Assembly (NCBI RefSeq): GCF_014596515.1 | Contig: NZ_MSJQ01000428.1 | Span: 1 to 64,000, forward strand | Length of the DNA: 64,000 nt | Direction: 5' to 3' | Source of the DNA: Streptomyces sp. CBMA156 | GTDB taxonomy: Bacteria > Actinomycetota > Actinomycetes > Streptomycetales > Streptomycetaceae | Shown here: piece after piece, positions 1-64,000 of the stretch | Numbering within the stretch: the stretch's first letter is position 1 | Layout: each line of letters starts with the position of its first letter | Notes under the pieces: model-generated | What the model was told of the DNA's origin: nothing | What the model saw: the letters and a program-made list of their open reading frames with translations, nothing else | The model's database searches: none | Translations under genes and position numbers: made by a program

Positions 1-393
1 AGTCGGCCGGCCTGGCCCTCGGGCGCCGCGCACCTGCGGTCGGACCTGCGGAAGGGCCGGTGCCAGAGCCGTTCGGGGCGAGTGCGTGATGCCTTCATGC
101 CGCCGACGCTACCGACGGTGCGCTTCCGTTCGGTTACGTGATCGTGAACGTGCGAATGCCCGCGGCGCGGCCGGACGGCGAGGCGCGGGACCGGGCCGCC
201 GGGATGCCGGACCGGGACGGCGGGGGACCGGGCCCGGGACCGCGGGCCGGTCGGCCGGGACGGCCTCGGCGCAGGTCCCGACCGGTGCCTCATGCGGGTG
301 GGACGGCGGGCGGCCGACGGTGGATTCCGTTCCCGGTGCTCCTGGTGACGCAGGAGGCCAAGCCCGTACGTCCACGCAGCGAAGGCCGTTCCC
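1..393. other. Upstream region of the indigoidine synthetase gene, no gene seen
   Basis: I find no convincing coding sequence here. The open frames on both strands are Pro/Arg/Gly-rich shadows with no family resemblance. The stretch must carry the promoter of the synthetase; a GAAGG ribosome binding site sits at 381-385. GGGACCGGG-type runs around 190-245 are low-complexity. No -10/-35 pair stands out. Confidence 0.5.
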
Positions 394-3300
394 ATGCACG
401 ACACCCCGCCCGTCAACACCGCCACCGACACCGACACTGCCACCGCCGCCACCGGCACCCCTGCCGTCCCGCACGCCCGCCGCGCCCCGGCCGGCACCGC
501 GCTCACCGGGCTTCTCGACCGGCAGGCGCGCAGCCGGCCCGGTGCCCCGGCCGTCCTCGGTGAGGCCGGCGGACTCACCTTCCGGGAGCTGTCGGAGATC
601 GCCCGCCGGCTGGCCGCGCGGCTGCGCGACCTGGGCGCCGGACCGGACGGCTGCGTCGGCCTGTACGCGGAGCCGTCCGTCGAGCTGGTCGTCGGGGCCT
701 GGGGCGTCCTGTACGCCGGGGCCGGCTACCTGCCGCTGTCGCCCGAGTACCCCGAGGAGCGGCTCCGCTACATGATCGAGGACAGCGGCACCGGGATCGT
801 GCTCGCCCAGGCGCACCTGCGCGAGCGGCTGGCCGGGCTGGTCCCGGCCGGGACCGTGATCGTCACCTTCGAGGACGTCCTGCCGGTCCGGTCCCTGCCT
901 CGGGCCACGTCCCGGGCCGTGCCTCGGGCCGAGTCCGGGCCCCTGCCTCGGGACGCCGCCGAGGAGCAGCCCGAGGAGGACGCGGCCGGGCCGGAGTCGC
1001 TGGCCTATGTGATCTACACCTCGGGCAGCACCGGCCGGCCCAAGGGCGTGCTGATCGAGCACCGCTCGGTGGTCTCCCAGCTGCGCTGGCTGCTCTCCGC
1101 CGGGCACCTCGACCCCGCGGTCACCGTGCTCCAGAAGACCCCGATGAGCTTCGACGCCGCGCAGTGGGAGATCCTCGCCCCGGCCGTCGGCGCCAGGGTG
1201 GTGGCCGGCACGCCCGGCCTCCACCGGGACCCGGAGGCGCTGGTCGCCGCCGTGCAGCGGCACCGGGTGACCGCGCTCCAGTGCGTGCCCACCCTGCTCC
1301 GGGCGCTGCTGGACACCGAGGGCTTCACCCGCTGCACCAGCCTGGCCCGGGTGTTCTCCGGCGGCGAGGCGCTGTCCCGACGGCTCGCCCGCGACCTGGT
1401 CCTGGCCCTGCCGCGGGCGGAGCTGGTCAACCTGTACGGCCCGACCGAGTGCACCATCAACGCCACCTCGTACGTGGTGGACCCGGCCGATCCGGTCGAC
1501 GGAGCCGGCTCGGTGCCGATCGGCCGGCCGGTGGCCGACACCCAGTGCCACGTCCTGGACGACGCACTGGTGCCGGTGGCCGCGGACGGCGTCGGCGAGC
1601 TGTACATCGGCGGCGTCCAGCTGGCCCGCGGCTACCTGAACCGGCCGGAGCTGACCGCCGAGCGGTTCGTCCGCTCCCCGTTCGTCCCCGGCGAGCGGCT
1701 CTACCGCACCGGCGACCTCGTGCGGTGGAACCCGGACGGCACGCTCCAGTTCGCCGGCCGGGTGGACAACCAGGTCAAGCTGCGCGGGTACCGGGTCGAG
1801 CTGGACGAGATCGCCCGCGCGATCGAGGAGCACACCTGGGTGCGCCGCTCGGCCGCGGTCGTCACCGGGGACGACCGCACCGGGCACCCGGACCTGGTCG
1901 CCTGCGTCGAGCTCAACCCGCGCGAGGCGGCGCTGATGGACCAGGGCGACCACGGCGGCCACCACCAGTCCAAGGCCAGCAAGCTCCAGGTCAGGGCCCA
2001 GCTGTCCGATCCCGGCCTGCGCGACCCGGCCCGGCTGGACGGCCGCGAGCGGGTCGGGCTGCCCGGCCGGAAGGAGACCGAGGCCCAGCGCCGGGAGGCC
2101 TTCGCCCGCAAGACCTACCGCTTCTACGACGGCGGCACGGTCACCGCGGACGACCTCACCGCGCTGCTCGCCCCGCGCCCGGCCGGCACCTTCGGGCGCG
2201 GCCTGGAGCTGCTGAGCTTCCCCGAACTCGGCCGCGTACTGCGGTGGTTCGGCCAGTTCCACAGCGAGGAGCGGCTGCTGCCGAAGTACGCCTACGCCTC
2301 GCCCGGCGCGCTGTACGCGACCCAGCTGTACCTGGAGACCGGCGGCCTGGACGGGCTCGCGGCGGGGCTGTACTACTACCACCCGGTCGAGCACGCCCTG
2401 GTCCGGATCGGGCCCGCCGAGGTCCGTGCCGAGGCCTACCTGACGCTGCACTTCTCCGGGAAGCACGGCGCCATCGAGCCCGTCTACAAGAACAACATCC
2501 GTGAGGTGCTGGAGTTCGAGACCGGCCACATGCTGGGCGTCCTGGAGGAGGTGCTGCCCGAGTACGGGCTGGACGTCCGCCCGCTCGGCCCCGGCCCGGC
2601 GGCCAAGGAGCGGCTGGACGTCGCCGAGGAGGACCACTACCTGGGCGGCTTCGCGGTCGTCCGGGCCGGCGGCCCGGCGCGGGCCGAGCGCGTCGAGCTG
2701 TACGTCCAGGCCCACGAGGGCCGGGTGGACGGCCTGCCGGGCGGCCTCTACCGGTACGCCGATGGCGAGTTGACGCGCGTCGCGGACGAGGTGGTGGAGT
2801 CCAGGCACGTGATCGCGATCAACCAGGCCGTCTACGCCAGGGCCGCGTTCGGCATCACGGCCGTCAGCCGCGCCGAGGAGGAGTGGCTGGAGTACATCGA
2901 GCTGGGCACGGTGCTGCACCGCCTCCAGCGCAACGGCCTGGCCCTGGGCTTCATGTCCTCCGGCTACAGCTCCAGGTCCGGCCGTCCACTGCCCGCCGCG
3001 CGTCGCATCGACGAGATCCTGGCCGGCCGCGGCATCGCCCCGGGCCCCTCGTACTTCTTCCTCGGCGGGAAGGTGAGCGAGGAGCAGATCCGCAGCGAGG
3101 GGATGCGCGAGGACACCGTCCACATGAAGGGCCCGGCCGAGATCATCAAGGACGAACTGGCCACCCTGCTGCCCGACTACATGCTGCCCAACCGGGTGCT
3201 GGTGCTGGACGCCCTGCCGCTCACCGCGAACGGCAAGGTGGACCTCGGGGCGCTGGCCGCCTCCGAGGCCGTCCGGACGGCCGGTGTGCGCGGCGCGTAC

Positions 3301-4437
3301 GTCGCGCCCGGCACGGAGTGCGAGCGGTGGCTGGCCGGGGTCTGGGGGCGGGCGCTGACGTACGAGGACGTCTCGGTGACGGACGAGTTCTTCGCGGTCG
3401 GCGGGAACTCGCTGATCGCCGTCGCCCTGGTCAACCGGATCAACCGCGAGTTCGGCATCGCGCTGCCGCTCCAGGTGCTGTTCGAGTGCCCCCGGCTGGG
3501 GGACCTGGCCGCGCGCATCGAGCGGGCCCGCGGTGACGGTGCCGGGCGTGGTGCCGGACGCGATGCCGGGCGTGGCGGGCGGGGCCCGGTCTCGCGGCTG
3601 GTGCCGCTGCACCCGGGGGAGGCCGGCCGGGCCGTGTTCTGCTGGCCCGGGCTGGGCGGCTACCCGATGAACCTGCGGCTGCTCGGCCGGGAGGCGCGCG
3701 GGGGCCGGGCCTTCTACGGCGTCCAGGCGCACGGCATCAACGCGGGCGAGACGCCGTACCCGACCATCCGGGAGATGGCCGCCGCCGACGTCGCCGAGCT
3801 GCGCCGGGTGCAGCCGGAGGGGCCGTACACGCTGTGGGGCTTCTCCTTCGGCGCCCGGGTCGCCTTCGAGGCGGCCTGGCAGCTGGAGCGGGCCGGGCAG
3901 CGGGTGGAGCGGCTGCTGCTGATCTGCCCCGGCAACCCGAAGGTGCGCGGGGGCGACGGCGGGCGGCGGGGCCGCGAGGCCTCGTACGCCGATCCGGCGT
4001 ACCTGACCATCCTGTTCGGGGTGTTCACCGGCCGGATCCGCGGGCCCGAGCTGGAGCGCTGTCTGGCCGAGACGGTGGACGAGTCCACCTTCGTTGCCAC
4101 CGTGCACCGGATGCTGCCGGAGCTGGACGAGGAGTTGATCCGCCGGATCACCGGGATCGTCGGCGAGACCTACGAGTTCGAGTACAGCTTCCGCGAACTC
4201 GCCGAGCGGCGGCTGGACGCCCGGGTGACGGTCTTCAAGGCCGCGGGCGACGACTACTCCTTCATCGAGGGCAGCAGTGGCTACTCCGCCGCCCCGCCCA
4301 CCGTGGTCGACCTGTCGGGTGACCACTACGGGGTGCTGCGGGAGCACGGGGTCGCCGAACTCGCCGCCGCGATCCGGGAGGTGGAGCGGTCGGCTCCGGC
4401 TCCCACGTCGGTAGCGGGTGATCTCCCGGGCCGCTGA
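394..4437 (+). CDS. indC: Indigoidine synthetase, single-module NRPS (A-Ox-PCP-TE)
   Basis: Predicted to cyclise and oxidise two L-glutamine molecules into the blue pigment indigoidine. The 1347-aa protein follows the BpsA/IndC order. The adenylation domain spans about residues 25-500, with YVIYTSGSTGRPKGV near 205, NLYGPTE near 345 and YRTGDL near 436. A flavin oxidase domain is inserted before A10 at about 560-850. A10 (LTANGKVD) is near 942. The carrier domain has its phosphopantetheine Ser1006 in GGNSL, and the thioesterase has nucleophile Ser1151 in GFSFGA. The stretch MDQGDHGGHHQSKASK closely matches my memory of BpsA. The ATG at 394 has GAAGG eight bases upstream. It is about 65 aa longer than BpsA (1282 aa), mainly through a Pro/Arg insert in the A domain (about 165-195) and a Gly/Ala/Arg repeat linker between PCP and TE (about 1045-1065). 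A phosphopantetheinyl transferase must act in trans; none is in the window, and no indA/indB partners are seen. Confidence 0.95.
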   Translation: MHDTPPVNTATDTDTATAATGTPAVPHARRAPAGTALTGLLDRQARSRPGAPAVLGEAGGLTFRELSEIARRLAARLRDLGAGPDGCVGLYAEPSVELVVGAWGVLYAGAGYLPLSPEYPEERLRYMIEDSGTGIVLAQAHLRERLAGLVPAGTVIVTFEDVLPVRSLPRATSRAVPRAESGPLPRDAAEEQPEEDAAGPESLAYVIYTSGSTGRPKGVLIEHRSVVSQLRWLLSAGHLDPAVTVLQKTPMSFDAAQWEILAPAVGARVVAGTPGLHRDPEALVAAVQRHRVTALQCVPTLLRALLDTEGFTRCTSLARVFSGGEALSRRLARDLVLALPRAELVNLYGPTECTINATSYVVDPADPVDGAGSVPIGRPVADTQCHVLDDALVPVAADGVGELYIGGVQLARGYLNRPELTAERFVRSPFVPGERLYRTGDLVRWNPDGTLQFAGRVDNQVKLRGYRVELDEIARAIEEHTWVRRSAAVVTGDDRTGHPDLVACVELNPREAALMDQGDHGGHHQSKASKLQVRAQLSDPGLRDPARLDGRERVGLPGRKETEAQRREAFARKTYRFYDGGTVTADDLTALLAPRPAGTFGRGLELLSFPELGRVLRWFGQFHSEERLLPKYAYASPGALYATQLYLETGGLDGLAAGLYYYHPVEHALVRIGPAEVRAEAYLTLHFSGKHGAIEPVYKNNIREVLEFETGHMLGVLEEVLPEYGLDVRPLGPGPAAKERLDVAEEDHYLGGFAVVRAGGPARAERVELYVQAHEGRVDGLPGGLYRYADGELTRVADEVVESRHVIAINQAVYARAAFGITAVSRAEEEWLEYIELGTVLHRLQRNGLALGFMSSGYSSRSGRPLPAARRIDEILAGRGIAPGPSYFFLGGKVSEEQIRSEGMREDTVHMKGPAEIIKDELATLLPDYMLPNRVLVLDALPLTANGKVDLGALAASEAVRTAGVRGAYVAPGTECERWLAGVWGRALTYEDVSVTDEFFAVGGNSLIAVALVNRINREFGIALPLQVLFECPRLGDLAARIERARGDGAGRGAGRDAGRGGRGPVSRLVPLHPGEAGRAVFCWPGLGGYPMNLRLLGREARGGRAFYGVQAHGINAGETPYPTIREMAAADVAELRRVQPEGPYTLWGFSFGARVAFEAAWQLERAGQRVERLLLICPGNPKVRGGDGGRRGREASYADPAYLTILFGVFTGRIRGPELERCLAETVDESTFVATVHRMLPELDEELIRRITGIVGETYEFEYSFRELAERRLDARVTVFKAAGDDYSFIEGSSGYSAAPPTVVDLSGDHYGVLREHGVAELAAAIREVERSAPAPTSVAGDLPGR

Positions 4438-4453
4438 TCGGATGATGTGGAAA

Positions 4454-4483
4454 CGCTCACGGATGGCCCAGAATCCGTGAGCG
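4454..4483 (+). terminator. Stem-loop after indC
   Basis: Perfect 11-bp inverted repeat (arms 4454-4464 and 4473-4483, CGCTCACGGAT and its complement) with an 8-nt loop, starting 17 bp after the indC stop. There is no U-tract, as is usual in streptomycetes, so it may act as a factor-assisted terminator or a 3' stabiliser. Confidence 0.6.
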
Positions 4484-4488
4484 GAGCG

Positions 4489-4547
4489 GCCCCTTCGGAT
4501 AGGGATGGCTCGGCTTCACCGCCGATCCCGTCTCCCTCCGAAGGGGC
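4489..4547 (+). promoter_or_regulatory. Long-range hairpin that masks the ribosome binding site of the 4554 gene
   Basis: Arms GCCCCTTCGGA (4489-4499) and TCCGAAGGGGC (4537-4547) are perfectly complementary over 11 bp. The intervening 37 nt can pair further (GGGAT with ATCCC, CGGC with GCCG). The right arm contains the GAAGGGG Shine-Dalgarno of the next gene, so folding would hide it. This could be an RNA thermometer or riboregulator, or a terminator of upstream read-through. The sequence alone does not decide. Confidence 0.5.
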
Positions 4548-4553
4548 TTTCCG

Positions 4554-4763
4554 ATGTCCGTGAAGAACTCCGCACTGGCCACGGCCTGTTGCGCCCTGCT
4601 GCTCGCCCTGCCGCTCGCCCTCGCCCAGCCGGCCGCCGCCGACGGCCCCACGACACCCGAGGAGGCCGCCACCTGCCGGCAGGTGATCGGCACCCTGTTC
4701 GGCGGCTTCGGCTCGATGCTGGCGAACTCGGCCTGCGTCGTCCGGCCCGCCGACCGGGGCTGA
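4554..4763 (+). CDS. Small secreted protein with two cysteines
   Basis: A 69-aa protein with a clear Sec signal peptide: Lys4, a hydrophobic stretch at about 7-24, and a probable signal-peptidase site after the Ala-rich segment near residue 29. The mature peptide of about 40 residues contains Cys41 and Cys61, which could form one disulphide, and a Gly/Phe-rich middle (GTLFGGFG). I do not recognise a family. The ATG is placed by GAAGGGG 7-14 bases upstream, which lies inside a hairpin that could control translation. The gene stands alone between two strong stem-loops. It may be a secreted effector, inhibitor or developmental peptide; function unknown. Confidence 0.7.
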   Translation: MSVKNSALATACCALLLALPLALAQPAAADGPTTPEEAATCRQVIGTLFGGFGSMLANSACVVRPADRG

Positions 4764-4785
4764 GCCGCCACCCGTGCCGCGCCCT

Positions 4786-4819
4786 CGCCGGTGCGGGCCC
4801 CGGTGGGCCCGCACCGGCG
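4786..4819. terminator. Strong GC stem-loop after the small secreted protein gene
   Basis: Perfect 15-bp stem (4786-4800 with 4805-4819) closed by a 4-nt loop, beginning 22 bp after the stop codon at 4763. There is no U-run. Stem length and position support transcription termination. Confidence 0.7.
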
Positions 4820-5058
4820 TCGGCCCGGTGGCGGGGTGGGGGATGGCGCCGGCCTCGCTCCCGGCCCGGTCCTTCCGGGCGGCCGTCGGTCGGCTTCCCC
4901 GACGGTAGGCCGGGTGCCACGGCCGGGCAACGCCGAACCGCCCCCGAACCGCCCCCGCGCCGGACGGGTGGCGGACGGGTGGCGGGCGGACGATGAGGAC
5001 GAGGCGGAGCCCCGGTCCGGGGGTGACCGCCGGAACCCCCTGAGAACGGAGCCGTGCC

Positions 5059-5352
5059 GTGAACGAGTTCCTGGTCGAGATCACGACCGTCGTGCCCGAG
5101 GGCACCCCCGCCGAGGAGGTGGACCGGCGGCGCGCCGCCGAGGCCGTCCGCGCCCGTGAGCTGGCCGCCGCCGGACGGCTGGTACGGCTGTGGCGGCCGG
5201 TGGGCGAGCGCCGCAGCATCGGCGTCTGGGCGGCGGCGGACGAGGCGGAGCTGCGTGCGGAGGTGCTCGGCAGTCTGCCGCTGTGGCCGTGGATGACGGC
5301 CACGGTGACGGCCTTGGAGCCGCACCCGAACGACCCGGGGAACCGGCTCTGA
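5059..5352 (+). CDS. Muconolactone delta-isomerase-like protein
   Basis: This 97-aa protein has the length and pattern of the muconolactone isomerase (CatC) family, which moves the double bond of muconolactone in the beta-ketoadipate pathway. Family-like features are the opening strand with FLVEITT, the ELAAAGRLVRLWRPVGE segment, and LPLWPWMTATVTAL followed by HPNDPG near the C terminus. The start is GTG at 5059, four bases after GGAGCCGTGCC-type purines. No other catechol or muconate genes lie nearby, so the substrate may differ; many actinomycete relatives of this ferredoxin-like fold are annotated only by homology. Placed between terminators, it appears monocistronic. Confidence 0.75.
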   Translation: MNEFLVEITTVVPEGTPAEEVDRRRAAEAVRARELAAAGRLVRLWRPVGERRSIGVWAAADEAELRAEVLGSLPLWPWMTATVTALEPHPNDPGNRL

Positions 5353-5507
5353 CGGCCGGTCGGGCGGCTTGGGCGGCCGGGCTTCGGCAGAGCTCCCGGG
5401 GGCGATCGGGCCGGTGCCGAAACGCCGGTGCACGGCCCTGATGCGGTGGCGTACCATCCGTGGGTTCGTTCAGCGAACGATCACACGAGTGAGATGAGAC
5501 GGGCGGT

Positions 5508-6188
5508 ATGGAAGCCGAGCAGTCCCCCACCCCGGAGCCCGCCATCGAGGAGCCCGGCGGCCTCCGGGCGATCTGGGCGAACACCCTGGAACCGGTGGCT
5601 CCCCTGCCCTGGTATCGCAGGACGTCCCCCAAGGCCCTGATCGCGGGGGCGGTGGTCGTGGGCCTGTTCACCGCGCTGACCGTGGCCGTGGTGACCGGCG
5701 CCGGCGACCTGCCCAGGCACCGGATCGTGCTGCCGGAGGAGATCGGCTACCAGTTCCGGCTGCCGGAGGACGAGTCCTTCAGGGCCGGGCGCCTCGACAT
5801 GGAGAAGAACCTGACCCCGTTCCGCCCGTACCGGGAGCTGGCGATGGCTGCCTACGGGAGCGCCGGGTCGACCGAGCCCTCGCTGACGGTGATCGGGCTG
5901 ACCGGGACCTTCGCGGACGCGAGGTACCAGCTGGACAGGTTCTTCGCCGTGGATCCGGTGACCGGCGACAAGGCCGTGGACCGCCGGGACTACCCGGCGG
6001 GTCCCCTCCAGGGCGCGCTCGACTGCGCGGTGGTGGGGTCCGGAGAGGACTCGGGGGCCGTCTGCGCGTGGGCGGACGGAACCACGCTCGGCATCGTCAT
6101 CGACTGGACCGGCGAGCTCGCGCCGCAGGACCTGGCGCAGCGCACGCTGGAGATCCGCGCGGCGGTCGAGGTCGAGGCGAAGGACTGA
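5508..6188 (+). CDS. Membrane-anchored hypothetical protein
   Basis: A 226-aa protein with an acidic, Pro-rich N terminus (about 1-40), one transmembrane helix at about 43-65 (LIAGAVVVGLFTALTVAVV), and an extracytoplasmic domain of about 160 residues. The outer domain has two Cys (about 165 and 180), consistent with a disulphide. I do not recognise the domain. An upstream dyad CGTTC-AGC-GAACG (5467-5479) lies in the probable promoter. The gene converges with the decarboxylase gene, with about 50 bp between stops. Confidence 0.7.
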   Translation: MEAEQSPTPEPAIEEPGGLRAIWANTLEPVAPLPWYRRTSPKALIAGAVVVGLFTALTVAVVTGAGDLPRHRIVLPEEIGYQFRLPEDESFRAGRLDMEKNLTPFRPYRELAMAAYGSAGSTEPSLTVIGLTGTFADARYQLDRFFAVDPVTGDKAVDRRDYPAGPLQGALDCAVVGSGEDSGAVCAWADGTTLGIVIDWTGELAPQDLAQRTLEIRAAVEVEAKD

Positions 6189-6239
6189 CCGCCGTCCTGG
6201 CCGGCACCGGTCGACCCGCCCGGCGCCGGCCGGGACCCG

Positions 6240-7694
6240 CTACCGCAGCAGCCCGGCGGCCGTCGCCTTGACCTCGGCGAGCAGGAGCCGGAGGTCGGCC
6301 TCCGTCGTGGTGGCGTTGAGGAGGCAGGCGCGGAGCATCTCGTCGGTGCCGAGCCGGGCGCCGGTCACGAACACCCGGCCGCGCTGCTGGACGGCGGCGG
6401 GGAGGTCGCGGTTGAGGGCGTCGCGGGCCCGCTCGTCCAGCCCCGGCGCGCGGTGGCGGAACGCCACGATCGAGGTCTGCACCTCGGCGAGCAGCTCCAA
6501 CTCCTCGTCCACCGCGATGAGTTCGCCGAGGCGGCGGGCCAGCGCGGTGCACCGGGCGATGTCCTGGGCGAGGCCGGCCCGGCCCTTGTGGGCGATGGTG
6601 GCCCAGACCTTGAGGGCGCGGAAGGGCCGGGTCTGCTCGGTGCCGTACTCGGAGAACCAGCCGAGCGCGCCGGCCGCCTCGTCGCGCAGGTAGGACGGGA
6701 CGAGGCTGAAGGTGCCGCGCAGCTCCTCGGTGTCGCGGACCAGCGCGCAGCCGCAGTCGACCGGGACGCCGAGCCACTTGTGCGGGTCGAGGGCGAGCGA
6801 GTCGGCGCGCTCCAGGCCGGCGTAGCGGTGGGCGATGGCCGGGTCGAGCCGGCCGAAGGCGCCGTACGCGCCGTCCACGTGCAGCCAGAGCCGCTGCTCC
6901 TCGCACAGGTCGGCGATCGGGCCGAACTCGTCCACCGCGCCGGTGCCGACGGTGCCGGCCGAGGCGACGACCAGGAAGGGCAGCAGGCCGTCCGCACGGT
7001 CCCGCTCGACGGCCGAGCGCAGGTCGGCGATGTCCAGCCGGCCGTCGGGGCCGGTGGCCACGGTGCGCAGCTGCCTGCTGCCGAGGCCGAGGAGTTCGGC
7101 GGCCTTGCGGACGCAGGTGTGGGTCTCGCCGGTGACGTAGCCGACCAGCGGCGGCAGGCTGCCCAGGCCGTCCTCGCGGACGTTCCGGCCGGCCTGCCGG
7201 GCGGCCCGGTCGCGGGCGGCGGCGAGGCAGACGATGGTCGCCATCGAGGTGCCGGAGGTGAGCAGGCCGCCGCCGGCCGGGTGCGGGAAGCCGACCAGCT
7301 CGGCTATCCAGCGGACCACGGCGCGCTCCAGGTGGACGTCGGCGTGGTCGCCGCCGGCCGAGCTGGGGTTCATCGCGGAGGCGGCGAGGGTGGCGAGCAC
7401 CCCGGCGGGCGCGGGGGCGGAGTTGACCCAGCCGAAGAAGCGCGGGTTGCCGTTGCCCATCGGGTACGGGAGGACGTCGCGCCCGATGGCGCCGATCAGC
7501 TCGTCGAGCGGGCGGCCCCCGGCGGGCAGCGGGGCGTCGAGCAGGGCCCGGCGGGCGGTCTCGTCCATGGGCTGCCAGACCGGGCGGTCGGGCAGTTCGG
7601 CGAGGTAGTCGGCGACGAGGTCGGCGGTGGCGTGGGCGGCGCTGCGGAAGTCGGCGCTGCGGACTTCGGCGCCGGGGAAGTCCTCGGTGGTCAT
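6240..7694 (-). CDS. PLP-dependent group II decarboxylase (aromatic amino acid type)
   Basis: Predicted to decarboxylate an aromatic or related L-amino acid (tryptophan, tyrosine/DOPA or phenylalanine class) with pyridoxal phosphate. The 484-aa length is typical. Seen motifs: HVDGAYGAFG, containing the Asp that pairs with the PLP nitrogen, and LDPHKWLGVP, whose Lys forms the Schiff base. The N-terminal PMGNGNPRFFGWVNSAP segment is typical of the family. I chose the ATG at 7694 (MTTEDFPG), which has GGAG about 10 bases upstream, over an in-frame ATG at 7754. It stands alone, bounded by a rho-independent-like terminator upstream at 7791-7820. Confidence 0.9.
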   Translation of the reverse strand: MTTEDFPGAEVRSADFRSAAHATADLVADYLAELPDRPVWQPMDETARRALLDAPLPAGGRPLDELIGAIGRDVLPYPMGNGNPRFFGWVNSAPAPAGVLATLAASAMNPSSAGGDHADVHLERAVVRWIAELVGFPHPAGGGLLTSGTSMATIVCLAAARDRAARQAGRNVREDGLGSLPPLVGYVTGETHTCVRKAAELLGLGSRQLRTVATGPDGRLDIADLRSAVERDRADGLLPFLVVASAGTVGTGAVDEFGPIADLCEEQRLWLHVDGAYGAFGRLDPAIAHRYAGLERADSLALDPHKWLGVPVDCGCALVRDTEELRGTFSLVPSYLRDEAAGALGWFSEYGTEQTRPFRALKVWATIAHKGRAGLAQDIARCTALARRLGELIAVDEELELLAEVQTSIVAFRHRAPGLDERARDALNRDLPAAVQQRGRVFVTGARLGTDEMLRACLLNATTTEADLRLLLAEVKATAAGLLR

Positions 7695-7790
7695 GGGCGT
7701 GCTCCAGGGAGGCCGGGGGGAGGGACTGGGGGAGGCGCGGCTTCCTCGGCGCACCGTGGTCCGGTGATCTTACGGAGAGTCGATCGTACG

Positions 7791-7820
7791 AAAAAGGGCC
7801 CGCGCCGTGGCGCGGGCCCT
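7791..7820 (-). terminator. Rho-independent terminator of the 7885-9009 gene
   Basis: Perfect 12-bp GC stem (7795-7806 with 7809-7820), 2-nt loop, followed on the minus strand by five T (complement of AAAAA 7791-7795). This is the only classical intrinsic terminator with a U-run that I found in the window. It lies 65 bp after the minus-strand stop at 7885. Confidence 0.85.
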
Positions 7821-7884
7821 CATGGTGAGACGGGAGTGCAGGTCAGCGGGGCCGGGGAAGGCCGGTCCGGGGAGGCCATGGGCG

Positions 7885-9009
7885 TCAGTCCAGCGTGCTG
7901 GACAGGCCGCTCGCCGAGCGGCAGTACCCCTGCATCTCCTTGTCGGTGATCTTGGCGCAGAGCCGTCCTGCCGCGCCGCCGTCGGTGTAGTTGACCGTGT
8001 AGTAGCTGACCAGGCCCTCGGCGCAGGCCTTGCGCTGCCAGCCGTCCGCCGCGGTGGCGCACTGCTGGGACGCCCAGTCCTCGCGGTCCAGGTTGTACTT
8101 CATGGTGCGCGAGCCGACCCCGCGGCTGCAGTCCACCGCCCCGCCGCCGGCCTTGCCGTTGAGGCACCACTTGAGGGCCTCGGCGTAGACCTCGGGGTGG
8201 TTCGGGTAGTCGTGCGAGGACAGGTAGAACGTCGGGGCGTAGAAGAAGCAGGCGGACTGGAACAGCGACGGCTGGTCCTTGCACGGGTAGAGCGGGTCCT
8301 GGGCGAGCTTGTCGGCGGGCAGGTTGGCCTTGGCCTGCTCGTCCTCCTCGTCCGGACCGAAGAGCTGCATGAACAGGCCCTCGGAGCAGCGGATCCTGTT
8401 CTGGTCGGAGGGGAACTTGTTGCACAGGTCGCGCGCCTTGGCCACGTCCTGCTTGACCACGAACATGGTGCCGTGGCCGACGCCGTGGATGCAGGGCCCG
8501 CTGTTCTTGGGTGCGCAGAGCTTGAGCAGGTCCGTCTCCGGCTGGGAGGAGGCGTTGAGCATCTCCTCGACCGCGCCGTGCAGGTAGCCGGCCGCGCAGG
8601 TCTCGTGCGGGAAGGAGATGACCTTCTGGAAGTCGGCGTTGAAGCGCTTGACCGCCGCGTGGCCGAGCTCGTGCGCGATCGGGTGGCAGAAGCGCACGGT
8701 GTACGGCTTCTCCTTGCTGATCTTGTCGAGGTCGGCCAGGGCGACACCGGGATCGGTGGCGTCCATCTCGGCCATCAGCTTGTTGCGGAGCGTCGAGCGG
8801 GTCCACACCGCCGGGTCGCCGGTCGGGGTGGCGCTCGCGGGACCGGCCGCGGCCGGCTGGGCGCCGGCTCCGGCGGCGGGGGCCCCGGAGGCCTTGGCGG
8901 CCTGGGTCGCGGTGGCCGCCGCGGGCGACCAGTCGGTGACGGCCACCGACCCCAGGCCCAGGACGCCCAGGAGCAGGGCGGTGAGAATCGCGAAGACTCG
9001 CGGCTGCAT
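7885..9009 (-). CDS. Secreted Cys/His-rich protein with HELGH motif
   Basis: A 374-aa exported protein. The N terminus (MQPRVFAILTALLLGVLGLG) is a signal peptide or anchor, followed by an Ala/Pro/Gly-rich linker to about residue 75. The body repeats a Cys-plus-His theme: CHPIAHELGHA (about residue 105, an HExxH zincin signature), CAAGYLHGAVEEM, CIHGVGHGTMF, then CSEGLFMQLFG and CAEGLVSYYTVNY. This looks like a tandem-repeat fold in which each module gives a Cys and often a GxxH. It may be a zinc-dependent hydrolase or a metal- or haem-binding protein; I do not recognise a named family. The ATG at 9009 is preferred over an upstream in-frame ATG at 9063, which would spoil the signal peptide. 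Confidence 0.75.
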   Translation of the reverse strand: MQPRVFAILTALLLGVLGLGSVAVTDWSPAAATATQAAKASGAPAAGAGAQPAAAGPASATPTGDPAVWTRSTLRNKLMAEMDATDPGVALADLDKISKEKPYTVRFCHPIAHELGHAAVKRFNADFQKVISFPHETCAAGYLHGAVEEMLNASSQPETDLLKLCAPKNSGPCIHGVGHGTMFVVKQDVAKARDLCNKFPSDQNRIRCSEGLFMQLFGPDEEDEQAKANLPADKLAQDPLYPCKDQPSLFQSACFFYAPTFYLSSHDYPNHPEVYAEALKWCLNGKAGGGAVDCSRGVGSRTMKYNLDREDWASQQCATAADGWQRKACAEGLVSYYTVNYTDGGAAGRLCAKITDKEMQGYCRSASGLSSTLD

Positions 9010-9236
9010 GACGGGATCCCCCGGCGGATCGAGGCGAACGTTTCGTTCCCATCCTGACGGCACATGAGCGGGTTATCCGCGAAATCGCCCGCCATTCGGG
9101 AGGTGTCGGCGACGCTACCGCACCGTGGGACCCCGGAGTCCGGCGGGATGCTTCCCCACAATCACCCGGACGGAGTATCCGGGCGCGGCCGGGGACCGCT
9201 GCGCCGTCCGGGTGGCGGTCCTCGGTGCCCGGGTGC

Positions 9237-11087
9237 TCACAGCTCCAGCGTCACCTGGTACTCCGTCAGCCAGGCGTCGAAGTCCAGCGCGAGGTCCACG
9301 GCCAGCCGGACGGACTGCGGGTCGGTCTCCGGGGCGAGCGCGTCGGCGAGGCGCCGCCGGTCGAGCAGGTCCAGGGCCGGGGACCTGCGCTCGGCGGCGA
9401 GCCGGGCGAGTTCGGCGCGCAGCTTCGCCGGGTAGTGCGGGTCGGTGGTGACCGGGTACGGGCTCTTCGCCCGCTCGGCGACGGCGGCCGGCAGCACGTC
9501 CCGGACGGCCGCGCGCAGCAGGCTCTTCTCCCGCCCGTCGAAGGACTTCATCGCCCACGGGGCGTTGAACACGTACTGGACCAGCCGGTGGTCGCAGAAC
9601 GGCACCCGTACCTCCAGGCCGTTGGTCATGCTCATCCGGTCCTTGCGGTCGAGCAGGATGCAGACGAAGCGGGTCAGGTTGAGGTACGAGATCTCGCGCA
9701 TCCGCCGCTCCGTCGGATCGGCCGCCGGCAGGTGCGGGACCTCCGCGATCGCCTCGCGGTAGCGGGCCCTGCGGTAGCCGTCCAGATCGAGCTTGCGGAG
9801 CAGTTCGGCGTCGAGGAGGTGCTCGCGCGGGGTGGCGCCGCCGCCGGCGATGTCGGTGAGCCCGAGCGCCCAGGGGAAGTCCTCGACGGCGATCGTCTTC
9901 GGGTCGTGGAACCAGCGGTAGCCGCCGAAGAGCTCGTCCGCGGACTCGCCGGACAGGGCGACGGTGGAGTGCCGGCGCACGCCCCGGAAGAGCAGCATCA
10001 GCGAGGTGTCCATGTCGCCGACGCCGTTCGGCAGGTCGCGGGCGCGCAGCACGACGGAGCGCCGGGACGGGTCGGAGAGGTCGGCGGCGTCCAGCTCGAT
10101 GACGCTGTGGTCGGCGCCGACGTGGTCGGCGAGCAGCCGGGCGAACGGGCCGTCCTGGGTCTGCCGGACGTCGTCGGCGAGGAAGGTCTCGCTCTGGCCC
10201 GCGAAGCCGACGGCGAAGGAGCGCACCGGCCCTGCCCCGGCGGCGCCCAGCGTCCGGGCGGCGAGGGCGGTGACGGCGCTGGAGTCCAGGCCGCCGGAGA
10301 GCAGCGAGCAGAGCGGCACGTCCGATTCGAGCTGACGGTGCACGATGTCGTCCAGCAGGGCCCGGACGGTGGCGACGGTGGCCTCCAGGCTGTCCGCGTG
10401 CTCGCGTGCCTCCAGCGCCCAGTAGCGGCGGACCGAGAGGCCCTCGCGGCGCACCCGGACGACGTGCCCGGGCCGGACCTCGTGGATGTCCCGGTACGGG
10501 GTGAGGCCGGGCGTGCGGGTGTAGCCGAGCAGTTCGCGCAGCCCGTCCAGGTCCACCACGGGGCGTACGGCGGGGTGGGCGAGCAGGGCCTTGACCTCGG
10601 AGCCGAAGACCACGCCGTCCCGGGTGCGGTGGTAGTACAGGGGTTTGACGCCCATCCGGTCGCGGACCAGCAGCAGCTCCTCGCGCCGGATGTCCCACAC
10701 CGCGAAGGCGAACATCCCGTTGAGCCGCTCGGCCAGGTGTTCGCCCCACTCCAGGTAGGCGCGCAGCACGACCTCGGTGTCGCTGCGGGTGCGGAAGCGG
10801 TGCCCGGCCGCCTCCAGTTCCGCGCGCAGCTCGCGGTGGTTGTAGACCTCGCCGCTGTAGGTGAGGACGGCCAGTGGCCGGCCGTCGTGCTCGGCCGTCA
10901 TCGGCTGGACGCCGCCCGCGATGTCGATCACCGCGAGCCGGCGGTGGCCGAGCGCGGCGTGCGGCTCCAGGTGGACGCCGCCGGCGTCCGGGCCGCGGCG
11001 GAGCTGGGTGGCCGTCATCGCGTCGAGGACACCCCGCTCGGCGGTGAGGTCGCGCTCGTAGGCGACCCATCCGGTGATCCCGCACAT
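9237..11087 (-). CDS. asnB: Asparagine synthetase (glutamine-hydrolysing)
   Basis: Converts aspartate, ATP and glutamine to asparagine. It starts MCGITGW, so Cys2 becomes the N-terminal nucleophile of the class II glutaminase domain (about 1-200). The synthetase domain carries the PP-loop SGGLDSSAV near 264 and downstream signatures (SGESADELFGGYRWF, VRVPFCDHRLVQYVF). Its 616 aa fit the AsnB family. The ATG at 11087 has GGAGG 9-13 bases upstream; the in-frame ATG at 11120 would block the Cys2 nucleophile and is rejected. It could be the housekeeping enzyme or a secondary-metabolism amidotransferase. It is one of three glutamine-linked genes in a row. Confidence 0.92.
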   Translation of the reverse strand: MCGITGWVAYERDLTAERGVLDAMTATQLRRGPDAGGVHLEPHAALGHRRLAVIDIAGGVQPMTAEHDGRPLAVLTYSGEVYNHRELRAELEAAGHRFRTRSDTEVVLRAYLEWGEHLAERLNGMFAFAVWDIRREELLLVRDRMGVKPLYYHRTRDGVVFGSEVKALLAHPAVRPVVDLDGLRELLGYTRTPGLTPYRDIHEVRPGHVVRVRREGLSVRRYWALEAREHADSLEATVATVRALLDDIVHRQLESDVPLCSLLSGGLDSSAVTALAARTLGAAGAGPVRSFAVGFAGQSETFLADDVRQTQDGPFARLLADHVGADHSVIELDAADLSDPSRRSVVLRARDLPNGVGDMDTSLMLLFRGVRRHSTVALSGESADELFGGYRWFHDPKTIAVEDFPWALGLTDIAGGGATPREHLLDAELLRKLDLDGYRRARYREAIAEVPHLPAADPTERRMREISYLNLTRFVCILLDRKDRMSMTNGLEVRVPFCDHRLVQYVFNAPWAMKSFDGREKSLLRAAVRDVLPAAVAERAKSPYPVTTDPHYPAKLRAELARLAAERRSPALDLLDRRRLADALAPETDPQSVRLAVDLALDFDAWLTEYQVTLEL

Positions 11088-11242
11088 CCGCAAGCCTCCG
11101 GTCTTCCGCTTCGTGTTCAAGGGGTCACGCTACGTGCGGAGTCGTCGCCGCTTCAAGGGGCTTTCGAGAACCGGGGCGAACGGGTGGCCGGTCGGCACCC
11201 GAATGTGAAGAAGCGATGGAGCTAGGCTGAAAGTCGTAATGT

Positions 11243-11295
11243 CTGCCCGATTTCGGGCAGGAACTTTGGATCCGACGGTCCGTCCGACCTAGGCT
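11243..11295 (+). promoter_or_regulatory. Palindrome and promoter of the glmS-linked operon
   Basis: CTGCCCGA-TT-TCGGGCAG (11243-11260) is a perfect 8-2-8 palindrome. About 7 bp downstream lies a plausible promoter, TTGGAT then 18 bp then TAGGCT (11290-11295), which ends 8 nt before the GTG at 11304. That spacing fits a leaderless transcript. The palindrome just upstream of -35 could bind an activator. Confidence 0.45.
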
Positions 11296-11303
11296 CCTCA
11301 CTC

Positions 11304-11579
11304 GTGCCGAGCTCACCCCACCCTCACGAAGACCTCCTCGCCCACCTCACCAGGACCAGCCCGCTCGGGCCCAGGGAGGCGGCGCGGGTCGTGGCGGAGG
11401 TGCTGGCGTACTTCTCCGAGAACACCGAGGAGTACGTGCGCCGCCGCCACACCGAGCTCCAGGCACGCGGTCTGACCAACGAGCGGATCTTCGCCAGGCT
11501 CGCCGAGGAACTGCCGCAGCGCCGGGTCGCAGCGCCGGAGCTCTCGGCCCGCCAGCTGCGGCGGATCGTCTACGGCTGA
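11304..11579 (+). CDS. Small conserved protein encoded just upstream of glmS
   Basis: A 91-aa basic, helical protein. The middle (EYVRRRHTELQARGLTNERI) and the end (LSARQLRRIVYG) look conserved and resemble small bacterial proteins I have seen without assigned function. The GTG start lies 8 nt after a TAGGCT -10 box and has no Shine-Dalgarno, suggesting leaderless translation. The stop is 46 bp before glmS, so both probably share a transcript. It could be a nucleic-acid-binding regulator of the operon; that is inference only. Confidence 0.7.
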   Translation: MPSSPHPHEDLLAHLTRTSPLGPREAARVVAEVLAYFSENTEEYVRRRHTELQARGLTNERIFARLAEELPQRRVAAPELSARQLRRIVYG

Positions 11580-11625
11580 GCCGCCGTTCCCGACCTTCTG
11601 AAGACCTCCGGAGAGGAGACCACGC

Positions 11626-13452
<1,827 letters not shown>

Positions 13453-13501
13453 CCGTCACCCCGGGCAGCCGGGCAGCCGGACGGCCGTCGCCGTTGGAAC
13501 C

Positions 13502-13540
13502 ACCGGGCCCCGGTCGCCGTGCGGACGGCCGGGGCCCGGT
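13502..13540. terminator. Bidirectional terminator between glmS and glsA
   Basis: Perfect 12-bp stem ACCGGGCCCCGG (13502-13513) with its complement at 13529-13540. A few further pairs are possible inside the 15-nt loop. It sits exactly between the stop codons of two convergent genes. Confidence 0.75.
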
Positions 13541-13551
13541 CGCCCGCTTCC

Positions 13552-14490
13552 TCAGAAGACCGAGCACCCCGAGAGGGTGGTCAGGGTGTCCAGGGCGGTG
13601 ACCGCGGCGACGGAGTTGCCGGCCTGGTCGAGGCGCGGGCCCCAGGCGCAGACCGCGGCACGGCCGGGGAGTATGGCGAGGACGCCGCCGCCGACGCCGC
13701 TCTTGCCGGGCAGGCCCACCCGGAAGGCGAACTCGCCGGCCGCGTCGTAGGTGCCGCAGGTGAGCAGGACGGCGTTGAGCCGCTTCGCCTCGCTGCGGGA
13801 CACCAGCCGGGTGCCGTCGGTGCGCACGCCGTAGCGGGCGAGGAAGGAGCCGGCCAGCACCAGGTCGCGGCAGCCGGCGGCGACGGCGCAGTGGGCGTAG
13901 TAGTGCTCCAGGACGGTCTCGACCGGGTTCTCCAGGTTGCCGTGGCTGGCGATGAAGTGGGCCAGCGCCGCGTTGCGGTGGCCGTGTTCGGCCTCCGAGG
14001 CGGCGACCACCGGGTCGGTGTCGAGCAGCGGGTTCCCGGACTCGCGGCGCAGGAACTCCCGTACCGCGCCGGAGGCGTCGCCGGTCATGGTCTGGAGGCG
14101 GTCGGTGACCACCAGGGCCCCGGCGTTGATGAACGGGTTGCGCGGGATGCCGTGTTCGGTCTCCAGCTGCACCAGGGAGTTGAACGGGTTGCCGGACGGC
14201 TCGCGGCCGACGCCCCGCCAGAGCGTGTCGCCGCCGTAGGCCACCGCGAGGGCGAGCGAGAACAGCTTCGAGACGCTCTGGACGGAGAACGGCCGCTCCC
14301 AGTCCCCGACGCCGTACAGCTCCCCGTCGACGGTGGCGACGGCCATGCCGAAGGCCTCCGGGTCGGCGGTGGCGAGGGCCGGGATGTAGTCGGCGACCCG
14401 GCCCCGGCCCGTGGTCGCCCGGGCGGCCGCCTCCGCGGCCTCCAGCAGCACCGGCCAGTCCAGGTTCTCCCCGGTGGTCACACCGTTCAA
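13552..14490 (-). CDS. glsA: Glutaminase A
   Basis: Hydrolyses L-glutamine to glutamate and ammonia. The 312-aa protein has the serine-dependent beta-lactamase-like glutaminase fold: catalytic SxxK in SVSKLFSLALA (about residue 71-74), GREPSGNPFNSL, RNPFINAGALV and the C-terminal GKSGVGGGVLAILP. The ATG at 14490 (MNGVTTGENLDWP) follows a GGAGGAG-type site. It is convergent with glmS. Next to enzymes that spend glutamine (asnB, glmS, indC), it could set the local glutamine/ammonia balance or simply be catabolic. Confidence 0.92.
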   Translation of the reverse strand: MNGVTTGENLDWPVLLEAAEAAARATTGRGRVADYIPALATADPEAFGMAVATVDGELYGVGDWERPFSVQSVSKLFSLALAVAYGGDTLWRGVGREPSGNPFNSLVQLETEHGIPRNPFINAGALVVTDRLQTMTGDASGAVREFLRRESGNPLLDTDPVVAASEAEHGHRNAALAHFIASHGNLENPVETVLEHYYAHCAVAAGCRDLVLAGSFLARYGVRTDGTRLVSRSEAKRLNAVLLTCGTYDAAGEFAFRVGLPGKSGVGGGVLAILPGRAAVCAWGPRLDQAGNSVAAVTALDTLTTLSGCSVF

Positions 14491-14705
14491 CGCTTCTCCT
14501 CCACGCTCTTCCCTGCTTCACCGGCACCGACGGCGGACACGACCGGGACCGGGCGCGCGGTGCGGGTGCGTCCGGTCCGACCAGGATTATCCGTGTTTCG
14601 GGCGGACGGTTCGGGAGGGGGTGGGGGGTCGGTGTCGTTCAGGGCCGTGCGGTGCCATGCGATGCCGTGCGGCGCCGCGGTTCGACGGGCGGGTCGGCGG
14701 GTCGG

Positions 14706-15422
14706 CTACGGCGCGTTGGTGGGGGCCTGGACGGGCGGGCCGGTGAGCAGGACGCCGGCATCCCCGTACGGGCGGCCGTTGGGGACGCAGCCGTGCAGGC
14801 CCTTGATCTGCTGCATCATCACCGGCGCCGGGGCACCAGGGCCGGGGCAGTCGACGTGGCCGTTGCCGAGGATGTGGCCGACCTCGTGGTTGACGGCGAG
14901 CGCGTGGTACTGCTCGGGCTGCCCCTGGTAGAACTCGGACAGCTCGGTCCAGCGCTTGAGGTTGATGACCACCTGGTGGGTGACGCCGCAGTTCACCCAG
15001 CCGCCGGTGTCCAGCCCGTACTGGCCGCAGATCCGGTCGGTGGACTTCGGGGTGGCCAGGTAGACGGTGAAGTCCACCGGGTCGGCGGGCATCCGCTGGA
15101 ACGAGGCCGTGCCGCCGGCCGCCCAGCCGTGCGTGACGTCGCCGAGGACCGCGTCCACCTCGGCGGCGAACTGTTCCGGGCTCTCCGCGATCCCGTCCTC
15201 CACCCGCACCTTGTAGCGGTACAGGTGCTCGCCGGTGCCGAAGCGGGCGGACCCGCCGGGCGCGGTGGTGAACGCCAGCCGGTCCGGGTCCTCGTCGCTC
15301 CACGGCTGCCACCAGAGCAGGCCGGAGGCCAGGGCCGCGACCAGCGCGAGGACGAGGGCGCCGTGCCAGGGCTTCCAGCGGCGGAGCCGTATGAGGGGGC
15401 GGGGCGGGGCCGGGGTGGACAT
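14706..15422 (-). CDS. Secreted zinc metalloprotease-like protein, DUF3152 type
   Basis: A 238-aa protein with a basic cytoplasmic N terminus, one membrane helix at about 22-42 (GALVLALVAALASGLLWW), and an extracytoplasmic domain matching what I remember of the actinobacterial DUF3152 family. The zincin signature HEVGHILGNGH (about 178-188) gives three His ligands and a catalytic Glu. Four Cys (CGQYG, NCGVT, DCPGP, GCVPN) probably form disulphides. The ATG at 15422 has GGAG about 10 bases upstream; a longer in-frame ORF to 15959 lacks a signal peptide. Substrate unknown. Confidence 0.85.
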   Translation of the reverse strand: MSTPAPPRPLIRLRRWKPWHGALVLALVAALASGLLWWQPWSDEDPDRLAFTTAPGGSARFGTGEHLYRYKVRVEDGIAESPEQFAAEVDAVLGDVTHGWAAGGTASFQRMPADPVDFTVYLATPKSTDRICGQYGLDTGGWVNCGVTHQVVINLKRWTELSEFYQGQPEQYHALAVNHEVGHILGNGHVDCPGPGAPAPVMMQQIKGLHGCVPNGRPYGDAGVLLTGPPVQAPTNAP

Positions 15423-15762
15423 GGCGGAAGCGCTCCAGGACGGATCGGCGGACCGGGCGGCCGGGCGGCCGGGCGGCGACCTGGCGGTCCGCGGTGGTAC
15501 CCGGGTGGTGCCCGGTGCTGCGAAGGGACGTACCTGGAGGAACGCGACGGGGTGGGGCGGCGGTTCGGGAAGCCAGGCAAGTGTGGCGTGCGCCACGGTG
15601 CGGGCCCTGTCGGACGGGAGGCCCGGGTGGTTCCCTGAACCGCTCGATGGTGTCACCCGTACGGCGTGTCCCTGCGCGGCGCCGTCGGATTCGGGTGTCG
15701 TGGTGCCGGTCGATCCGTCCGGGTCGATCCCTCCCGTCCGCCATGCCATCGGAGGCACCGCC

Positions 15763-15978
15763 ATGTCCACCACCGCTGTTTTCACCGTCGACGGGATGAG
15801 CTGCGGCCACTGCGAGCGGACGGTCAGTGCCGGGCTCGCCATGCTGCCCGGCGTCACCGACGTCAGTGCCGACGCGCCGAGCGGGCGGGTCACCGTGGCC
15901 TCCGCGCAGCCGCTGGACGAGGCGGTGGTGCGCGGGGCGGTCGACGGGGCCGGGTTCACCTTCGTCGGGCGGGCCTGA
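15763..15978 (+). CDS. copZ: Heavy-metal-associated domain protein, CopZ-like copper chaperone
   Basis: A 71-aa single HMA domain with the metal-binding loop GMSCGHC near residues 12-17 and the beta-alpha-beta-beta-alpha-beta pattern (VFTVDGMSC, VSAGLAMLPGV, RVTVAS, VRGAVDGAGFTFV). The ATG at 15763 has GGAGG at 15751-15755; longer upstream reading frames are not supported. It is probably a cytosolic Cu(I) chaperone. No CopA ATPase or CsoR lies next to it, so its partner must be elsewhere. Confidence 0.88.
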   Translation: MSTTAVFTVDGMSCGHCERTVSAGLAMLPGVTDVSADAPSGRVTVASAQPLDEAVVRGAVDGAGFTFVGRA

Positions 15979-15987
15979 GGGCGGCTC

Positions 15988-16019
15988 CGGGGCCCGTCGG
16001 ACGATGCCGACGGGCCCCG
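15988..16019. terminator. Bidirectional terminator between copZ and the DinB gene
   Basis: Perfect 13-bp stem (15988-16000 with 16007-16019) and a 6-nt loop, between convergent stop codons at 15978 and 16038. Confidence 0.8.
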
Positions 16020-16037
16020 ACGGCGGCCGGCCCGGGC

Positions 16038-16598
16038 TCAGCCCATGCTCTTCGCGCCGTCCAGGGACTCCCGGATGATGTCGGCGTGGCCGGCGTGCTG
16101 GGCGGTCTCGTTGGCGACGTGCAGCAGCACCCGGCGGGCCGACCACGTGACGTCCGCGTCGAACCAGGGGGCCTTCGGCAGCGGCTGGGCGGCGTCCAGG
16201 TCGGGCAGGTCGGCGACCAGCCGGTCGGTGTGCCGGGCCACCTCGGCGTAGGCGGCGAGCACGCCGGCCAGCGTCTCGCCGGGCAGCATCCGGAACTCGT
16301 CCGCGCGGCGGGCGAGGTCCTCCTCGGTCCAGTTGGTGAAGTCGGGCATCGCGGACGGGCCCCGGACGATGAACTCCGCCCAGGTCCGCTCGACGCTGGT
16401 CACGTGCTTGATCAGGCCGCCCAGGCACAGCTCGCTCGCACAGGTCCGCAGGCCGGCCTGCTCGTCGGTGAGGTCGCGGGTGGTGAAGCGGAGGAAGTGC
16501 CGCTGCTTCTCCAGGGCCTCCAGGAGGTCGGCGCGCTCGCCGGTGAGCTTGCCGGTGGCGGTGGTGGTCGCGGTGGTGGTGGCGTCGGTGGTGGTCAT
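16038..16598 (-). CDS. DinB-like / DUF664 family protein
   Basis: A 186-aa four-helix-bundle protein of the DinB/YfiT/DUF664 group, often metal-dependent and thiol-linked in actinobacteria. Seen: a Thr/Ala-rich N-terminal tail (1-16), LGGLIKHVTSVERTWAEF with the first metal-ligand His, and VLLHVANETAQHAGHADIIRESLDG with the C-terminal His pair. ATG 16598 has GAAGGG nine bases upstream and is preferred over the ATG at 16643. It is divergent from a WYL regulator with 100 bp between them, a pairing common in streptomycetes that suggests the regulator controls it. Confidence 0.85.
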   Translation of the reverse strand: MTTTDATTTATTTATGKLTGERADLLEALEKQRHFLRFTTRDLTDEQAGLRTCASELCLGGLIKHVTSVERTWAEFIVRGPSAMPDFTNWTEEDLARRADEFRMLPGETLAGVLAAYAEVARHTDRLVADLPDLDAAQPLPKAPWFDADVTWSARRVLLHVANETAQHAGHADIIRESLDGAKSMG

Positions 16599-16698
16599 GG
16601 TGTCGGCCCTTCGTTCGGTTCCTGCTCCCTCGGACAAGAACAACGCTACGGACCATTGCGGTCACTTCCTGTCCTGAATCCCGGGGAGAATCGATGGC

Positions 16699-17673
16699 AT
16701 GGCGAACACCAGCACCCGGACGCTGCGACTCCTCTCCCTGCTCCAGACCCACCGGTACTGGCCGGGCGGGGACCTGGCCGACCGGCTCGGCGTCTCCGTC
16801 CGCACCCTGCGCCGCGACGTCGACCGGCTGCGCGAACTCGGCTACCCCGTGGAGGCGCAGCGCGGCGTCGACGGCGGCTACCAGCTGGCGGCGGGCGCGG
16901 CGCTGCCGCCGCTGGTGATCGACGACGAGGAGGCGGTGGCCCTCGCGGTGGGCCTGCAGGCGGCGGCGGAGAGCCCGGTCGAGGGGGTCGCCGAGGCCTC
17001 CGTGCGGGTGCTGGCGAAGGTGGTCCAGGTGATGCCGGCCCGGCTGCGCCGCCGGGTGGAGGCGCTGCGCGCGGTGACCGTCCCGGTGGACTGGGGCAGC
17101 CGGACGGGCGCCGGCGTCGATCCGGACGTCCTGACGGTGGTGGCGCTCGTCTGCCGGGACGGCGAACGGGTGCGGTTCTCCTACACGGCCGCGGACGGGC
17201 GCGGCACGGAACGGCACGTCGAGCCGCACCGGCTGGTCTGCCTGAACCGCCGTTGGTACCTGGTCGCCTACGACCTCGACCGGGCCGACTGGCGCAGCTT
17301 CCGCCTCGACCGCCTCACCGCGCCGTCCGGCAGCGGGGCCCGCTTCGCCCCGCGCGCCCTCCCGGCGGCCGACGCGGCCGAGTTCGTCCGGGCCGGCCTC
17401 CAGGGCATGCCCCGGCCGCACCTGGTGGAAGCCCTGGTGGAGGCACCCGCCGACCAGGTCCGGGCCCGCGTCGGCCGCTGGGCCACCGTCGAAGCCGTCA
17501 CCGCCGGCCGCTGCCGGCTCCGGATGACCGCGGACTCGCTCGACTGGCCCGCCATGGCCCTGGGCTCGCTCGGCGCCGAGTTCCAGGTCGTCGGCCCGGA
17601 CGCCCTCAGGACCCTCCTCGCGGACTGGAGCACCCGCTTCGCCCGCGCGGCGGAGCGGGAAGCGGCGGAGTAG
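16699..17673 (+). CDS. HTH-WYL transcriptional regulator (YafY type)
   Basis: A 324-aa regulator. The N-terminal DeoR-like winged helix-turn-helix (about 8-60, LADRLGVSVRTLRRDVDRL) is followed by a WYL ligand-sensing domain (about 140-215, containing RRWYLVAYDLDRADWRSFRLDRL-type sequence) and a C-terminal WCX extension. The ATG at 16699 has GGGGAGA ten bases upstream. The shared 100-bp intergenic region with the DinB-family gene argues for control of that gene and itself. The last five codons plus stop are duplicated immediately after the gene. Confidence 0.9.
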   Translation: MANTSTRTLRLLSLLQTHRYWPGGDLADRLGVSVRTLRRDVDRLRELGYPVEAQRGVDGGYQLAAGAALPPLVIDDEEAVALAVGLQAAAESPVEGVAEASVRVLAKVVQVMPARLRRRVEALRAVTVPVDWGSRTGAGVDPDVLTVVALVCRDGERVRFSYTAADGRGTERHVEPHRLVCLNRRWYLVAYDLDRADWRSFRLDRLTAPSGSGARFAPRALPAADAAEFVRAGLQGMPRPHLVEALVEAPADQVRARVGRWATVEAVTAGRCRLRMTADSLDWPAMALGSLGAEFQVVGPDALRTLLADWSTRFARAAEREAAE

Positions 17674-17688
17674 GAAGCGGCGGAGTAG
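17659..17688 (+). repeat. 15-bp tandem duplication of the WYL gene end
   Basis: GAAGCGGCGGAGTAG occurs twice in tandem (17659-17673 and 17674-17688). The first copy ends with the stop codon, so the second copy is a silent duplicate that adds a second in-frame stop. This is a recent slippage event. Confidence 0.85.
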
Positions 17689-17722
17689 GAAGTCGGCTGG
17701 GTCGGCTTCTGGTGCGGGGGCG

Positions 17723-19066
17723 TCAGGGGGCGATGGCTTCGAGGGTGGTGCGGAGGCGGGTGAGGACGGCGGGGAGGGCGGGGAGCGGGGGCGTGGCGAG
17801 GGCCAGGCGGAGGGCGTTGGGGTGGTGGGGGGTGGTGGCGAAGGCGTCGGCGGTGGAGATCAGGATGCCCTCGGCGGCGAGGGCGGCGGCCGCGTGGTCG
17901 GGGCGCTGGTGGGGTTCGAGGGTGAGCCAGAGGATGTACGAGACGGGGTGGGCCGTGGTGGTCAGGCCGGCCAGGGCGGTGCGGGCGATGGTCTGACGGG
18001 CGGCGGCGTCCGTGCGGCGGTCCCGTTCCAGACGCGCGACCGTGCCGTCGGCGAGCCAGCCGGTGGCGAGGGCGGTGATCAGGCCGGGGGCGCCCCAGGC
18101 CGTCGTGCGCAGGCTGGTGGTGGCGGCCCGGAGCAGGTGGTCGGGCAGGACGGCGTAGCCGAACCGCAGGCCCGGCGCCACGCTCTTGGAGAGGCCGGCC
18201 ACGTAGCAGGTGCGTTCCGGGGCGAGGGCGTGCAGCGGCGGTGGCGGTGCGGCCTCCAGGAAGGCGTAGGTGCCGTCCTCGATCAGCGTGCAGCCGTGCT
18301 CGGCGGCGAGCCGGACGAGGCGTTCGCGCTGGGCCCGGTCGAGCACCCAGCCGAGCGGGTTGTGGACGGTCGGCTGGGTGTACACCGCCCGGACCGGACG
18401 GGTGCGGCAGAGCCGGTCGAGGGCGTCGAGGTCCGGTCCGGTGGCGGTGACAGGCACGGGTGCCAGGTCCAGCCCGTGGGCGGCCGCGAGCAGTCTGACG
18501 CCCGGGTAGCCGAGCGCGTCCACGGCGAGGACGTCCCCGGGGCGGGTGAGCGTGCGCAGGACGCAGTCCAGGGCCTGCTGCGTCCCGCTGGTCAGCAGGA
18601 CGTTCTCGGGCGCGGTGTCGATGCCGCGGTCGAGCAGGTGGGTGGCCACGGCGGCCCGGTCGTGCCGGTGGCCGCCGGGCGGGTGCTGGCGCAGCAGGGC
18701 CTCGGCGTCGCCGGAGGAGGCGAGTGCGCGCAGGGCCTGCCGCAGCAGGTCGCCCTGGCCGGGGGCGAGCGGCTGGTTGAAGGAGAGGTCGGCCACCCGG
18801 GGCACCGGGAGCGCGCGCGAGGGCTCGATGCCGTCGTAGCCGGCGCGCAGCCGGACGAAGGTGCCGCGGCCCCGTTCGCCCACCACCAGCCCGGCGGCGG
18901 CCAGTTCGGCGTAGACCCGGGTGGCGGTGGCCAGGGCGATCCGGCGTTCCCCGGCGAGGGCGCGATGGGTCGGCAGCCGGGTGCCGGCCGGGAGCGCGCC
19001 GGAGCGGATGGCGGCCGTGTACTCGTCGACGACGGCCTTGTAGGAGGGCGGTCGCACCGGGGGCAC
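17723..19066 (-). CDS. MocR-type regulator (GntR HTH fused to aminotransferase fold)
   Basis: About 447 aa. A GntR winged helix-turn-helix (about 1-70, AGTRLPTHRALAGERRIALATATRVY) is fused to a fold-type I PLP aminotransferase-like domain (about 95-440). In the latter, LTSGTQQALD, YTQPTVHNPLG, IEDGTYAFL and the PLP-lysine region YVAGLSKSVAPGLRFGY are seen. MocR proteins use PLP or its adducts as signal. The start is uncertain: I chose GTG 19066; GTG 19057 and a distal ATG 19156 are alternatives. It is divergent from the enoyl-CoA hydratase gene, with a perfect 10-6-10 inverted repeat between them as the likely operator. Confidence 0.88.
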   Translation of the reverse strand: MPPVRPPSYKAVVDEYTAAIRSGALPAGTRLPTHRALAGERRIALATATRVYAELAAAGLVVGERGRGTFVRLRAGYDGIEPSRALPVPRVADLSFNQPLAPGQGDLLRQALRALASSGDAEALLRQHPPGGHRHDRAAVATHLLDRGIDTAPENVLLTSGTQQALDCVLRTLTRPGDVLAVDALGYPGVRLLAAAHGLDLAPVPVTATGPDLDALDRLCRTRPVRAVYTQPTVHNPLGWVLDRAQRERLVRLAAEHGCTLIEDGTYAFLEAAPPPPLHALAPERTCYVAGLSKSVAPGLRFGYAVLPDHLLRAATTSLRTTAWGAPGLITALATGWLADGTVARLERDRRTDAAARQTIARTALAGLTTTAHPVSYILWLTLEPHQRPDHAAAALAAEGILISTADAFATTPHHPNALRLALATPPLPALPAVLTRLRTTLEAIAP

Positions 19067-19147
19067 CTGCCGTTCCGGAGAGTGGAGGGGAGCGCCTCGG
19101 AGGGGATGGGGGCGGAGGCGTGAGCGGAGGCGTGTGCCGGAGTGTAT

Positions 19148-19173
19148 CCAGGACAATAAGTGGATTGTCCTGG
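19148..19173. promoter_or_regulatory. Probable MocR operator
   Basis: CCAGGACAAT (19148-19157) and ATTGTCCTGG (19164-19173) form a perfect 10-bp inverted repeat with a 6-bp spacer. The site is AT-rich for this genome and lies in the divergent promoter region between the MocR gene and the crotonase gene. The half-site GGACAAT resembles GntR-family half-sites. Function inferred from position and symmetry. Confidence 0.6.
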
Positions 19174-19231
19174 GCAGGTGTTCCTAGCCTCGTCACGTCC
19201 AGCAGCGAGGCCAGGAACGGAGTACGCGCCC

Positions 19232-20017
19232 ATGACCATCCGCAGCGAGCGGGACCGGCACGTCGTCACCCTCACCATCGACCGGGAGAGGAAGCTCAAC
19301 GCCCTCGACTACCCGACCATCGACGCGCTGCTCGCCGAGCTCGACCGGATCGACGCCGACGACACCGTCCGCGCCGTGATCCTCACCGGGGCCGGCGGGC
19401 GGGCGTTCAGCGCGGGCGCCGACATCCCGTCGCTGGCGGCCAGCGTCGCGGGCGGGCCCGAACGGGCGCTGCGCGAGTTCGTCCGGCGCGGGCACGCCCT
19501 CACCCGGCGGATCGAGGAGCTCCCCAAGCCGGTCATCGTGGCCGTCAACGGCCTGGCGTACGGCGGTGGTTGCGAGATCACCGAGGCCGCCCCGCTGGCC
19601 GTCGCGGCCGAGCACGCGACCTTCGCCAAGCCCGAGATCTCGCTCGGCTTCCCGCCGCCCTTCGGTGGCTCGCAGCGGTTGCCGCGGCACGTCGGCCGCA
19701 AGCGCGGCCTGGAGCTGATCCTGACCGGCGACCCGATCCCGGCCGCCCGTGCCGCCGCGATCGGCCTGGTCAACTCCGTCGTCCCGGCGGACGAACTGCT
19801 CGACGCGGCACGGGACCTGGCCGAACGGATCGTCCGGCACGCGCCGACCGCCGTGGCCGCCTGCCTGCGGGCGGTGACCCGGGGCGTCAACCTGCCGATC
19901 GACGAGGGGCTCGCGGTGGAGGCGGCGGCCTTCGCGGCGACCGTGCCGACGGACGGTGTGCGGGACGGGATCCGGCGCTTCCTGGAGCGTTCGTCCGCCT
20001 CCGGTTCGCCGTCCTGA
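19232..20017 (+). CDS. Enoyl-CoA hydratase/isomerase (crotonase family)
   Basis: A 261-aa crotonase-fold protein that acts on acyl-CoA substrates. Oxyanion-hole segments RAFSAGADIPSL and AYGGGCEITEA and the PEISLGFPPPFGGSQRL segment are present; both Glu residues usual for hydratases (in GGGCE and in KPE) are retained. The C terminus carries a run of Ser/Ala. ATG 19232 follows AGGAACGGAG. Divergence from a MocR regulator suggests PLP-adduct- or amino-acid-responsive expression, which would point to amino-acid degradation rather than bulk fatty-acid oxidation; that is inference. Confidence 0.9.
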   Translation: MTIRSERDRHVVTLTIDRERKLNALDYPTIDALLAELDRIDADDTVRAVILTGAGGRAFSAGADIPSLAASVAGGPERALREFVRRGHALTRRIEELPKPVIVAVNGLAYGGGCEITEAAPLAVAAEHATFAKPEISLGFPPPFGGSQRLPRHVGRKRGLELILTGDPIPAARAAAIGLVNSVVPADELLDAARDLAERIVRHAPTAVAACLRAVTRGVNLPIDEGLAVEAAAFAATVPTDGVRDGIRRFLERSSASGSPS

Positions 20018-20084
20018 GGCCGTACGGGGGCGGCCGCGCGGAAAGCTGTTGCCGCGCGGCGGCCGGGGCGGTGACCATGGCGGG

Positions 20085-20855
20085 ATGTCGGATCTGCTTG
20101 CGCGTGTGACCGCCTTCCGGGCCGCCTTCGCCCGCCGTCAGGCGGTGGAGGTTCTCGAACGTCCGGAGTTCCCCGGAGTGTTCGCCGTTCGGAACGCGGA
20201 GTTCGTCCGCTCCGAGGAGCACAACCAGCTGATCGTCGAGGGCCCGGGCACCGACCCGGCGGCGCTGCTCGGGCTGGCCGCCCGGTGGCTGGGGCCGCGC
20301 CGCCGGTACTCCATCGCGGTGCTGGACCCGGAGGCGGGCGAGCGGGCCGGCCCCGTGCTGGCGGCGGCGGGGTGCGAGCGGGAGGACGTGGTCGTCCTGG
20401 CGCGGCCGACGAAGGGCTGCGTACGGCCGCAACCGGCCGCACTTCCGGTGGAGTTGGACGAGATCAGGGAGGCGGTGCTGCGCCAGCAGCGGGAGTGGAG
20501 CGAGGACGAGGAGGTCGCCCGGCAGCTCACCGACCGCCGCGCCGCCCGGTTGCGCGGTGCCGAGCGGGTGCACTTCCTGGCCGCCCGGACGCCGGCCGGC
20601 GAGGTCGCGGCCTGGAGCGACCTCTACCTCGAACCAGCCATCGGGCTGGCGCAGTTGGAGGACGGAGTGACCGGATCGCGGCACCGTGGCGCGGGGTACG
20701 GCGACACCCTGCTCGCCACCGGCCTGGCGCTCGCGGCCGAGGCCGGCGTGCCTCGGCTGTTCCTGCTCGCGGACGCGGCGGACTGGCCGCGCGAGTGGTA
20801 CGGCCACCGGAGCTTCACCGAGATCGGACGCAGTCACTCCTTCTACAGCCGGTGA
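20085..20855 (+). CDS. GNAT family N-acetyltransferase (probable)
   Basis: A 256-aa protein with a C-terminal GNAT-like half: SRHRGAGYGDTLLATGLALA (about 197-216) matches the acetyl-CoA-binding R/Q-x-x-G-x-G/A loop and helix, and WYGHRSFTEIG matches the final strand. The N-terminal half (RNAEFVRSEEHNQLIVEG) is typical of streptomycete GNATs that lack other assignment. ATG 20085 was chosen because the conserved start MSDLLARVTAF follows; no strong Shine-Dalgarno is seen. Substrate unknown. The gene is convergent with a LysR gene. Confidence 0.75.
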   Translation: MSDLLARVTAFRAAFARRQAVEVLERPEFPGVFAVRNAEFVRSEEHNQLIVEGPGTDPAALLGLAARWLGPRRRYSIAVLDPEAGERAGPVLAAAGCEREDVVVLARPTKGCVRPQPAALPVELDEIREAVLRQQREWSEDEEVARQLTDRRAARLRGAERVHFLAARTPAGEVAAWSDLYLEPAIGLAQLEDGVTGSRHRGAGYGDTLLATGLALAAEAGVPRLFLLADAADWPREWYGHRSFTEIGRSHSFYSR

Positions 20856-20890
20856 CGGCCGGCGGCGGTCGGGGCGGACGGCGGGTGGGC

Positions 20891-21817
20891 TCAGGGCGTC
20901 TCCGGGCCGGCGGCCGACGGGGTGTCGCGCCCGCAGTGGGCGGCGACGGTGTCGGCGAAGGCGCGGGCGAGCGGGCCGAGGTTCTCCCAGTCCCGGACGG
21001 CCCAGCCGGCGGTGAGGGCGGGCAGGTCGGGCAGCGGGAGCAGCCGCAGGCCCGGGTGGCCGGGGCCCTGCCACTGGGGGAGGGCGGGGACGACGGCATG
21101 GCCGAGACCGAGTTCGGCGAGCAGGATCGCGGTGTCCCAGTCCGCGACGCTGGTGTCGAAGACCGGGCGGATGCCCGACTTCCCCAGCCAGGCTTCGAGT
21201 TGGGAGCGGGCGACGGAGTTCTGCGGCAGCCCGATCAGCCGGGCTTCCTGGAGGTCGGCGGGCTCGATCCGGGCCCGGGCGGCGAGCGGGTCGCCCGCCG
21301 CGACCGCGAGCACCCAGGGCAGGTCGGTCACCGGCCGCTGGTCGATGCCCCGGGCCGGGACGCCGAGGGTGATCCAGGCGAGGTCGACCCGGCCGGCGTT
21401 GAGCGACTCCAGGCAGCTGCGGCTGGAGACCTCGGTCTGGAACTCCAGGCTGACCTGGGGGTGGCGCCGCCGGAAGTCCACCACGGCCGCGGACATGAAG
21501 TGCCGGATGCTGGTGGCCCCGGTGGTGATCCGTACGGATCCGCCCTCGCCGCGCGCGAGTTCGGCGATCCGGTGCAGCGCGTGGTCGATGCCGCCGAGGC
21601 CGGCGGCGACCGCCGTGCGCAGCAGGCTCCCCGCCGTGGTGGGCACGACCCCGCGCGGATGGCGCTCGATCAGGGCGAGGCCGACCTCCCGTTCGAGCCG
21701 CTTCACGTGCTGGCTGACGGCGGACTGGGTGCAGTGCAGGTCGCGGGCGACGGCGCTGAGCGAGCCGGCCCGGCAGACCGCGGCGAAGACGCGGAGGTCG
21801 TCAATGGTCACGGACAC
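20891..21817 (-). CDS. LysR-family transcriptional regulator
   Basis: About 308 aa. The N-terminal winged HTH (FAAVCRAGSLSAVARDLHCTQSAVSQHVKRLEREVG, written here as one continuous helix-turn-helix at about 10-45) is followed by a periplasmic-binding-protein-like effector domain from about 90. The start is GTG 21817 or GTG 21811; I chose the former. A dyad CCAAG-N6-CTTGG overlaps the region right before the start, fitting autoregulation. The divergent neighbour is the SRPBCC gene at 22029, the most likely target. Confidence 0.88.
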   Translation of the reverse strand: MSVTIDDLRVFAAVCRAGSLSAVARDLHCTQSAVSQHVKRLEREVGLALIERHPRGVVPTTAGSLLRTAVAAGLGGIDHALHRIAELARGEGGSVRITTGATSIRHFMSAAVVDFRRRHPQVSLEFQTEVSSRSCLESLNAGRVDLAWITLGVPARGIDQRPVTDLPWVLAVAAGDPLAARARIEPADLQEARLIGLPQNSVARSQLEAWLGKSGIRPVFDTSVADWDTAILLAELGLGHAVVPALPQWQGPGHPGLRLLPLPDLPALTAGWAVRDWENLGPLARAFADTVAAHCGRDTPSAAGPETP

Positions 21818-21891
21818 CCAAGGTATCGCTTGGAGGTACCCCAGCAAATCGGCGGATTGACTTGGATATCCGGGGGATCGATCATCGATCC
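21818..21891. promoter_or_regulatory. Dyads in the LysR / SRPBCC divergent region
   Basis: CCAAG-N6-CTTGG lies at 21818-21833, directly before the LysR start. A 17-bp perfect palindrome with centre C (GGATCGAT-C-ATCGATCC) lies at 21875-21891, about 140 bp before the 22029 gene. The first is a candidate LysR-type autoregulatory site; the second could be a second operator. The rest of the 21818-22028 interval shows nothing clear. Confidence 0.4.
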
Positions 21892-22028
21892 AGGGCCCAG
21901 GGCGGCAACCCGCCCGCTGTCCCCACGGCGTTCCGGACGCAGTGGCGGGGAGAGCGGGCGGGTGTCGACCCGCATCGATGTGCGCGAGCGACGAGCAAGA
22001 GCGGTGACGTACGACAGGGGGAGCGGGC

Positions 22029-22586
22029 ATGCGGTACGCCGATGGTCCGGGGACGCGGTGCGAGGTGTTCGTCGCGGCGCCGGTGGCGCGGGTGTGGCAA
22101 CTCGTGACCGACATCGGCCTGCCCGCCCGGCTCAGCCCGGAACTCCGGCGGGTCGCCTGGCTGGACGGCGCGGACGGCCCCGCGGTGGGCGCCCACTTCG
22201 AGGGGCACAACAGCCGTGCGGACATGCCCGACTGGCGGACGGTCTCCGAGATCACCGAGATCACCGAGGCGGCCGGCCGGTGCGTCCTCGCCTGGGGCGT
22301 GATGGACGCGGACGGCCGCTACGGCGAGCCGGTGCGCGACCTGGCCGGCTCGCCGGCCCGGTGGCGCTTCGAGCTGGCCCCCGAGGAAGGCGGCACCCGG
22401 CTGCGCCAGTCGGTGGTGATCGGCCCCGGCCGCAGCGGCGCCAGCCTGGTCATCGACGCGAAACCGGAGCTGGAGGAGAAGATCGTCGACTTCCGGCTGA
22501 ACGAGCTGCGCACCGGCATGACGGCCACCCTCGAAGGCATCAAGTCGCTGGCCGAGCGGGCCGGCTGGGCCGTGCCCGGGCACTGA
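22029..22586 (+). CDS. SRPBCC family protein (polyketide cyclase/START-like fold)
   Basis: A 185-aa protein with the SRPBCC opening (CEVFVAAPVARVWQLVTDI) and the alternating strands plus long C-terminal helix (LNELRTGMTATLEGIKSLAERA) of this ligand-binding fold. Such proteins bind hydrophobic ligands or act as cyclases and hydrolases; no catalytic residues can be assigned. The ATG at 22029 follows GGGGGAGCGGGC. It may be controlled by the divergent LysR. Confidence 0.8.
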   Translation: MRYADGPGTRCEVFVAAPVARVWQLVTDIGLPARLSPELRRVAWLDGADGPAVGAHFEGHNSRADMPDWRTVSEITEITEAAGRCVLAWGVMDADGRYGEPVRDLAGSPARWRFELAPEEGGTRLRQSVVIGPGRSGASLVIDAKPELEEKIVDFRLNELRTGMTATLEGIKSLAERAGWAVPGH

Positions 22587-22695
22587 TCCAGGGCTCCTGG
22601 GGCGAACGGGCCGGACGGGCCCGATGCGCCGGACGGGCCCGGGCGAACACCGGCACGTCCACCGGGCGTGCCGATCGTACGGAAGGAGCGGTGGG

Positions 22696-23043
22696 GTGGC
22701 ACGTGTGTGCCGGGCGGGCTCCGAGGTCGTCTGGGCGGGACGGCTCGGCCGGCTGCTCGCCGTGGTGCGGGAAGCGGACGGCGAACGGACCCTGCACCTC
22801 GACGACTGGTCCACGGCGGTCGACGAGCGGACCGGGATCCACCACGAGGAACTGGGCTCGCTGCGCCGCCGCCTCACCGTTCGCCGGCCGGACCGGCAGC
22901 CGGTGGTGTTCCGCTACCGGCTGCCGTGGTCGGTCCTGGTGCTGCGGTTCCTGGACGTCGCCCATGACCAGTGGGCGGCCGAGGCGGACGATCCGGGACT
23001 GCTGCTGGTCGAACTGCTGGGTGGCACGGACGACTGGAAGTAG
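22696..23043 (+). CDS. Hypothetical protein, 115 aa
   Basis: Start GTG 22696 is supported by AAGGAG at 22683-22688, seven bases upstream, one of the best ribosome binding sites here. The upstream in-frame ATG at 22624 is low-complexity and is rejected. The protein is a mixed alpha/beta sequence rich in Arg and Leu (RLGRLLAVVREADGERTLHL, VVFRYRLPWSVLVLRFLDV) and ends in an acidic tail. I do not recognise a family. The 110 bp before it contain two copies of CCGGACGGGCCC. Confidence 0.6.
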   Translation: MARVCRAGSEVVWAGRLGRLLAVVREADGERTLHLDDWSTAVDERTGIHHEELGSLRRRLTVRRPDRQPVVFRYRLPWSVLVLRFLDVAHDQWAAEADDPGLLLVELLGGTDDWK

Positions 23044-23084
23044 CAGCCGGCGCACGCAGGAGCGCGAGGCGCCGTCAGCCGGCC

Positions 23085-23109
23085 CACCGCCGACGTGGAC
23101 TCGGCGGTG
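23085..23109. terminator. Terminator between convergent genes
   Basis: Perfect 9-bp stem CACCGCCGA (23085-23093) with TCGGCGGTG (23101-23109), 7-nt loop. It lies between the 22696-23043 plus-strand gene and the minus-strand ankyrin gene. Confidence 0.6.
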
Positions 23110-23160
23110 CTGACGTACCTGGGGTCCTGAGTGGTGGCCCGCCGTTCCGCCGGCGGTGGT

Positions 23161-23808
23161 TCAGGCGGTGCCGTCCTGGCCGGGGCGGGTGGATCCGTCC
23201 TCCGCCGTGCGCAGTGCCCGGGCGATGGTGTGGAAGCCGCGGCGCTCGGCGTGGGCGCGGGCGGTGACGCCGTCGGCGTCGGGGAGCCGGGGGTCGGCGC
23301 CGTGGGCGAGCAGGACGTCGACGATCTCGCGGTGGGCGGGGCCGCCGTCGCCGAGGAGGACGGCTTCGAGCAGGGCGGTCCAGCCGAGGTCGTTGACGTG
23401 GTCGACGTCGATGGCGGTCTCGGTGAGCACCGCGCGGACGTAGCCGACGTGGCCGCGCTCGGCGGCGGGGATGAGCGACACCCCGCCGTAGCGGTTGCGG
23501 CGGGTGAGGTCAGGGCCGCCGGGGAGCAGGGCCCGCATCATCGGGACGCTGCCGGTGATGCCGGTGACCAGCCAGGGGCTGTTCAGTGCGGGGTCCTGGG
23601 CATCGACGTCCGCGCCGGCCTCGACCAGCAGCCGGGCGACGGCGACCCGGTCGGCGAAGGCGGCCCGCAGCAGGGGGGTGCGGCCCCCGGCGTCCCGGGC
23701 CTCGATGGTCGCGCCCGCCGTCAGGGCCGCGCGGGCGGCGTCGAGGTCGCCGCGGTCGGCGGCGTCCAGCAGGGCCTGGTCGGCGGGGGAGAGCGGGTGG
23801 GCGGTCAT
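23161..23808 (-). CDS. Ankyrin-repeat protein
   Basis: A 215-aa protein made of about five ankyrin repeats, for example GRTPLLRAAFADRVAVARLL followed by VEAGADVDAQD, and GWTALLEAVLLGDG then VDVLLAHGADPRLPD. Such proteins mediate protein-protein contacts and are often single, cytosolic and of unknown partner in streptomycetes. The ATG at 23808 has GGAGG just upstream. The C-terminal tail (STRPGQDGTA) is disordered. The gene is separated from the HPP gene by a very strong palindrome. Confidence 0.88.
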   Translation of the reverse strand: MTAHPLSPADQALLDAADRGDLDAARAALTAGATIEARDAGGRTPLLRAAFADRVAVARLLVEAGADVDAQDPALNSPWLVTGITGSVPMMRALLPGGPDLTRRNRYGGVSLIPAAERGHVGYVRAVLTETAIDVDHVNDLGWTALLEAVLLGDGGPAHREIVDVLLAHGADPRLPDADGVTARAHAERRGFHTIARALRTAEDGSTRPGQDGTA

Positions 23809-23916
23809 GTCGGGGCTCCTCCACGGGCGGGTCGGACGGTGCGATGTTCCCAGCCTGCCGGTCGCGGGTACGTGGCGGCGTCGGCGGGGCGGTCGTCCTT
23901 GTCCGGTGGAACGGAG

Positions 23917-23952
23917 GACGGCCGGGTCATCCGATCGGATGACCCGGCCGTC
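23917..23952. terminator. 36-bp perfect palindrome, probable bidirectional terminator
   Basis: The sequence from 23917 to 23952 is perfectly self-complementary over 18 bp per arm, with centre CCGATCGG and no spacer. It lies about 100 bp past the HPP stop and 110 bp before the ankyrin start, both on the minus strand. As RNA it would form a very stable hairpin. A perfect DNA palindrome of this size could also bind a dimeric protein or extrude a cruciform. The same centre occurs in the 40-bp palindrome at 28862. Confidence 0.7.
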
Positions 23953-24042
23953 GGGGTTCGGCAGGAGAGTGGTCGGTGGGGGAGCACTCGGCAGGGGAGC
24001 GGCGAGCCGGTCACCGGGTGCGGGTGTCCGCCACCGTGCGGC

Positions 24043-24066
24043 AGGTCACCAGGTCACCAGGTCACC
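24043..24066. repeat. Three tandem copies of AGGTCACC
   Basis: AGGTCACC occurs at 24043-24050, 24051-24058 and 24059-24066, overlapping the stop codon of the minus-strand HPP gene. Simple slippage product. Confidence 0.75.
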
Positions 24067-24545
24067 GGGTAGCGGACCGGATGCCCGCCGATCCGGCAGG
24101 GCAGCAGGCCGATGAGGACCAGCAGTCCGGCGGCCAGGACGAGCAGGGGGAGGAAGGGCACCGGGTGCGGCGCTTGCAGGACCACGATCACGGCGGTGGC
24201 CACGGCCGGGGAGTGCGAGAGGTGGGTGAGCATCATGGCGCCCAGTGAGAGCCCGGCGGCGACGGCCGCGCCCCAGGCGGTGCTGCCGGTGACGGCCAGG
24301 GTGGCGAAGCCGATCAGGGCCGACAGCAGCTGCCCGCCGACCAGGTTGCGCGGCTGCGAGATCGGCAGCCCGGGAGCGCCGTGTACCAGTGCGGCGCTGG
24401 CGGCCAACGGCGGGATCAGCAGCGGTTGGTGGAGCAGTACCCCCACGCCGACCAGGAGGAGCAGGGCGCCGATGGCGAAGACGGTGGCCCGCAGGGCGTG
24501 CAGCGGGTGCGGTCCGGGCGTGGCGGTGGGCGGTGGTGTGGGCAT
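24054..24545 (-). CDS. HPP family integral membrane protein
   Basis: A 163-aa protein with four hydrophobic helices (about 19-42, 72-90, 95-112 and 125-150). The family signature lies near 45-80: PLLIPPLAASAALVHGAP followed by SQPRNLVGGQ. HPP proteins are linked in some organisms to nitrite transport, but most actinobacterial members are uncharacterised. The ATG at 24545 begins a Pro/Thr-rich cytoplasmic leader. It is apparently monocistronic, with the 36-bp palindrome as terminator. Confidence 0.85.
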   Translation of the reverse strand: MPTPPPTATPGPHPLHALRATVFAIGALLLLVGVGVLLHQPLLIPPLAASAALVHGAPGLPISQPRNLVGGQLLSALIGFATLAVTGSTAWGAAVAAGLSLGAMMLTHLSHSPAVATAVIVVLQAPHPVPFLPLLVLAAGLLVLIGLLPCRIGGHPVRYPVTW

Positions 24546-24686
24546 GCGTGAGCGACTCCGGGCGGGGGACGGGACCTAGAGATGATAAACAGATTGTTGA
24601 ATGGACGGCGGGACGTTTTGTCTGCCGGACACATTCCGTCCACGACGGCGGATCACCCGGGGAACCAGAGCGAGAGCGAGCAGCCC

Positions 24687-25976
24687 ATGACCACGCCTTC
24701 CGGCGCCACGCCCTACGCCGCGACGCCCGCGAGGGTGCCGTCCGTCACGGTGCCGTCCGTCACGGTGCCGTCCGTCACGGTCTTCCGGGGCGTCCGCCCG
24801 TACGGCGCCGACCGGGTCGTGGACCTGGTCGCCGTGGACGGCCTGCTGGCCGAGCGGGTGCCGGACGGGACGGTGCCCGAGGTGGTCGAGGGCGGCGGGC
24901 GGATCGCGCTGCCCACTCTGGTGGACGCGCACATCCACCCCGACAAGACCGCCTGGGGCGAGCCCTGGTACAGCCGCCGCCCGGCCGGCTCGCTGCCGGA
25001 GTACGTGCGGGGCGACGTCGACCTCCACCGGCAGCAGCGCACCCCGCTCGCCGACCGCGCCCACCGGCTGCTGAGCCACGCCGTGGCGCGCGGCACCCGC
25101 GCGGTGCGGGCCCACGTGGACGTGGCACCCGCGTACGGGCTGGCCGGTGTGGCCGGGCTCGCCGAGGTGCGCGAGCGGCTGGCCGGGGTACTGGACATCC
25201 AGCTGGTGGCCTTCCCCCAGCACGGGGTCCGGCGGATGCCCGGCGCGGGGGCGCTGCTCGCGGAGGCGGCGGCGAGCGGGCTGATCGACGCCGTCGGCGG
25301 GATCGACCCGGCGGGCTTCGACGGCGTCCCGGCCGAAGGCCCGGACGGCGAGGGGCCGGCCCAGCTGGAGCTGCTGTTCGGTCTGGCCGAGCAGCACGGA
25401 CTGCGCCTCGACATCCACCTGCACGACCGGGGCGAGCGCGGCCTCGGCCCGCTGCGCGACATCGCCGCGCGGACCAGGGCGGCCGGACTGGCCGGGCGGG
25501 TGGTGGTCAGCCACGCCTTCTGCGTCCCGGAGCTGACCGGCGCCCCGCTCGCCGAACTCGCCGCCGAACTGGCCGAGTCCGGCGTCGGGCTGACCACCGT
25601 GGCGCCCTCGGCCCACCAGGTGCTGCCGTTCCGCGAACTGCGGGCGCACGGGGTGCGGGTCGGGCTCGGCTCGGACGGCGTGCGCGACGCGTGGAGCCCG
25701 TACGGCAACGCGGACATGCTGCACCGTGCCAACCTGCTCGGCTGGACCACCGACGCCCGCACCGACGAGCAGCTGGCCGACTGCTTCGCCCTGGCGGCGG
25801 ACGGCGGTGCCGAACTGCTGGACCTGCCGGCCGCCACCCTGCGGCCGGGCTCGCCCGCCGACTTCATGCTGGTGACGGGCGAGTGCCTGCCGCAGGTGGT
25901 GATCGATCTGCCGAGGCCCGAACTGGTGGTCCGGGCGGGCCGGGTGGTGGCGCGGGACGGGCGCCTCACCGGCTGA
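24687..25976 (+). CDS. Amidohydrolase, cytosine-deaminase-like
   Basis: A 429-aa metal-dependent hydrolase of the amidohydrolase superfamily. Ligand motifs: DAHIHPDKT (HxH, about residue 85), HLHDRG (about 245), VVSHAF (about 273) and GSDGVRD (about 330). The layout resembles cytosine deaminase/N-isopropylammelide hydrolase, whose usual HVHLDKT is close to HIHPDKT. Substrate unknown; deamination or hydrolysis of a cyclic amine or amide is expected. The ATG at 24687 follows GCGAGAGCGAGC, a weak site. Three VPSVT repeats near residues 17-31 come from a 15-bp tandem repeat. An AT-rich patch (24581-24620) before the gene may hold the promoter or operator. Confidence 0.85.
   Translation: MTTPSGATPYAATPARVPSVTVPSVTVPSVTVFRGVRPYGADRVVDLVAVDGLLAERVPDGTVPEVVEGGGRIALPTLVDAHIHPDKTAWGEPWYSRRPAGSLPEYVRGDVDLHRQQRTPLADRAHRLLSHAVARGTRAVRAHVDVAPAYGLAGVAGLAEVRERLAGVLDIQLVAFPQHGVRRMPGAGALLAEAAASGLIDAVGGIDPAGFDGVPAEGPDGEGPAQLELLFGLAEQHGLRLDIHLHDRGERGLGPLRDIAARTRAAGLAGRVVVSHAFCVPELTGAPLAELAAELAESGVGLTTVAPSAHQVLPFRELRAHGVRVGLGSDGVRDAWSPYGNADMLHRANLLGWTTDARTDEQLADCFALAADGGAELLDLPAATLRPGSPADFMLVTGECLPQVVIDLPRPELVVRAGRVVARDGRLTG
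24735..24779 (+). repeat. 15-bp tandem repeat x3 inside the amidohydrolase gene
   Basis: GTGCCGTCCGTCACG is repeated exactly three times (24735-24749, 24750-24764, 24765-24779) and encodes VPSVT three times in the N-terminal leader. Exact identity suggests a recent in-frame expansion. Confidence 0.9.
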
Positions 25977-26426
25977 CGGGCGGTTCGGCGCGCGTCGGTC
26001 GGCGCGAGCAGGTCAGCCCGCGTCGGTCAGCCCGTGCCGGTCAGCGTCGGTGGGAGGTAGCCGGAGGATAGGCCCAGCTTCCAGAAGGCCGCCGAACCGG
26101 CCGATGGCGGATAAGCCCCGGGCGGCCCCGTGCCCCCGCCCAGGGGTACGCGGCGGCGCCGCCGGGCGTTCAGGCGATCTGCCGGCGGGTGGGGGTGTGC
26201 GGGTGGTCCTGGGCGGGGTCCGAGCGCGGTCCGAGCGGGGAGAGTCGGCCGGGGTGGACGGGTCGGGGGGACCCATGCGGACCGGGTGGCCAAGAGAAAC
26301 GGCAAGGAGAGTGAATCTCCCTGCCACTATCAAGCTATAGCGTGCCCCGGGGCTTGCGGCAAGGCCCCCGTCGTGCCGCACAATCACCGCCGTAAGGCCA
26401 TGACCTGCGGAAACGGGAGCCGTGCA
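25977..26426. other. Gene-free 450-bp stretch before the glycosyltransferase
   Basis: No supported gene. The first part contains imperfect repeats of GTCGGTCAGCCCG (about 25990-26050). Near the glycosyltransferase lie a small hairpin GGAGA-GTGAA-TCTCC (26306-26320) and an AT-rich patch with CTATCAAGCTATAG (26327-26340), a candidate promoter or operator. A minus-strand frame at 26027-26305 is Pro/Arg-rich and unconvincing. Confidence 0.4.
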
Positions 26427-27662
26427 ATGCGTGTGCTGATGACGACGTGGGGATCGCGGGGGGACGTCGAACCGCTGGCGGGGCTGGCGGCGGCGCTGCG
26501 GGGGCTCGGCGCCGAGGTGCGGGTGTGCGCGCCACCGGACGAGGAGTTCGTGGCGCTGCTGGAGCGGGTCGGCGTGCAGCTGGTGCCGCTCGGGCCGTCG
26601 GTGCGCTCGGTGGTGTCCGGCCCGAAGCCGCCGACGGCGGAGGACGCGTTCCGTCTCGCCCGCGAGCTGGTCGACGCGCGGTTCGAGGCGCTGACCGCCG
26701 CGGCCGAGGACTGCGACGCGCTGCTGGCGACCGGGCTGATGCCGGCGGGGGCGCGGGACGTCGCCGAGAAGCTGGGCCTCCACTACGTGCTGGCCTGCTT
26801 TCACATCTTCGGGCTGCCCTCGCGGCACTTCCGGCCCGGGCGGCGGCCGGGCACACCGTCCCCGGAGGACGAGACCGACTACCGGAAACTCTGGGAGCAG
26901 GACGCCCAGCGGGTGAACGCGCTGTACGGGGACGCGCTCAACAGCGGGCGGGCGGCGATCGGCCTGCCGCCGGTGGAGAACGTCCGCGACCACGTGTTCA
27001 CCGACCGGCCGTGGCTGGCGGCGGACCCGCTGCTGTGCCCGTCGGAGGGCATGACGGAACTCGACGTGGTGCCGACCGGGGCCTGGATCCTGCCCGACGA
27101 CCGCCCCCTCCCGCCCGACCTGGAGGCGTTCCTGGACGCCGGGGAGCCGCCGGTGTACGTCGGCTTCGGCAGCATGGCCGCGTACGCGCCGGAGGGCATC
27201 GCCCGGGTGGCCGTCGAGGCCGGCCGCGCGCACGGCCGCCGTGTGCTCCTCGCCCGCGGGTGGGCCGGACTCGCCCCGGTCGACGACCGCGACGACTGCC
27301 ACGTCGTCGGCGAGGTGAACCAGCAGGCCCTGTTCCGCCGGGTGGCCGCCGTCGTCCACCACGGCGGCGCGGGCACCACCACGACCGCGACCGTGGCGGG
27401 TGCGCCCCAGGTGGTCGTCCCCCGGATCGCGGACCAGCCGTACTGGGCCGGCCGGGTGGCCGAGTTGGGCATCGGTGTGGCCCACCTCGACCCGACGCCG
27501 ACCGTCGCATCGCTCTCCGCCGCGCTCGGCGCGGCCCTGGCGCCCGGGACCCGCGTGCGGGCGGAGGCCGTGGCGGGCGAGGTGCGCACCGACGGGGCGA
27601 CGGTGGCCGCAAAGCTGCTGTTCGAAGCGGTGGGCCAGGCGGTGCCGGGGGTGGCCGGGTGA
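26427..27662 (+). CDS. GT1-family glycosyltransferase
   Basis: A 411-aa GT-B enzyme that transfers sugar from an NDP-sugar to a small acceptor. The N terminus MRVLMTTWGSRGDVEPLAGL closely resembles glycopeptide/macrolide/sterol-type GTs. The C-terminal half has GFGSMA (about 248) and the donor-binding region VVHHGGAGTTTTATVAGAPQ (about 308-328) followed by PRIADQPYWAGRV. ATG 26427 follows GGGAG. No other antibiotic genes flank it, so acceptor and sugar cannot be predicted; self-resistance by glycosylation of a macrolide is one possibility. Confidence 0.88.
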   Translation: MRVLMTTWGSRGDVEPLAGLAAALRGLGAEVRVCAPPDEEFVALLERVGVQLVPLGPSVRSVVSGPKPPTAEDAFRLARELVDARFEALTAAAEDCDALLATGLMPAGARDVAEKLGLHYVLACFHIFGLPSRHFRPGRRPGTPSPEDETDYRKLWEQDAQRVNALYGDALNSGRAAIGLPPVENVRDHVFTDRPWLAADPLLCPSEGMTELDVVPTGAWILPDDRPLPPDLEAFLDAGEPPVYVGFGSMAAYAPEGIARVAVEAGRAHGRRVLLARGWAGLAPVDDRDDCHVVGEVNQQALFRRVAAVVHHGGAGTTTTATVAGAPQVVVPRIADQPYWAGRVAELGIGVAHLDPTPTVASLSAALGAALAPGTRVRAEAVAGEVRTDGATVAAKLLFEAVGQAVPGVAG

Positions 27663-27878
27663 GCCGCGCGGTGCCGGTGCCGGGTGAACGGCCTTGTGGG
27701 CCTGGCGATTTCGACTCCTGATCGGCCTCCTGTCGATCGGCGAGGGGGAGGTGGCGGGCCCTGCGCGGGGCTGGTTCCGGCATCGATCCGGTGACCGGCC
27801 TCCGGCTGTCGGCCGGGTCGGTTAGGGTGCCCACGGGCGCGCCCGGTCACCGCAGGCCCGGCGCGAGGGGAGGGCGGC

Positions 27879-28589
27879 ATGACCGAACGGACAGGCGAGG
27901 GAGCGGGGCAGGACGGCGACGGCATCCAGTGGCTCGCGGAGATCGGCGGGCCGGGCGCCGGCCGACCGCCGACGGGCGACCCCGGCACGGACGGTGCGGT
28001 CGGTGGGGTGGTGTTCGCCCGGGGGATCACGCCCGAGGAACTCGCCCGCCGGATGGGCGCCGACCCGGCCACCGCGACCGAGCCGATCAGCGACACCGAG
28101 ATCCGGGACCTGGACATCGAGGTCTTCCGCCCCAGCGGCGACGGCGACGGCGTGATCCGGGTCGGCACGTGCGCCGGCTGGTCGTTCGCGATCGAGTACG
28201 GCGACTCCACCGGTGGTGAACTGCTCACCGAGATAGCGCGCGACGGCGTGGAGGTGGTGCACTTCCGACCGATGCCCGAGCAGCAGCCGGACCTGCTCGA
28301 CTACGCCAGGGACGGCGCCGTGCTGTGCGGCTTCGGCCTCGGCGAGGAGCGCTGGCGCTGGGGCCGGGAGCCGGACCTGCTGGTGCCGGACCTGGTCGCC
28401 GCCGAGGTCCTGGAGGCCGACGGCGTGACGTCCCGCGGACCCGGGCGGGGACTCGACGGGGCCGCTCGCCGCCGCACCCTGGGCGCCGTGGAGCGGCGCT
28501 TCGGGCTGAGCCTGCCGCGGGCCGCCCTCGGCGGGCTGCGCCTGCCGGCGTACGCGGTGCGGGGAACCCCGGACATGGCACTGCGCTGA
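27879..28589 (+). CDS. DUF6461-like hypothetical protein
   Basis: A 236-aa soluble protein. The core VFARGITPEELARRMGADPATA and GWSFAIEYGDSTGG with VEVVHFRPMP matches the pattern I remember for the actinobacterial DUF6461 family, linked by some to immunity-like or polymorphic toxin loci. The first 45 residues are Gly/Asp-rich and poorly conserved in character. The ATG at 27879 has GAGGGGAGGG six to fifteen bases upstream. A TTAGGGT box at about 27822 may be the -10. Function unknown. Confidence 0.75.
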   Translation: MTERTGEGAGQDGDGIQWLAEIGGPGAGRPPTGDPGTDGAVGGVVFARGITPEELARRMGADPATATEPISDTEIRDLDIEVFRPSGDGDGVIRVGTCAGWSFAIEYGDSTGGELLTEIARDGVEVVHFRPMPEQQPDLLDYARDGAVLCGFGLGEERWRWGREPDLLVPDLVAAEVLEADGVTSRGPGRGLDGAARRRTLGAVERRFGLSLPRAALGGLRLPAYAVRGTPDMALR

Positions 28590-29121
28590 GGCGCGGCGCC
28601 GCCCCGTGGGGGCCGGGCCCGCGACGCCCGGGGTGTTGACGCCCGGGGTGTTGACGCGGACACAGGCACCGACGCGGACACAGCGACTGGCGCAGACACA
28701 GAGGTAGGCGCAGCAGGCAGCGCACAGGACGAGCGACAGGAACAGGACGGTCACGGCAGGGCTCCTCTCCGGGCCCCGCCCACCGGGGCCCCGATGTCCG
28801 TCATCCTGGCCGTCGTCGAGCCGCAGCACATGTGCCGATCGGGAGGTTCCCGAGGAGTGCCTCGGCGGTTCCCCCTGCCGATCGGCAGGGGGAACCGCCG
28901 ACCGGAGCGATCGGTGCCCCCTGGTAGCGCTGGTAGCACCGGGAGCACGGGGAGCGCCGAGAACTCCCGTCACTCGACAGGCCGATGGCAGCCGGTTCGG
29001 CGCACGCCCCCCGTCCGGAGGTTCCGGGAGGGCGTCGGCCGGCCCCGGCCCCTAGGGTCTGGGGTACGTCGACCGAACCGGGCGCCGGGGTGCCCGGCCG
29101 ACCCGAGAGGTGACCCACCCG
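28590..29121. other. Gene-poor 530-bp stretch with repeats and a 40-bp palindrome
   Basis: No protein gene is supported. Two tandem copies of CCCGGGGTGTTGACG lie near 28627-28656, followed by a GCGGACACAG-type imperfect repeat. The 40-bp palindrome at 28862-28901 is annotated separately. A TAGGGT box (about 29054) may be the -10 of the peptidase gene. A minus-strand Cys-rich frame starting at GTG 28754 is discussed in the findings. Confidence 0.4.
28862..28901. terminator. 40-bp perfect palindrome, probable terminator
   Basis: Arms 28862-28881 and 28882-28901 are exact reverse complements (20 bp each) with centre CCGATCGG and no spacer. It lies 270 bp past the DUF6461 stop and 220 bp before the peptidase start, both plus-strand genes. 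It would fold into an extremely stable hairpin. The size, perfection and shared centre with the 23917 palindrome are unusual. Confidence 0.6.
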
Positions 29122-30738
29122 ATGCACACCGTGGTCCGCGGCGCCGGAGCGTTCGGCCTGACCGTCCTGCTGCTCACCGCAGCCACCGGCTGCCAGGGCG
29201 ACGGCTCCTCCGCCGCCGAGCCCGCGCCGGCCTCCCCGGCCACCGGATCCGGCACCGGCACCGGCACCGGCACCGGCGCCGACACCGGAACCGCGAGCCC
29301 CACCGGCCTCGCCGCCCAGCAGCTGGACTGGCACTCCTGCACCGCCCCCAGCACCGCGCAGGGAGGCGGCACCGCGCCCGCCGCCGACTGGCAGTGCGCC
29401 ACCCTCAAGGCCCCGCTGGACCACGGCAAACCGGACGGCACGACGATCGGCCTCGCGCTGATCCGCAGCCGGGCCAAGGACGAGCAGCACCGGATCGGCT
29501 CGCTGCTGTTCAACTTCGGCGGGCCCGGAGCCTCCGGCGTGGCCACCCTGCCCGCCCTCGCTCCGACCTACGCCTCCCTCAACTCCCGCTACGACCTGGT
29601 GAGTTTCGATCCGCGCGGGGTCGGCGCCAGCTCCGGGGTGACCTGCCTGGACGACCAGGCGACGGACACCGCCGCAGCCGTCGACAGCACCCCCGAGACC
29701 CCCGCCGCGGTGAAGGCCCTGGACGACAGCAACGCCCGGTTCGTCGCCGCCTGCGAGCACAACTCCGCCGCGGTGCTGCCGTACGTGGACACCGAGAGCG
29801 CCGCGCGGGACATGGACCTGATGCGGCAGGTGCTGGGCGACGGGAAGCTGTCCTACTTCGGCATCAGCTACGGCACCCAGCTCGGCGGCGTCTACGCGCA
29901 CCTGTTCCCGCAGCAGGTCGGCCGACTGGTGCTGGACTCGGTGGTCGACCCGACCAAGGACCCGCAGCAGTCCGCACTCGGCCAGGCCCAGGGCTTCCAA
30001 CTCGCCCTCGGCGACTTCATGAAGGCCTGCGCCACCCAGGCCGGGGCCGCCTGCGCGACCGGCGCGGGCGGCGACGAGGGCACCGCGAAGATCGCCGCGC
30101 TGGTGCAGCGGCTGGAGCAGTCGCCGCTGCCCACCAAGGACGGGCGGCAACTCACCGGGAGTCTGGCGGTCACCGGCATCGCGGGTGCCCTGTACAGCCA
30201 GGAGACCTGGCCCCTGCTGGCCACCGGGCTCACCGAGGCGATGGACCAGGGCACCGGCGACACGCTGCTCCTGCTCGCCGACGGGCTGAACGGGCGCGAC
30301 GCGCAGGGGCACTACTCCAACCTGAACGCCGCGAACCGGGCGATCAGCTGCGTGGACGCCAGTCAGCGCTACTCCGACCAGGACGTGGAGCAGCAGCTGC
30401 CGCAGTTCCGCGCGGCCTCCCCGGTGTTCGGGACGTTCACCGCCTGGGGCCTGACCGGTTGCACCGGCTGGCCCGTGCCCGGCAAGGCGGCGCACCCGGA
30501 GGTCGCGGCGGCGGGTGCGGCCCCGATCCTGGTGGTCGGCACCACCGGCGACCCGGCCACGCCGGTGGAGGGCGCCCGCGCGATGGCGCAGCAGCTCGGC
30601 GCGGGCGTCGGCGTCACCGTCACCCTGGAGGGCGAGGGGCACGGCGGCTACAACACCGGCAACGCCTGCCTGAAGCGGACCGTGGACGCCTACCTGCTGG
30701 ACGGCACGGCGCCGGCGGACGGGACGACGTGCAGCTGA
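29122..30738 (+). CDS. Secreted alpha/beta-hydrolase, tripeptidyl aminopeptidase family
   Basis: A 538-aa exported lipoprotein-like peptidase resembling streptomycete Tap/SlpD enzymes. The signal peptide ends in a probable lipobox (LTAATGC, Cys about 24), followed by a GT-repeat linker. The catalytic triad is visible: Ser in YFGISYGTQLGG (about 255), Asp in VVGTTGDPATP (about 478) and His in EGEGHGGYN (about 508). The oxyanion region LLFNFGGPGASG (about 130) is family-typical. ATG 29122 has GAGAGGTGA upstream; GTG 29110 is an alternative. It probably trims peptides at the cell surface. Confidence 0.88.
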   Translation: MHTVVRGAGAFGLTVLLLTAATGCQGDGSSAAEPAPASPATGSGTGTGTGTGADTGTASPTGLAAQQLDWHSCTAPSTAQGGGTAPAADWQCATLKAPLDHGKPDGTTIGLALIRSRAKDEQHRIGSLLFNFGGPGASGVATLPALAPTYASLNSRYDLVSFDPRGVGASSGVTCLDDQATDTAAAVDSTPETPAAVKALDDSNARFVAACEHNSAAVLPYVDTESAARDMDLMRQVLGDGKLSYFGISYGTQLGGVYAHLFPQQVGRLVLDSVVDPTKDPQQSALGQAQGFQLALGDFMKACATQAGAACATGAGGDEGTAKIAALVQRLEQSPLPTKDGRQLTGSLAVTGIAGALYSQETWPLLATGLTEAMDQGTGDTLLLLADGLNGRDAQGHYSNLNAANRAISCVDASQRYSDQDVEQQLPQFRAASPVFGTFTAWGLTGCTGWPVPGKAAHPEVAAAGAAPILVVGTTGDPATPVEGARAMAQQLGAGVGVTVTLEGEGHGGYNTGNACLKRTVDAYLLDGTAPADGTTCS

Positions 30739-30757
30739 GCGGCACCGGCCGGAGGGA

Positions 30758-30818
30758 AGTGGCCCACCAGGGGGGCCACTGATTGGCCCTGGAGAGTGGG
30801 CCACTCGGCCGTTAGCCT
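30758..30818 (+). promoter_or_regulatory. AGTGG/CCACT repeat cluster and leaderless promoter
   Basis: AGTGGCCC (30758-30765) pairs with GGGCCACT (30773-30780), and AGTGG-G-CCACT (30795-30805) is a second dyad, so four half-sites lie within 48 bp. TAGCCT (30813-30818) ends 7 nt before the GTG at 30826 and is a good -10 for a leaderless mRNA. The repeats would place a repressor or activator over and upstream of -35. Confidence 0.5.
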
Positions 30819-30825
30819 CTCCGGT

Positions 30826-31536
30826 GTGACGAACTCCGCGACGAACACCGTGACGAACAGTGCCCCCGACATCCGGAACGACGACCTTGTGAACGATGAA
30901 TCCCGGAACGACGGCCGCCGGCCCGACGGCGACACCGTGAAGGTCGACTTCTACTTCGACCCCATCTGTCCGTTCGCCTGGATCACCTCCCGGTGGATCC
31001 TGGAGGTCGAGCGGCAGCGCGACCTCGACCTGACCTTCCGGGTGATGAGCCTCTCCGTCCTCAACGAGGGCCGCACCGACCTGCCCGAGCGCTACCAGCG
31101 CCTGATGACCACCGGCTGGGGGCCGGTGCGGGTCTGCATCGCCGCCGCCGAGCAGCACGGCCCGCAGGTGCTGCGCGCCCTCTACACCGAACTCGGCACC
31201 CGCCTGCACGACCAGGACCGGCCCGCAGACGACGAGGTCATCCGGGAGGCCCTGGCGGCGGCGGGCCTGCCGGAGGAGCTGGCCGGGGCGGCGAACGACG
31301 CCACGTACGACGAGGCCCTGCGCAAGAGCCACCACGAGGGCATGGACCCGGTCGGCGAGGAGGTCGGCACGCCGACCATCCACGTGGACGGCGTCGCCTT
31401 CTTCGGCCCGGTGCTGAGCGCGATCCCGCGCGGGGAGGACGCCGTACGGGTCTTCGACGGGGTGCGGCTGCTGGCCGGGTACCCGAACTTCTTCGAGCTC
31501 AAGCGGACCCGGACCGGCGGGCTCGACTTCTCCTGA
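30826..31536 (+). CDS. DsbA-like thioredoxin-fold protein, Rv2466c type
   Basis: A 236-aa member of the DsbA/2-hydroxychromene isomerase group. [21 protein letters not shown] matches the mycothiol-linked Rv2466c family, in which the active site is CPWC; here it is CPFA (Cys48), lacking the second Cys, as in several streptomycete relatives. The cis-Pro loop is [12 protein letters not shown]. The N-terminal 38 residues (Asn/Asp/Thr-rich, from repeated CGAAC/GTGACGAAC sequence) look like extra leader, so the true start could be GTG near 30937. GTG 30826 is preferred because a -10 box lies 7 nt before it. Confidence 0.82.
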
Positions 31537-31592
31537 CGCCTGACGCCTGACGCCTGAGGCCACACCCCTGACGCCCGACCGCCGATCCGGGC

Positions 31593-31620
31593 GCCGGGGC
31601 CCTGGTGCCAGGCCCCCGGC
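31593..31620. terminator. Terminator between convergent genes
   Basis: A 13-bp stem with one mismatch (31593-31605 with 31608-31620) and a 2-nt loop, between the DsbA-like gene and the DUF1707 gene. Just before it, right after the stop, a 7-bp unit TGACGCC is repeated about three times, placing TGA in all three frames. Confidence 0.6.
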
Positions 31621-31686
31621 TCTCCCCGGCGGGCAGCCGTCGCGCGGCCTCCGGCCCCCGCGCGGTCGGCCCGGCGGCCGAGCCGG

Positions 31687-32280
31687 TCAGCCCCGGCGGC
31701 GCTGTTTGATCCTGATCGGCCCCGAGCGGGGGTGGGCGATCACGGTCAGGGTCGGGGAGCCGGGCTCCGCCACCTCGTCGGCCTTGTTGCTGATGTTCCC
31801 CGTGTTGGTGCTCGACGGGTCGATCCGCACGCCCCAGCCGCGCGGGACGACCAGCTTGATCTGGCCCACGCCCGTCGACGCCTCGACCGTGATCTCCATG
31901 TGGGTGCACACGGCATCGGTGAAGTCGACCGTGAGCAGCGAGATCTTGGACTCGGCGACGATCCGGCGGGGCACCGTCCACCGGCCGCGCTGCACGATGT
32001 TGCCCAGCCGGGTCCGGAGCACGAGGACGTCCTGCGCCGCGGACTTGTCCTCGCCCCGCTCCCGGCCGCCCAGGTCCACCACCAGGGCGTCGAGTTCGCG
32101 GTGGGTCCGCGCCGCGTAGGCCCGGTCGAGCCGCTCCTCCAACTCCCCGAGGTCGATGCGGCCGTCCCCGGCGGCGATCCGCAACTGCTCGGCCACCGCC
32201 TCCCGGTCGCTGTCCCCGGCCCGCGATTCCACCGCGGCCTCGGGCGTCTTTCGTACGGCTGGCAGTTCCTCGTTGACCAT
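31687..32280 (-). CDS. DUF1707 / LiaF-like C-terminal protein
   Basis: A 197-aa protein. The N-terminal DUF1707 (SHOCT-like) segment, about 22-75, contains REAVAEQLRIAAGDGRIDLGEL and RLDRAYAARTHREL, and is followed by a beta-rich domain similar to the DUF2154/LiaF envelope-stress module. No membrane helix is present. The ATG at 32280 lies 6 nt after TAGAGT (minus strand, 32292-32287), so translation is probably leaderless. It may sense or modulate envelope stress; direct evidence is lacking. Confidence 0.82.
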   Translation of the reverse strand: MVNEELPAVRKTPEAAVESRAGDSDREAVAEQLRIAAGDGRIDLGELEERLDRAYAARTHRELDALVVDLGGRERGEDKSAAQDVLVLRTRLGNIVQRGRWTVPRRIVAESKISLLTVDFTDAVCTHMEITVEASTGVGQIKLVVPRGWGVRIDPSSTNTGNISNKADEVAEPGSPTLTVIAHPRSGPIRIKQRRRG

Positions 32281-32517
32281 GTGGCTACTCTAGGTCACGC
32301 ATGCTCCCATCCGGCAGATCGAAGGCCAACTCCCGCCGCTCCGGTGCTCCTTGAAGGCGGCCGGGAGGGGCCCGGTCGGCCGCACCCCCACCCGCGCGGG
32401 GCGGGCTGTTTCGCCCGGGTGGACCGACATCCCGCCGCTCGGCCTCCCATCCTGGCCCGGAGCGTCCGACCATGGAGGGACGGAGGCTGCCAGGCCCCCG
32501 GGAGGCGGTGAGCGTGG

Positions 32518-34617
32518 ATGATCGTACGAATCCGGTTGCGCGCTGCCCGTCAACCAGCGACCCCGCCCGACCCGGGCCCCGGTGCCGGACCCGGCCCCGG
32601 CCAGGGGCGCGGTCCCGGCTGGGCCCCCGGGGGCCGCCCCGGCCCGAGCGGCCCGCCCAAGCCCCCGCAGCCTCCACCGCCCGCGTGGCGCCGCTGGCTG
32701 CTGCCCGTCGCCGTGCTGGTGACGCTGCTCCTGCTGCTGCTCTTCTCCAGGTCCGGCACGCCCGGCACCCGCTACGGCTACACGGACTTCGTGCACCGGG
32801 TCGACGCCGGGCAGGTGCAGACGGTGGACGTCAGCGACACCGGCGCGGTGAGCGGCACGCTCAAGGACGGCACCCACTTCACCAGCCAGATCCCCACCGC
32901 CCTGGACACCTCCCAGCTCAGCAGCGCGCTCTCCGCGCACGACGTCACCGTCACCGGCAGCCGCTCCAGCGGCAGCGGCTCGCTCTGGTCCACCCTGCTG
33001 CTGTTCCTGCCGCTGCTGATCTTCGGCGCGCTCTTCCTCTGGTCGGGCCGGATGGCCGCCCGGTCGCTGGGCGGCGGGCTGAGCACCATCGGACGGTCCC
33101 GGGCCAAGATCATCGAGGCCGAGCGGCCGGACACCGGGTTCGCCGACGTGGCCGGGTACGAGGGGGTGAAGCAGGAGGTCAGCGAGGTGGTCGACTTCCT
33201 GCGCAGCCCGGAGCGGTACGCCGCCGTCGGGGCCAAGGGGCCGCGCGGGGTGATCATGGTCGGGCCGCCGGGCACCGGGAAGACCCTGCTCGCCCGGGCC
33301 GTCGCCGGGGAGGCCTCGGTGCCCTTCCTCTCGGTGACCGGCTCCGGCTTCGTGGAGATGTTCGTCGGCGTCGGCGCCTCCCGGGTCCGCGACCTCTTCG
33401 AGGAGGCCCGCAAGCGCGCGCCGTCGATCGTCTTCATCGACGAGATCGACGCGGTCGGCGGACGCCGCGCGGGCGGCACCCGGATCGGCGGCAACGACGA
33501 GCGCGAGCAGACCCTGAACCAGCTGCTCGCCGAGATGGACGGCTTCGACCAGAGCACCGGCATCGTCGTCATCGCCGCCACCAACCGGCCGGATGCCCTC
33601 GACCCGGCCCTGCTGCGCCCCGGCCGCTTCGACCGGCAGGTCACCGTCCCGCTGCCCAACCAGGCCGAGCGGGCCGCCATCCTCGCCGTGCACGCCAGGG
33701 GCAAGACCCTCGCCCCGGACACCGACCTCGGGCGGCTCGCCCGCGGCACCCCGGGCTTCTCCGGCGCCGACCTCGCCAACCTGGTCAACGAGGCCGCCAT
33801 CAACGCCGTGCGCGCCGATCGGGCCACCATCACCGCCGCCGACCTCGACGACGCCCGTGACCGGGTGCTGCTCGGCCGCCGGGAGTCCTCCAACGCCCTG
33901 CTGCCCGACGAACGGCACGCCGTCGCCGTGCACGAGTCGGGCCACGCACTGGTGGCCGCGCTGTGCGAGCACGCCGACCCGGTCGCCAAGGTGACGATCC
34001 TCCCGGCCGGCGTCTCCCTCGGCGCCACCGAGCAGCTGCCCGAGGCCGAACGGCACCTGTACAGCGAGGGGTACCTGACCGACCTGATCACCGTCCAGCT
34101 CGGTGGCCGGGCGGCGGAGCTGGTGGTCTTCGGCGAGGGCTCCACGGGTGCCGCCAACGACCTGGCCAACGCCACCTCGGTCGCCACCCGGATGGTCCGC
34201 GAGTTCGGGCTCTCCCCGGAGCTCGGCCCGGTCGGCTACTCCAGCGGCAGCCCGCACTACCTCGGCGACAGCCCCGAGGACCTGCTGCGCCGCCCGTACT
34301 CCGAGCAGACCCAGCGCGCCGTGGACGAGGCGGTGGCCCGCCTGCTGCGCGGGGCCGAGCGCCGGGCCCTGGACCTGCTCGCCGAGCACCGGCACCACCT
34401 GGACGAGCTGGCGGCGCTGCTGGTCGCCCAGGAGACGGTGGACGGCGCGGTGGTGCTCTCCATCCTGGCGCACCCGCGGCCGGGGCCGGAACGCCCGGTC
34501 TCGCTGGAGAAGCCGGCGGGGACGGCGGGGACGGAGGCCGCGGCCGGACCGCCGGGCACGGCGGAACCGCGCAGGCCGGAGGGCCCGGGGGACCCGGGGG
34601 AGGCCCCCCGCCCGTGA
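32518..34617 (+). CDS. ftsH: FtsH-family ATP-dependent membrane zinc protease
   Basis: A 699-aa AAA protease that extracts and degrades membrane and cytosolic proteins. A Pro/Gly-rich N-terminal tail (about 13-58) precedes TM1 (about 60-80), an extracytoplasmic domain, TM2 (about 162-180), the AAA domain with GPPGTGKT (about 248) and FIDEID (about 308), and the SRH region with [18 protein letters not shown]. The peptidase domain has HESGH (His472, Glu473, His476) and the Asp region [12 protein letters not shown]. The C-terminal tail is Pro/Gly/Glu-rich. It probably duplicates the essential ftsH found elsewhere near tilS/hpt/folE in actinomycetes. ATG 32518 has GGGAGG about 12 bases upstream. 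It is divergent from the DUF1707 gene. Confidence 0.93.
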
Positions 34618-34691
34618 CGGCCGCGTCGGCGGTGGTCGTATCCTCGTGACCGCGTCACCGCGTCACGTACCCACCGTCCCGAGGAGTCGGA

Positions 34692-35531
34692 ATGACCGAG
34701 CCCCTGCCTGCCGACGTCCAGCGGGAGATCGCCCGTGCCCTCGGAGTGGCACCCGTGCCGGACCCCGCGAAGGAGGCCGAGCGCCGGGTGGAGTTCCTGG
34801 CCGGCCAGGTGCGGGCCACCGGCGCGCGCAGCCTGGTGCTGGGCATCAGCGGCGGCGTCGACTCCACCACCGCGGGGCGGCTCTGCCAGCTCGCCGCCGA
34901 GCGGCTGCGGGCCGAGGGGCGCCAGGTGACCTTCACCGCGATGCGGCTGCCCTACGGCGTCCAGGCGGACGAGGCGGACGCCCAGCTCGCGCTCGGCTTC
35001 ATCCGCGCGGACGAGGTGCTGACCGTCGACGTCAAGCCCGCCACCGACGGCGCGGTCGCCGCCCTGAAGGCCGCCGGCCTGACCTACACCGACCGCGCCC
35101 ACGAGGACTTCGTCGGCGGCAACGTCAAGGCCCGCCAGCGGATGGTGGTCCAGTACGCGGCGGCCGGCGCCAAGGGCGGGCTGGTCGTCGGCACCGACCA
35201 CGCCGCCGAGGCCGCGGTCGGCTTCTTCACCAAGTTCGGCGACGGCGCGGCCGACGTGATGCCGCTGTCCGGCCTGACCAAGCGCCAGGTGCGGGCGGTC
35301 GCCGAGGCGCTCGGCGCTCCGGCCGAGCTGGTCAAGAAGGTCCCGACCGCCGACCTGGAGGACCTCGACCCCGGCCGTCCCGACGAGGACGCCCTCGGCG
35401 TCAGCTACGACGCCCTGGACGACTTCCTGGAGGGCCTGCCGGTCAGCGAGGAGGTCCACCGGACCGTCCTCGGCCACTACCGCCGCACCGAGCACAAGCG
35501 CAACCTGCCGGTCGTCCCGCACCAGGCATGA
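34692..35531 (+). CDS. nadE: Ammonia-dependent NAD+ synthetase
   Basis: Amidates nicotinic acid adenine dinucleotide to NAD+ using ATP and NH3. The 279-aa length equals the short, E. coli-type NadE; there is no glutaminase domain. Motifs: [16 protein letters not shown] (PP-loop near 52-67), [43 protein letters not shown] and the C-terminal [13 protein letters not shown] 34692 has GAGGAG; a TATCCT box (34639-34644) is a possible -10. Its last four bases overlap the start of the ADP-ribosylglycohydrolase gene (ATGA), implying translational coupling. Confidence 0.95.
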
Positions 35532-36502
35532 CCGGCCCGGACGAGCGCGCCGCCGGAGCCGTCCTCGGCGCCGCCGTGGGCGACGCCCTCGGCGCCCCGT
35601 ACGAGTTCGGCCCGGCCGGCGCCTTCTCCGCCCGCTTCCCGGACACCCCCGGTGAACTGGTCGCCGGGGGCGGCTGGGCCCGGGGTGAAGCCACCGACGA
35701 CACCCAGATGGCCGTCCTGGTCGCGGAGTCCCTGATCGAGCGGGGCGGCCTGGACCTCCCGGACCTGTTCGGCCGGTTCCGCCGCTGGGCCGACGCCAGG
35801 CCCAGCGACATCGGCATCCAGACCGAAGCCGTCCTCGGCAGCGGCCTGCCCTGGGACCGCGCGGCCGCCGCCCACTTCGAGACCACCCTGCACGCGGCCG
35901 GCAACGGGGCCCTGATGCGGGCCTCGACCTCCGCCGTGGCCTTCGCCCGCGCCGGGCGGCAGGCCACCATGGACGCCGCCCGGCGGATCTCGGCGCTGAC
36001 CCACGGCGACCCGGCCGCCTGGGAGGGCACGGCGATCTTCCACGAGCTCGTCCGGATCGCGCTCGACGGCGCCGACCCGCTGGCCGGGCTCCCGGCCGTC
36101 CTGGCCCACGTCGACCCCGCCCACCGCGAGCGCTACGCCACCGTCCTCGCCCCCGACTGGCACCCGGACCGTGCCACCGAGGCCAACGGTGCGGTCTGGC
36201 CCTGCCTCGGCTCGGCGGTCTGGGCGCTGCGCACCACCGACGGCTTCGAGCAGGCGCTGCGCGCCGCGATCGACCTCGGCGGCGACACCGACACCGTCGC
36301 CGCCGTCACCGGGGGCCTGGCCGGAGCCCGGTACGGCCTGGCGGCGATCCCCGGGCGCTGGACCGCGCCGCTGCACGTCGCGCTGCCCGGGTTCGGCGGG
36401 CGGGTGCTTCGGGCGGCCGAACTGCTCGATCTGGCCGCGGAGTTGATGGGCACCATGGAGTCGGGACGGGCTACTGGAGGGTGTGGACGCCCGACAGCAT
36501 GA
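35528..36502 (+). CDS. ADP-ribosylglycohydrolase family protein
   Basis: A 324-aa DraG/ARH-type hydrolase that removes ADP-ribose from proteins or metabolites using two Mg2+ ions. Metal-site motifs are present: [16 protein letters not shown] (about 55-70) and the C-terminal [22 protein letters not shown] (about 249-270). [19 protein letters not shown] at the N terminus is family-typical. It starts within nadE (ATGA overlap), so NAD+ synthesis and ADP-ribose removal are co-expressed. No ADP-ribosyltransferase (DraT) is adjacent. The last 15 residues ([13 protein letters not shown]-like) look non-conserved. Confidence 0.9.
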
Positions 36503-36586
36503 CCAGGAGGCAGACGACCAGGACCGCCGGCACCAGCAGCCGGCCGACGAGGGGACGGCAGGGGAGGTGTAGTGCCGCGACGGGCG

Positions 36587-38260
36587 CTACCGCTCCGCGA
36601 TCCAGTCCGTCACCAGCTCGTCCAGCACGCCCAGCGGCAGGCTGCCGTGCCCGATCAGCTGGTGGTGGAACTCCCGCACGTCGAACCGGGCGCCGAGCGC
36701 CGCCTCGGCCCGCTCGCGGTGCCGGACGATCTCCCGGCGGCCGATCAGGTAGGCGGTGGCCTGGCCGGGCCAGGCGATGTAGCGGTCGATCTCGTTGCGG
36801 ACGTTGGCATCGGGGGTGGCGGTGTTGGACCGCATGAAGGCCGTCGCCCGCCCCCGGGACCAGCCGTAGTGGTGCATCCCGGTGTCCACCACCAGCCGGA
36901 CCGCCCGCATCGCGTCCAACGAGAGCATGCCGAACCGGGACAGCTCCGAGCCGTACAGCCCCATCTCGTCCGCGAGCCGCTCGGTGTACAGGCCCCAGCC
37001 CTCGACGTGGGCGGTCAGCTGGCCGCTCGGGTTCCGCCGGAACCGGGGCAGGTGGTGCAGGGTCTGCGCGACGGCGAGCTGGAGGTGGTGGCCTGGCACG
37101 CTCTCGTGGAAGGCGAGCGCCTCGTACTCGTAGCTGAACCGGGTCTCCGGGCGCAGCGTGTTGACCCAGTGGGTGCCGGGCAGCCCGCCGGGGCCCGGCG
37201 GCTGGTAGTAGGCCAGCGGCGCGGTCTCCGCCTCGATCGGGTCGATCTCCCTGGTCACGCAGTCGGCGATCGGGTACGGGCGGAACCAGTCCGCCGAGGC
37301 GCGGCGGGCCCGGTCCAGCGCGCCGTCCACCGTCGCGACGATCTCGGCCGCGCTGCCGAAGCGCAGTGCGGGGTCCTCGCGCAGCGCGGTCAGCACGGCC
37401 GCGGGATCGGTGATGCCCAGGACCTTGCCGCCCAGCTCGGCGAACTCCTCGCGCAGCGCCGCGACGGCCTCCAGCCCGACCCGGTGGACCTCCTCCGGGG
37501 TGAGCCCCGGCCGGGTGAAGCGGGCGACGGCGTCCGCGTAGCCCTCGGTGCCGCCCGGCACGTGGCAGACCCCGGCCTTGTCGTCCGGCCGGGAGCCCGG
37601 CGCCAGTTGGTGGGCCAGCCCGTCCCGGTAGCGGGCCACCGCGGGGCGGACGGCGTCGCGCACGACGGTCAGGGCGCGCTCGAACTCCGGGCGGCCGGCC
37701 AGCGGGCGGAGCAGCCTGTCCTCGGCCGGGGCGGTGGCCAGGTGGGAGTCCAGCTGGGCGACGGCGGCGTCCACCCCGCTGCGCAGCGGGTGGCGGCCCT
37801 CGGCGGCGGCTTCCAGGGTCGTGCCCAGGGCGGCGTCGAAGTACCCGGGCAGGGCGGCCAGACGTGCCAGGTAGGAGTCCGCGCCCTCCTGGTCGACCGG
37901 GGTCATGGCGAGCCCGGAGAAGGCCTCGTTCTGCGGGGCCACGATGGTTGCCGAGACGCTGAACTCGGCCAGCCCGTGGGTGAGCCGGCCGATGCCGTTG
38001 TCGAGCAGCCGGGCGAGCACCCGGTGGGTGGTCCGGTCCTCGCCGGCCAGCCCGTCCACCGGGATCGCGGCCAGCCGGGCGGCGAAGCCGCGCAGCGCGT
38101 CGCGGTGCCGGTGCCCGGCCGCGCGGGACGGGTCGGGCACCAGGTGGGCGTAGCCCTCGACTCCGCTGAGGGTCGCCTCGAACGGGTTGTGGGTGTTCTC
38201 GGCGGCGAAGAACTCGTCCGCGAGCGCGGCGAGTCCGGCGTGCTGAGGCTGCTCGATCAC
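36587..38260 (-). CDS. DUF885 family protein, putative zinc carboxypeptidase
   Basis: A 557-aa protein of the DUF885 family, distantly related to M32-like metallopeptidases. The zinc motif HESVPGHHLQ (about 385) and the downstream EGWGLYTERLADEMGLY segment with its Glu ligand are clear. It has no signal peptide, so it acts in the cytosol or is released otherwise. GTG 38260 has GGGGGAAG six bases upstream; the longer frame to 38371 lacks such a site. It is convergent with the ARH gene. Confidence 0.88.
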   Translation of the reverse strand: MIEQPQHAGLAALADEFFAAENTHNPFEATLSGVEGYAHLVPDPSRAAGHRHRDALRGFAARLAAIPVDGLAGEDRTTHRVLARLLDNGIGRLTHGLAEFSVSATIVAPQNEAFSGLAMTPVDQEGADSYLARLAALPGYFDAALGTTLEAAAEGRHPLRSGVDAAVAQLDSHLATAPAEDRLLRPLAGRPEFERALTVVRDAVRPAVARYRDGLAHQLAPGSRPDDKAGVCHVPGGTEGYADAVARFTRPGLTPEEVHRVGLEAVAALREEFAELGGKVLGITDPAAVLTALREDPALRFGSAAEIVATVDGALDRARRASADWFRPYPIADCVTREIDPIEAETAPLAYYQPPGPGGLPGTHWVNTLRPETRFSYEYEALAFHESVPGHHLQLAVAQTLHHLPRFRRNPSGQLTAHVEGWGLYTERLADEMGLYGSELSRFGMLSLDAMRAVRLVVDTGMHHYGWSRGRATAFMRSNTATPDANVRNEIDRYIAWPGQATAYLIGRREIVRHRERAEAALGARFDVREFHHQLIGHGSLPLGVLDELVTDWIAER

Positions 38261-38481
38261 GGTCGCTTCCCCCGATGCGGTGAACTGCGGTGTACTTCGG
38301 CGAACTTCGGTGCGGTGCTGTGACGCGGTGCTCCGGTGCGGTGCGGTCACGACGGCACGGCCCCGGGGCACCCCGTTCCCGCCGATTATTCGGAGCGACC
38401 GGCGGCCCGGTCAACACGAGGTGGCGACGGGGGAGTTCCGCCCCCCGCCGCCACCTCGGCCGTCACCGGCCGGCCCCGAGG

Positions 38482-39396
38482 TCAGCGGTAGGCCTCCGGC
38501 GCGGCCGGCTTGCCCGGCTCCTGCACCTCGACCAGGTAGCGCCAGCAGTCCGGACGGCTGCCGTCCCGGTCGGTGAAGCCGTACTCCAGGGCCAGCTGCC
38601 CGCTGGAGGCCGAGCGGCCGTTCCACCGGGCGACCCCGGCGTCGGCGGCCAGCGCGACGACCGCCCGGCCGACGTAGTACGGGGACTCGGAGATGCCGAA
38701 GTGCGGCTCCTGGACCAGGGCTTCGCGCCAGTTCTGCTCGGTGACGCCGAAGTGCTCCAGCATGATCTCGGAGCGCATCCAGCCGGGGGTGAGGGCCAGG
38801 GCGGTGGCGCCGCGCGAGCCCAGCTCGTGGCCGAGCGAGAAGGCCATCCGCAGCACCGAGGCCTTGGCGAGGTCGTAGAAGAAGGAGTTGCGGTAGGTGT
38901 CGCGGTTGTACTCCGCGGTGCCGTCCGTCATCTCCACCACCAGGCCGCCGGGGTGCTTCAGCAGCAGCGGCAGGGCGTGGTGGCTGGTGACGGCGTGCGT
39001 CTCCACCGCCAGGCGCAGCAGCCGCAGGCCGTCGTCCAGGTCGTGCTCCCAGACGGGGACGTCCCAGCCGAACAGCTTCTCGCCGCCCCAGATGTCGTTG
39101 ACCAGGACGTCCAGCCGGCCCTGTTCGGCGTCGATCCGCTCCACCAGGGCGGCCACCTCGGACGGCACCAGGTGGTCGGTGGGCACCGCGATGCCCAGGC
39201 CGCCGGCGGCGGTGACCAGGTCGGCGGTGTCCTCGATCGTCTCGGGGCGGTCGTACTCCGAGCGCCGCTGCCGGGTGCTGCGCCCGGTCACGTACACCGT
39301 CGCGCCGGCCGCGCCGAGCTCCACGGCGATGCCCCGCCCGGCGCCCCGTGTCGCCCCCGCGACCAGGGCGATCCTGCCGTCCAGTGCTCCTGCCAT
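38482..39396 (-). CDS. Short-chain dehydrogenase/reductase
   Basis: A 304-aa SDR with the NAD(P)-binding loop AGATRGAGRGIA (about 13-24), an Arg-rich segment after beta-2 (TGRSTRQRRS) suggesting NADPH preference, NDIWGG in place of NNAG, and the catalytic pair Tyr-x-x-x-Lys in FFYDLAKA. It carries the C-terminal extension of the streptomycete SDRs that follow SDRLVNDIWGGE. The ATG at 39396 has GAGGAGG eight bases upstream. Substrate unknown. Confidence 0.9.
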   Translation of the reverse strand: MAGALDGRIALVAGATRGAGRGIAVELGAAGATVYVTGRSTRQRRSEYDRPETIEDTADLVTAAGGLGIAVPTDHLVPSEVAALVERIDAEQGRLDVLVNDIWGGEKLFGWDVPVWEHDLDDGLRLLRLAVETHAVTSHHALPLLLKHPGGLVVEMTDGTAEYNRDTYRNSFFYDLAKASVLRMAFSLGHELGSRGATALALTPGWMRSEIMLEHFGVTEQNWREALVQEPHFGISESPYYVGRAVVALAADAGVARWNGRSASSGQLALEYGFTDRDGSRPDCWRYLVEVQEPGKPAAPEAYR

Positions 39397-39551
39397 CCTT
39401 CGGCCTCCTCGCTGTCGGACCCGCGCACGAGCCGGTGCGCGCATCCGCGCACGACTGTGCCGACGCCCGTGGGACGGACGTCGGCACCATCGTTGCGCAG
39501 GGGTCCGACAACCGGCGCCGGAGCGCCGCCGTGCCGGGCGGTGGGGCCGGG

Positions 39552-39980
39552 TCAGCGGGCCCGGGCGGCCTTCGCCTCCTCGGCGGCCTTGGCGGCGGCC
39601 TCCTTCTCGTGCTTCTCCTTGATCCGGGCGGTCTCCTTGCGGAGGTCCACCTGGTTGGCGCGCTCGTGCTGGAGCCAGAGCGGGTTCTCGGCCTTGATCG
39701 CCTCGATCTGCTCGGTGGTGAGCGCCTCGGTCACGCCGCCGCGGGCCAGGCCGGAGATCGAGATGCCGAGCTTGGCGGCGATCACCGGACGCGGGTGCGG
39801 GCCGTTCTTGCGCAGGTCCTGGAGCCACTGCGGCGGCTCGGCCTGCAGCGCGTACAGCTCCTCGCGGGAGACCACGCCCTCCTGGAAGTCGGCCGGCGCG
39901 GCTGCGAGGTAGATCTCCAGCTTCTTGGCCGCCGTGGCCGGCTTCATGGTCTGGCTGGTCTTCTGCTTGAGCGATGTCAT
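39552..39980 (-). CDS. DUF5997-like conserved protein
   Basis: A 142-aa, charged, helical protein. LEIYLAAAPADFQEGVVSREEL and LRKNGPHPRPVIAAKLGISISGLARGG match the DUF5997 family as I remember it, including its usual divergence from a LysR-effector-domain gene. The middle resembles a helix-turn-helix (AAKLGISISGLAR), so DNA binding is possible. The C terminus is an Ala/Lys/Glu-rich coiled coil. ATG 39980 lies 7 nt after TACCCT (39993-39988, minus strand), with no Shine-Dalgarno: probable leaderless gene. Confidence 0.82.
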   Translation of the reverse strand: MTSLKQKTSQTMKPATAAKKLEIYLAAAPADFQEGVVSREELYALQAEPPQWLQDLRKNGPHPRPVIAAKLGISISGLARGGVTEALTTEQIEAIKAENPLWLQHERANQVDLRKETARIKEKHEKEAAAKAAEEAKAARAR

Positions 39981-40038
39981 GGAGACAAGGGTAAGGGAGT
40001 GCGCGGGCGCTCCCGGTCACGGTCGGTAGCCTTGACCT

Positions 40039-40848
40039 GTGACAGACATGCAGGTGAACCCGTCCTTCCGGCTCGTGTACGTCCCGGGCGTGATCCCCGG
40101 CAAATGGGTCCGGGTCTGGAGCGAGCGGCTCCCGGACGTTCCGCTGGAACTTCTCGCGGTCGAGTCCGGCGACGGCGAACGGACCCTGCGCGAGGGCGGC
40201 GCGGACGCCGGGCTGGTCCGGCTGCCGGTCGACAAGGACGTGCTGAGCGCGATCCCGCTCTACACCGAGACCACCGTCGTGGTCTTCCCCAAGGACCACT
40301 GGCTCGCCGCCGCCGAGGAGGTCGCGCCGGCCGACCTCGCCGAGGAGGTGGTCTTCCACCCGCTCGACGACACCCTCGGCCTCACCGCCGACACCCTGCC
40401 GGGGCGCCCCGCCCTCGCGCGCCCGGACAGCACGGCGGACGCGATCGAGCTGGTCGCGGCGAACGTCGGCGTGCTCCTGGTGCCGCAGTCCCTGGCCCGG
40501 CTGCACCACCGCAAGGACCTCACCTACCGGCCGGTGGCGGAGGCGCCGCAGTCCCAGGTGGCGCTGTCCTGGCCGCAGGAGCGGACGACGGACCTGGTGG
40601 AGGAGTTCATCGGGATCGTCCGGGGCCGTACGGTCAACAGCTCGCGCGGGCGCGGGGCCGGGCAGGCGACGCCCGAGGCGCAGCCGAAGAAGGCGGCGGC
40701 CGGGCGGGGCAAGCCGCAGCAGAAGGCCGGCGGGCAGCGGAGCGGTGCGCAGAAGGCCGGCGGGCAGAAGCCGGGCGGGGCGAAGGCCGGGGGAGCCAAG
40801 GCCGGCGGGCGGGGCGCGGCGGCCCGGCGCGGCAGGCCGAAGCGGTGA
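40039..40848 (+). CDS. LysR-type effector domain without HTH, basic KAGG-rich tail
   Basis: A 269-aa protein. Residues about 8-200 match the periplasmic-binding-like effector domain of LysR regulators (LVYVPGVIPGKWVRVW, LRLPVDKD-type core, TTVVVFPKDHWLA), but the N-terminal DNA-binding helix-turn-helix is absent. The C-terminal 70 residues are a Lys/Gly/Ala-rich tail of repeated KAGG/QKAGG units ending RRGRPKR, resembling histone-H1-like or AT-hook sequence. GTG 40039 lies 6 nt after TAGCCT and lacks a ribosome binding site, so it is probably leaderless. The 58-bp gap to the divergent DUF5997 gene suggests shared control and perhaps a complex. Confidence 0.85.
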   Translation: MTDMQVNPSFRLVYVPGVIPGKWVRVWSERLPDVPLELLAVESGDGERTLREGGADAGLVRLPVDKDVLSAIPLYTETTVVVFPKDHWLAAAEEVAPADLAEEVVFHPLDDTLGLTADTLPGRPALARPDSTADAIELVAANVGVLLVPQSLARLHHRKDLTYRPVAEAPQSQVALSWPQERTTDLVEEFIGIVRGRTVNSSRGRGAGQATPEAQPKKAAAGRGKPQQKAGGQRSGAQKAGGQKPGGAKAGGAKAGGRGAAARRGRPKR

Positions 40849-40902
40849 CCGTGGCGTAGCGTCTGCCCCGTTCCCAGCAGTCGAGGCGGGAGGAGCGGGG
40901 CA

Positions 40903-41484
40903 GTGTGGCATGACCTGATGGCCGTCCAGATTCCGATCGTGGAGAAGGTCCTCCGGACGGTCGCCGTCTACGCGCTGATCGTGGTCCTGTTCCGGATCGC
41001 CGGGAAGCGCGGGCTGGCGGGGCTGAACACCTTCGACATGGTGGTCGTCTTCCTGCTCTCCAACGTGGTGCAGAACGCGGTCATCGGCAACGACGACAGC
41101 CTGCTCGGGGGTGTGATCGGGGCGGTCACCCTGATCGCGGTGAACGCGGCCGTGACCCGCTGGCTCGCTCGCGACCCGAGGGCCGCCCGCCTCCTGGAGG
41201 GCACCGCCACCACCGTGGTGGCGGACGGCAGGCTGGTGCCGGGCGCGCTGCGCGGCCTGGCGCTGCGTCCGTCCGAGCTGGAGCACGCGATCCGGATCCA
41301 GAACGGCGACAGCGTCCGCGGGGTGGCCCGGGCCCGCCTGGAGCCGGACGGGCAGCTGCTGGTGAAGCTCAAGGCGGACGAGCAGAGCGCCACCCGTGGG
41401 GACGTCGAGGACCTGCGGCGCCGGCTGGCGGAGATCGAGCGGCTGCTCACCGTCATCGCCGCCGACCGCCGCCCGCCCCGCTGA
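40903..41484 (+). CDS. DUF421 (YetF-like) membrane protein
   Basis: A 193-aa protein with three N-terminal hydrophobic helices (about 18-35, 43-63 and 68-88; VAVYALIVVLFRIAGKRGLAGLN, TFDMVVVFLLSNVVQNAVIG) and a C-terminal cytosolic YetF domain (LVVADGRLVPGALRGLALRPSELEHAIR). A short coiled-coil tail follows. GTG 40903 has GGGAGGAG about 8 bases upstream. Some relatives link to spore or stress physiology; role unknown. Confidence 0.88.
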   Translation: MWHDLMAVQIPIVEKVLRTVAVYALIVVLFRIAGKRGLAGLNTFDMVVVFLLSNVVQNAVIGNDDSLLGGVIGAVTLIAVNAAVTRWLARDPRAARLLEGTATTVVADGRLVPGALRGLALRPSELEHAIRIQNGDSVRGVARARLEPDGQLLVKLKADEQSATRGDVEDLRRRLAEIERLLTVIAADRRPPR

Positions 41485-41546
41485 GGCGCGTCCGGTCGTC
41501 CGGCAGGCGGGCACCAGGGCTCATGCCGGCAGGGGCAAGGGCCGGG

Positions 41547-42275
41547 TCATCGGTCCGCCGGGACCGGGGCGGACGCCCCGGCCCGGCGGCGACGGGCGGC
41601 GGTGACCGCCACGGCGGCGGCCAGGGCGAAGCCGAGGGCGGCGGCCAGGAGGTGCCCGACGGTGGTGAAGTCCGGGAGGGGGCCCGGCCATTCGCCGTCG
41701 CCGGAGAGCGGCCAGCCGACGACCAGCGCGGCCCAGGGCAGCCGGGCCCGGCGGGGTACCGCGAGGGTGGCGAGGGCGAGGACGGTCTGGGCGCCGTAGC
41801 TGATGCCGTAGTCCGAGGCCGTGCGCACGCTCTCCGGGTACCAGCCGTACCGCAGGGCGAGCAGGATCACCAGGGCGGTGAGCAGGGTGGCGAGGACGTG
41901 CCCGCCGAGGAAGACGGCGGCGGCGCGCAGGCTGCCGAAGCGGCGCTCGGTCCAGGCGAGGCAGCAGCAGACGCCGAGGCCCAGGGTGATCAGGGTGCCG
42001 CCGAAGCCGGTGGTGAGGATCTCGGTGAGGGTGCCGTCGTAGAGCAGCGCGCTGCCGACCAGGGCGGTGACCGGATGGTCGGCGAGGTTGTCGAGGTTGG
42101 TGCTGAGGTGCTCCCTGAGGGCGTCCGCCCGGTCGGCGGCGAGCAGGCTCCCGACCCAGACGTGCCCGGTCAGGAGCAGGACGACGTAGCCCAGGGTCAG
42201 TGGCGAGCGGCGCGGATACGTCCGGACGGCGCGGAGCAGCCCGGTCAGGAGCCCCCGTGGGGTGCGAGCGTTCAT
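41547..42275 (-). CDS. Rhomboid-like membrane protein
   Basis: A 242-aa polytopic protein with about six helices (27-45, 70-90, 97-116, 125-147, 165-182 and 207-228). SDYGISYGAQTVLALATL provides a Ser in a rhomboid-like position, and TVGHLLAAALGF supplies the late His, as in streptomycete proteins labelled rhomboid-like. The canonical GxSG is not perfect (GISYG), so proteolytic activity is uncertain. ATG 42275 has only a weak GGGAC site. It lies downstream of the P450 gene on the same strand, with a stem-loop between. Confidence 0.7.
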   Translation of the reverse strand: MNARTPRGLLTGLLRAVRTYPRRSPLTLGYVVLLLTGHVWVGSLLAADRADALREHLSTNLDNLADHPVTALVGSALLYDGTLTEILTTGFGGTLITLGLGVCCCLAWTERRFGSLRAAAVFLGGHVLATLLTALVILLALRYGWYPESVRTASDYGISYGAQTVLALATLAVPRRARLPWAALVVGWPLSGDGEWPGPLPDFTTVGHLLAAALGFALAAAVAVTAARRRRAGASAPVPADR

Positions 42276-42304
42276 GTCTGGTGGTGTCCCGGTCGAGCGG
42301 CCTG

Positions 42305-42342
42305 GTCCCGGCCGGCGTCCGTACGGCCGGCCACGCCGGGAC
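42305..42342 (-). terminator. Probable terminator after the P450 gene
   Basis: Outer arms GTCCCGGC (42305-42312) and GCCGGGAC (42335-42342) pair over 8 bp, with extra CGGC/GCCG pairing inside. It begins 26 bp past the minus-strand stop at 42368. Confidence 0.5.
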
Positions 42343-42367
42343 AGTACCGAAGCCGGCCGGAGTCCGG

Positions 42368-43726
42368 TCAGCGGGCCCGGCGGGTCAGCGTCGCGGTGAA
42401 CGGCCGGGGCGCGAGGGAGGCGCTGCGGGCGGGGCGGACGGGCCGGCCTGGGGTGGGGGTGATGGTCCAGCGGGCGGCGATGGTCGCGATGGCGAGGACG
42501 GCCTCGGTGGTGCCGAAGGCGTCGCCGATGCAGCGGCGGGCGCCGAGGCCGAACGGCGTGTAGGTGCCGGGGGCGGGGCTGGCGGTGGTGAGCCAGCGGT
42601 CGGGGTCGAAGCGGTCGGGGCGGGGGAACAGGTCGGCCCTGCGGTGCAGCAGGTACGGGCTGACCAGCAGGGTCGCGCCGGCCGGCAGGTGGTGGCCGCC
42701 GAGCTCGGTGTCGGCGGTGGCGGTGCGGCTGAGGATCCACGGCGGCGGGTAGAGCCGCAGGGTCTCGCTGACGATCCGGGCGGTGAGCGGCAGGGCGGGC
42801 AGGTCCTCGTGGCGGGCGGGGCGGCCGTCCAGGACGGTGTCGAGTTCGGCGTGCAGGCGCTCGCGGACGGCCGGGTTGGCGGCGAGCAGCGTCCAGGCCC
42901 AGGAGAGGGTGGCGGCGGTGGCCTCGGTGCCGGCCAGCAGGAAGGTGACCACCTGTTCGTGGATCTCGGCCGCGGACAGGCCCCGCCCGTCCTCGTCGGT
43001 CGCGGCGAGCAGCACGGAGAGCAGGTCGTGGCGGTCGGTGCCGGTGGCGCGGTGGTCGGCGACCAGCCTCCGGGTGATCTCCCTGAGGTCCCGCCGGGCG
43101 CGCCGGAAGCGGCGGTTGCCGGGGGTGGGGAGGCGGTCGGCGCCGGGCAGCGGCAGCAGCACCCGGCGGCCGACGCCGCGGGTGACGGCGTCCATGCTCG
43201 CGTGCACGGGCAGCTTGCCGGCCCGCTCGTGCGCGGCGAACAGGCAGCGGGCGGTGACGGCGGTGGTGAGCCGGTGCATCGTGGCGGGCACGTCGATCAG
43301 GTCGCCGTCCCGCCAGGGGGCGGTGGTGCCGGCGATCTCGTCGGCCATCCCGGCGGCGTAGCCGGGCAGCCGGTCGCGGTGGAACGCGGGTTGCAGCAGG
43401 CGGCGCTGGCGCCGGTGGTCGGCGGCGGGGCAGGTGGCGAGGCCGTTGCCGAAGACCTCGCGGGCCTTGTCGAGGAGGGGCCCGCCCTTGTCGAAGACGC
43501 GGTCCTCGGTGAGCAGCCGGCGGACCAGCTCGGGGTGGCAGACCACGTACGCGTGGAGGGGGCCGAGCCGCAGCCGGACGAGGTCGCCGTGGGCGGGCAG
43601 GCCGGCGACGAAGTCGTGCGGGCGGCGCAGGAGGGCGAGGGCGTGGCCGAGCAGGGGCAGGCCGCCGGGGGCGGTGGCCGCGGTGAACCGGGTGGTCGGG
43701 AAGAACGGGGCGGGCACGGGCGTCAC
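42368..43726 (-). CDS. Cytochrome P450
   Basis: A 452-aa soluble P450 mono-oxygenase. It has the I-helix LLAGTEATAATL, the K-helix ExxR in ETLRLYPPP, and the haem loop FGLGARRCIGDAF with the Cys ligand near 400. The N terminus APGGLPLLGHALALL, with PAHGDLVRLRLGP, resembles streptomycete terpene-oxidising P450s (pentalenene or epi-isozizaene type). There is no terpene cyclase, ferredoxin or reductase beside it, so it is an orphan. The GTG start at 43726 has a weak site. It is divergent from an amidase gene. Confidence 0.9.
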   Translation of the reverse strand: MTPVPAPFFPTTRFTAATAPGGLPLLGHALALLRRPHDFVAGLPAHGDLVRLRLGPLHAYVVCHPELVRRLLTEDRVFDKGGPLLDKAREVFGNGLATCPAADHRRQRRLLQPAFHRDRLPGYAAGMADEIAGTTAPWRDGDLIDVPATMHRLTTAVTARCLFAAHERAGKLPVHASMDAVTRGVGRRVLLPLPGADRLPTPGNRRFRRARRDLREITRRLVADHRATGTDRHDLLSVLLAATDEDGRGLSAAEIHEQVVTFLLAGTEATAATLSWAWTLLAANPAVRERLHAELDTVLDGRPARHEDLPALPLTARIVSETLRLYPPPWILSRTATADTELGGHHLPAGATLLVSPYLLHRRADLFPRPDRFDPDRWLTTASPAPGTYTPFGLGARRCIGDAFGTTEAVLAIATIAARWTITPTPGRPVRPARSASLAPRPFTATLTRRAR

Positions 43727-44031
43727 CTTGGTTCGGGTGGGAGGACCGGGACGGTTCGCGAACGTGATCTTTCCCGGCGGCGTACCGCGAAACGATCACC
43801 GACCGGCGGGTGGGGTGAACGCGGGGGCGCGGGCCGAACGGTCGGGCGCCCTCGGAGATTTGACGGTTCGTTCACCGGTTGATCCCTCCCGGGCAGCCGG
43901 ATGCGCCTAGACTCGGAATCCTTGCGAGATTACCGGTCAGTAGAACCGGGCAGGAAGGATCCGGCCGGTGCGATCGCCGGGCCGCGGAACGTCCGGCAGG
44001 GGAGTGGCCGGCAGGGGAGTGGGGAGTCCGG
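43727..44031. promoter_or_regulatory. Divergent P450 / amidase control region
   Basis: GTTCGCGAAC (43754-43763) is a perfect 10-bp palindrome near the P450 start. TAGACT (43908-43913) is a likely -10 for the amidase. TTACCGGTCAGTAG (43930-43943) shows TAC/GTA symmetry like TetR-family operators, and CCGGT-N7-ACCGG overlaps it; both lie just after the -10. A 15-bp unit CCGGCAGGGGAGTGG is duplicated at 43993-44007 and 44008-44022, right before the amidase ribosome binding site, adding a second GGGGAG. Confidence 0.45.
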
Positions 44032-45435
44032 ATGACCGACGAGCGGGTCCACGCGTTCGGCGACGACGCCCTGGGCACCTACGACGCGGTGGCGCTGGCC
44101 GCGCTGGTGCGGGCCGGCGCGGTCAACCCCCGGGAGCTGGTCGGCGCCGCCGTCGACCGGGCCGCGCGGGTGGACGGCACGCTGCTGCCCGTCGCCCACG
44201 CCTCGTACGACAAGCCGCAGATCAGCCGGGAGGGCATCGGCGGTCCGCTGTGGGGCGTGCCGACGTACCTCAAGGACAACGTGGACCTGCGCGGCCTGCC
44301 GACCGCGATGGGCAGCGAGGCCTACCGCGCCCGCCCGGCCCGCCGCAACGCGCCCTTCACCGACCAGTTCCTCGCCACCGGCCTCGCCGTGCTCGGCAAG
44401 ACCAGACTGCCCGAGTTCGGCCTCAACGCCTCCACCGAGTTCGCCACCGCCCAGCCGGTGCGCAACCCGTGGAAGCCCTCGCACTCGGCCGGCGCCTCCT
44501 CGGGCGGCGCGGCGGCGCTGGTGGCCTCCGGCGTGGTGCCGATCGCGCACGCCAACGACGGCGGCGGCTCGATCCGCATCCCGGCGGCCTGCTGCGGCCT
44601 GGTCGGGCTCAAGCCCACCCGGGGCCGGCTGGTCACCAACGCCCAGAGCGGCAAACTGCCGGTCGACCTGGTCACCGACGGCGTGCTGACCCGCTCGGTG
44701 CGCGACACCGCCGCCTTCTTCGCCGCCGCCGAGCGGCACCACCGCAACCCCGGACTGCCCCCGCTCGGCCTGGTCGAGGGCCCGGGGGCGCGGCGGCTGC
44801 GGATCGGCCTGGTGGTGGACTCGCCGATCGCCAGGACCGACGGGCCGACCCGGCGGGCCGTCGAGGAGACCGCCGCCCGGCTGGAGGCGATGGGCCACCG
44901 GGTCGAGCCCACCGCGCTGCCCTTCGGCGAGGAGTTCTCCCGCGACTTCGTCACCTACTGGGGCTACATCGCCTGGGCCATCGCGGCCACCGGCCGGCTG
45001 CTGCTCGACCCGAGCTTCCGGGCCGGGAAGCTGGACGGCCTGACCACCGGGCTGCGCCGCCGGTTCCGGACGGAGTTCCCGCAGACCCCCGGCGTGCTGC
45101 GGCGGCTGCGCCGGGCGGAGGGCGTGTACGCGCGGATCTTCCGCGGCCACGACGTGATTCTCTCCCCGGTGCTCGCCCACACCGCCCCGCCGATCGGGCA
45201 CCTGAGCCCCAACGTGGACTTCGACGAGCTGATGGACCGGCTGATGCGCTACGTCGCCTTCACGCCGGTCAACAACGTGACCGGCGGCCCCGGCCTCGCG
45301 CTGCCGGCGGGCTCGGCGCCCGGCGGACTGCCGGTCGGGGTGCACCTGTCGGCGGCGCACGGGCAGGAGCGGCTGCTGCTGGAGCTGGCGTTCGCGCTGG
45401 AGGCCGAGCGGCCCTGGCGGCGGATCCAGGACTGA
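44032..45435 (+). CDS. Amidase signature family hydrolase
   Basis: A 467-aa amidase. The Ser-cisSer-Lys triad is visible: Lys81 in YLKDN, the Ser pair 156/157 in GASSGG, and nucleophile Ser180 in GGGSIRIPAACCG. The AS domain core spans about 65-240. The long C-terminal half (YWGYIAWAIAATGRLLL, VILSPVLAHTAPPIG) is typical for fatty-amide/6-aminohexanoate-type members. ATG 44032 has GGGGAG, itself part of a 15-bp duplication. The control region suggests a TetR-type regulator. Substrate unknown. Confidence 0.9.
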   Translation: MTDERVHAFGDDALGTYDAVALAALVRAGAVNPRELVGAAVDRAARVDGTLLPVAHASYDKPQISREGIGGPLWGVPTYLKDNVDLRGLPTAMGSEAYRARPARRNAPFTDQFLATGLAVLGKTRLPEFGLNASTEFATAQPVRNPWKPSHSAGASSGGAAALVASGVVPIAHANDGGGSIRIPAACCGLVGLKPTRGRLVTNAQSGKLPVDLVTDGVLTRSVRDTAAFFAAAERHHRNPGLPPLGLVEGPGARRLRIGLVVDSPIARTDGPTRRAVEETAARLEAMGHRVEPTALPFGEEFSRDFVTYWGYIAWAIAATGRLLLDPSFRAGKLDGLTTGLRRRFRTEFPQTPGVLRRLRRAEGVYARIFRGHDVILSPVLAHTAPPIGHLSPNVDFDELMDRLMRYVAFTPVNNVTGGPGLALPAGSAPGGLPVGVHLSAAHGQERLLLELAFALEAERPWRRIQD

Positions 45436-45560
45436 ACCCGGCGGCGTTCCCCGCCGACCCGGGGCCGCCCGTCGGCCGTCGCGCGGACGCCGGGCCGGCC
45501 GGTGGCGGCATTCGCCGCCATAACGGGCCCTCGCACAGTGACCGTTCAGTATCCGGCGAT

Positions 45561-45610
45561 TATGTCAATTGCGGAAACATACCCCCGCTTATGTCAGCCT
45601 CCGAAACATA
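45561..45610. promoter_or_regulatory. Two tandem TATGT-N11-ACATA dyads
   Basis: Copy 1 has TATGT 45561-45565 and ACATA 45577-45581. Copy 2 has TATGT 45590-45594 and ACATA 45606-45610. The copies also share TATGTCA and CGGAAACATA/CGAAACATA, are 29 bp apart, and sit in unusually AT-rich DNA about 65-115 bp upstream of the TTGACA box of the biosynthetic operon. They look like a double operator for a dedicated activator or repressor not encoded in the operon itself. Confidence 0.65.
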
Positions 45611-45674
45611 AAGCGAACCCCGAGAGGCGCCTTGAACTGCGCTGATTTCCCAATCGGTAACCCGCTGGAAAGGG

Positions 45675-45702
45675 TTGACACCATTAGTTGGTCTAGTCCA
45701 AC
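45675..45702 (+). promoter_or_regulatory. TTGACA promoter element with DasR-box-like dyad
   Basis: TTGACA (45675-45680) is a consensus -35. Directly downstream, GTTGGTCTAGTCCAAC (45687-45702) is an almost perfect palindrome that shares the TGGTCTAG core of the DasR operator (ACTGGTCTAGACCAGT consensus, from memory; 11 of 16 positions agree). Placed over the -10 region it could block initiation. A GlcNAc-responsive repressor is one option; another GntR protein is another. The remaining 45436-45946 leader holds no supported gene. Confidence 0.5.
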
Positions 45703-45946
45703 GTAGGGGAGCGCGGTTCGGCTGAGGCTGATGAGGGGTGAGAGGCCTTGCCGAGCGGGTGAGTTGGCCCCCTGACGTGGTGCTGCTCCGCGCCCGTTGG
45801 CAGGGCGAGAAGGAGCGCATGCGGACGGCCCCCCGGCCCGCGCGCCGTATTCCCGTCGCGGCCGGAGCCCGGCCGCCCACCCGCCGTGCCCGCGCCCGGC
45901 GCATGAGGAAGCGCTGCACCGACCACGAACCACGGAGTGACCGCCC

Positions 45947-47056
45947 ATGCCGAGCCCAGCCGAACACGCCGACGGACCAGCCGGGGAATACCTGTACCGG
46001 GCCGCCTCGGAGCGCCCCTACTTCAGCGCCGACACCGAGAGCTATCTCGCCCCCACCGCCCTGCGCGAGATCCGCAAGAAGCACCCGCTGCGCGTGCTCT
46101 CCGAGGAGGACCTCGCGTTCTGGCAGACCTACGGCTACGTGGTGGTGAAGGAGGCGATCCCGGCCGGTGCCGCGCGCCGACTGCTCGACTTCGCCTGGGA
46201 GTTCCAGGGCCTGTCGCCGGACCGCCCCGAGGACTGGTACCGGGAGCGCGAGTACCGCGACGAACTCGACCGGCACCTGCACATCTACGGCTTCGTCGAG
46301 GCCTACCACCACCAGCTGATCTGGGACAGCCGCCAGGCGCAGCGCGTCTACGACGCCTTCGTGGACGTGTGGGACTGCGAGGAGCTCTGGGTCACCCTCG
46401 ACCGGCTCAACCTCAACCCGCCGAACGTGCGCAACCGCGACCGCGCGCTGATCGAGCCCACCGACCGCGGCTTCGACATCGAGCTGCACTGGGACGTCGA
46501 CACCACTCGGGGCATCCTGCCGCAGCGCGTCCAGGGCATCATCGCGCTCGACGACACCGCCCCCGACCACGGCGGCTTCCAGTGCGACCCGGAGCTGTTC
46601 CGCCGCTTCAACGAGTGGCAGGCCGCCCAGCCCGCCGGCCGCGACCCGATCCGCCCGGACGTCGACCGGGACGAGTTCCCCGTCGTGCGGCCCGAGTTGA
46701 AGGCCGGTGACCTGCTGATCTGGAACGGCCTGCTCGCCCACGGCGTCGAGCGCAACACCTCCGAGAACGGCGTGCGCGCGGTGCAGTACCTGTCGATGAT
46801 GCCCGCGCTGGAGGAGTCCGAGAAGCTGCGCCGCTCCCGGGTGGAGTCCTGGCGCACGCTCGCCACGCCGGACTGGAACCGCACCCTGGTCGGCGACGCC
46901 GACCGGCCCGAGGCGCAGCGCTACCCGACCGCCGAACTCACCGAGCTGGGGGAGAAGCTGCTCGGCCTGCGGTCCTGGAGCGGCAAGCCCTTCGAGGAAC
47001 ACGCGACGGACCGGCGGAGTGCCACGGGGGAGCGGGAATGCGCGACGTCTGCCTGA
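45947..47056 (+). CDS. Phytanoyl-CoA dioxygenase (PhyH) family Fe(II)/2OG oxygenase
   Basis: A 369-aa non-haem iron oxygenase, likely hydroxylating a small-molecule substrate. The facial triad is seen as His181-Trp-Asp183 (HWDVDTT) and the distal His265 (LLAHGVERN), with a family-typical Arg further on. The N terminus (RVLSEEDLAFWQTYGYVVVKEAI) is the usual PhyH opening. It is the first gene of an operon; the next gene starts 19 bp before its stop. The start ATG 45947 follows GAGTGACC. PhyH proteins in biosynthetic operons act on amino acids, nucleotides or sugars; the substrate here is unknown. Confidence 0.88.
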   Translation: MPSPAEHADGPAGEYLYRAASERPYFSADTESYLAPTALREIRKKHPLRVLSEEDLAFWQTYGYVVVKEAIPAGAARRLLDFAWEFQGLSPDRPEDWYREREYRDELDRHLHIYGFVEAYHHQLIWDSRQAQRVYDAFVDVWDCEELWVTLDRLNLNPPNVRNRDRALIEPTDRGFDIELHWDVDTTRGILPQRVQGIIALDDTAPDHGGFQCDPELFRRFNEWQAAQPAGRDPIRPDVDRDEFPVVRPELKAGDLLIWNGLLAHGVERNTSENGVRAVQYLSMMPALEESEKLRRSRVESWRTLATPDWNRTLVGDADRPEAQRYPTAELTELGEKLLGLRSWSGKPFEEHATDRRSATGERECATSA

Positions 47057-48351
47057 CCCTGCCCACCAACCGCGAGTGCGCGGACACCATCACCGCGATC
47101 GGCGCCGAAGCCGCCTTCGCCGTACGGCGGTTCGGCGTCCGGGTGCACCTGCTGGTGCTGGACTCCGCCGGCCCCGCGGCCAGAGCCGGACACGCCGCGG
47201 CCCTCGCCGCCCTGCCCGCCGCCGACGGCGTGCTGACCCACCACCTGGACGAGGGCGCCCAGCGCGCCTTCCTGCGCGAGGTGATCGAGCGCTCCGGCGC
47301 GGCCGGCCGGGACCGGCTGCTGGAGCTGATGCTGCCCGACGCCGTCTCCTACGGTGCCTGCACCAACCGGGCGTTCCTGCTGGCCGCCGCACTCGGCTGC
47401 GATTCGGTGCACCGCCGCGACTCCGACAGCCGCTACCAACTGCTCGACGGCGAACCGGTGTTCCCGATGGAGCACGAGCTGGCCGCGCTCGGGCTGAAGG
47501 CCGCCGACGCGGCCGCCGCCGTCACCGAGAACAACCTCGACCCGGTGCACGCGGACAAGAGGGTCGCCCTGGTCGGCGCCTCCTTCGTCGGCGAACTCTC
47601 CGTCGACGTCGGCGAGATCCGCGAGCTCGACCCCGAGGCCTACCACGACGTGGTCGCGCTCTGGGCGCCCACCGGCGCGAGTGAGCGGGAGAAGCTCGAC
47701 CTCGTCGCCGACTCCTTCACCGGCGGCGGCACCGAGCCGTTCACCGCCGACCGCGCCGTGCTCGACCTGCCCGACATCTGGCGCATCGACATGTGCAACA
47801 TCGGCCTGGACCGCGAGGTGTACGAGAGGGTCCCGCTGCCGCCCGCCACCGACACCATCGGCAGCGACTACTTCCTGCACCACCTGGTGCGCGACGCGAC
47901 CCTGCCGGGCGTCACCCACAACCGCCACATCGTCAACTACCACACCCCGGAACGGCGTACCGGCCCCGGCTTCACCGCCTACCAGCTGCGCTACGCCAAG
48001 TTCCTGCTCTCCATGCTCTACCTCTACCCGGTCTACTCCGAGATGGAGGCCGCAGGCGAGGCCCTGCTGGACGAACAGCACCGCGTCCGCCCCGGGCTGA
48101 TCGCGGACTCCGCCCGTCGCAGCGCCGCGACGGACCGCGCGGAGAACCACCGCAGGCTCGCCGAACTCGACCGCTGCTACCGGCGGCTCGGCGGGAAGTA
48201 CGCCGAGTTCGCCGACCACCTGGCGCCCCGAAGGGCGTGCCTGCTCGACGAAGCGCAGGCGGACATCGAGGACTTCGCAGTGCTGATCGACGCGTGGGGC
48301 CCGCTGGTGCGGGCGAGCAGGGCCACCCCCGCCGACCGGCTGCCGCGCTAG
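47038..48351 (+). CDS. DUF6271-like protein, possible GT-A-like enzyme
   Basis: A 437-aa soluble protein. The start MRDVCLTLPTNRECADTI and the Rossmann-like VRVHLLVLDSAG resemble the actinobacterial DUF6271 family as I remember it. SVHRRDSDSRYQ contains a DxD-like acidic patch, and SDYFLHHLVR with NYHTPERRTG looks conserved, so a nucleotide-sugar-transferase-like fold is conceivable but unproven. A His- and Asp-rich pattern would suit metal binding. ATG 47038 has GGGGGAG nine bases upstream and overlaps the dioxygenase gene by 19 bp, implying coupling. It is the least understood member of the operon. Confidence 0.78.
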   Translation: MRDVCLTLPTNRECADTITAIGAEAAFAVRRFGVRVHLLVLDSAGPAARAGHAAALAALPAADGVLTHHLDEGAQRAFLREVIERSGAAGRDRLLELMLPDAVSYGACTNRAFLLAAALGCDSVHRRDSDSRYQLLDGEPVFPMEHELAALGLKAADAAAAVTENNLDPVHADKRVALVGASFVGELSVDVGEIRELDPEAYHDVVALWAPTGASEREKLDLVADSFTGGGTEPFTADRAVLDLPDIWRIDMCNIGLDREVYERVPLPPATDTIGSDYFLHHLVRDATLPGVTHNRHIVNYHTPERRTGPGFTAYQLRYAKFLLSMLYLYPVYSEMEAAGEALLDEQHRVRPGLIADSARRSAATDRAENHRRLAELDRCYRRLGGKYAEFADHLAPRRACLLDEAQADIEDFAVLIDAWGPLVRASRATPADRLPR

Positions 48352-48369
48352 CCGGACCGGGAGCTCACC

Positions 48370-49647
48370 GTGACACACCAGACCGCCATCAAGACCACGC
48401 ACCGTGCCCCGTCCGTCTCCGTGGTGCACACCGAAGCGCCCCGCCGTGACGAGCACGACCGGACCGCGCTGCGCGCCGCGCTCGCCGCGGCCACCGACGA
48501 CCGGATCATCTACGACCTCGACGGCATCGGCCGGCAGTACGCCGCGCTCCGCGCCGAACTGCCCGGCGTGGCCGTCCGGTTCGCGATGAAGGCCTGCCCG
48601 GTGGACGAGGTGCTCGACCACCTCGCCGGGCTCGGCTCCGGCTTCGACGCGGCCAGCCCGCAGGAGATCGCCCAGGCCCTGCGCACCGGGGTCGCGCCCG
48701 AACTGATCCACTACGGCAACACCATCAAGTCCGACCGCAACATCGCCGAGGCCCACCGGCTGGGCGTGCGGGACTTCGCCACCGACAGCCCGGAGGACGT
48801 CGCGGCGATCGCCGAACACGCCCCGGGATCACGGGTGTTCTGCCGGATCGCGACCACCGGCGAGGGCGCACTGTGGGGCCTGAGCCACAAGTTCGGCTGC
48901 TCGCCCGAGGACGCGCTGCGGGTGCTCGGCGAAGCCCGTGCCGCCGGGCTCGTCCCGTCCGGGCTGTCCGTCCACGTCGGCTCCCAGCAGATGACCGCCG
49001 AGGCCTGGGGCGCCGCGATGGACTCGCTGGCCGCCGTGCTGGAGGCGCTCAACTGGCGCGGCATCACCCCGACCACGATCAACCTCGGCGGCGGCCTGCC
49101 CGCCCTCGGCGTCCTCGACCGGCACGGGAGCCCGCTCGAACCGCCGCTGGAGAAGATGTTCACGGCGATCCGCGAGGGCATGGAGCGGCTGCGCGCCGTC
49201 AGCGCCGCGCCGCTGGAGTTCCTGGTGGAGCCGGGGCGCCACCTGGTGGCCGACCACGGCGCGATCCGCGCCCACGTCGCCCGGCTCACCTCACGCCACG
49301 GGCTCGACGACGCCAGGCAGGACTGGCTCTACCTCAGCTGCGGCAAGTTCAACGGCCTGTACGAGATGGACCAGCTCCAGTACCGGCTGGAGTTCCCCAC
49401 CCACCCCGGCGGCCGGTTCGTCAACGCCGTGGTGGCGGGACCGACCTGCGACAGCGACGACGCGTACGCGCAGGAGGGCGGTCTGGTGCGGGTCCCGCAC
49501 GCGATCGGCTCCGGCGACCCGGTCTGGATCCACTCCTGCGGCGCGTACGCCACGGCCTACGCCACCCGCGGGTTCAACGGCTTCGCGCCGCTGCCGTACA
49601 GCTGCATCGGCGGCGACGGCGCGGGCCGACAGGGAGGCACCGCATGA
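48370..49647 (+). CDS. Fold-III PLP decarboxylase (ornithine/DAP/arginine decarboxylase-like)
   Basis: A 425-aa alanine-racemase-fold decarboxylase. PLP Lys74 in RFAMKAC, HVGSQ, the Gly-rich INLGGGLPA phosphate loop, EPGRH and the catalytic Cys360 in GPTCDSDD are visible. GPTCDS-D is the pattern of ornithine- and related basic-amino-acid decarboxylases. It should convert a diamino acid, possibly already hydroxylated, to an amine. GTG 48370 follows GGGAG and lies 18 bp after the upstream stop. The stop overlaps the next start (ATGA). Confidence 0.9.
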   Translation: MTHQTAIKTTHRAPSVSVVHTEAPRRDEHDRTALRAALAAATDDRIIYDLDGIGRQYAALRAELPGVAVRFAMKACPVDEVLDHLAGLGSGFDAASPQEIAQALRTGVAPELIHYGNTIKSDRNIAEAHRLGVRDFATDSPEDVAAIAEHAPGSRVFCRIATTGEGALWGLSHKFGCSPEDALRVLGEARAAGLVPSGLSVHVGSQQMTAEAWGAAMDSLAAVLEALNWRGITPTTINLGGGLPALGVLDRHGSPLEPPLEKMFTAIREGMERLRAVSAAPLEFLVEPGRHLVADHGAIRAHVARLTSRHGLDDARQDWLYLSCGKFNGLYEMDQLQYRLEFPTHPGGRFVNAVVAGPTCDSDDAYAQEGGLVRVPHAIGSGDPVWIHSCGAYATAYATRGFNGFAPLPYSCIGGDGAGRQGGTA

Positions 49648-50255
49648 CCGGCACGCTCGTCGACGCTCCGACCGGACCGCGCATCCGGCTGCTCCGGGAG
49701 GAGGACTGGGACGGCGTGGTCGCGCTGGAGGAGCGCGCCTACGCCGCCAGCGGCCTGTCCGAGGGGTACGAGGCGCTGCGGTCCCGGCACCGCGCCTCGC
49801 CCGACACCTGCTTCGTGCTGGAACACGCGGGCGGCCTGGGCGGCTACCTGCTCGCCCTGCCGTACCCGCTGTTCCGCTGCCCCGACCTCAGCCGCAGCGA
49901 GGACGGGGACGGGGACGGGGACGGCGGCCCGGGCGAGCGGCCGGCCAACATGCACGCGCACGACCTGGTGATCTCCGAGGACCTGCGCGGCCGGGGCCTG
50001 TCCCTGCGGATGCTCCGGCACCTGGAGGACACCGCCAGGGCGGCCGGCTACCGGACCGTCTCGCTGGTCGCCGTCCGCGGCTCGCACGTGCTGTGGACCC
50101 CGCTGGGCTACCGCGCCCGGCCCGAGATCGACCTCCCCGAGAGCTACGGCACCCGGGCGGTCTACATGGCGATGCCGCTGGACCCCGTCCCGGCCGCGCC
50201 GCCGCACTCCACCGGCCCGCTCCCCGGGCCGTACTCCAGAGCCGAAGTGGGCTGA
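49644..50255 (+). CDS. GNAT N-acetyltransferase
   Basis: A 203-aa GNAT with an Asp/Gly-repeat loop (SEDGDGDGDGG, about 87-97) from repeated GGGGAC. The acetyl-CoA loop is LVISEDLRGRGLSLRMLRHLE (about 108-128), with the final strand GYRTVSLVAVRGSHVLWTPLGY. It overlaps the decarboxylase gene by 4 bp. In this operon it would acylate the amine made by the decarboxylase, either as a biosynthetic step or as self-protection. Confidence 0.85.
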   Translation: MTGTLVDAPTGPRIRLLREEDWDGVVALEERAYAASGLSEGYEALRSRHRASPDTCFVLEHAGGLGGYLLALPYPLFRCPDLSRSEDGDGDGDGGPGERPANMHAHDLVISEDLRGRGLSLRMLRHLEDTARAAGYRTVSLVAVRGSHVLWTPLGYRARPEIDLPESYGTRAVYMAMPLDPVPAAPPHSTGPLPGPYSRAEVG

Positions 50256-50260
50256 TACCG

Positions 50261-51469
50261 ATGTCCCCCGTTCGCGACGACTTCCGCCGGTCCCAAGTGG
50301 CCATCGGCGCACTGTTCTTCGTCCTCGGATTCCAGTACGCGACCTGGGTCTCCCGGGTGCCGGCGCTCAAGGCCAGGCTCGACCTGGGCGAGGCCCAGAT
50401 CGGCCTGCTGCTGATGACCTGCGGAATCGGCGCGGCGGTGTCCTTCCCCCTGGTCGCGGTGCTGATGCGGCGGATCGGTTCCCGGCTGCTCTCGGTGCTG
50501 TCCGCCCTCGCCCTCGGCGTGATCCTGCTCGCGCTGTCGGTGGTGCCGAACTACCCGGTGACGCTGCTGGTGCTGTTCTTCGACGGCGTCGCGGTCGGCT
50601 GCCTGAACGTCGCGATGAACGCCCAGGGCGCCGCGCTGGAGGCCCGCTTCGAGCGGACCACGATGTCCCGGCTGCACGCCACCTTCAGCGCCGGCTCGCT
50701 GCTCGCCGCCCTGCTGGCCTCGGGCGTCAACGCCTTCACCGGCACCCTCGCCGTGCACTTCGGGCTGGCCGCGGCGCTGCTCGCCGTCCTGGTGGTGGCC
50801 GCCAGGTCCGGACTGCTGGCGGACGGCCCGGACGCGGCCGCCGCACCGGAGGAGAAGAAGCAGCGCCGCGGATTCGTGCTGCCGACCGTCGCGACCCTCT
50901 GGATGGGCCTGGCGATGGTGTTCGGCACCGTCACCGAGGGCGCCATGAACGACTGGTCGGCGCTCTACCTCAAGGACTACGTGCACGCCGGCGCCGGGCT
51001 CGCCCCGCTGGGCATCGCGGTGGTCTCGGTGATGATGGTCTTCGCCCGGATCTTCGCCGACGGCTGGCGCACCCGCTTCGGCGACGCCCGGATCGTGCGC
51101 ACCGGCAGCCTGCTGGCCGGCCTCGGACTCGCCCTGGCGCTGGCGGTCGGCGGCGTGGCCCCGACCCTGATCGGCTTCGCCTGCGTCGGCCTCGGCGTCG
51201 CCGCGGTGACCCCGTGCGTCTACGTCGCCGCCGCCCGGCAGGGCGCCGACGCCCTCTCGCTGGTCGCCGCCATGGGCACCACGGGACTGCTGGCCGGCCC
51301 CGCCGTGATCGGCTTCATCGCCGGCGCCACCAGCCTGCTCTGGGGCATGGCCGCCGTCGCCGCCTCGGCCGCGATCGTCTCCCTGTGCGCCACCCGGATC
51401 AGCTGGCCCGGGCAGGAGGCCCCCGCCGCCCCCGCCGCCGACCCCCTGCTCGCCGCCGACCCGACCTGA
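50261..51469 (+). CDS. MFS transporter, probable exporter
   Basis: A 402-aa major-facilitator protein with 12 predicted helices and motifs of the YbjJ/fucose-permease-like group (FFVLGFQYATWVSRVPALKA near the start, DGVAVGCLNVAMNAQG in helix 4, and TEGAMNDWSALYLKDY after the central loop). The Lys/Arg-rich central loop (EEKKQRRG, about 200) separates two six-helix halves. It starts 5 bp after the GNAT stop. As the last gene of the operon it probably exports the product. A long stem-loop follows. Confidence 0.9.
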   Translation: MSPVRDDFRRSQVAIGALFFVLGFQYATWVSRVPALKARLDLGEAQIGLLLMTCGIGAAVSFPLVAVLMRRIGSRLLSVLSALALGVILLALSVVPNYPVTLLVLFFDGVAVGCLNVAMNAQGAALEARFERTTMSRLHATFSAGSLLAALLASGVNAFTGTLAVHFGLAAALLAVLVVAARSGLLADGPDAAAAPEEKKQRRGFVLPTVATLWMGLAMVFGTVTEGAMNDWSALYLKDYVHAGAGLAPLGIAVVSVMMVFARIFADGWRTRFGDARIVRTGSLLAGLGLALALAVGGVAPTLIGFACVGLGVAAVTPCVYVAAARQGADALSLVAAMGTTGLLAGPAVIGFIAGATSLLWGMAAVAASAAIVSLCATRISWPGQEAPAAPAADPLLAADPT

Positions 51470-51483
51470 CCGCACCCCACGCC

Positions 51484-51529
51484 CTCGCCCGGTACCTCGC
51501 GCACCCCCGTCGCGGAGGTCCCGGGCGAG
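51484..51529. terminator. Bidirectional terminator at the end of the biosynthetic operon
   Basis: A long hairpin with an 18-bp stem (51484-51501 with 51511-51529) containing one mismatch and one bulge, and a 9-nt loop. It lies between the MFS stop and the convergent MerR gene. Confidence 0.75.
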
Positions 51530-51545
51530 TGCGTTCCCCGCGGCC

Positions 51546-51938
51546 TCAGCCCCCGGCCGGGACCTCCGTGCCGCCCGTCGTGATGTGGCGGACGAGCCTG
51601 GCACGCAGCGCGGTGAGGCGGGCGATCTCGGCGTCCAGCGCGGCCAGCCTGGCATGGACCACGGGGGCGAAGGTGTCGGGGCCGGGGGACTCCGAGCAGC
51701 GGAACGGCGGCTCCTGGCCGAGCAGGTCGAGGCGGTGGGCGCGGCTGGCCAGGTCGTCCACCGTCAGCCCCGCGGCCAGCAGTCGTCGGATCACCCGGAC
51801 CCGGGCGACCTCGGCCGGGCCGTACTCGCGCTGGCCGGAGGCGGAGCGGGCCGGCGGGTGCAGCAGGCCGCGTTGCTCGTAGAAGCGCAGCGCCCTGGGA
51901 GTGGTGCCCGCCGCCGCTGCCGCGTCCCCGATCCGCAT
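51546..51938 (-). CDS. MerR-family regulator
   Basis: A 130-aa MerR regulator. The winged HTH MRIGDAAAAAGTTPRALRFYEQRGLL is at the N terminus, RSASGQREYGPAEVARVRVIR follows, and a dimerisation coiled coil (ARLAALDAEIARLTALRARL) closes it. A single Cys (about 80) and no Cys-rich metal loop argue for a small-molecule rather than a metal effector. It lies 34 bp behind the oxidoreductase gene, both read from one MerR-like promoter at 53052-53083. Confidence 0.9.
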   Translation of the reverse strand: MRIGDAAAAAGTTPRALRFYEQRGLLHPPARSASGQREYGPAEVARVRVIRRLLAAGLTVDDLASRAHRLDLLGQEPPFRCSESPGPDTFAPVVHARLAALDAEIARLTALRARLVRHITTGGTEVPAGG

Positions 51939-51972
51939 GCCCGCTCCCTGGTCGTCAGAGCCGTCAGTGCCT

Positions 51973-52992
51973 TCAGAGTTCCACGATGGTCGTTCCGAAG
52001 GTGTCCCCGGTGAACAGCTTCGTCAACGCCCCGGGGGCCCGGTCGATGCCCGGAACCGACGTCCAGGGGAAGGTGATCTCCCCGGCGCGCAGCCAGCCGG
52101 CGAAGCGCTCGCGCCACTCGGCCTCCAGGTCCGGGTGGTCGGGCCCGATGAAACCGCGCAGGGTCAGGCCGTGGGTGACGATCCGGAAGCTGTCGACCAC
52201 GGTCGGGGCGTCGCCGCCCAGGCGCTCCGGAGCGAGCTGGCCGTCCAGCGCGCCGACCAGGGCGAACCGGGCGCCGTGCCGCGCCGCGTCCACGGCGGCG
52301 GTCAGCTGCTCGCCGCCGACCAGGTCCAGCACGACGTCGAGCCCGTCGGGGGCGGCCTCGGCCAGTTGCTCGGCGAACGGCCGCTCGCCGGGCACCAGCA
52401 CCGCGTCGTAGCCGAGTTCGGCGGTCAGCCGCTTCGCCTTGGCGGGCGAGCGGGTGGTGCCGATCACCCGGGAGGCGCCGAGCAGCCGGGCGATCTGCCC
52501 GGCCATCGTGCCGACCGAGCCCGCCGCGCCCGTCACCAGCGCCACGTCGCCCGGGCGCACCTCGACGGTGCGGGTCAGGGCGCCGTAGGCGGACGACGAG
52601 GTGGAGACCAGCGCGAGCGGATCCGGGAAGTCCGCCGGGACGGGGGTGAACCGCGCGGCCTCGGCGACCGCGTGGTCCCGCCAGCCGGCGAGGTGGGTGA
52701 CCAGGTCACCGGGGCGCAGCGGCCCGTCCCCGGGGGCGGCCAGCACCTCGCCGATGGCCGGCCCGAACAGCGCGTCCCCCGGCCGGATGTGCGGCACCTG
52801 GAGACCGGTACCCCCGCCGCCGACCAGGGTGCGCAGCGCGGGAAAGGCCAGGAAGGCCCGGTTGCGGACGAGCACCTCCCCGGGGCCGGGCGCCGGCAGC
52901 GGCTCCTCGGCCACGGTGAAGTCCCCGGGAGTGGGCAGCCCGGACGGTGCGGTGGTCAGCCGGACGACGCGGGCGGTGGTGGGCAGGGCCAT
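51973..52992 (-). CDS. NADPH-dependent MDR oxidoreductase
   Basis: A 339-aa zinc-free medium-chain reductase of the leukotriene-B4-dehydrogenase/curcumin-reductase group. The cofactor loop is VTGAAGSVGTMAGQIARLLG (about 150-169), followed by GTTRSPAKAKRL, which suits NADPH. FIGPDHPDLEAEWRERFAGWL is the typical late segment. It probably reduces reactive enones. Together with its MerR partner it forms a self-contained detoxification unit: inducer, regulator, enzyme. The ATG at 52992 is supported by conserved spacing; the ribosome binding site is GAGGAGCG-like. Confidence 0.88.
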   Translation of the reverse strand: MALPTTARVVRLTTAPSGLPTPGDFTVAEEPLPAPGPGEVLVRNRAFLAFPALRTLVGGGGTGLQVPHIRPGDALFGPAIGEVLAAPGDGPLRPGDLVTHLAGWRDHAVAEAARFTPVPADFPDPLALVSTSSSAYGALTRTVEVRPGDVALVTGAAGSVGTMAGQIARLLGASRVIGTTRSPAKAKRLTAELGYDAVLVPGERPFAEQLAEAAPDGLDVVLDLVGGEQLTAAVDAARHGARFALVGALDGQLAPERLGGDAPTVVDSFRIVTHGLTLRGFIGPDHPDLEAEWRERFAGWLRAGEITFPWTSVPGIDRAPGALTKLFTGDTFGTTIVEL

Positions 52993-53051
52993 GGCGGCGC
53001 TCCTCGGAGAGGACGGGTGGACGGCGGCCGGTGCCGCCGCGCGGTGCCCGG

Positions 53052-53083
53052 ACGCTAACCCCTGACGCCTGCGTCAGAGGCAA
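53052..53083 (-). promoter_or_regulatory. MerR-type promoter/operator
   Basis: On the minus strand, -35 TTGCCT (53083-53078) and -10 TAGCGT (53057-53052) are separated by 20 bp (19 if TTAGCG is the -10). The spacer holds the perfect dyad CTGACGC-N2-GCGTCAG (53062-53077). The overlong spacer with a central dyad is the hallmark of MerR-activated promoters, and the downstream genes include a MerR regulator. Confidence 0.75.
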
Positions 53084-53218
53084 GCCGCCCGGGTGCGGCG
53101 GTGTCTGACGGGGCGTGGGGGAAACGGGTCTTCTAGAGTCGCGGGTGATACGGACTGATATGTGCCGTATGTCCGAGTGCCGGTACGGCCGTGAGCCGCA
53201 GTGAGAGGAACGAGCCGC

Positions 53219-53959
53219 ATGACCGAGCAGGCCCCCGAGCCCTTCGAGCCCGTCGACGAGGACTGGCAGACCGCGCTGGCGATCGCCGCCCACCCCGACG
53301 ACATGGAGTACGGAGGGGCCGCGGCCGTCGCGCGCTGGACCTCGCAGGGCAAGAAGGTCGTCTACGTCATGGTCACCAGCGGCGAGGCGGGCATCGACTC
53401 GCTGGACCCCGCGGAGTGCGGGCCGCTGCGCGAGGCCGAGCAGCTCGCCTCGGCACGCGTGGTCGGCGTCGACACCGTCGAGTTCCTCGGCCACCCGGAC
53501 GGCGTGGTGGAGTACGGGCTGCCGCTGCGCCGGGACATCGCGCGGGCGGTGCGCAGACACCGGCCGGACATCGTGATCACCAGCAACTTCCGGGACACCT
53601 ACGGCGGGGTGTTCCTCAACCAGGCCGACCACATCGCGGTCGGCCGGGCCTCCCTGGACGGGGTCAGGGACGCCGGGAACCGCTGGGTGTTCCGCGAGCT
53701 GCTGGCCGAGGGTCTCGAGCCCTGGGACGGCGTGCGGCAGATCTGGGCGGCGGCCTCGCCGGAGGCCAGGCACGCGGTGGACACCACCGGGCACTTCGAC
53801 CGGGGCGTCGCCTCGCTGGAGGAGCACAGGGCGTACCTGGCCGGGCTCGGCGGGGCGATGGCGGAGCCGCGGGAGTTCCTGGAGGGCTTCGGCCGGGGTG
53901 CGGGCAGCCGGCTGGGGACGCGCTTCGCGGTGCCGTTCGAGGTGTTCCCGCTGCACTAG
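53219..53959 (+). CDS. PIG-L family deacetylase
   Basis: A 246-aa zinc-dependent LmbE/PIG-L hydrolase that removes acetyl from N-acetylglucosaminyl-type substrates. AIAAHPDDMEYGGA (about 23-36) carries the His-x-x-Asp-Asp metal and catalytic site, with a later NQADHIAVGRA His. Paralogues include the mycothiol enzymes MshB/Mca; this member is shorter than Mca and lacks its full signature, so I do not assign it. ATG 53219 has GAGAGGAA about ten bases upstream. It converges with the DedA gene, the two sharing a CTAG stop overlap. Confidence 0.9.
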   Translation: MTEQAPEPFEPVDEDWQTALAIAAHPDDMEYGGAAAVARWTSQGKKVVYVMVTSGEAGIDSLDPAECGPLREAEQLASARVVGVDTVEFLGHPDGVVEYGLPLRRDIARAVRRHRPDIVITSNFRDTYGGVFLNQADHIAVGRASLDGVRDAGNRWVFRELLAEGLEPWDGVRQIWAAASPEARHAVDTTGHFDRGVASLEEHRAYLAGLGGAMAEPREFLEGFGRGAGSRLGTRFAVPFEVFPLH

Positions 53960-54645
53960 CCGGGCCGGCCGCCGGGCCCGCCGGGATCCTCCCCGGCGGC
54001 ACCCTCGTCCCCGCCGGCGCGCCGGCGCCGGTAGCGCAGCACCTGGCGCAGCAGGAAGGCCGCGACCAGCACGCCGAGCCCGACCGCGAACCAGACCTGG
54101 TAGCGCAGCGCCGTGTGGTAGACCGTGCCGATGTGGGCCCCCGCGAGGTAGCCGAAGGTGCCCCAGACGGCCGTCCACAGCACCGCGCCGAGCAGGTTGT
54201 ACGGGAGGAACCGGCGCCAGGGCATCTCGCTGGTCCCGGCGATGACGCCGTTGTACTGGCGCAGCCCGTCCACGAAGCGGGCGACCGTGACCACCTTGCC
54301 GCCGTGCCGGGCGAAGAAGTCGTCCGCGCGCTCCATCCGGGCCGGGGTGAGCAGCACGTAGCGGCCCCAGCGGTGGACGAAGGCGCGTCCGCCGGTGCGG
54401 CCGATCAGGTAGCCGAGGCCGTTGCCGAGCGCGGCGGCGCCGGCCGCGATCAGCAGCACCGCGGCGAAGTCCAGGTGCCCGGTGCCGGCGTACACCGAGG
54501 CCAGCACCAGGACGGTCTGCCCGGGCACCGGGACGCCGCAGTTGTCCAGCAGGACGAGCAGCGCCACCGCGAGGTACCCGTAGTGGTCCAGCAGTGGCGC
54601 GAGCCCGGCGAGTGCCCCGGGCAGCGGGGTCGTGGGGGCGGACAC
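53956..54645 (-). CDS. DedA family membrane protein
   Basis: A 229-aa polytopic protein with the DedA/VTT signature: VLLDNCGVPVPGQTVLVLASVYAG, AALGNGLGYLIGRTGGRAFV and GGKVVTVARFVDGLRQYNGVIAG, with the conserved Arg. About five helices. DedA proteins act in undecaprenyl-phosphate or phospholipid recycling. GTG 54645 starts the protein; the C-terminal tail (about 205-229) is Arg- then Gly/Pro-rich. The stop codon overlaps that of the PIG-L gene on the other strand. Confidence 0.92.
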   Translation of the reverse strand: MSAPTTPLPGALAGLAPLLDHYGYLAVALLVLLDNCGVPVPGQTVLVLASVYAGTGHLDFAAVLLIAAGAAALGNGLGYLIGRTGGRAFVHRWGRYVLLTPARMERADDFFARHGGKVVTVARFVDGLRQYNGVIAGTSEMPWRRFLPYNLLGAVLWTAVWGTFGYLAGAHIGTVYHTALRYQVWFAVGLGVLVAAFLLRQVLRYRRRRAGGDEGAAGEDPGGPGGRPG

Positions 54646-54689
54646 CGCTCCTCACCGCCTCGCGCGGGGCGAGGCGGCCGAGGAGTCGG

Positions 54690-54884
54690 TCAGCGTCCCG
54701 CCTGGCGCTCTTCGATGTTGCAGTCCGGGCCGGGGTAGACCAGGCCCTCGTGGCCGTCCTCGAAGCGGACCACGTACGGCGGCTGGCCGTCGGCGCCGCG
54801 CACCTCGACGATCTCGCCCTTCTGGTCCACCATGCCCACCGCCCTGCTGTGGATGTGGAGCTGGTCACCTACCGCTGCGTGCAT
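54690..54884 (-). CDS. DUF1918 small protein
   Basis: A 64-aa protein matching the DUF1918 family: GDQLHIHSRAVGMVDQKGEIVEVRG, then PPYVVRFEDGHEGLVYPGPD. An SH3-like small beta-barrel is expected. ATG 54884 has GGAGGAG six bases upstream. Common in streptomycetes; function unknown. Confidence 0.9.
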   Translation of the reverse strand: MHAAVGDQLHIHSRAVGMVDQKGEIVEVRGADGQPPYVVRFEDGHEGLVYPGPDCNIEERQAGR

Positions 54885-55012
54885 GGTCTGCTCCTCCGGT
54901 CGAGCGTGCCCGGCCGCCTCCGCGGCCGTTCCGCTATCCACTGTGCTGCGGGCGCGGCGGGCTCGCAACGCCTCGGGCGGGCGGGACCTCCGGGGGCCCG
55001 CGGGGCCGGGGG

Positions 55013-55675
55013 TCAGCGAGCGGACGGCTGTTGCGCGAGGTAGCCGCGGACCAACCGCTTGCACTCGGCGATCAGCGCCGGATCGCCGTCCGGGGCCTCC
55101 CGGAAGGCCAGTTTGAGCACCGCGTCGGCCGCCTCCAGGGCCACCCGCAGGGTCACCGTGGTGGCCGCCGGGTCGCCCGCCAGGAACAGTTCGCCGCCGA
55201 GCGCCTGGAGCCGCAGCGCGACGGCGGTGTTGTTGTCCACGCCAGGATCCAGCAGGTGGCGGTCGTCCCGGACGTCGGTGGGGACGGCCGGGCCGGCCAG
55301 GCCGAAGTCCAGCAGGCCGAAGCCCGGCACCGTGCGCTTCATCGCCACGAACTCCTCCACCGCGAGGTCGGTGAAGACGGCGGGGCCGACCGGCGCGGCG
55401 GCGGCCAGCCGGGCGTCCAGGCGCCGGAGGTAGTGGTCGAGATTGCGGGTGGCGAGCGCGGCCAGCAGGTCCTCCTTGCCGGCGAAGAACTGGTACAGGG
55501 TGCCGATCGGCACCTGGGCGCGCTGGGCGACCTCCTTGGTGGTGAGCGCCGTCGCCCCGACCTCGTCCAGCAGGCCGGCACAGGCGTCCAGGACGCGGCC
55601 GTACCGCTCCTGGCTGCGCTGCTGGACCGGGCGCCGCCTGACCGGTCCCGGGGCGGGGTGGCTCCTGTCGCTCAT
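55013..55675 (-). CDS. TetR-family regulator
   Basis: A 220-aa TetR regulator. The HTH ALTTKEVAQRAQVPIGTLYQFFAGKEDLL (read as one helix-turn-helix, about 43-70) is preceded by an Arg-rich tail (VRRRPVQQRSQERYGR). The C-terminal half is a helical ligand-binding domain. ATG 55675 follows a CCGCTG-TTC-CAGCGG dyad that could be its own operator. It diverges from the repeat-peptide/dioxygenase gene set, the most likely target. Confidence 0.9.
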   Translation of the reverse strand: MSDRSHPAPGPVRRRPVQQRSQERYGRVLDACAGLLDEVGATALTTKEVAQRAQVPIGTLYQFFAGKEDLLAALATRNLDHYLRRLDARLAAAAPVGPAVFTDLAVEEFVAMKRTVPGFGLLDFGLAGPAVPTDVRDDRHLLDPGVDNNTAVALRLQALGGELFLAGDPAATTVTLRVALEAADAVLKLAFREAPDGDPALIAECKRLVRGYLAQQPSAR

Positions 55676-55693
55676 GACCTCACTGTGCCGCAT

Positions 55694-55708
55694 CCGCTGT
55701 TCCAGCGG
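55694..55708. promoter_or_regulatory. Candidate TetR operator
   Basis: CCGCTG-TTC-CAGCGG (55694-55708) is a perfect 6-3-6 inverted repeat, 19 bp upstream of the TetR start and 230 bp upstream of the divergent small ORF. Size and place fit an autoregulatory TetR site. Confidence 0.5.
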
Positions 55709-55939
55709 CGAATCACCGGGGCGGAACCGGCCCGGAGTTGCCTCCGGGGCGGGAATCGACCCGTGGCCGGAGCTGAACGGTCCGGTGGCGGGAAGGTGTC
55801 CATGGGGCGGCAGCGGTCTTGTCGTGGACGCGAGGGCCGGTTCATACTCCAGGCGGACTACCTTGGGTGATCGGGGCATGCCTCTTCGTGGCGATCGCGC
55901 CGCGGTCGTGGCCGCGAACGGAACGAGAGGACCGGTTCG

Positions 55940-56086
55940 GTGACGCTGTACTCCGGAGGGCGCGAGGGCCTCGGCAGCGGGCCGTTCGCGGCGCGGTGCC
56001 TCGCCGGGTACGCCGGCACCGGGCGCGCCGGCACCGAGTACGTCGGCCTTGAGCGCGTTGGTCTTGAGTACGCCGGAACCGTCTGA
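55940..56086 (+). CDS. 48-aa ORF with five pentapeptide repeats, possible peptide gene
   Basis: Starts GTG 55940, nine bases after GAGAGG (55925-55930), and ends TGA 56084-56086. The GAGGAG of the next gene begins inside this stop, so the pair looks translationally coupled. The first 22 residues (MTLYSGGREGLGSGP...) lead into five tandem 5-residue units of the form [G/E][Y/R][A/V]G[T/L], in which Tyr and Arg alternate at position 2. No signal peptide. It could be a small structural or precursor peptide, or a chance frame over a 15-bp DNA repeat. The ribosome binding site and coupling favour translation. Confidence 0.5.
   Translation: MTLYSGGREGLGSGPFAARCLAGYAGTGRAGTEYVGLERVGLEYAGTV
56006..56080 (+). 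repeat. Five 15-bp tandem repeats
   Basis: Units at 56006-56020, 56021-56035, 56036-56050, 56051-56065 and 56066-56080 follow the pattern GRGYRCGYYGGNMYY and stay in one frame of the 48-aa ORF. They differ by several substitutions, so the array is older than the exact repeats elsewhere in the window. Confidence 0.75.
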
Positions 56087-56097
56087 GGAGCACTGCC

Positions 56098-56670
56098 GTG
56101 GAGATCGTCACCGCCGTCGCCTACTCCGAGGTCCACGACGCCTACCTGCGGGACCACCCGGTGGAGCGCGCCCACGAGGCGAACAGCAACGGGTACGCCG
56201 AGGAGAACATCGACCGCGTCGACCGCGACCTCGGAAGCTGGTGGCGGATCCGGCTCTCCCGGGCGGACGTCCTGGGCGTCGTGCTGCCCTGGCACCTCAG
56301 CGAGGGCGGGGAGCTCGAACTGGTCCCGCGCTCAGGGCTGACGGTGGGCGAGGCGGCCGAGCGGATCCGTGCGGCCGGGGCCGGCTGGGCCGCCGCCAAC
56401 CCGGTCTGTGCGGCGAAGGTCCGGCTGCTGCGCGGGGAGCCGTTCACGCCGCTGCTCCTCAGCACCAGCCCGGTCGACCACCCCCACTACGCGGGCCTGG
56501 CCGGCCGGAGCGGCCTGATCCACCTCGACGGCCTGCACCGCATGCTGGCCTGGGAGTTGGCCGGTCGGCTGCCCGAACGGGCGCTGCTGGACGGTTACCT
56601 GGTGGGCGACCCCGGGGTGGTGGCGTCCCGGCCGGCCGGAGCGGGCCGGAGGCGGGACGGGCCGGCGTGA
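56098..56670 (+). CDS. DUF6309-like protein with ParB-like HxR region
   Basis: A 190-aa protein. HPVERAHEANSNGYAEENI, VVLPWHLSEGGELELVP and the segment LIHLDGLHRMLAWELAGRLP match the DUF6309 family as I remember it. DGLHRMLAW is reminiscent of the DGHHR motif of ParB/sulfiredoxin-fold domains, which bind nucleotides. The GTG start at 56098 has GAGGAG seven bases upstream. It lies in an apparent operon with a small repeat ORF and a TauD-type dioxygenase. Role unknown. Confidence 0.72.
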   Translation: MEIVTAVAYSEVHDAYLRDHPVERAHEANSNGYAEENIDRVDRDLGSWWRIRLSRADVLGVVLPWHLSEGGELELVPRSGLTVGEAAERIRAAGAGWAAANPVCAAKVRLLRGEPFTPLLLSTSPVDHPHYAGLAGRSGLIHLDGLHRMLAWELAGRLPERALLDGYLVGDPGVVASRPAGAGRRRDGPA

Positions 56671-56773
56671 CCTCCGCTGCGGGAGTGGCCGGTGGAGAAC
56701 GCGGCCGGACGGATCGACGAGGGCCTGGGGCCGCGGACGGCGGCCGGCAGCGAGCGGAGAGGACAACGACGCG

Positions 56774-57628
56774 GTGGCCGAAATCGGCTGGAGCAGCCTG
56801 GAGTTGGAGGCCCGCAGGGAGCTGTGGTCGCTCTCGCTGGAGGAGCCTGACCGGCGGCTGCTCCGGGCCGACCTGCGGGCCGGGGCCTGGGACGCCGCCG
56901 GGGAGGTGCGGGCCCGGCTGCGCGCGTTCGTCCGGGACGCCGCCGAATCGGTCGGTGTCACCCACGTGGGTGGCCTGGTGGACCCGGCCCGCCCGGAGGA
57001 GGAGATCACCGGGGCGCTGTCCTTCCTGCTGCGGGACTTCGGCCGGATCGTCCCGCAGAACGGGCGCGGCGACCTCACCGCCGTGCTGCGCGACCAAGAC
57101 GGCGACGGCACCACCGAACTCGGCTTCCACAGCGACACCTGCGACCTGGTGGTTCTGCTCTGTCTGCGCCCCGCCTTCGACGGCGGCGGGCTGACCAGGC
57201 TGGCGAGCGCCCGGCACGTCCACGACCTGATCCAGCGGGAGCGGCCGGACGCGCTGGCCACGCTCCGCGAGGACTGGACCTTCGACCGCACCGGCCGGCC
57301 CGGTCCGCAGCGGGTGGTCACCCCGATCCTGTACGACCGCGAGGACGGCACGGTCGGCTGCTACTACCAGACGCGTACGGTCCGTTCGTCCCCCGACCGC
57401 GGCGGCCCCGAGCTGACGGACCGGCAGTGGGAGGCGCTGGGGGTGCTGGACGAGGCGCTCTACCGGCCGGAGATCGCCTTCGGGCTGCCGATGGGCCCGG
57501 GGGACCTGCTGGTCATCCGCAACAGCCGGGTGCTGCACGGGCGCTCGCCGTTCGTCGACGAACCGGGGCGGTACGCCCGGCGGATGCTGCGGGTCTGGGT
57601 GAACGAAGGGGCGGAGTGGGCGCGCTGA
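56774..57628 (+). CDS. TauD/TfdA-type Fe(II)/2OG dioxygenase
   Basis: A 284-aa oxygenase. The triad is His119-Ser-Asp121 (GFHSDTCDL) and His255 (VLHGRSPF), followed by the conserved Arg pair in RRMLRVWV that binds 2-oxoglutarate. VLLCLRPAFDGGGLTRLAS is typical of clavaminate-synthase-like members that hydroxylate amino acids. GTG 56774 has GGAGAGGA about 11 bases upstream. It sits 103 bp after the DUF6309-like gene in the same direction. Substrate unknown; a metabolite or a peptide side chain are both possible. Confidence 0.88.
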   Translation: MAEIGWSSLELEARRELWSLSLEEPDRRLLRADLRAGAWDAAGEVRARLRAFVRDAAESVGVTHVGGLVDPARPEEEITGALSFLLRDFGRIVPQNGRGDLTAVLRDQDGDGTTELGFHSDTCDLVVLLCLRPAFDGGGLTRLASARHVHDLIQRERPDALATLREDWTFDRTGRPGPQRVVTPILYDREDGTVGCYYQTRTVRSSPDRGGPELTDRQWEALGVLDEALYRPEIAFGLPMGPGDLLVIRNSRVLHGRSPFVDEPGRYARRMLRVWVNEGAEWAR

Positions 57629-57749
57629 GCGCGGTGAGGGCGGGCGGCGGCGGTGCCGACCCGGTCCGCCCGCGGGGGCGGTGGCGGCCCGCGGACATCG
57701 GGGCCGGACCGTTGTCATCCGTTTCGGGCGGGTGCGACGTCCTGGGGGT

Positions 57750-59120
57750 ATGACCCACTGCCCAGCCCGACCCGACACCGGTGCCCGAGACCACGGCGAC
57801 GCCCGACCCGACGGCGACGCCCGACCCGACGGCGACGCCCGAGACGACCGCCGGGGGACCGGGCCGGGCCGGGGCGCCGCACCTCCGCACCCGGTCGATC
57901 CGGTGGTCCTGGCCCTGGTCGCGGTGTCCGCGGTGGCGGTCGCGCTGCTGGTCCGGGCCCTGCTGCTGAAGTACGAGTCGTCGGACTGGCACTACTTCCT
58001 CGACCCCTGGTACCGGTACATCAAGGCGCAGGGCGGATTCCACGCCCTCGGCGACATCGGGTTCGCGGACTACAACGTCCCCTACCTGTACCTGATGGCC
58101 GCGCTCGGCTACCTGCCGGTCCCGGCGCTGGCGGCCGTCAAGTGCCTGTCCGTCCTCTTCGACCTGGCTCTGGCGTACTACACCCACCGCATCGTCTCGC
58201 TGCGGTGGCCGCACCGGCCCTGGCGGCCGCTCGCGGCGGCGGTGACCGTGCTGTTCCTCCCCACGGTCGTGACCAACAGCGGGTGGTGGGCCCAGGCCGA
58301 CGCGATCTTCACCGTCTTCCTGCTCGGAGGCGTCCACCACCTCCTGCGCGACCGGCCCTGGTGGTCCTGCGCGTTCTTCGGGATGGCCCTGGCCTTCAAG
58401 CTCCAGGCGGTCTTCCTGTTCCCGCTGCTGCTCGTCGTCGTCCTGTGCGGGCGGGTGCCGTGGCGGAGCCTGCTGGCCGTCCCGGCCGCGTACCTGGCGC
58501 TCGACGTCCCCGCCCTGCTGCTCGGCGCCGACCCCTGGCCGCTGCTGACGGTGTACGCCCGGCAGACCGGGACCTACCAGGACCTCACGCTCAACGCGCC
58601 GTCGGTCTACCAGTTCGTCTCGGTGCCGGCGGGGGAGGAGGGCCCGGTGCGCAGGGCGGGCGTCCTGGCCGCGGGCGTGCTGGTGCTGATGCTGACCGGC
58701 CTGGTGGTCAGGGCCGTACGGCGCACCGAGGGCGCGGCGGAAGCGGAAGGGGGCGGGGGCGGGCGGGCCGGGCTCACCGGGACCGGGATCCTGCTGGCGG
58801 CCACCGTCTTCGCGATCGCGGTGCCGTTCCTGCTGCCGTCCATGCACGAGCGCTACTTCTACGCTGCGGACGTCCTCAGCGTGCTCGTCGCGTTCCAGCT
58901 CCCGCGGCAGCTCTGGTACCTGCCGGTCCTGGTCCAGCTCTCGTCCTTCGGCAGCTACCTCAAGTTCATCGCGCCCGGCGTGGCGCCGTACCTGTCGATG
59001 CCGGCCCACGGCGTGCTGATGCTGCTGGCGCTGATCACCGTGCTCCGGGCCGCCGCCCGGGAGTTCGGCGCGGTGCGGGGCCCGGGCGGCGGAACCGGCG
59101 CGCCGGCGGACGCCCGCTGA
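57750..59120 (+). CDS. GT-C membrane glycosyltransferase (mannosyltransferase-like)
   Basis: About 456 aa with some ten transmembrane helices. An acidic first-loop motif occurs in SSDWHYFLDPWYRYI (about 72-86), with DYNVPYLYLMAALGYLP next, as in polyprenol-phosphate-sugar-dependent GT-C enzymes. FLPSMHERYFYAADV in a late loop is a common GT87/GT39-like signature. The N-terminal 40 residues are disordered and contain GDARPD repeats from an 18-bp tandem repeat. ATG 57750 has only a poorly spaced GGGGG, so the start is uncertain. It may work with the upstream dioxygenase genes or alone. Confidence 0.8.
   Translation: MTHCPARPDTGARDHGDARPDGDARPDGDARDDRRGTGPGRGAAPPHPVDPVVLALVAVSAVAVALLVRALLLKYESSDWHYFLDPWYRYIKAQGGFHALGDIGFADYNVPYLYLMAALGYLPVPALAAVKCLSVLFDLALAYYTHRIVSLRWPHRPWRPLAAAVTVLFLPTVVTNSGWWAQADAIFTVFLLGGVHHLLRDRPWWSCAFFGMALAFKLQAVFLFPLLLVVVLCGRVPWRSLLAVPAAYLALDVPALLLGADPWPLLTVYARQTGTYQDLTLNAPSVYQFVSVPAGEEGPVRRAGVLAAGVLVLMLTGLVVRAVRRTEGAAEAEGGGGGRAGLTGTGILLAATVFAIAVPFLLPSMHERYFYAADVLSVLVAFQLPRQLWYLPVLVQLSSFGSYLKFIAPGVAPYLSMPAHGVLMLLALITVLRAAAREFGAVRGPGGGTGAPADAR
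57795..57830 (+). repeat. 18-bp tandem repeat x2 in the glycosyltransferase leader
   Basis: GGCGACGCCCGACCCGAC is repeated exactly at 57795-57812 and 57813-57830, with a partial third copy. It encodes GDARPD units. Confidence 0.9.
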
Positions 59121-59150
59121 CGGGCGCTCGCCGGCGGCACCGGGGGACGG

Positions 59151-60604
<1,454 letters not shown>

Positions 60605-60836
60605 GACGATCACGCTACCAATCTCCGCGCCGCCCCCGCGCGCGGACGTCGCCCGTCTGTCACCGCGAGGCAACACCTGCTCCTGTAGCGGCAGTTCGGC
60701 CCCGTTCACCTTCGCGTCGGGTGGGTTTCCCGGGGGCAAGGTCCACTGGAACGGCGGCTCCGTCGGCGCGGTCCCGCCGCCCGCCACCCGCAGGGGAGGT
60801 GGCGGTCGGCGGCCGTCCGGCGCGGACTCGGCAGGC

Positions 60837-61560
60837 ATGACACGACACCCGATCGTCGTACGAGGCCCGGCCACGACCGGCCGCCCCCTCCTCCTCGCCG
60901 TGAGCGGCCCGCCCGGCGCCGGCAAGACCACGCCGGCGCACGCCCTGGCCGAGGCGCTCGGCCGGCCGGCGGTCTGCCGGGACGAGATCAGGGAGCGGAT
61001 GGTCGCCGGAGCACCCGCCGACGCCGCCGGCCTCCGGACCGGAGACCCGGACCGGCGGACGCCGGCGGAGTTCTTCGACACCATCTGCGCGCATCGGCGC
61101 GCATCTGCGCGCCGGGACCGACCTGGTGGCGGAGGCCGCCTGCCAGGACCGGCTGTGGCGGCCGGGCCTGGAGCCGCTCGCGGACCTGGCGGAACCGCGC
61201 ATCGTGCGCTGCGCCGTCGACCCCGGCACCGCCCGCGACCGGATCGCCCGCAGGGCCGCGCGGACGCCCGCCCGAGCCGTCCACGCGGACGGCGAGCTGC
61301 TGCGGCGGATCGCCCGGGGGGAGCGGCCGATCGAGTCCTGGGTGCCGATCGCGCTGGACGTCCCCTGCCTGGTGGTGGAGACCACGCGGGGCTGGAACCC
61401 GCTCCTGGAGCGGATCGCGGCGTTCGCCAGCGGTGCCGATGTCCATGGCGCCGATGCCCACGGTGCCGACGCCACCGGTGCCGATGCCCACGGTGCCGAC
61501 GCCCACGGTGCCGGGGAGGAGCCGTCCCGCCGGGGCGGGAACCCCGGGCCCGCGGTCTAA
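60837..61560 (+). pseudogene. P-loop kinase-like gene, frameshifted by an extra 10-bp repeat
   Basis: Reads as an AAA-type small kinase: SGPPGAGKTTPAHALAEALG (Walker A, about 24-43) and CRDEIRERMV, then the frame is lost at 61085-61114. There a 10-bp unit occurs three times (CTGCGCGCAT, CGGCGCGCAT, CTGCGCGCCG). Omitting one unit restores an unbroken frame (ICAHLRAGTDLVAEAACQDR) into the plus-strand frame that ends at 61560, giving 237 aa. The restored C-terminal part has RIVRCAVDPGTARDRIARR, typical of these kinases, then five GADAH-like repeats. It could be a true pseudogene, a phase-variable gene, or an assembly error. Confidence 0.75.
61432..61506 (+). repeat. Five 15-bp repeats encoding GADAH-like units
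   Basis: Units at 61432, 61447, 61462, 61477 and 61492 follow GGTGCCGAYGCCCAC with few changes, encoding Gly-Ala-Asp-x-x near the C terminus of the kinase-like frame. Confidence 0.85.
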
Positions 61561-61570
61561 CCTCGACGGT

Positions 61571-62437
61571 ATGGACCCGTTCGAACACCCCGGTGGACCG
61601 GCGGCCCCGGCGGGGCAGGAGCTGGAAGCCCTGGTGCGGCTGCTGGACCGGCGCGGCGCGGTGGTGCTCAGTGGGGCGGGCCTGTCCACCGAGTCCGGCA
61701 TCCCCGACTACCGCGGTGCCACCGGCCGCCGCCGCAGCGGCACCCCGATGACCTACCAGGAGTTCACCGGCAGCGTGGACGCCCGGCGCCGCTACTGGGC
61801 CCGCAGCCACACCGGCTGGCCCGCGATCGCCGGGGCCAGGCCCAACGCCGGGCACCACGCGGTCGAGCGGCTGCGCCGGACCGGGCACGTGGCCGCGGTC
61901 ATCACCCAGAACGTGGACGGCCTCCACCACGCGGCCGGCACCCGGGAGGCCGTCGAACTGCACGGCGGACTGCACCGGGTGGTCTGCCTCGACTGCCGGC
62001 GCACCAGTCCCAGGGCCGAACTCGACCGGCGGCTGGAGGAACTCAACCGGGGCTTCCGCCGTCCCGGGGCCGAGCTGCGGCCCGACGGCGACGCGCGGCT
62101 GCCGCGGCCGCTGGTGGACGGCTTCCGGGTCGCCGGCTGTCCGGACTGCGGCGGCGTGCTCAAGCCCGACGTCGTCTTCTTCGGCGAGAACGTCCCGGCG
62201 CCCAGGGTCCGGCACTGCTTCGAACTGGTCGACGCGGCCAGCTCGTTGGTGGTCCTCGGCTCCTCCCTCGCGGTGCTGTCCGGACTGCGCTTCGTCCGCC
62301 GGGCGGCCAAGGCCCGGCTGCCGGTCGCGATCGTCAACCAGGGGCCGACCCGCGGCGACGAACTCGCCGGGCTCCGGCTCGACCTGCCGCTGGGGCCGGC
62401 CCTGGCCGAGGTCGCCCGGCTGCTCGACGCGGCCTGA
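61571..62437 (+). CDS. NAD-dependent protein deacetylase, sirtuin family
   Basis: A 288-aa Sir2 protein that removes acyl groups from lysines using NAD+. Motifs: GAGLSTESGIPDYRG (about 35-49), TQNVDGLHH (about 115), the catalytic His in ELHGGLHRV, zinc Cys pairs CLDC and CPDC, and LKPDVVFFGENVP, GSSLAVLSG and VNQGPT. ATG 61571 lies 7 nt after TAACCT (61558-61563), which overlaps the kinase stop codon: a leaderless promoter inside the previous gene's end. Confidence 0.93.
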   Translation: MDPFEHPGGPAAPAGQELEALVRLLDRRGAVVLSGAGLSTESGIPDYRGATGRRRSGTPMTYQEFTGSVDARRRYWARSHTGWPAIAGARPNAGHHAVERLRRTGHVAAVITQNVDGLHHAAGTREAVELHGGLHRVVCLDCRRTSPRAELDRRLEELNRGFRRPGAELRPDGDARLPRPLVDGFRVAGCPDCGGVLKPDVVFFGENVPAPRVRHCFELVDAASSLVVLGSSLAVLSGLRFVRRAAKARLPVAIVNQGPTRGDELAGLRLDLPLGPALAEVARLLDAA

Positions 62438-62458
62438 CCGGCCGGCCGCGGGGCCCGT

Positions 62459-63118
62459 TCAGCCGGCCGGCTGCCAGGGGCGCCCCGGCACCCACAGCGG
62501 CACCCGGCCGTCCCGGGGCATGGCCGGCGAGGCGTCCCGCTCCAGCCATCCGGCGATCCGCTCCGGATCGCCCTCGCACTGCTCCACCAGCGCGGCCGCG
62601 GCGATCCGGGTGCAGCACAGCACCAGCGCCATGGTGTCCTGGCGGCGGTGCCGCTCCCGCACGTACGCCTCGCCGCGTTCCTCGCAGCGCCGGGCGTGGC
62701 CGGGACCGTCGTCGGCGGCCAGTGCCTGGACCCCGTGCCACACCATGGTCAGCGCGCAGGGCTCGGCCGGGTGCGCGACGTCCTCCCGCCGGGCCTGCTC
62801 GCGGGCCTCGGCCGAGCGCTGTCCCAGCCACTCCAGCGCCGCGGGACCGTCCTCCCCGCAGGACCGCAGCACCAGCTCCGCGGCCCGGTCCACGACGGCC
62901 CGCAGCACCGCGGGCGCGGGCACCCGCAGCCCGGAGGCCGACGTGTCGCCGAATGCCAGCCAGCCGTCGGCGAACCTGGCCGCCCGCAGTCCTCCCACCC
63001 AGGCCTGCGCCCCGCCTTCGGGCCCCAGCCACTCCTGCGCCCCCAGTCGCACCAGCCCTACGGCGACCAGGCGCGCCGCGTCCCCGTCCAGCTCCCGCAG
63101 CCGTCCACTCCGCACCAC
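62459..63118 (-). CDS. Hypothetical protein, 219 aa
   Basis: An acidic, Ala/Arg-rich helical protein. ALEWLGQRSAEAREQARR and CEERGEAYVRERHRRQDTMALVLCCTRIAAAALVEQCEGD suggest a helical bundle; several Cys (about 88, 116, 138, 166/167 and 180) have no recognisable metal pattern. No signal peptide. The start is GTG 63118 (or 63115), with GGGGGTG five bases upstream. I do not recognise the family. It converges with the sirtuin gene. Confidence 0.65.
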   Translation of the reverse strand: MVRSGRLRELDGDAARLVAVGLVRLGAQEWLGPEGGAQAWVGGLRAARFADGWLAFGDTSASGLRVPAPAVLRAVVDRAAELVLRSCGEDGPAALEWLGQRSAEAREQARREDVAHPAEPCALTMVWHGVQALAADDGPGHARRCEERGEAYVRERHRRQDTMALVLCCTRIAAAALVEQCEGDPERIAGWLERDASPAMPRDGRVPLWVPGRPWQPAG

Positions 63119-64000
63119 GAAACACCCCCGTCAGCGGTTCACCACCCCGTTGAGCCCATCCCACCACACCGGGACGGGAACGAACTAGACAGGGGCACGT
63201 CACAATCTGGAAGGGGATGTTCCGGGCACCTCGCCGTCCGGGTGCCGGTCTGGGTGCCGTCCGGGCTCCGCGCGGACGGCCGGGCCGGGCGGGAGACGGC
63301 CGCGGCGCGGGCGGCGGCAAGGCGCTCATGGGCGTCGGGCCACGGGACGGGGAGGTCCTCGACCGGGGTCTGCCGGAAGGTGACGGTGGACTCCTCCGTG
63401 ACGGCGCGCAGGGCCTTCGTCGCGGAGCGGTGGGGCCCGGAGGTCGCGAAGGCGCTCCCCGGCGAGACCCTGGAGACCCTCCGCCCGCCGCGGCCTCCGG
63501 CGCCGCCCCGGCACCCGCGGCCGCGCCCGCCCGGCAGCCCTTCGCCGGGTGATGGATCAAGCCAATCGCGCCCGTCACCGATCCCGCCGGGCCGATCGCC
63601 GGGTAGAGGACTCCACGAACGGTTCGTGTGAGGTCCAGGACGAGGGTGAGCCGCTTGTGCCGGCTGACGTCCGATGCTCGGCAGGCGGGCGGAGGAGCAG
63701 CACGGTGACCGGCGGGAGGCCGGTGCCGGAGAGCGGCGGGAAGGGGATGCGGGCGTACTCGGCGAACGCGGCCGACCGGTCCGGGTGTCGGGTGCCGACG
63801 CCGTGGACGCGGGGGTCGCGGGCGGTGGATTCGGCCATTTGTTCGTGGTGGGTGCCGGGCTCCGGGGTGCGTTCGCCCGGGCCGGTGACCCCTCCCCACC
63901 CGAGCGAGTGGTCCAGACCACGGGGGCGTGGGCACCTGGGCGGCGGTAGCGCGCCGCCGGGGCCGCGCGGGACGCGTCAGGGCTGGTCAAGTCGGCGTCG
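63119..64000. other. No intact gene; probable gene debris
   Basis: No frame reads cleanly from start to stop with a recognisable product. The minus-strand remnants are annotated separately (63290-63838). A plus-strand frame open from 63552 to the window edge is Ser/Trp/Arg-rich and looks antisense. If a gene enters from the right, it cannot be judged from here. Confidence 0.4.
63290..63838 (-). pseudogene. Possible decayed minus-strand gene in three frames
   Basis: Three consecutive minus-strand segments look coding but lie in different frames. The first begins MAESTARDPRVHGVGTRH at 63838 and has strong G/C third positions to about 63680. The second, 63675-63540, reads SRHKRLTLVLDLTRTVRGVL. 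The third, 63440-63290, reads RAVTEESTVTFRQTPVEDLP then VPWPDAHERLAAARAAA. Frame changes between them suggest old indels. No family is recognised, so this is tentative. Confidence 0.3.

Follow-up and report, generated by a model that had tools for sequence, protein, structure and literature searches.

SARP operators are direct heptamer repeats with a spacing of 11 or 22 bp that adjoin the -10 element. A genome-wide ChIP study of DasR in S. coelicolor gave the dre consensus A(G/C)TGGTCTAGACCA(G/C)T and listed cttggtctagtccata at dasR/dasA among the dre sites; in EMSA, S. coelicolor DasR bound the core TGGTCTAGTCCA, which lies at scr5239 (PMC4398421). The lys box of PltR, an LTTR, is a 22-bp palindromic T-N11-A box from which this regulator activates a biosynthetic operon (PMC3382589). 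Here, in a stretch of 64,000 nucleotides (64 kb, called the window), we describe two near-identical 21-base mirror-image sites in a 29-bp register, to which a gene-control protein very probably docks and which stand upstream of a PhyH-DUF6271-decarboxylase operon and its conserved downstream transporter gene. The sites and genes are the following.

45561-45581, no strand assigned: dyad 1, TATGT-N11-ACATA, TATGTCAATTGCGGAAACATA, consensus TTATGTCAATT-N3-GAAACATAC
45590-45610, no strand assigned: dyad 2, TATGT-N11-ACATA, TATGTCAGCCTCCGAAACATA
45589-45611, no strand assigned: extended form of dyad 2, TTATGTC-N6-CGAAACATAA, the stronger and better conserved copy
45947-47056, plus strand: PhyH-family (Fe/2-oxoglutarate-type) dioxygenase, first gene of the operon (Pfam PF05721, E 6e-11)
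47038-48351, plus strand: DUF6271 protein (Pfam PF19787, E 1e-220)
48370-49647, plus strand: PLP-dependent amino-acid decarboxylase (Pfam PF02784)
50093-51469, plus strand: MFS transporter, conserved downstream gene (Pfam PF07690, synteny)

An earlier note on this DNA had reported two TATGT-N11-ACATA dyads 29 bp apart in AT-rich DNA, and we found both exactly where it had placed them, in a neighbourhood with an A+T content of 52% vs 25% window-wide. The element common to both copies, for which a spacer of 5 to 7 bases had been allowed, is TATGTCA-N6-GAAACATA, with a spacer of exactly 6. The motif is rare: these two dyads are the only exact TATGT-N11-ACATA matches in the whole 9.17-Mb genome (about 0.09 expected by base composition) and the sole matches in the 64-kb window when one mismatch is tolerated (0.01 expected), none of 100 shuffled windows contained two dyad matches, and ACATA occurs on the plus strand of the window just twice, both times inside the dyads. 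A genome scan for TTATGTC-N6-CGAAACATAA with up to 3 mismatches gave no further site, and at the same tolerance no second genomic target of the dyad motif, including a possible autoregulatory site, was found. A literature search returned no description of the motif.

The proposed check of whether the pair is conserved upstream of orthologous operons was run on 15 same-genus genomes, including the window's own, that have a close operon ortholog (DUF6271 about 79-100% identical), and in these 15 Kitasatospora genomes the dyad pair is indeed position-conserved before the PhyH-DUF6271-decarboxylase-MFS operon. In the alignment, TTATGTC and CGAAACATA of dyad 2 are invariant in 15/15 genomes while the bases at the centre vary, and this retention of half-sites around variable centres suggests a dimer contacting two half-sites. 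Dyad 1 is visible in 14 of the 15 genomes, the sequence of the remaining one being too short there, and is degenerate in three relatives (G012/L034, G052/L037, G063/L035); such unequal conservation of the two copies suggests a primary and an auxiliary site. The inter-dyad register is 29 bp, vs 31 bp in one genome (L043). The start of dyad 2 keeps a near-constant distance of 82-85 bp to the promoter block despite indels elsewhere, and the dyad centres lie at about -111 (dyad 2) and -140 (dyad 1) relative to a start predicted near 45711, which by inference favours an activator over a repressor. The region between dyad 2 and the -35 element has a mean identity of about 0.85 in the same alignment, so that the intergenic region is fairly conserved throughout and conservation alone does not single out the dyads. 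Like SARP heptamer repeats, the dyads are repeated short elements before an actinobacterial biosynthetic operon; unlike them, they have inverted half-sites and a 29-bp register and stand far upstream, and no direct heptamers with the 11- or 22-bp spacing were found beside the -10 element, which bears out the earlier statement that the spacing is not that of SARP sites.

The pair is confined to one Kitasatospora lineage and to one chromosomal site, a limit that the earlier reading lacked. Among 70 genomes of the genus, the motif is present at this locus in 17, with unrelated single matches in two more (G030, G067), and it is absent from the other DUF6271 operons compared. Among 84,980 bacterial and archaeal species scanned, the exact pair turned up in Kitasatospora-group contigs and in three unrelated records, from Arthrobacter, an alphaproteobacterial MAG and a clostridial MAG, whose inner sequences differ. 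The Arthrobacter record (L100, 7269-7319) has paired 21-bp sites like TATGTTGTG-N3-CACGACATA, with the same outer pattern and a different inner one. A recurring Streptomyces match, TTCTGTCTCGATACGAAACATAC, reads as the start of a coding sequence and is not an operator.

Between the dyads and the operon, the 15-genome alignment showed a further conserved stretch and a core promoter, composed as follows.

45633-45663, plus strand: conserved stretch TGAACTGCGCTGATTTCCCAATCGGTAACC, between dyad 2 and the -35 element
45675-45680, plus strand: TTGACA, putative -35 element, invariant in 15 genomes
45687-45702, no strand assigned: GTTGGTCTAGTCCAAC, DasR dre-like site between -35 and -10, near-invariant in 15 genomes
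45699-45704, plus strand: CAACGT, candidate weak -10 element proposed from the sequence, with an 18-bp spacer from TTGACA

The first of these could be an additional binding site, perhaps for another factor. The promoter block AGGGTTGACACCATTAGTTGGTCTAGTCCAACGTA (45671-45706) is nearly invariant, with 32 of its 36 columns unchanged, and combines TTGACA with the palindrome TTGGTCTAGTCCAA (45688-45701), which lies between TTGACA and the likely -10 and matches the DasR dre. A sigma-70 consensus scan picked up neither TTGACA nor CAACGT and gave no promoter at this position, probably owing to the weak -10. TTGACA is also found in most distant DUF6271 operons, and the palindrome TTGGTCTAGTCCAA, unchanged or with 1-2 changes, also precedes distant DUF6271 operons, where it mostly follows a TTGAC(A/G) box, and occurs near a DUF6271 paralog in this genome; this holds for loci whose upstream DNA was read, though not for every one of them, several stretches being too short or without a match. 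The paralog, 55% identical, is on contig C181 of this genome (L052, 6203-7456), with TTGACA and GTGGTCTAGTCCA upstream. Farther downstream at the locus itself, the leader segment GGTGAGAGGCCTTGCC...GAGTTGGCC (45726-45772) is conserved, and the fold of the leader RNA does not surpass that of shuffled sequence, nor does it have an Rfam match.

Moreover, the dre core is present in the same genome before two GH18 chitinase genes (L136, L145), one of these copies having a single mismatch outside the core, and before a polysaccharide deacetylase gene (L137). A SIS-domain gene also adjoins a dre-core site (L139). The site GTTGGTCTAGTCCAAC contains TGGTCTAGTCCA, the core that was bound in EMSA; this match and the occurrence of the same core before chitinase and deacetylase genes make it likely that DasR controls the operon through the core promoter and not through the dyads, neither of which contains TGGTCT or AGACCA. 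The locus thus resembles the dre promoters of the GntR/HutC-type regulator DasR in Streptomyces by virtue of its core promoter, and differs from them by a double dyad without dre similarity.

We regard it as highly probable that the dyads are a functional operator of the operon. The earlier note had also read them as an operator, and this stands, since the pair is conserved before orthologous operons and is linked to the promoter of the operon; the dre-like site of the core promoter had been missed. Further, we think it likely, though less firmly so, that they form a tandem operator for a remote dimeric factor, most probably an activating one, which would act in combination with DasR at the core. 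Two dimers of a helix-turn-helix factor would probably sit in the PhyH-DUF6271-decarboxylase promoter side by side, at about -111 and -140, with dyad 2 as the primary and dyad 1 as the auxiliary site; the core promoter, with its TTGACA, dre-like palindrome and likely -10, would probably be repressed by DasR until amino-sugar signals release it, and the dyad-binding factor, most likely an activator, would add a second, lineage-specific input. From sequence we infer protein binding at the dyads, the dimeric state, activation, and the binding of DasR to dre in Kitasatospora. Several points sit less easily with this reading of a tandem activator operator: the far-upstream position fits activation or looping and proves neither, a single-target regulator encoded far off would be unusual, the genome holds no second target and not even an autoregulatory one, the 29-bp register (31 bp in L043) is not an integral number of helical turns, and the intergenic region is fairly conserved as a whole.

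The same tandem arrangement and the near-constant promoter spacing would also suit an upstream silencer, at which two repressor dimers act by looping or jointly with a promoter repressor, tandem operators being common for cooperative repressors. We consider a silencer rather unlikely, because the dyads lie 80-115 bp before the -35 element and not over the promoter, and because the promoter already carries a repressor-type site, the dre.

As for the factor that reads the tandem operator, neither of the two local helix-turn-helix regulator genes co-varies with the dyads: G023, G042 and G004 (L042, L043, L083) have dyads but lack, at the locus, the MerR gene that adjoins the MFS gene, and G011 and G021 (L158, L161) have the TetR gene but no dyads. 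Therefore, the regulator is probably encoded elsewhere, away from the locus. The earlier suggestion of a remote or global factor is upheld in so far as no local regulator co-varies, but the one recognisable global regulator, DasR, would act at dre and not at the dyads. ECF or SigB promoters, GlnR and ArgR do not appear to fit the sequence of the dyads, and Lsr2 would suit AT-rich DNA but the dyads are too sequence-specific for it. Tentatively, we propose that a dedicated remote regulator reads the double dyad and joins DasR at one promoter, so that amino-sugar sensing and a second signal would together govern the making and export of an undescribed product.

Could this regulator be of the LysR type, with the dyads as the recognition and activation sites of one tetramer? 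T-N11-A is literally present within the interrupted dyad, twice, and the PltR box is likewise an interrupted palindrome of about 21-22 bp with T-N11-A before a biosynthetic operon. However, T-N11-A is a weakly specific criterion, the dyads consist of two widely separated 5-6-bp half-sites where the PltR type has 9-bp arms and a 4-bp gap, and they lie much further upstream of the promoter, with neither near -65 or -35. The usual adjacent or divergent LysR gene is also absent from the window operon and from the syntenic loci examined, and the nearest LysR-like protein (40039-40848) matches the LysR substrate-binding domain only, with no helix-turn-helix match. We thus judge a LysR-type reading improbable. 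The gene of that LysR-like protein adjoins a DUF5997 gene and is found in several relatives also.

In relatives, a divergent gene for a FUSC-like membrane protein (about 650 aa, the label being judged by eye and not by a Pfam scan) stands between the amidase gene and the dyads, which the earlier reading had likewise not taken into account, so we asked which gene owns the dyads. Were they an operator or promoter element of this FUSC-like exporter gene, the pair in the window would be a relic, as the window is without the gene (45433-45560) and has 0.5 kb there vs about 2.5 kb in relatives. In most relatives the dyads do lie in the divergent intergenic region between FUSC and operon, beginning some 45 bp before the FUSC start, and G004 (L083, 7542), whose operon has decayed to a PhyH fragment, retains FUSC and one dyad. 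However, six FUSC orthologs without an adjoining operon (G011, G021, G028, G043, G047, G007), 74-85% identical and with the FUSC leader CCAACNTACGGC largely kept, have no dyads, whereas the pair persists without FUSC both in the window and in G020, where FUSC, PhyH and DUF6271 are gone from the locus and the decarboxylase, the dre-like site and the two dyads remain. It follows that the dyads are part of the operon promoter, and ownership by FUSC, already largely refuted by this presence/absence pattern, is in our view very improbable. G011 and G021 represent an empty site, with the order P450/amidase-FUSC-PIG-L-VTT-TetR. The best match to FUSC in the window's own genome is a distant homolog (39%), and the close relative G040 has a 92% FUSC fragment on another contig.

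The single dyad of G004 is a hybrid that resembles dyad 1 in its left half and dyad 2 in its right, as though the DNA separating the repeats had been lost. This suggestion of repeat recombination, together with the possibility that two direct copies 29 bp apart arose by duplication, is what speaks against a protein site and for a chance match, a relic of repeats or slippage, or an RNA hairpin, a reading that is scarcely credible given half-sites kept around diverged centres in 15 genomes, the rarity of the motif in window and genome, the lack of an Rfam match around the dyads and their position upstream of the promoter.

The operon under this proposed composite promoter belongs to a DUF6271 operon family that is widespread in Streptomycetaceae, with DUF6271 matches in 73 of the 199 relatives searched. 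The closest solved relatives of the decarboxylase are lysine/ornithine decarboxylases (5gjm, E 3e-37), and a 446-bp gap separates its gene from that of the MFS transporter. For the DUF6271 protein, which is mentioned nowhere in the literature searched, no solved relative was found by sequence; in Foldseek, its low-confidence model (pLDDT 60) matched GT-A enzymes weakly (best E 7e-3), a resemblance with which the D-S-D motif of the protein agrees, and as a lead it is a possible GT-A-like glycosyltransferase. A modified amine (hydroxylated, glycosylated) is a possible product of the operon.

Neither tandem palindromic operators nor dre promoters are new kinds of element; what is new is a lineage-restricted instance of them on an uncharacterised operon. 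Given the dre-like site of its core promoter, the operon could perhaps be switched on by chitin or N-acetylglucosamine, a simple way of searching for its product, and the double dyad is a compact probe with which its regulator could be fished out. In addition, the related strains supply natural controls in which the operon is lost, FUSC is lost, a single hybrid dyad remains or the site is empty. Elsewhere in the window (56098-59120), genes for DUF6309, a TauD-family dioxygenase and GT87 stand in a row beside a TetR gene and are possibly another small biosynthetic cluster.
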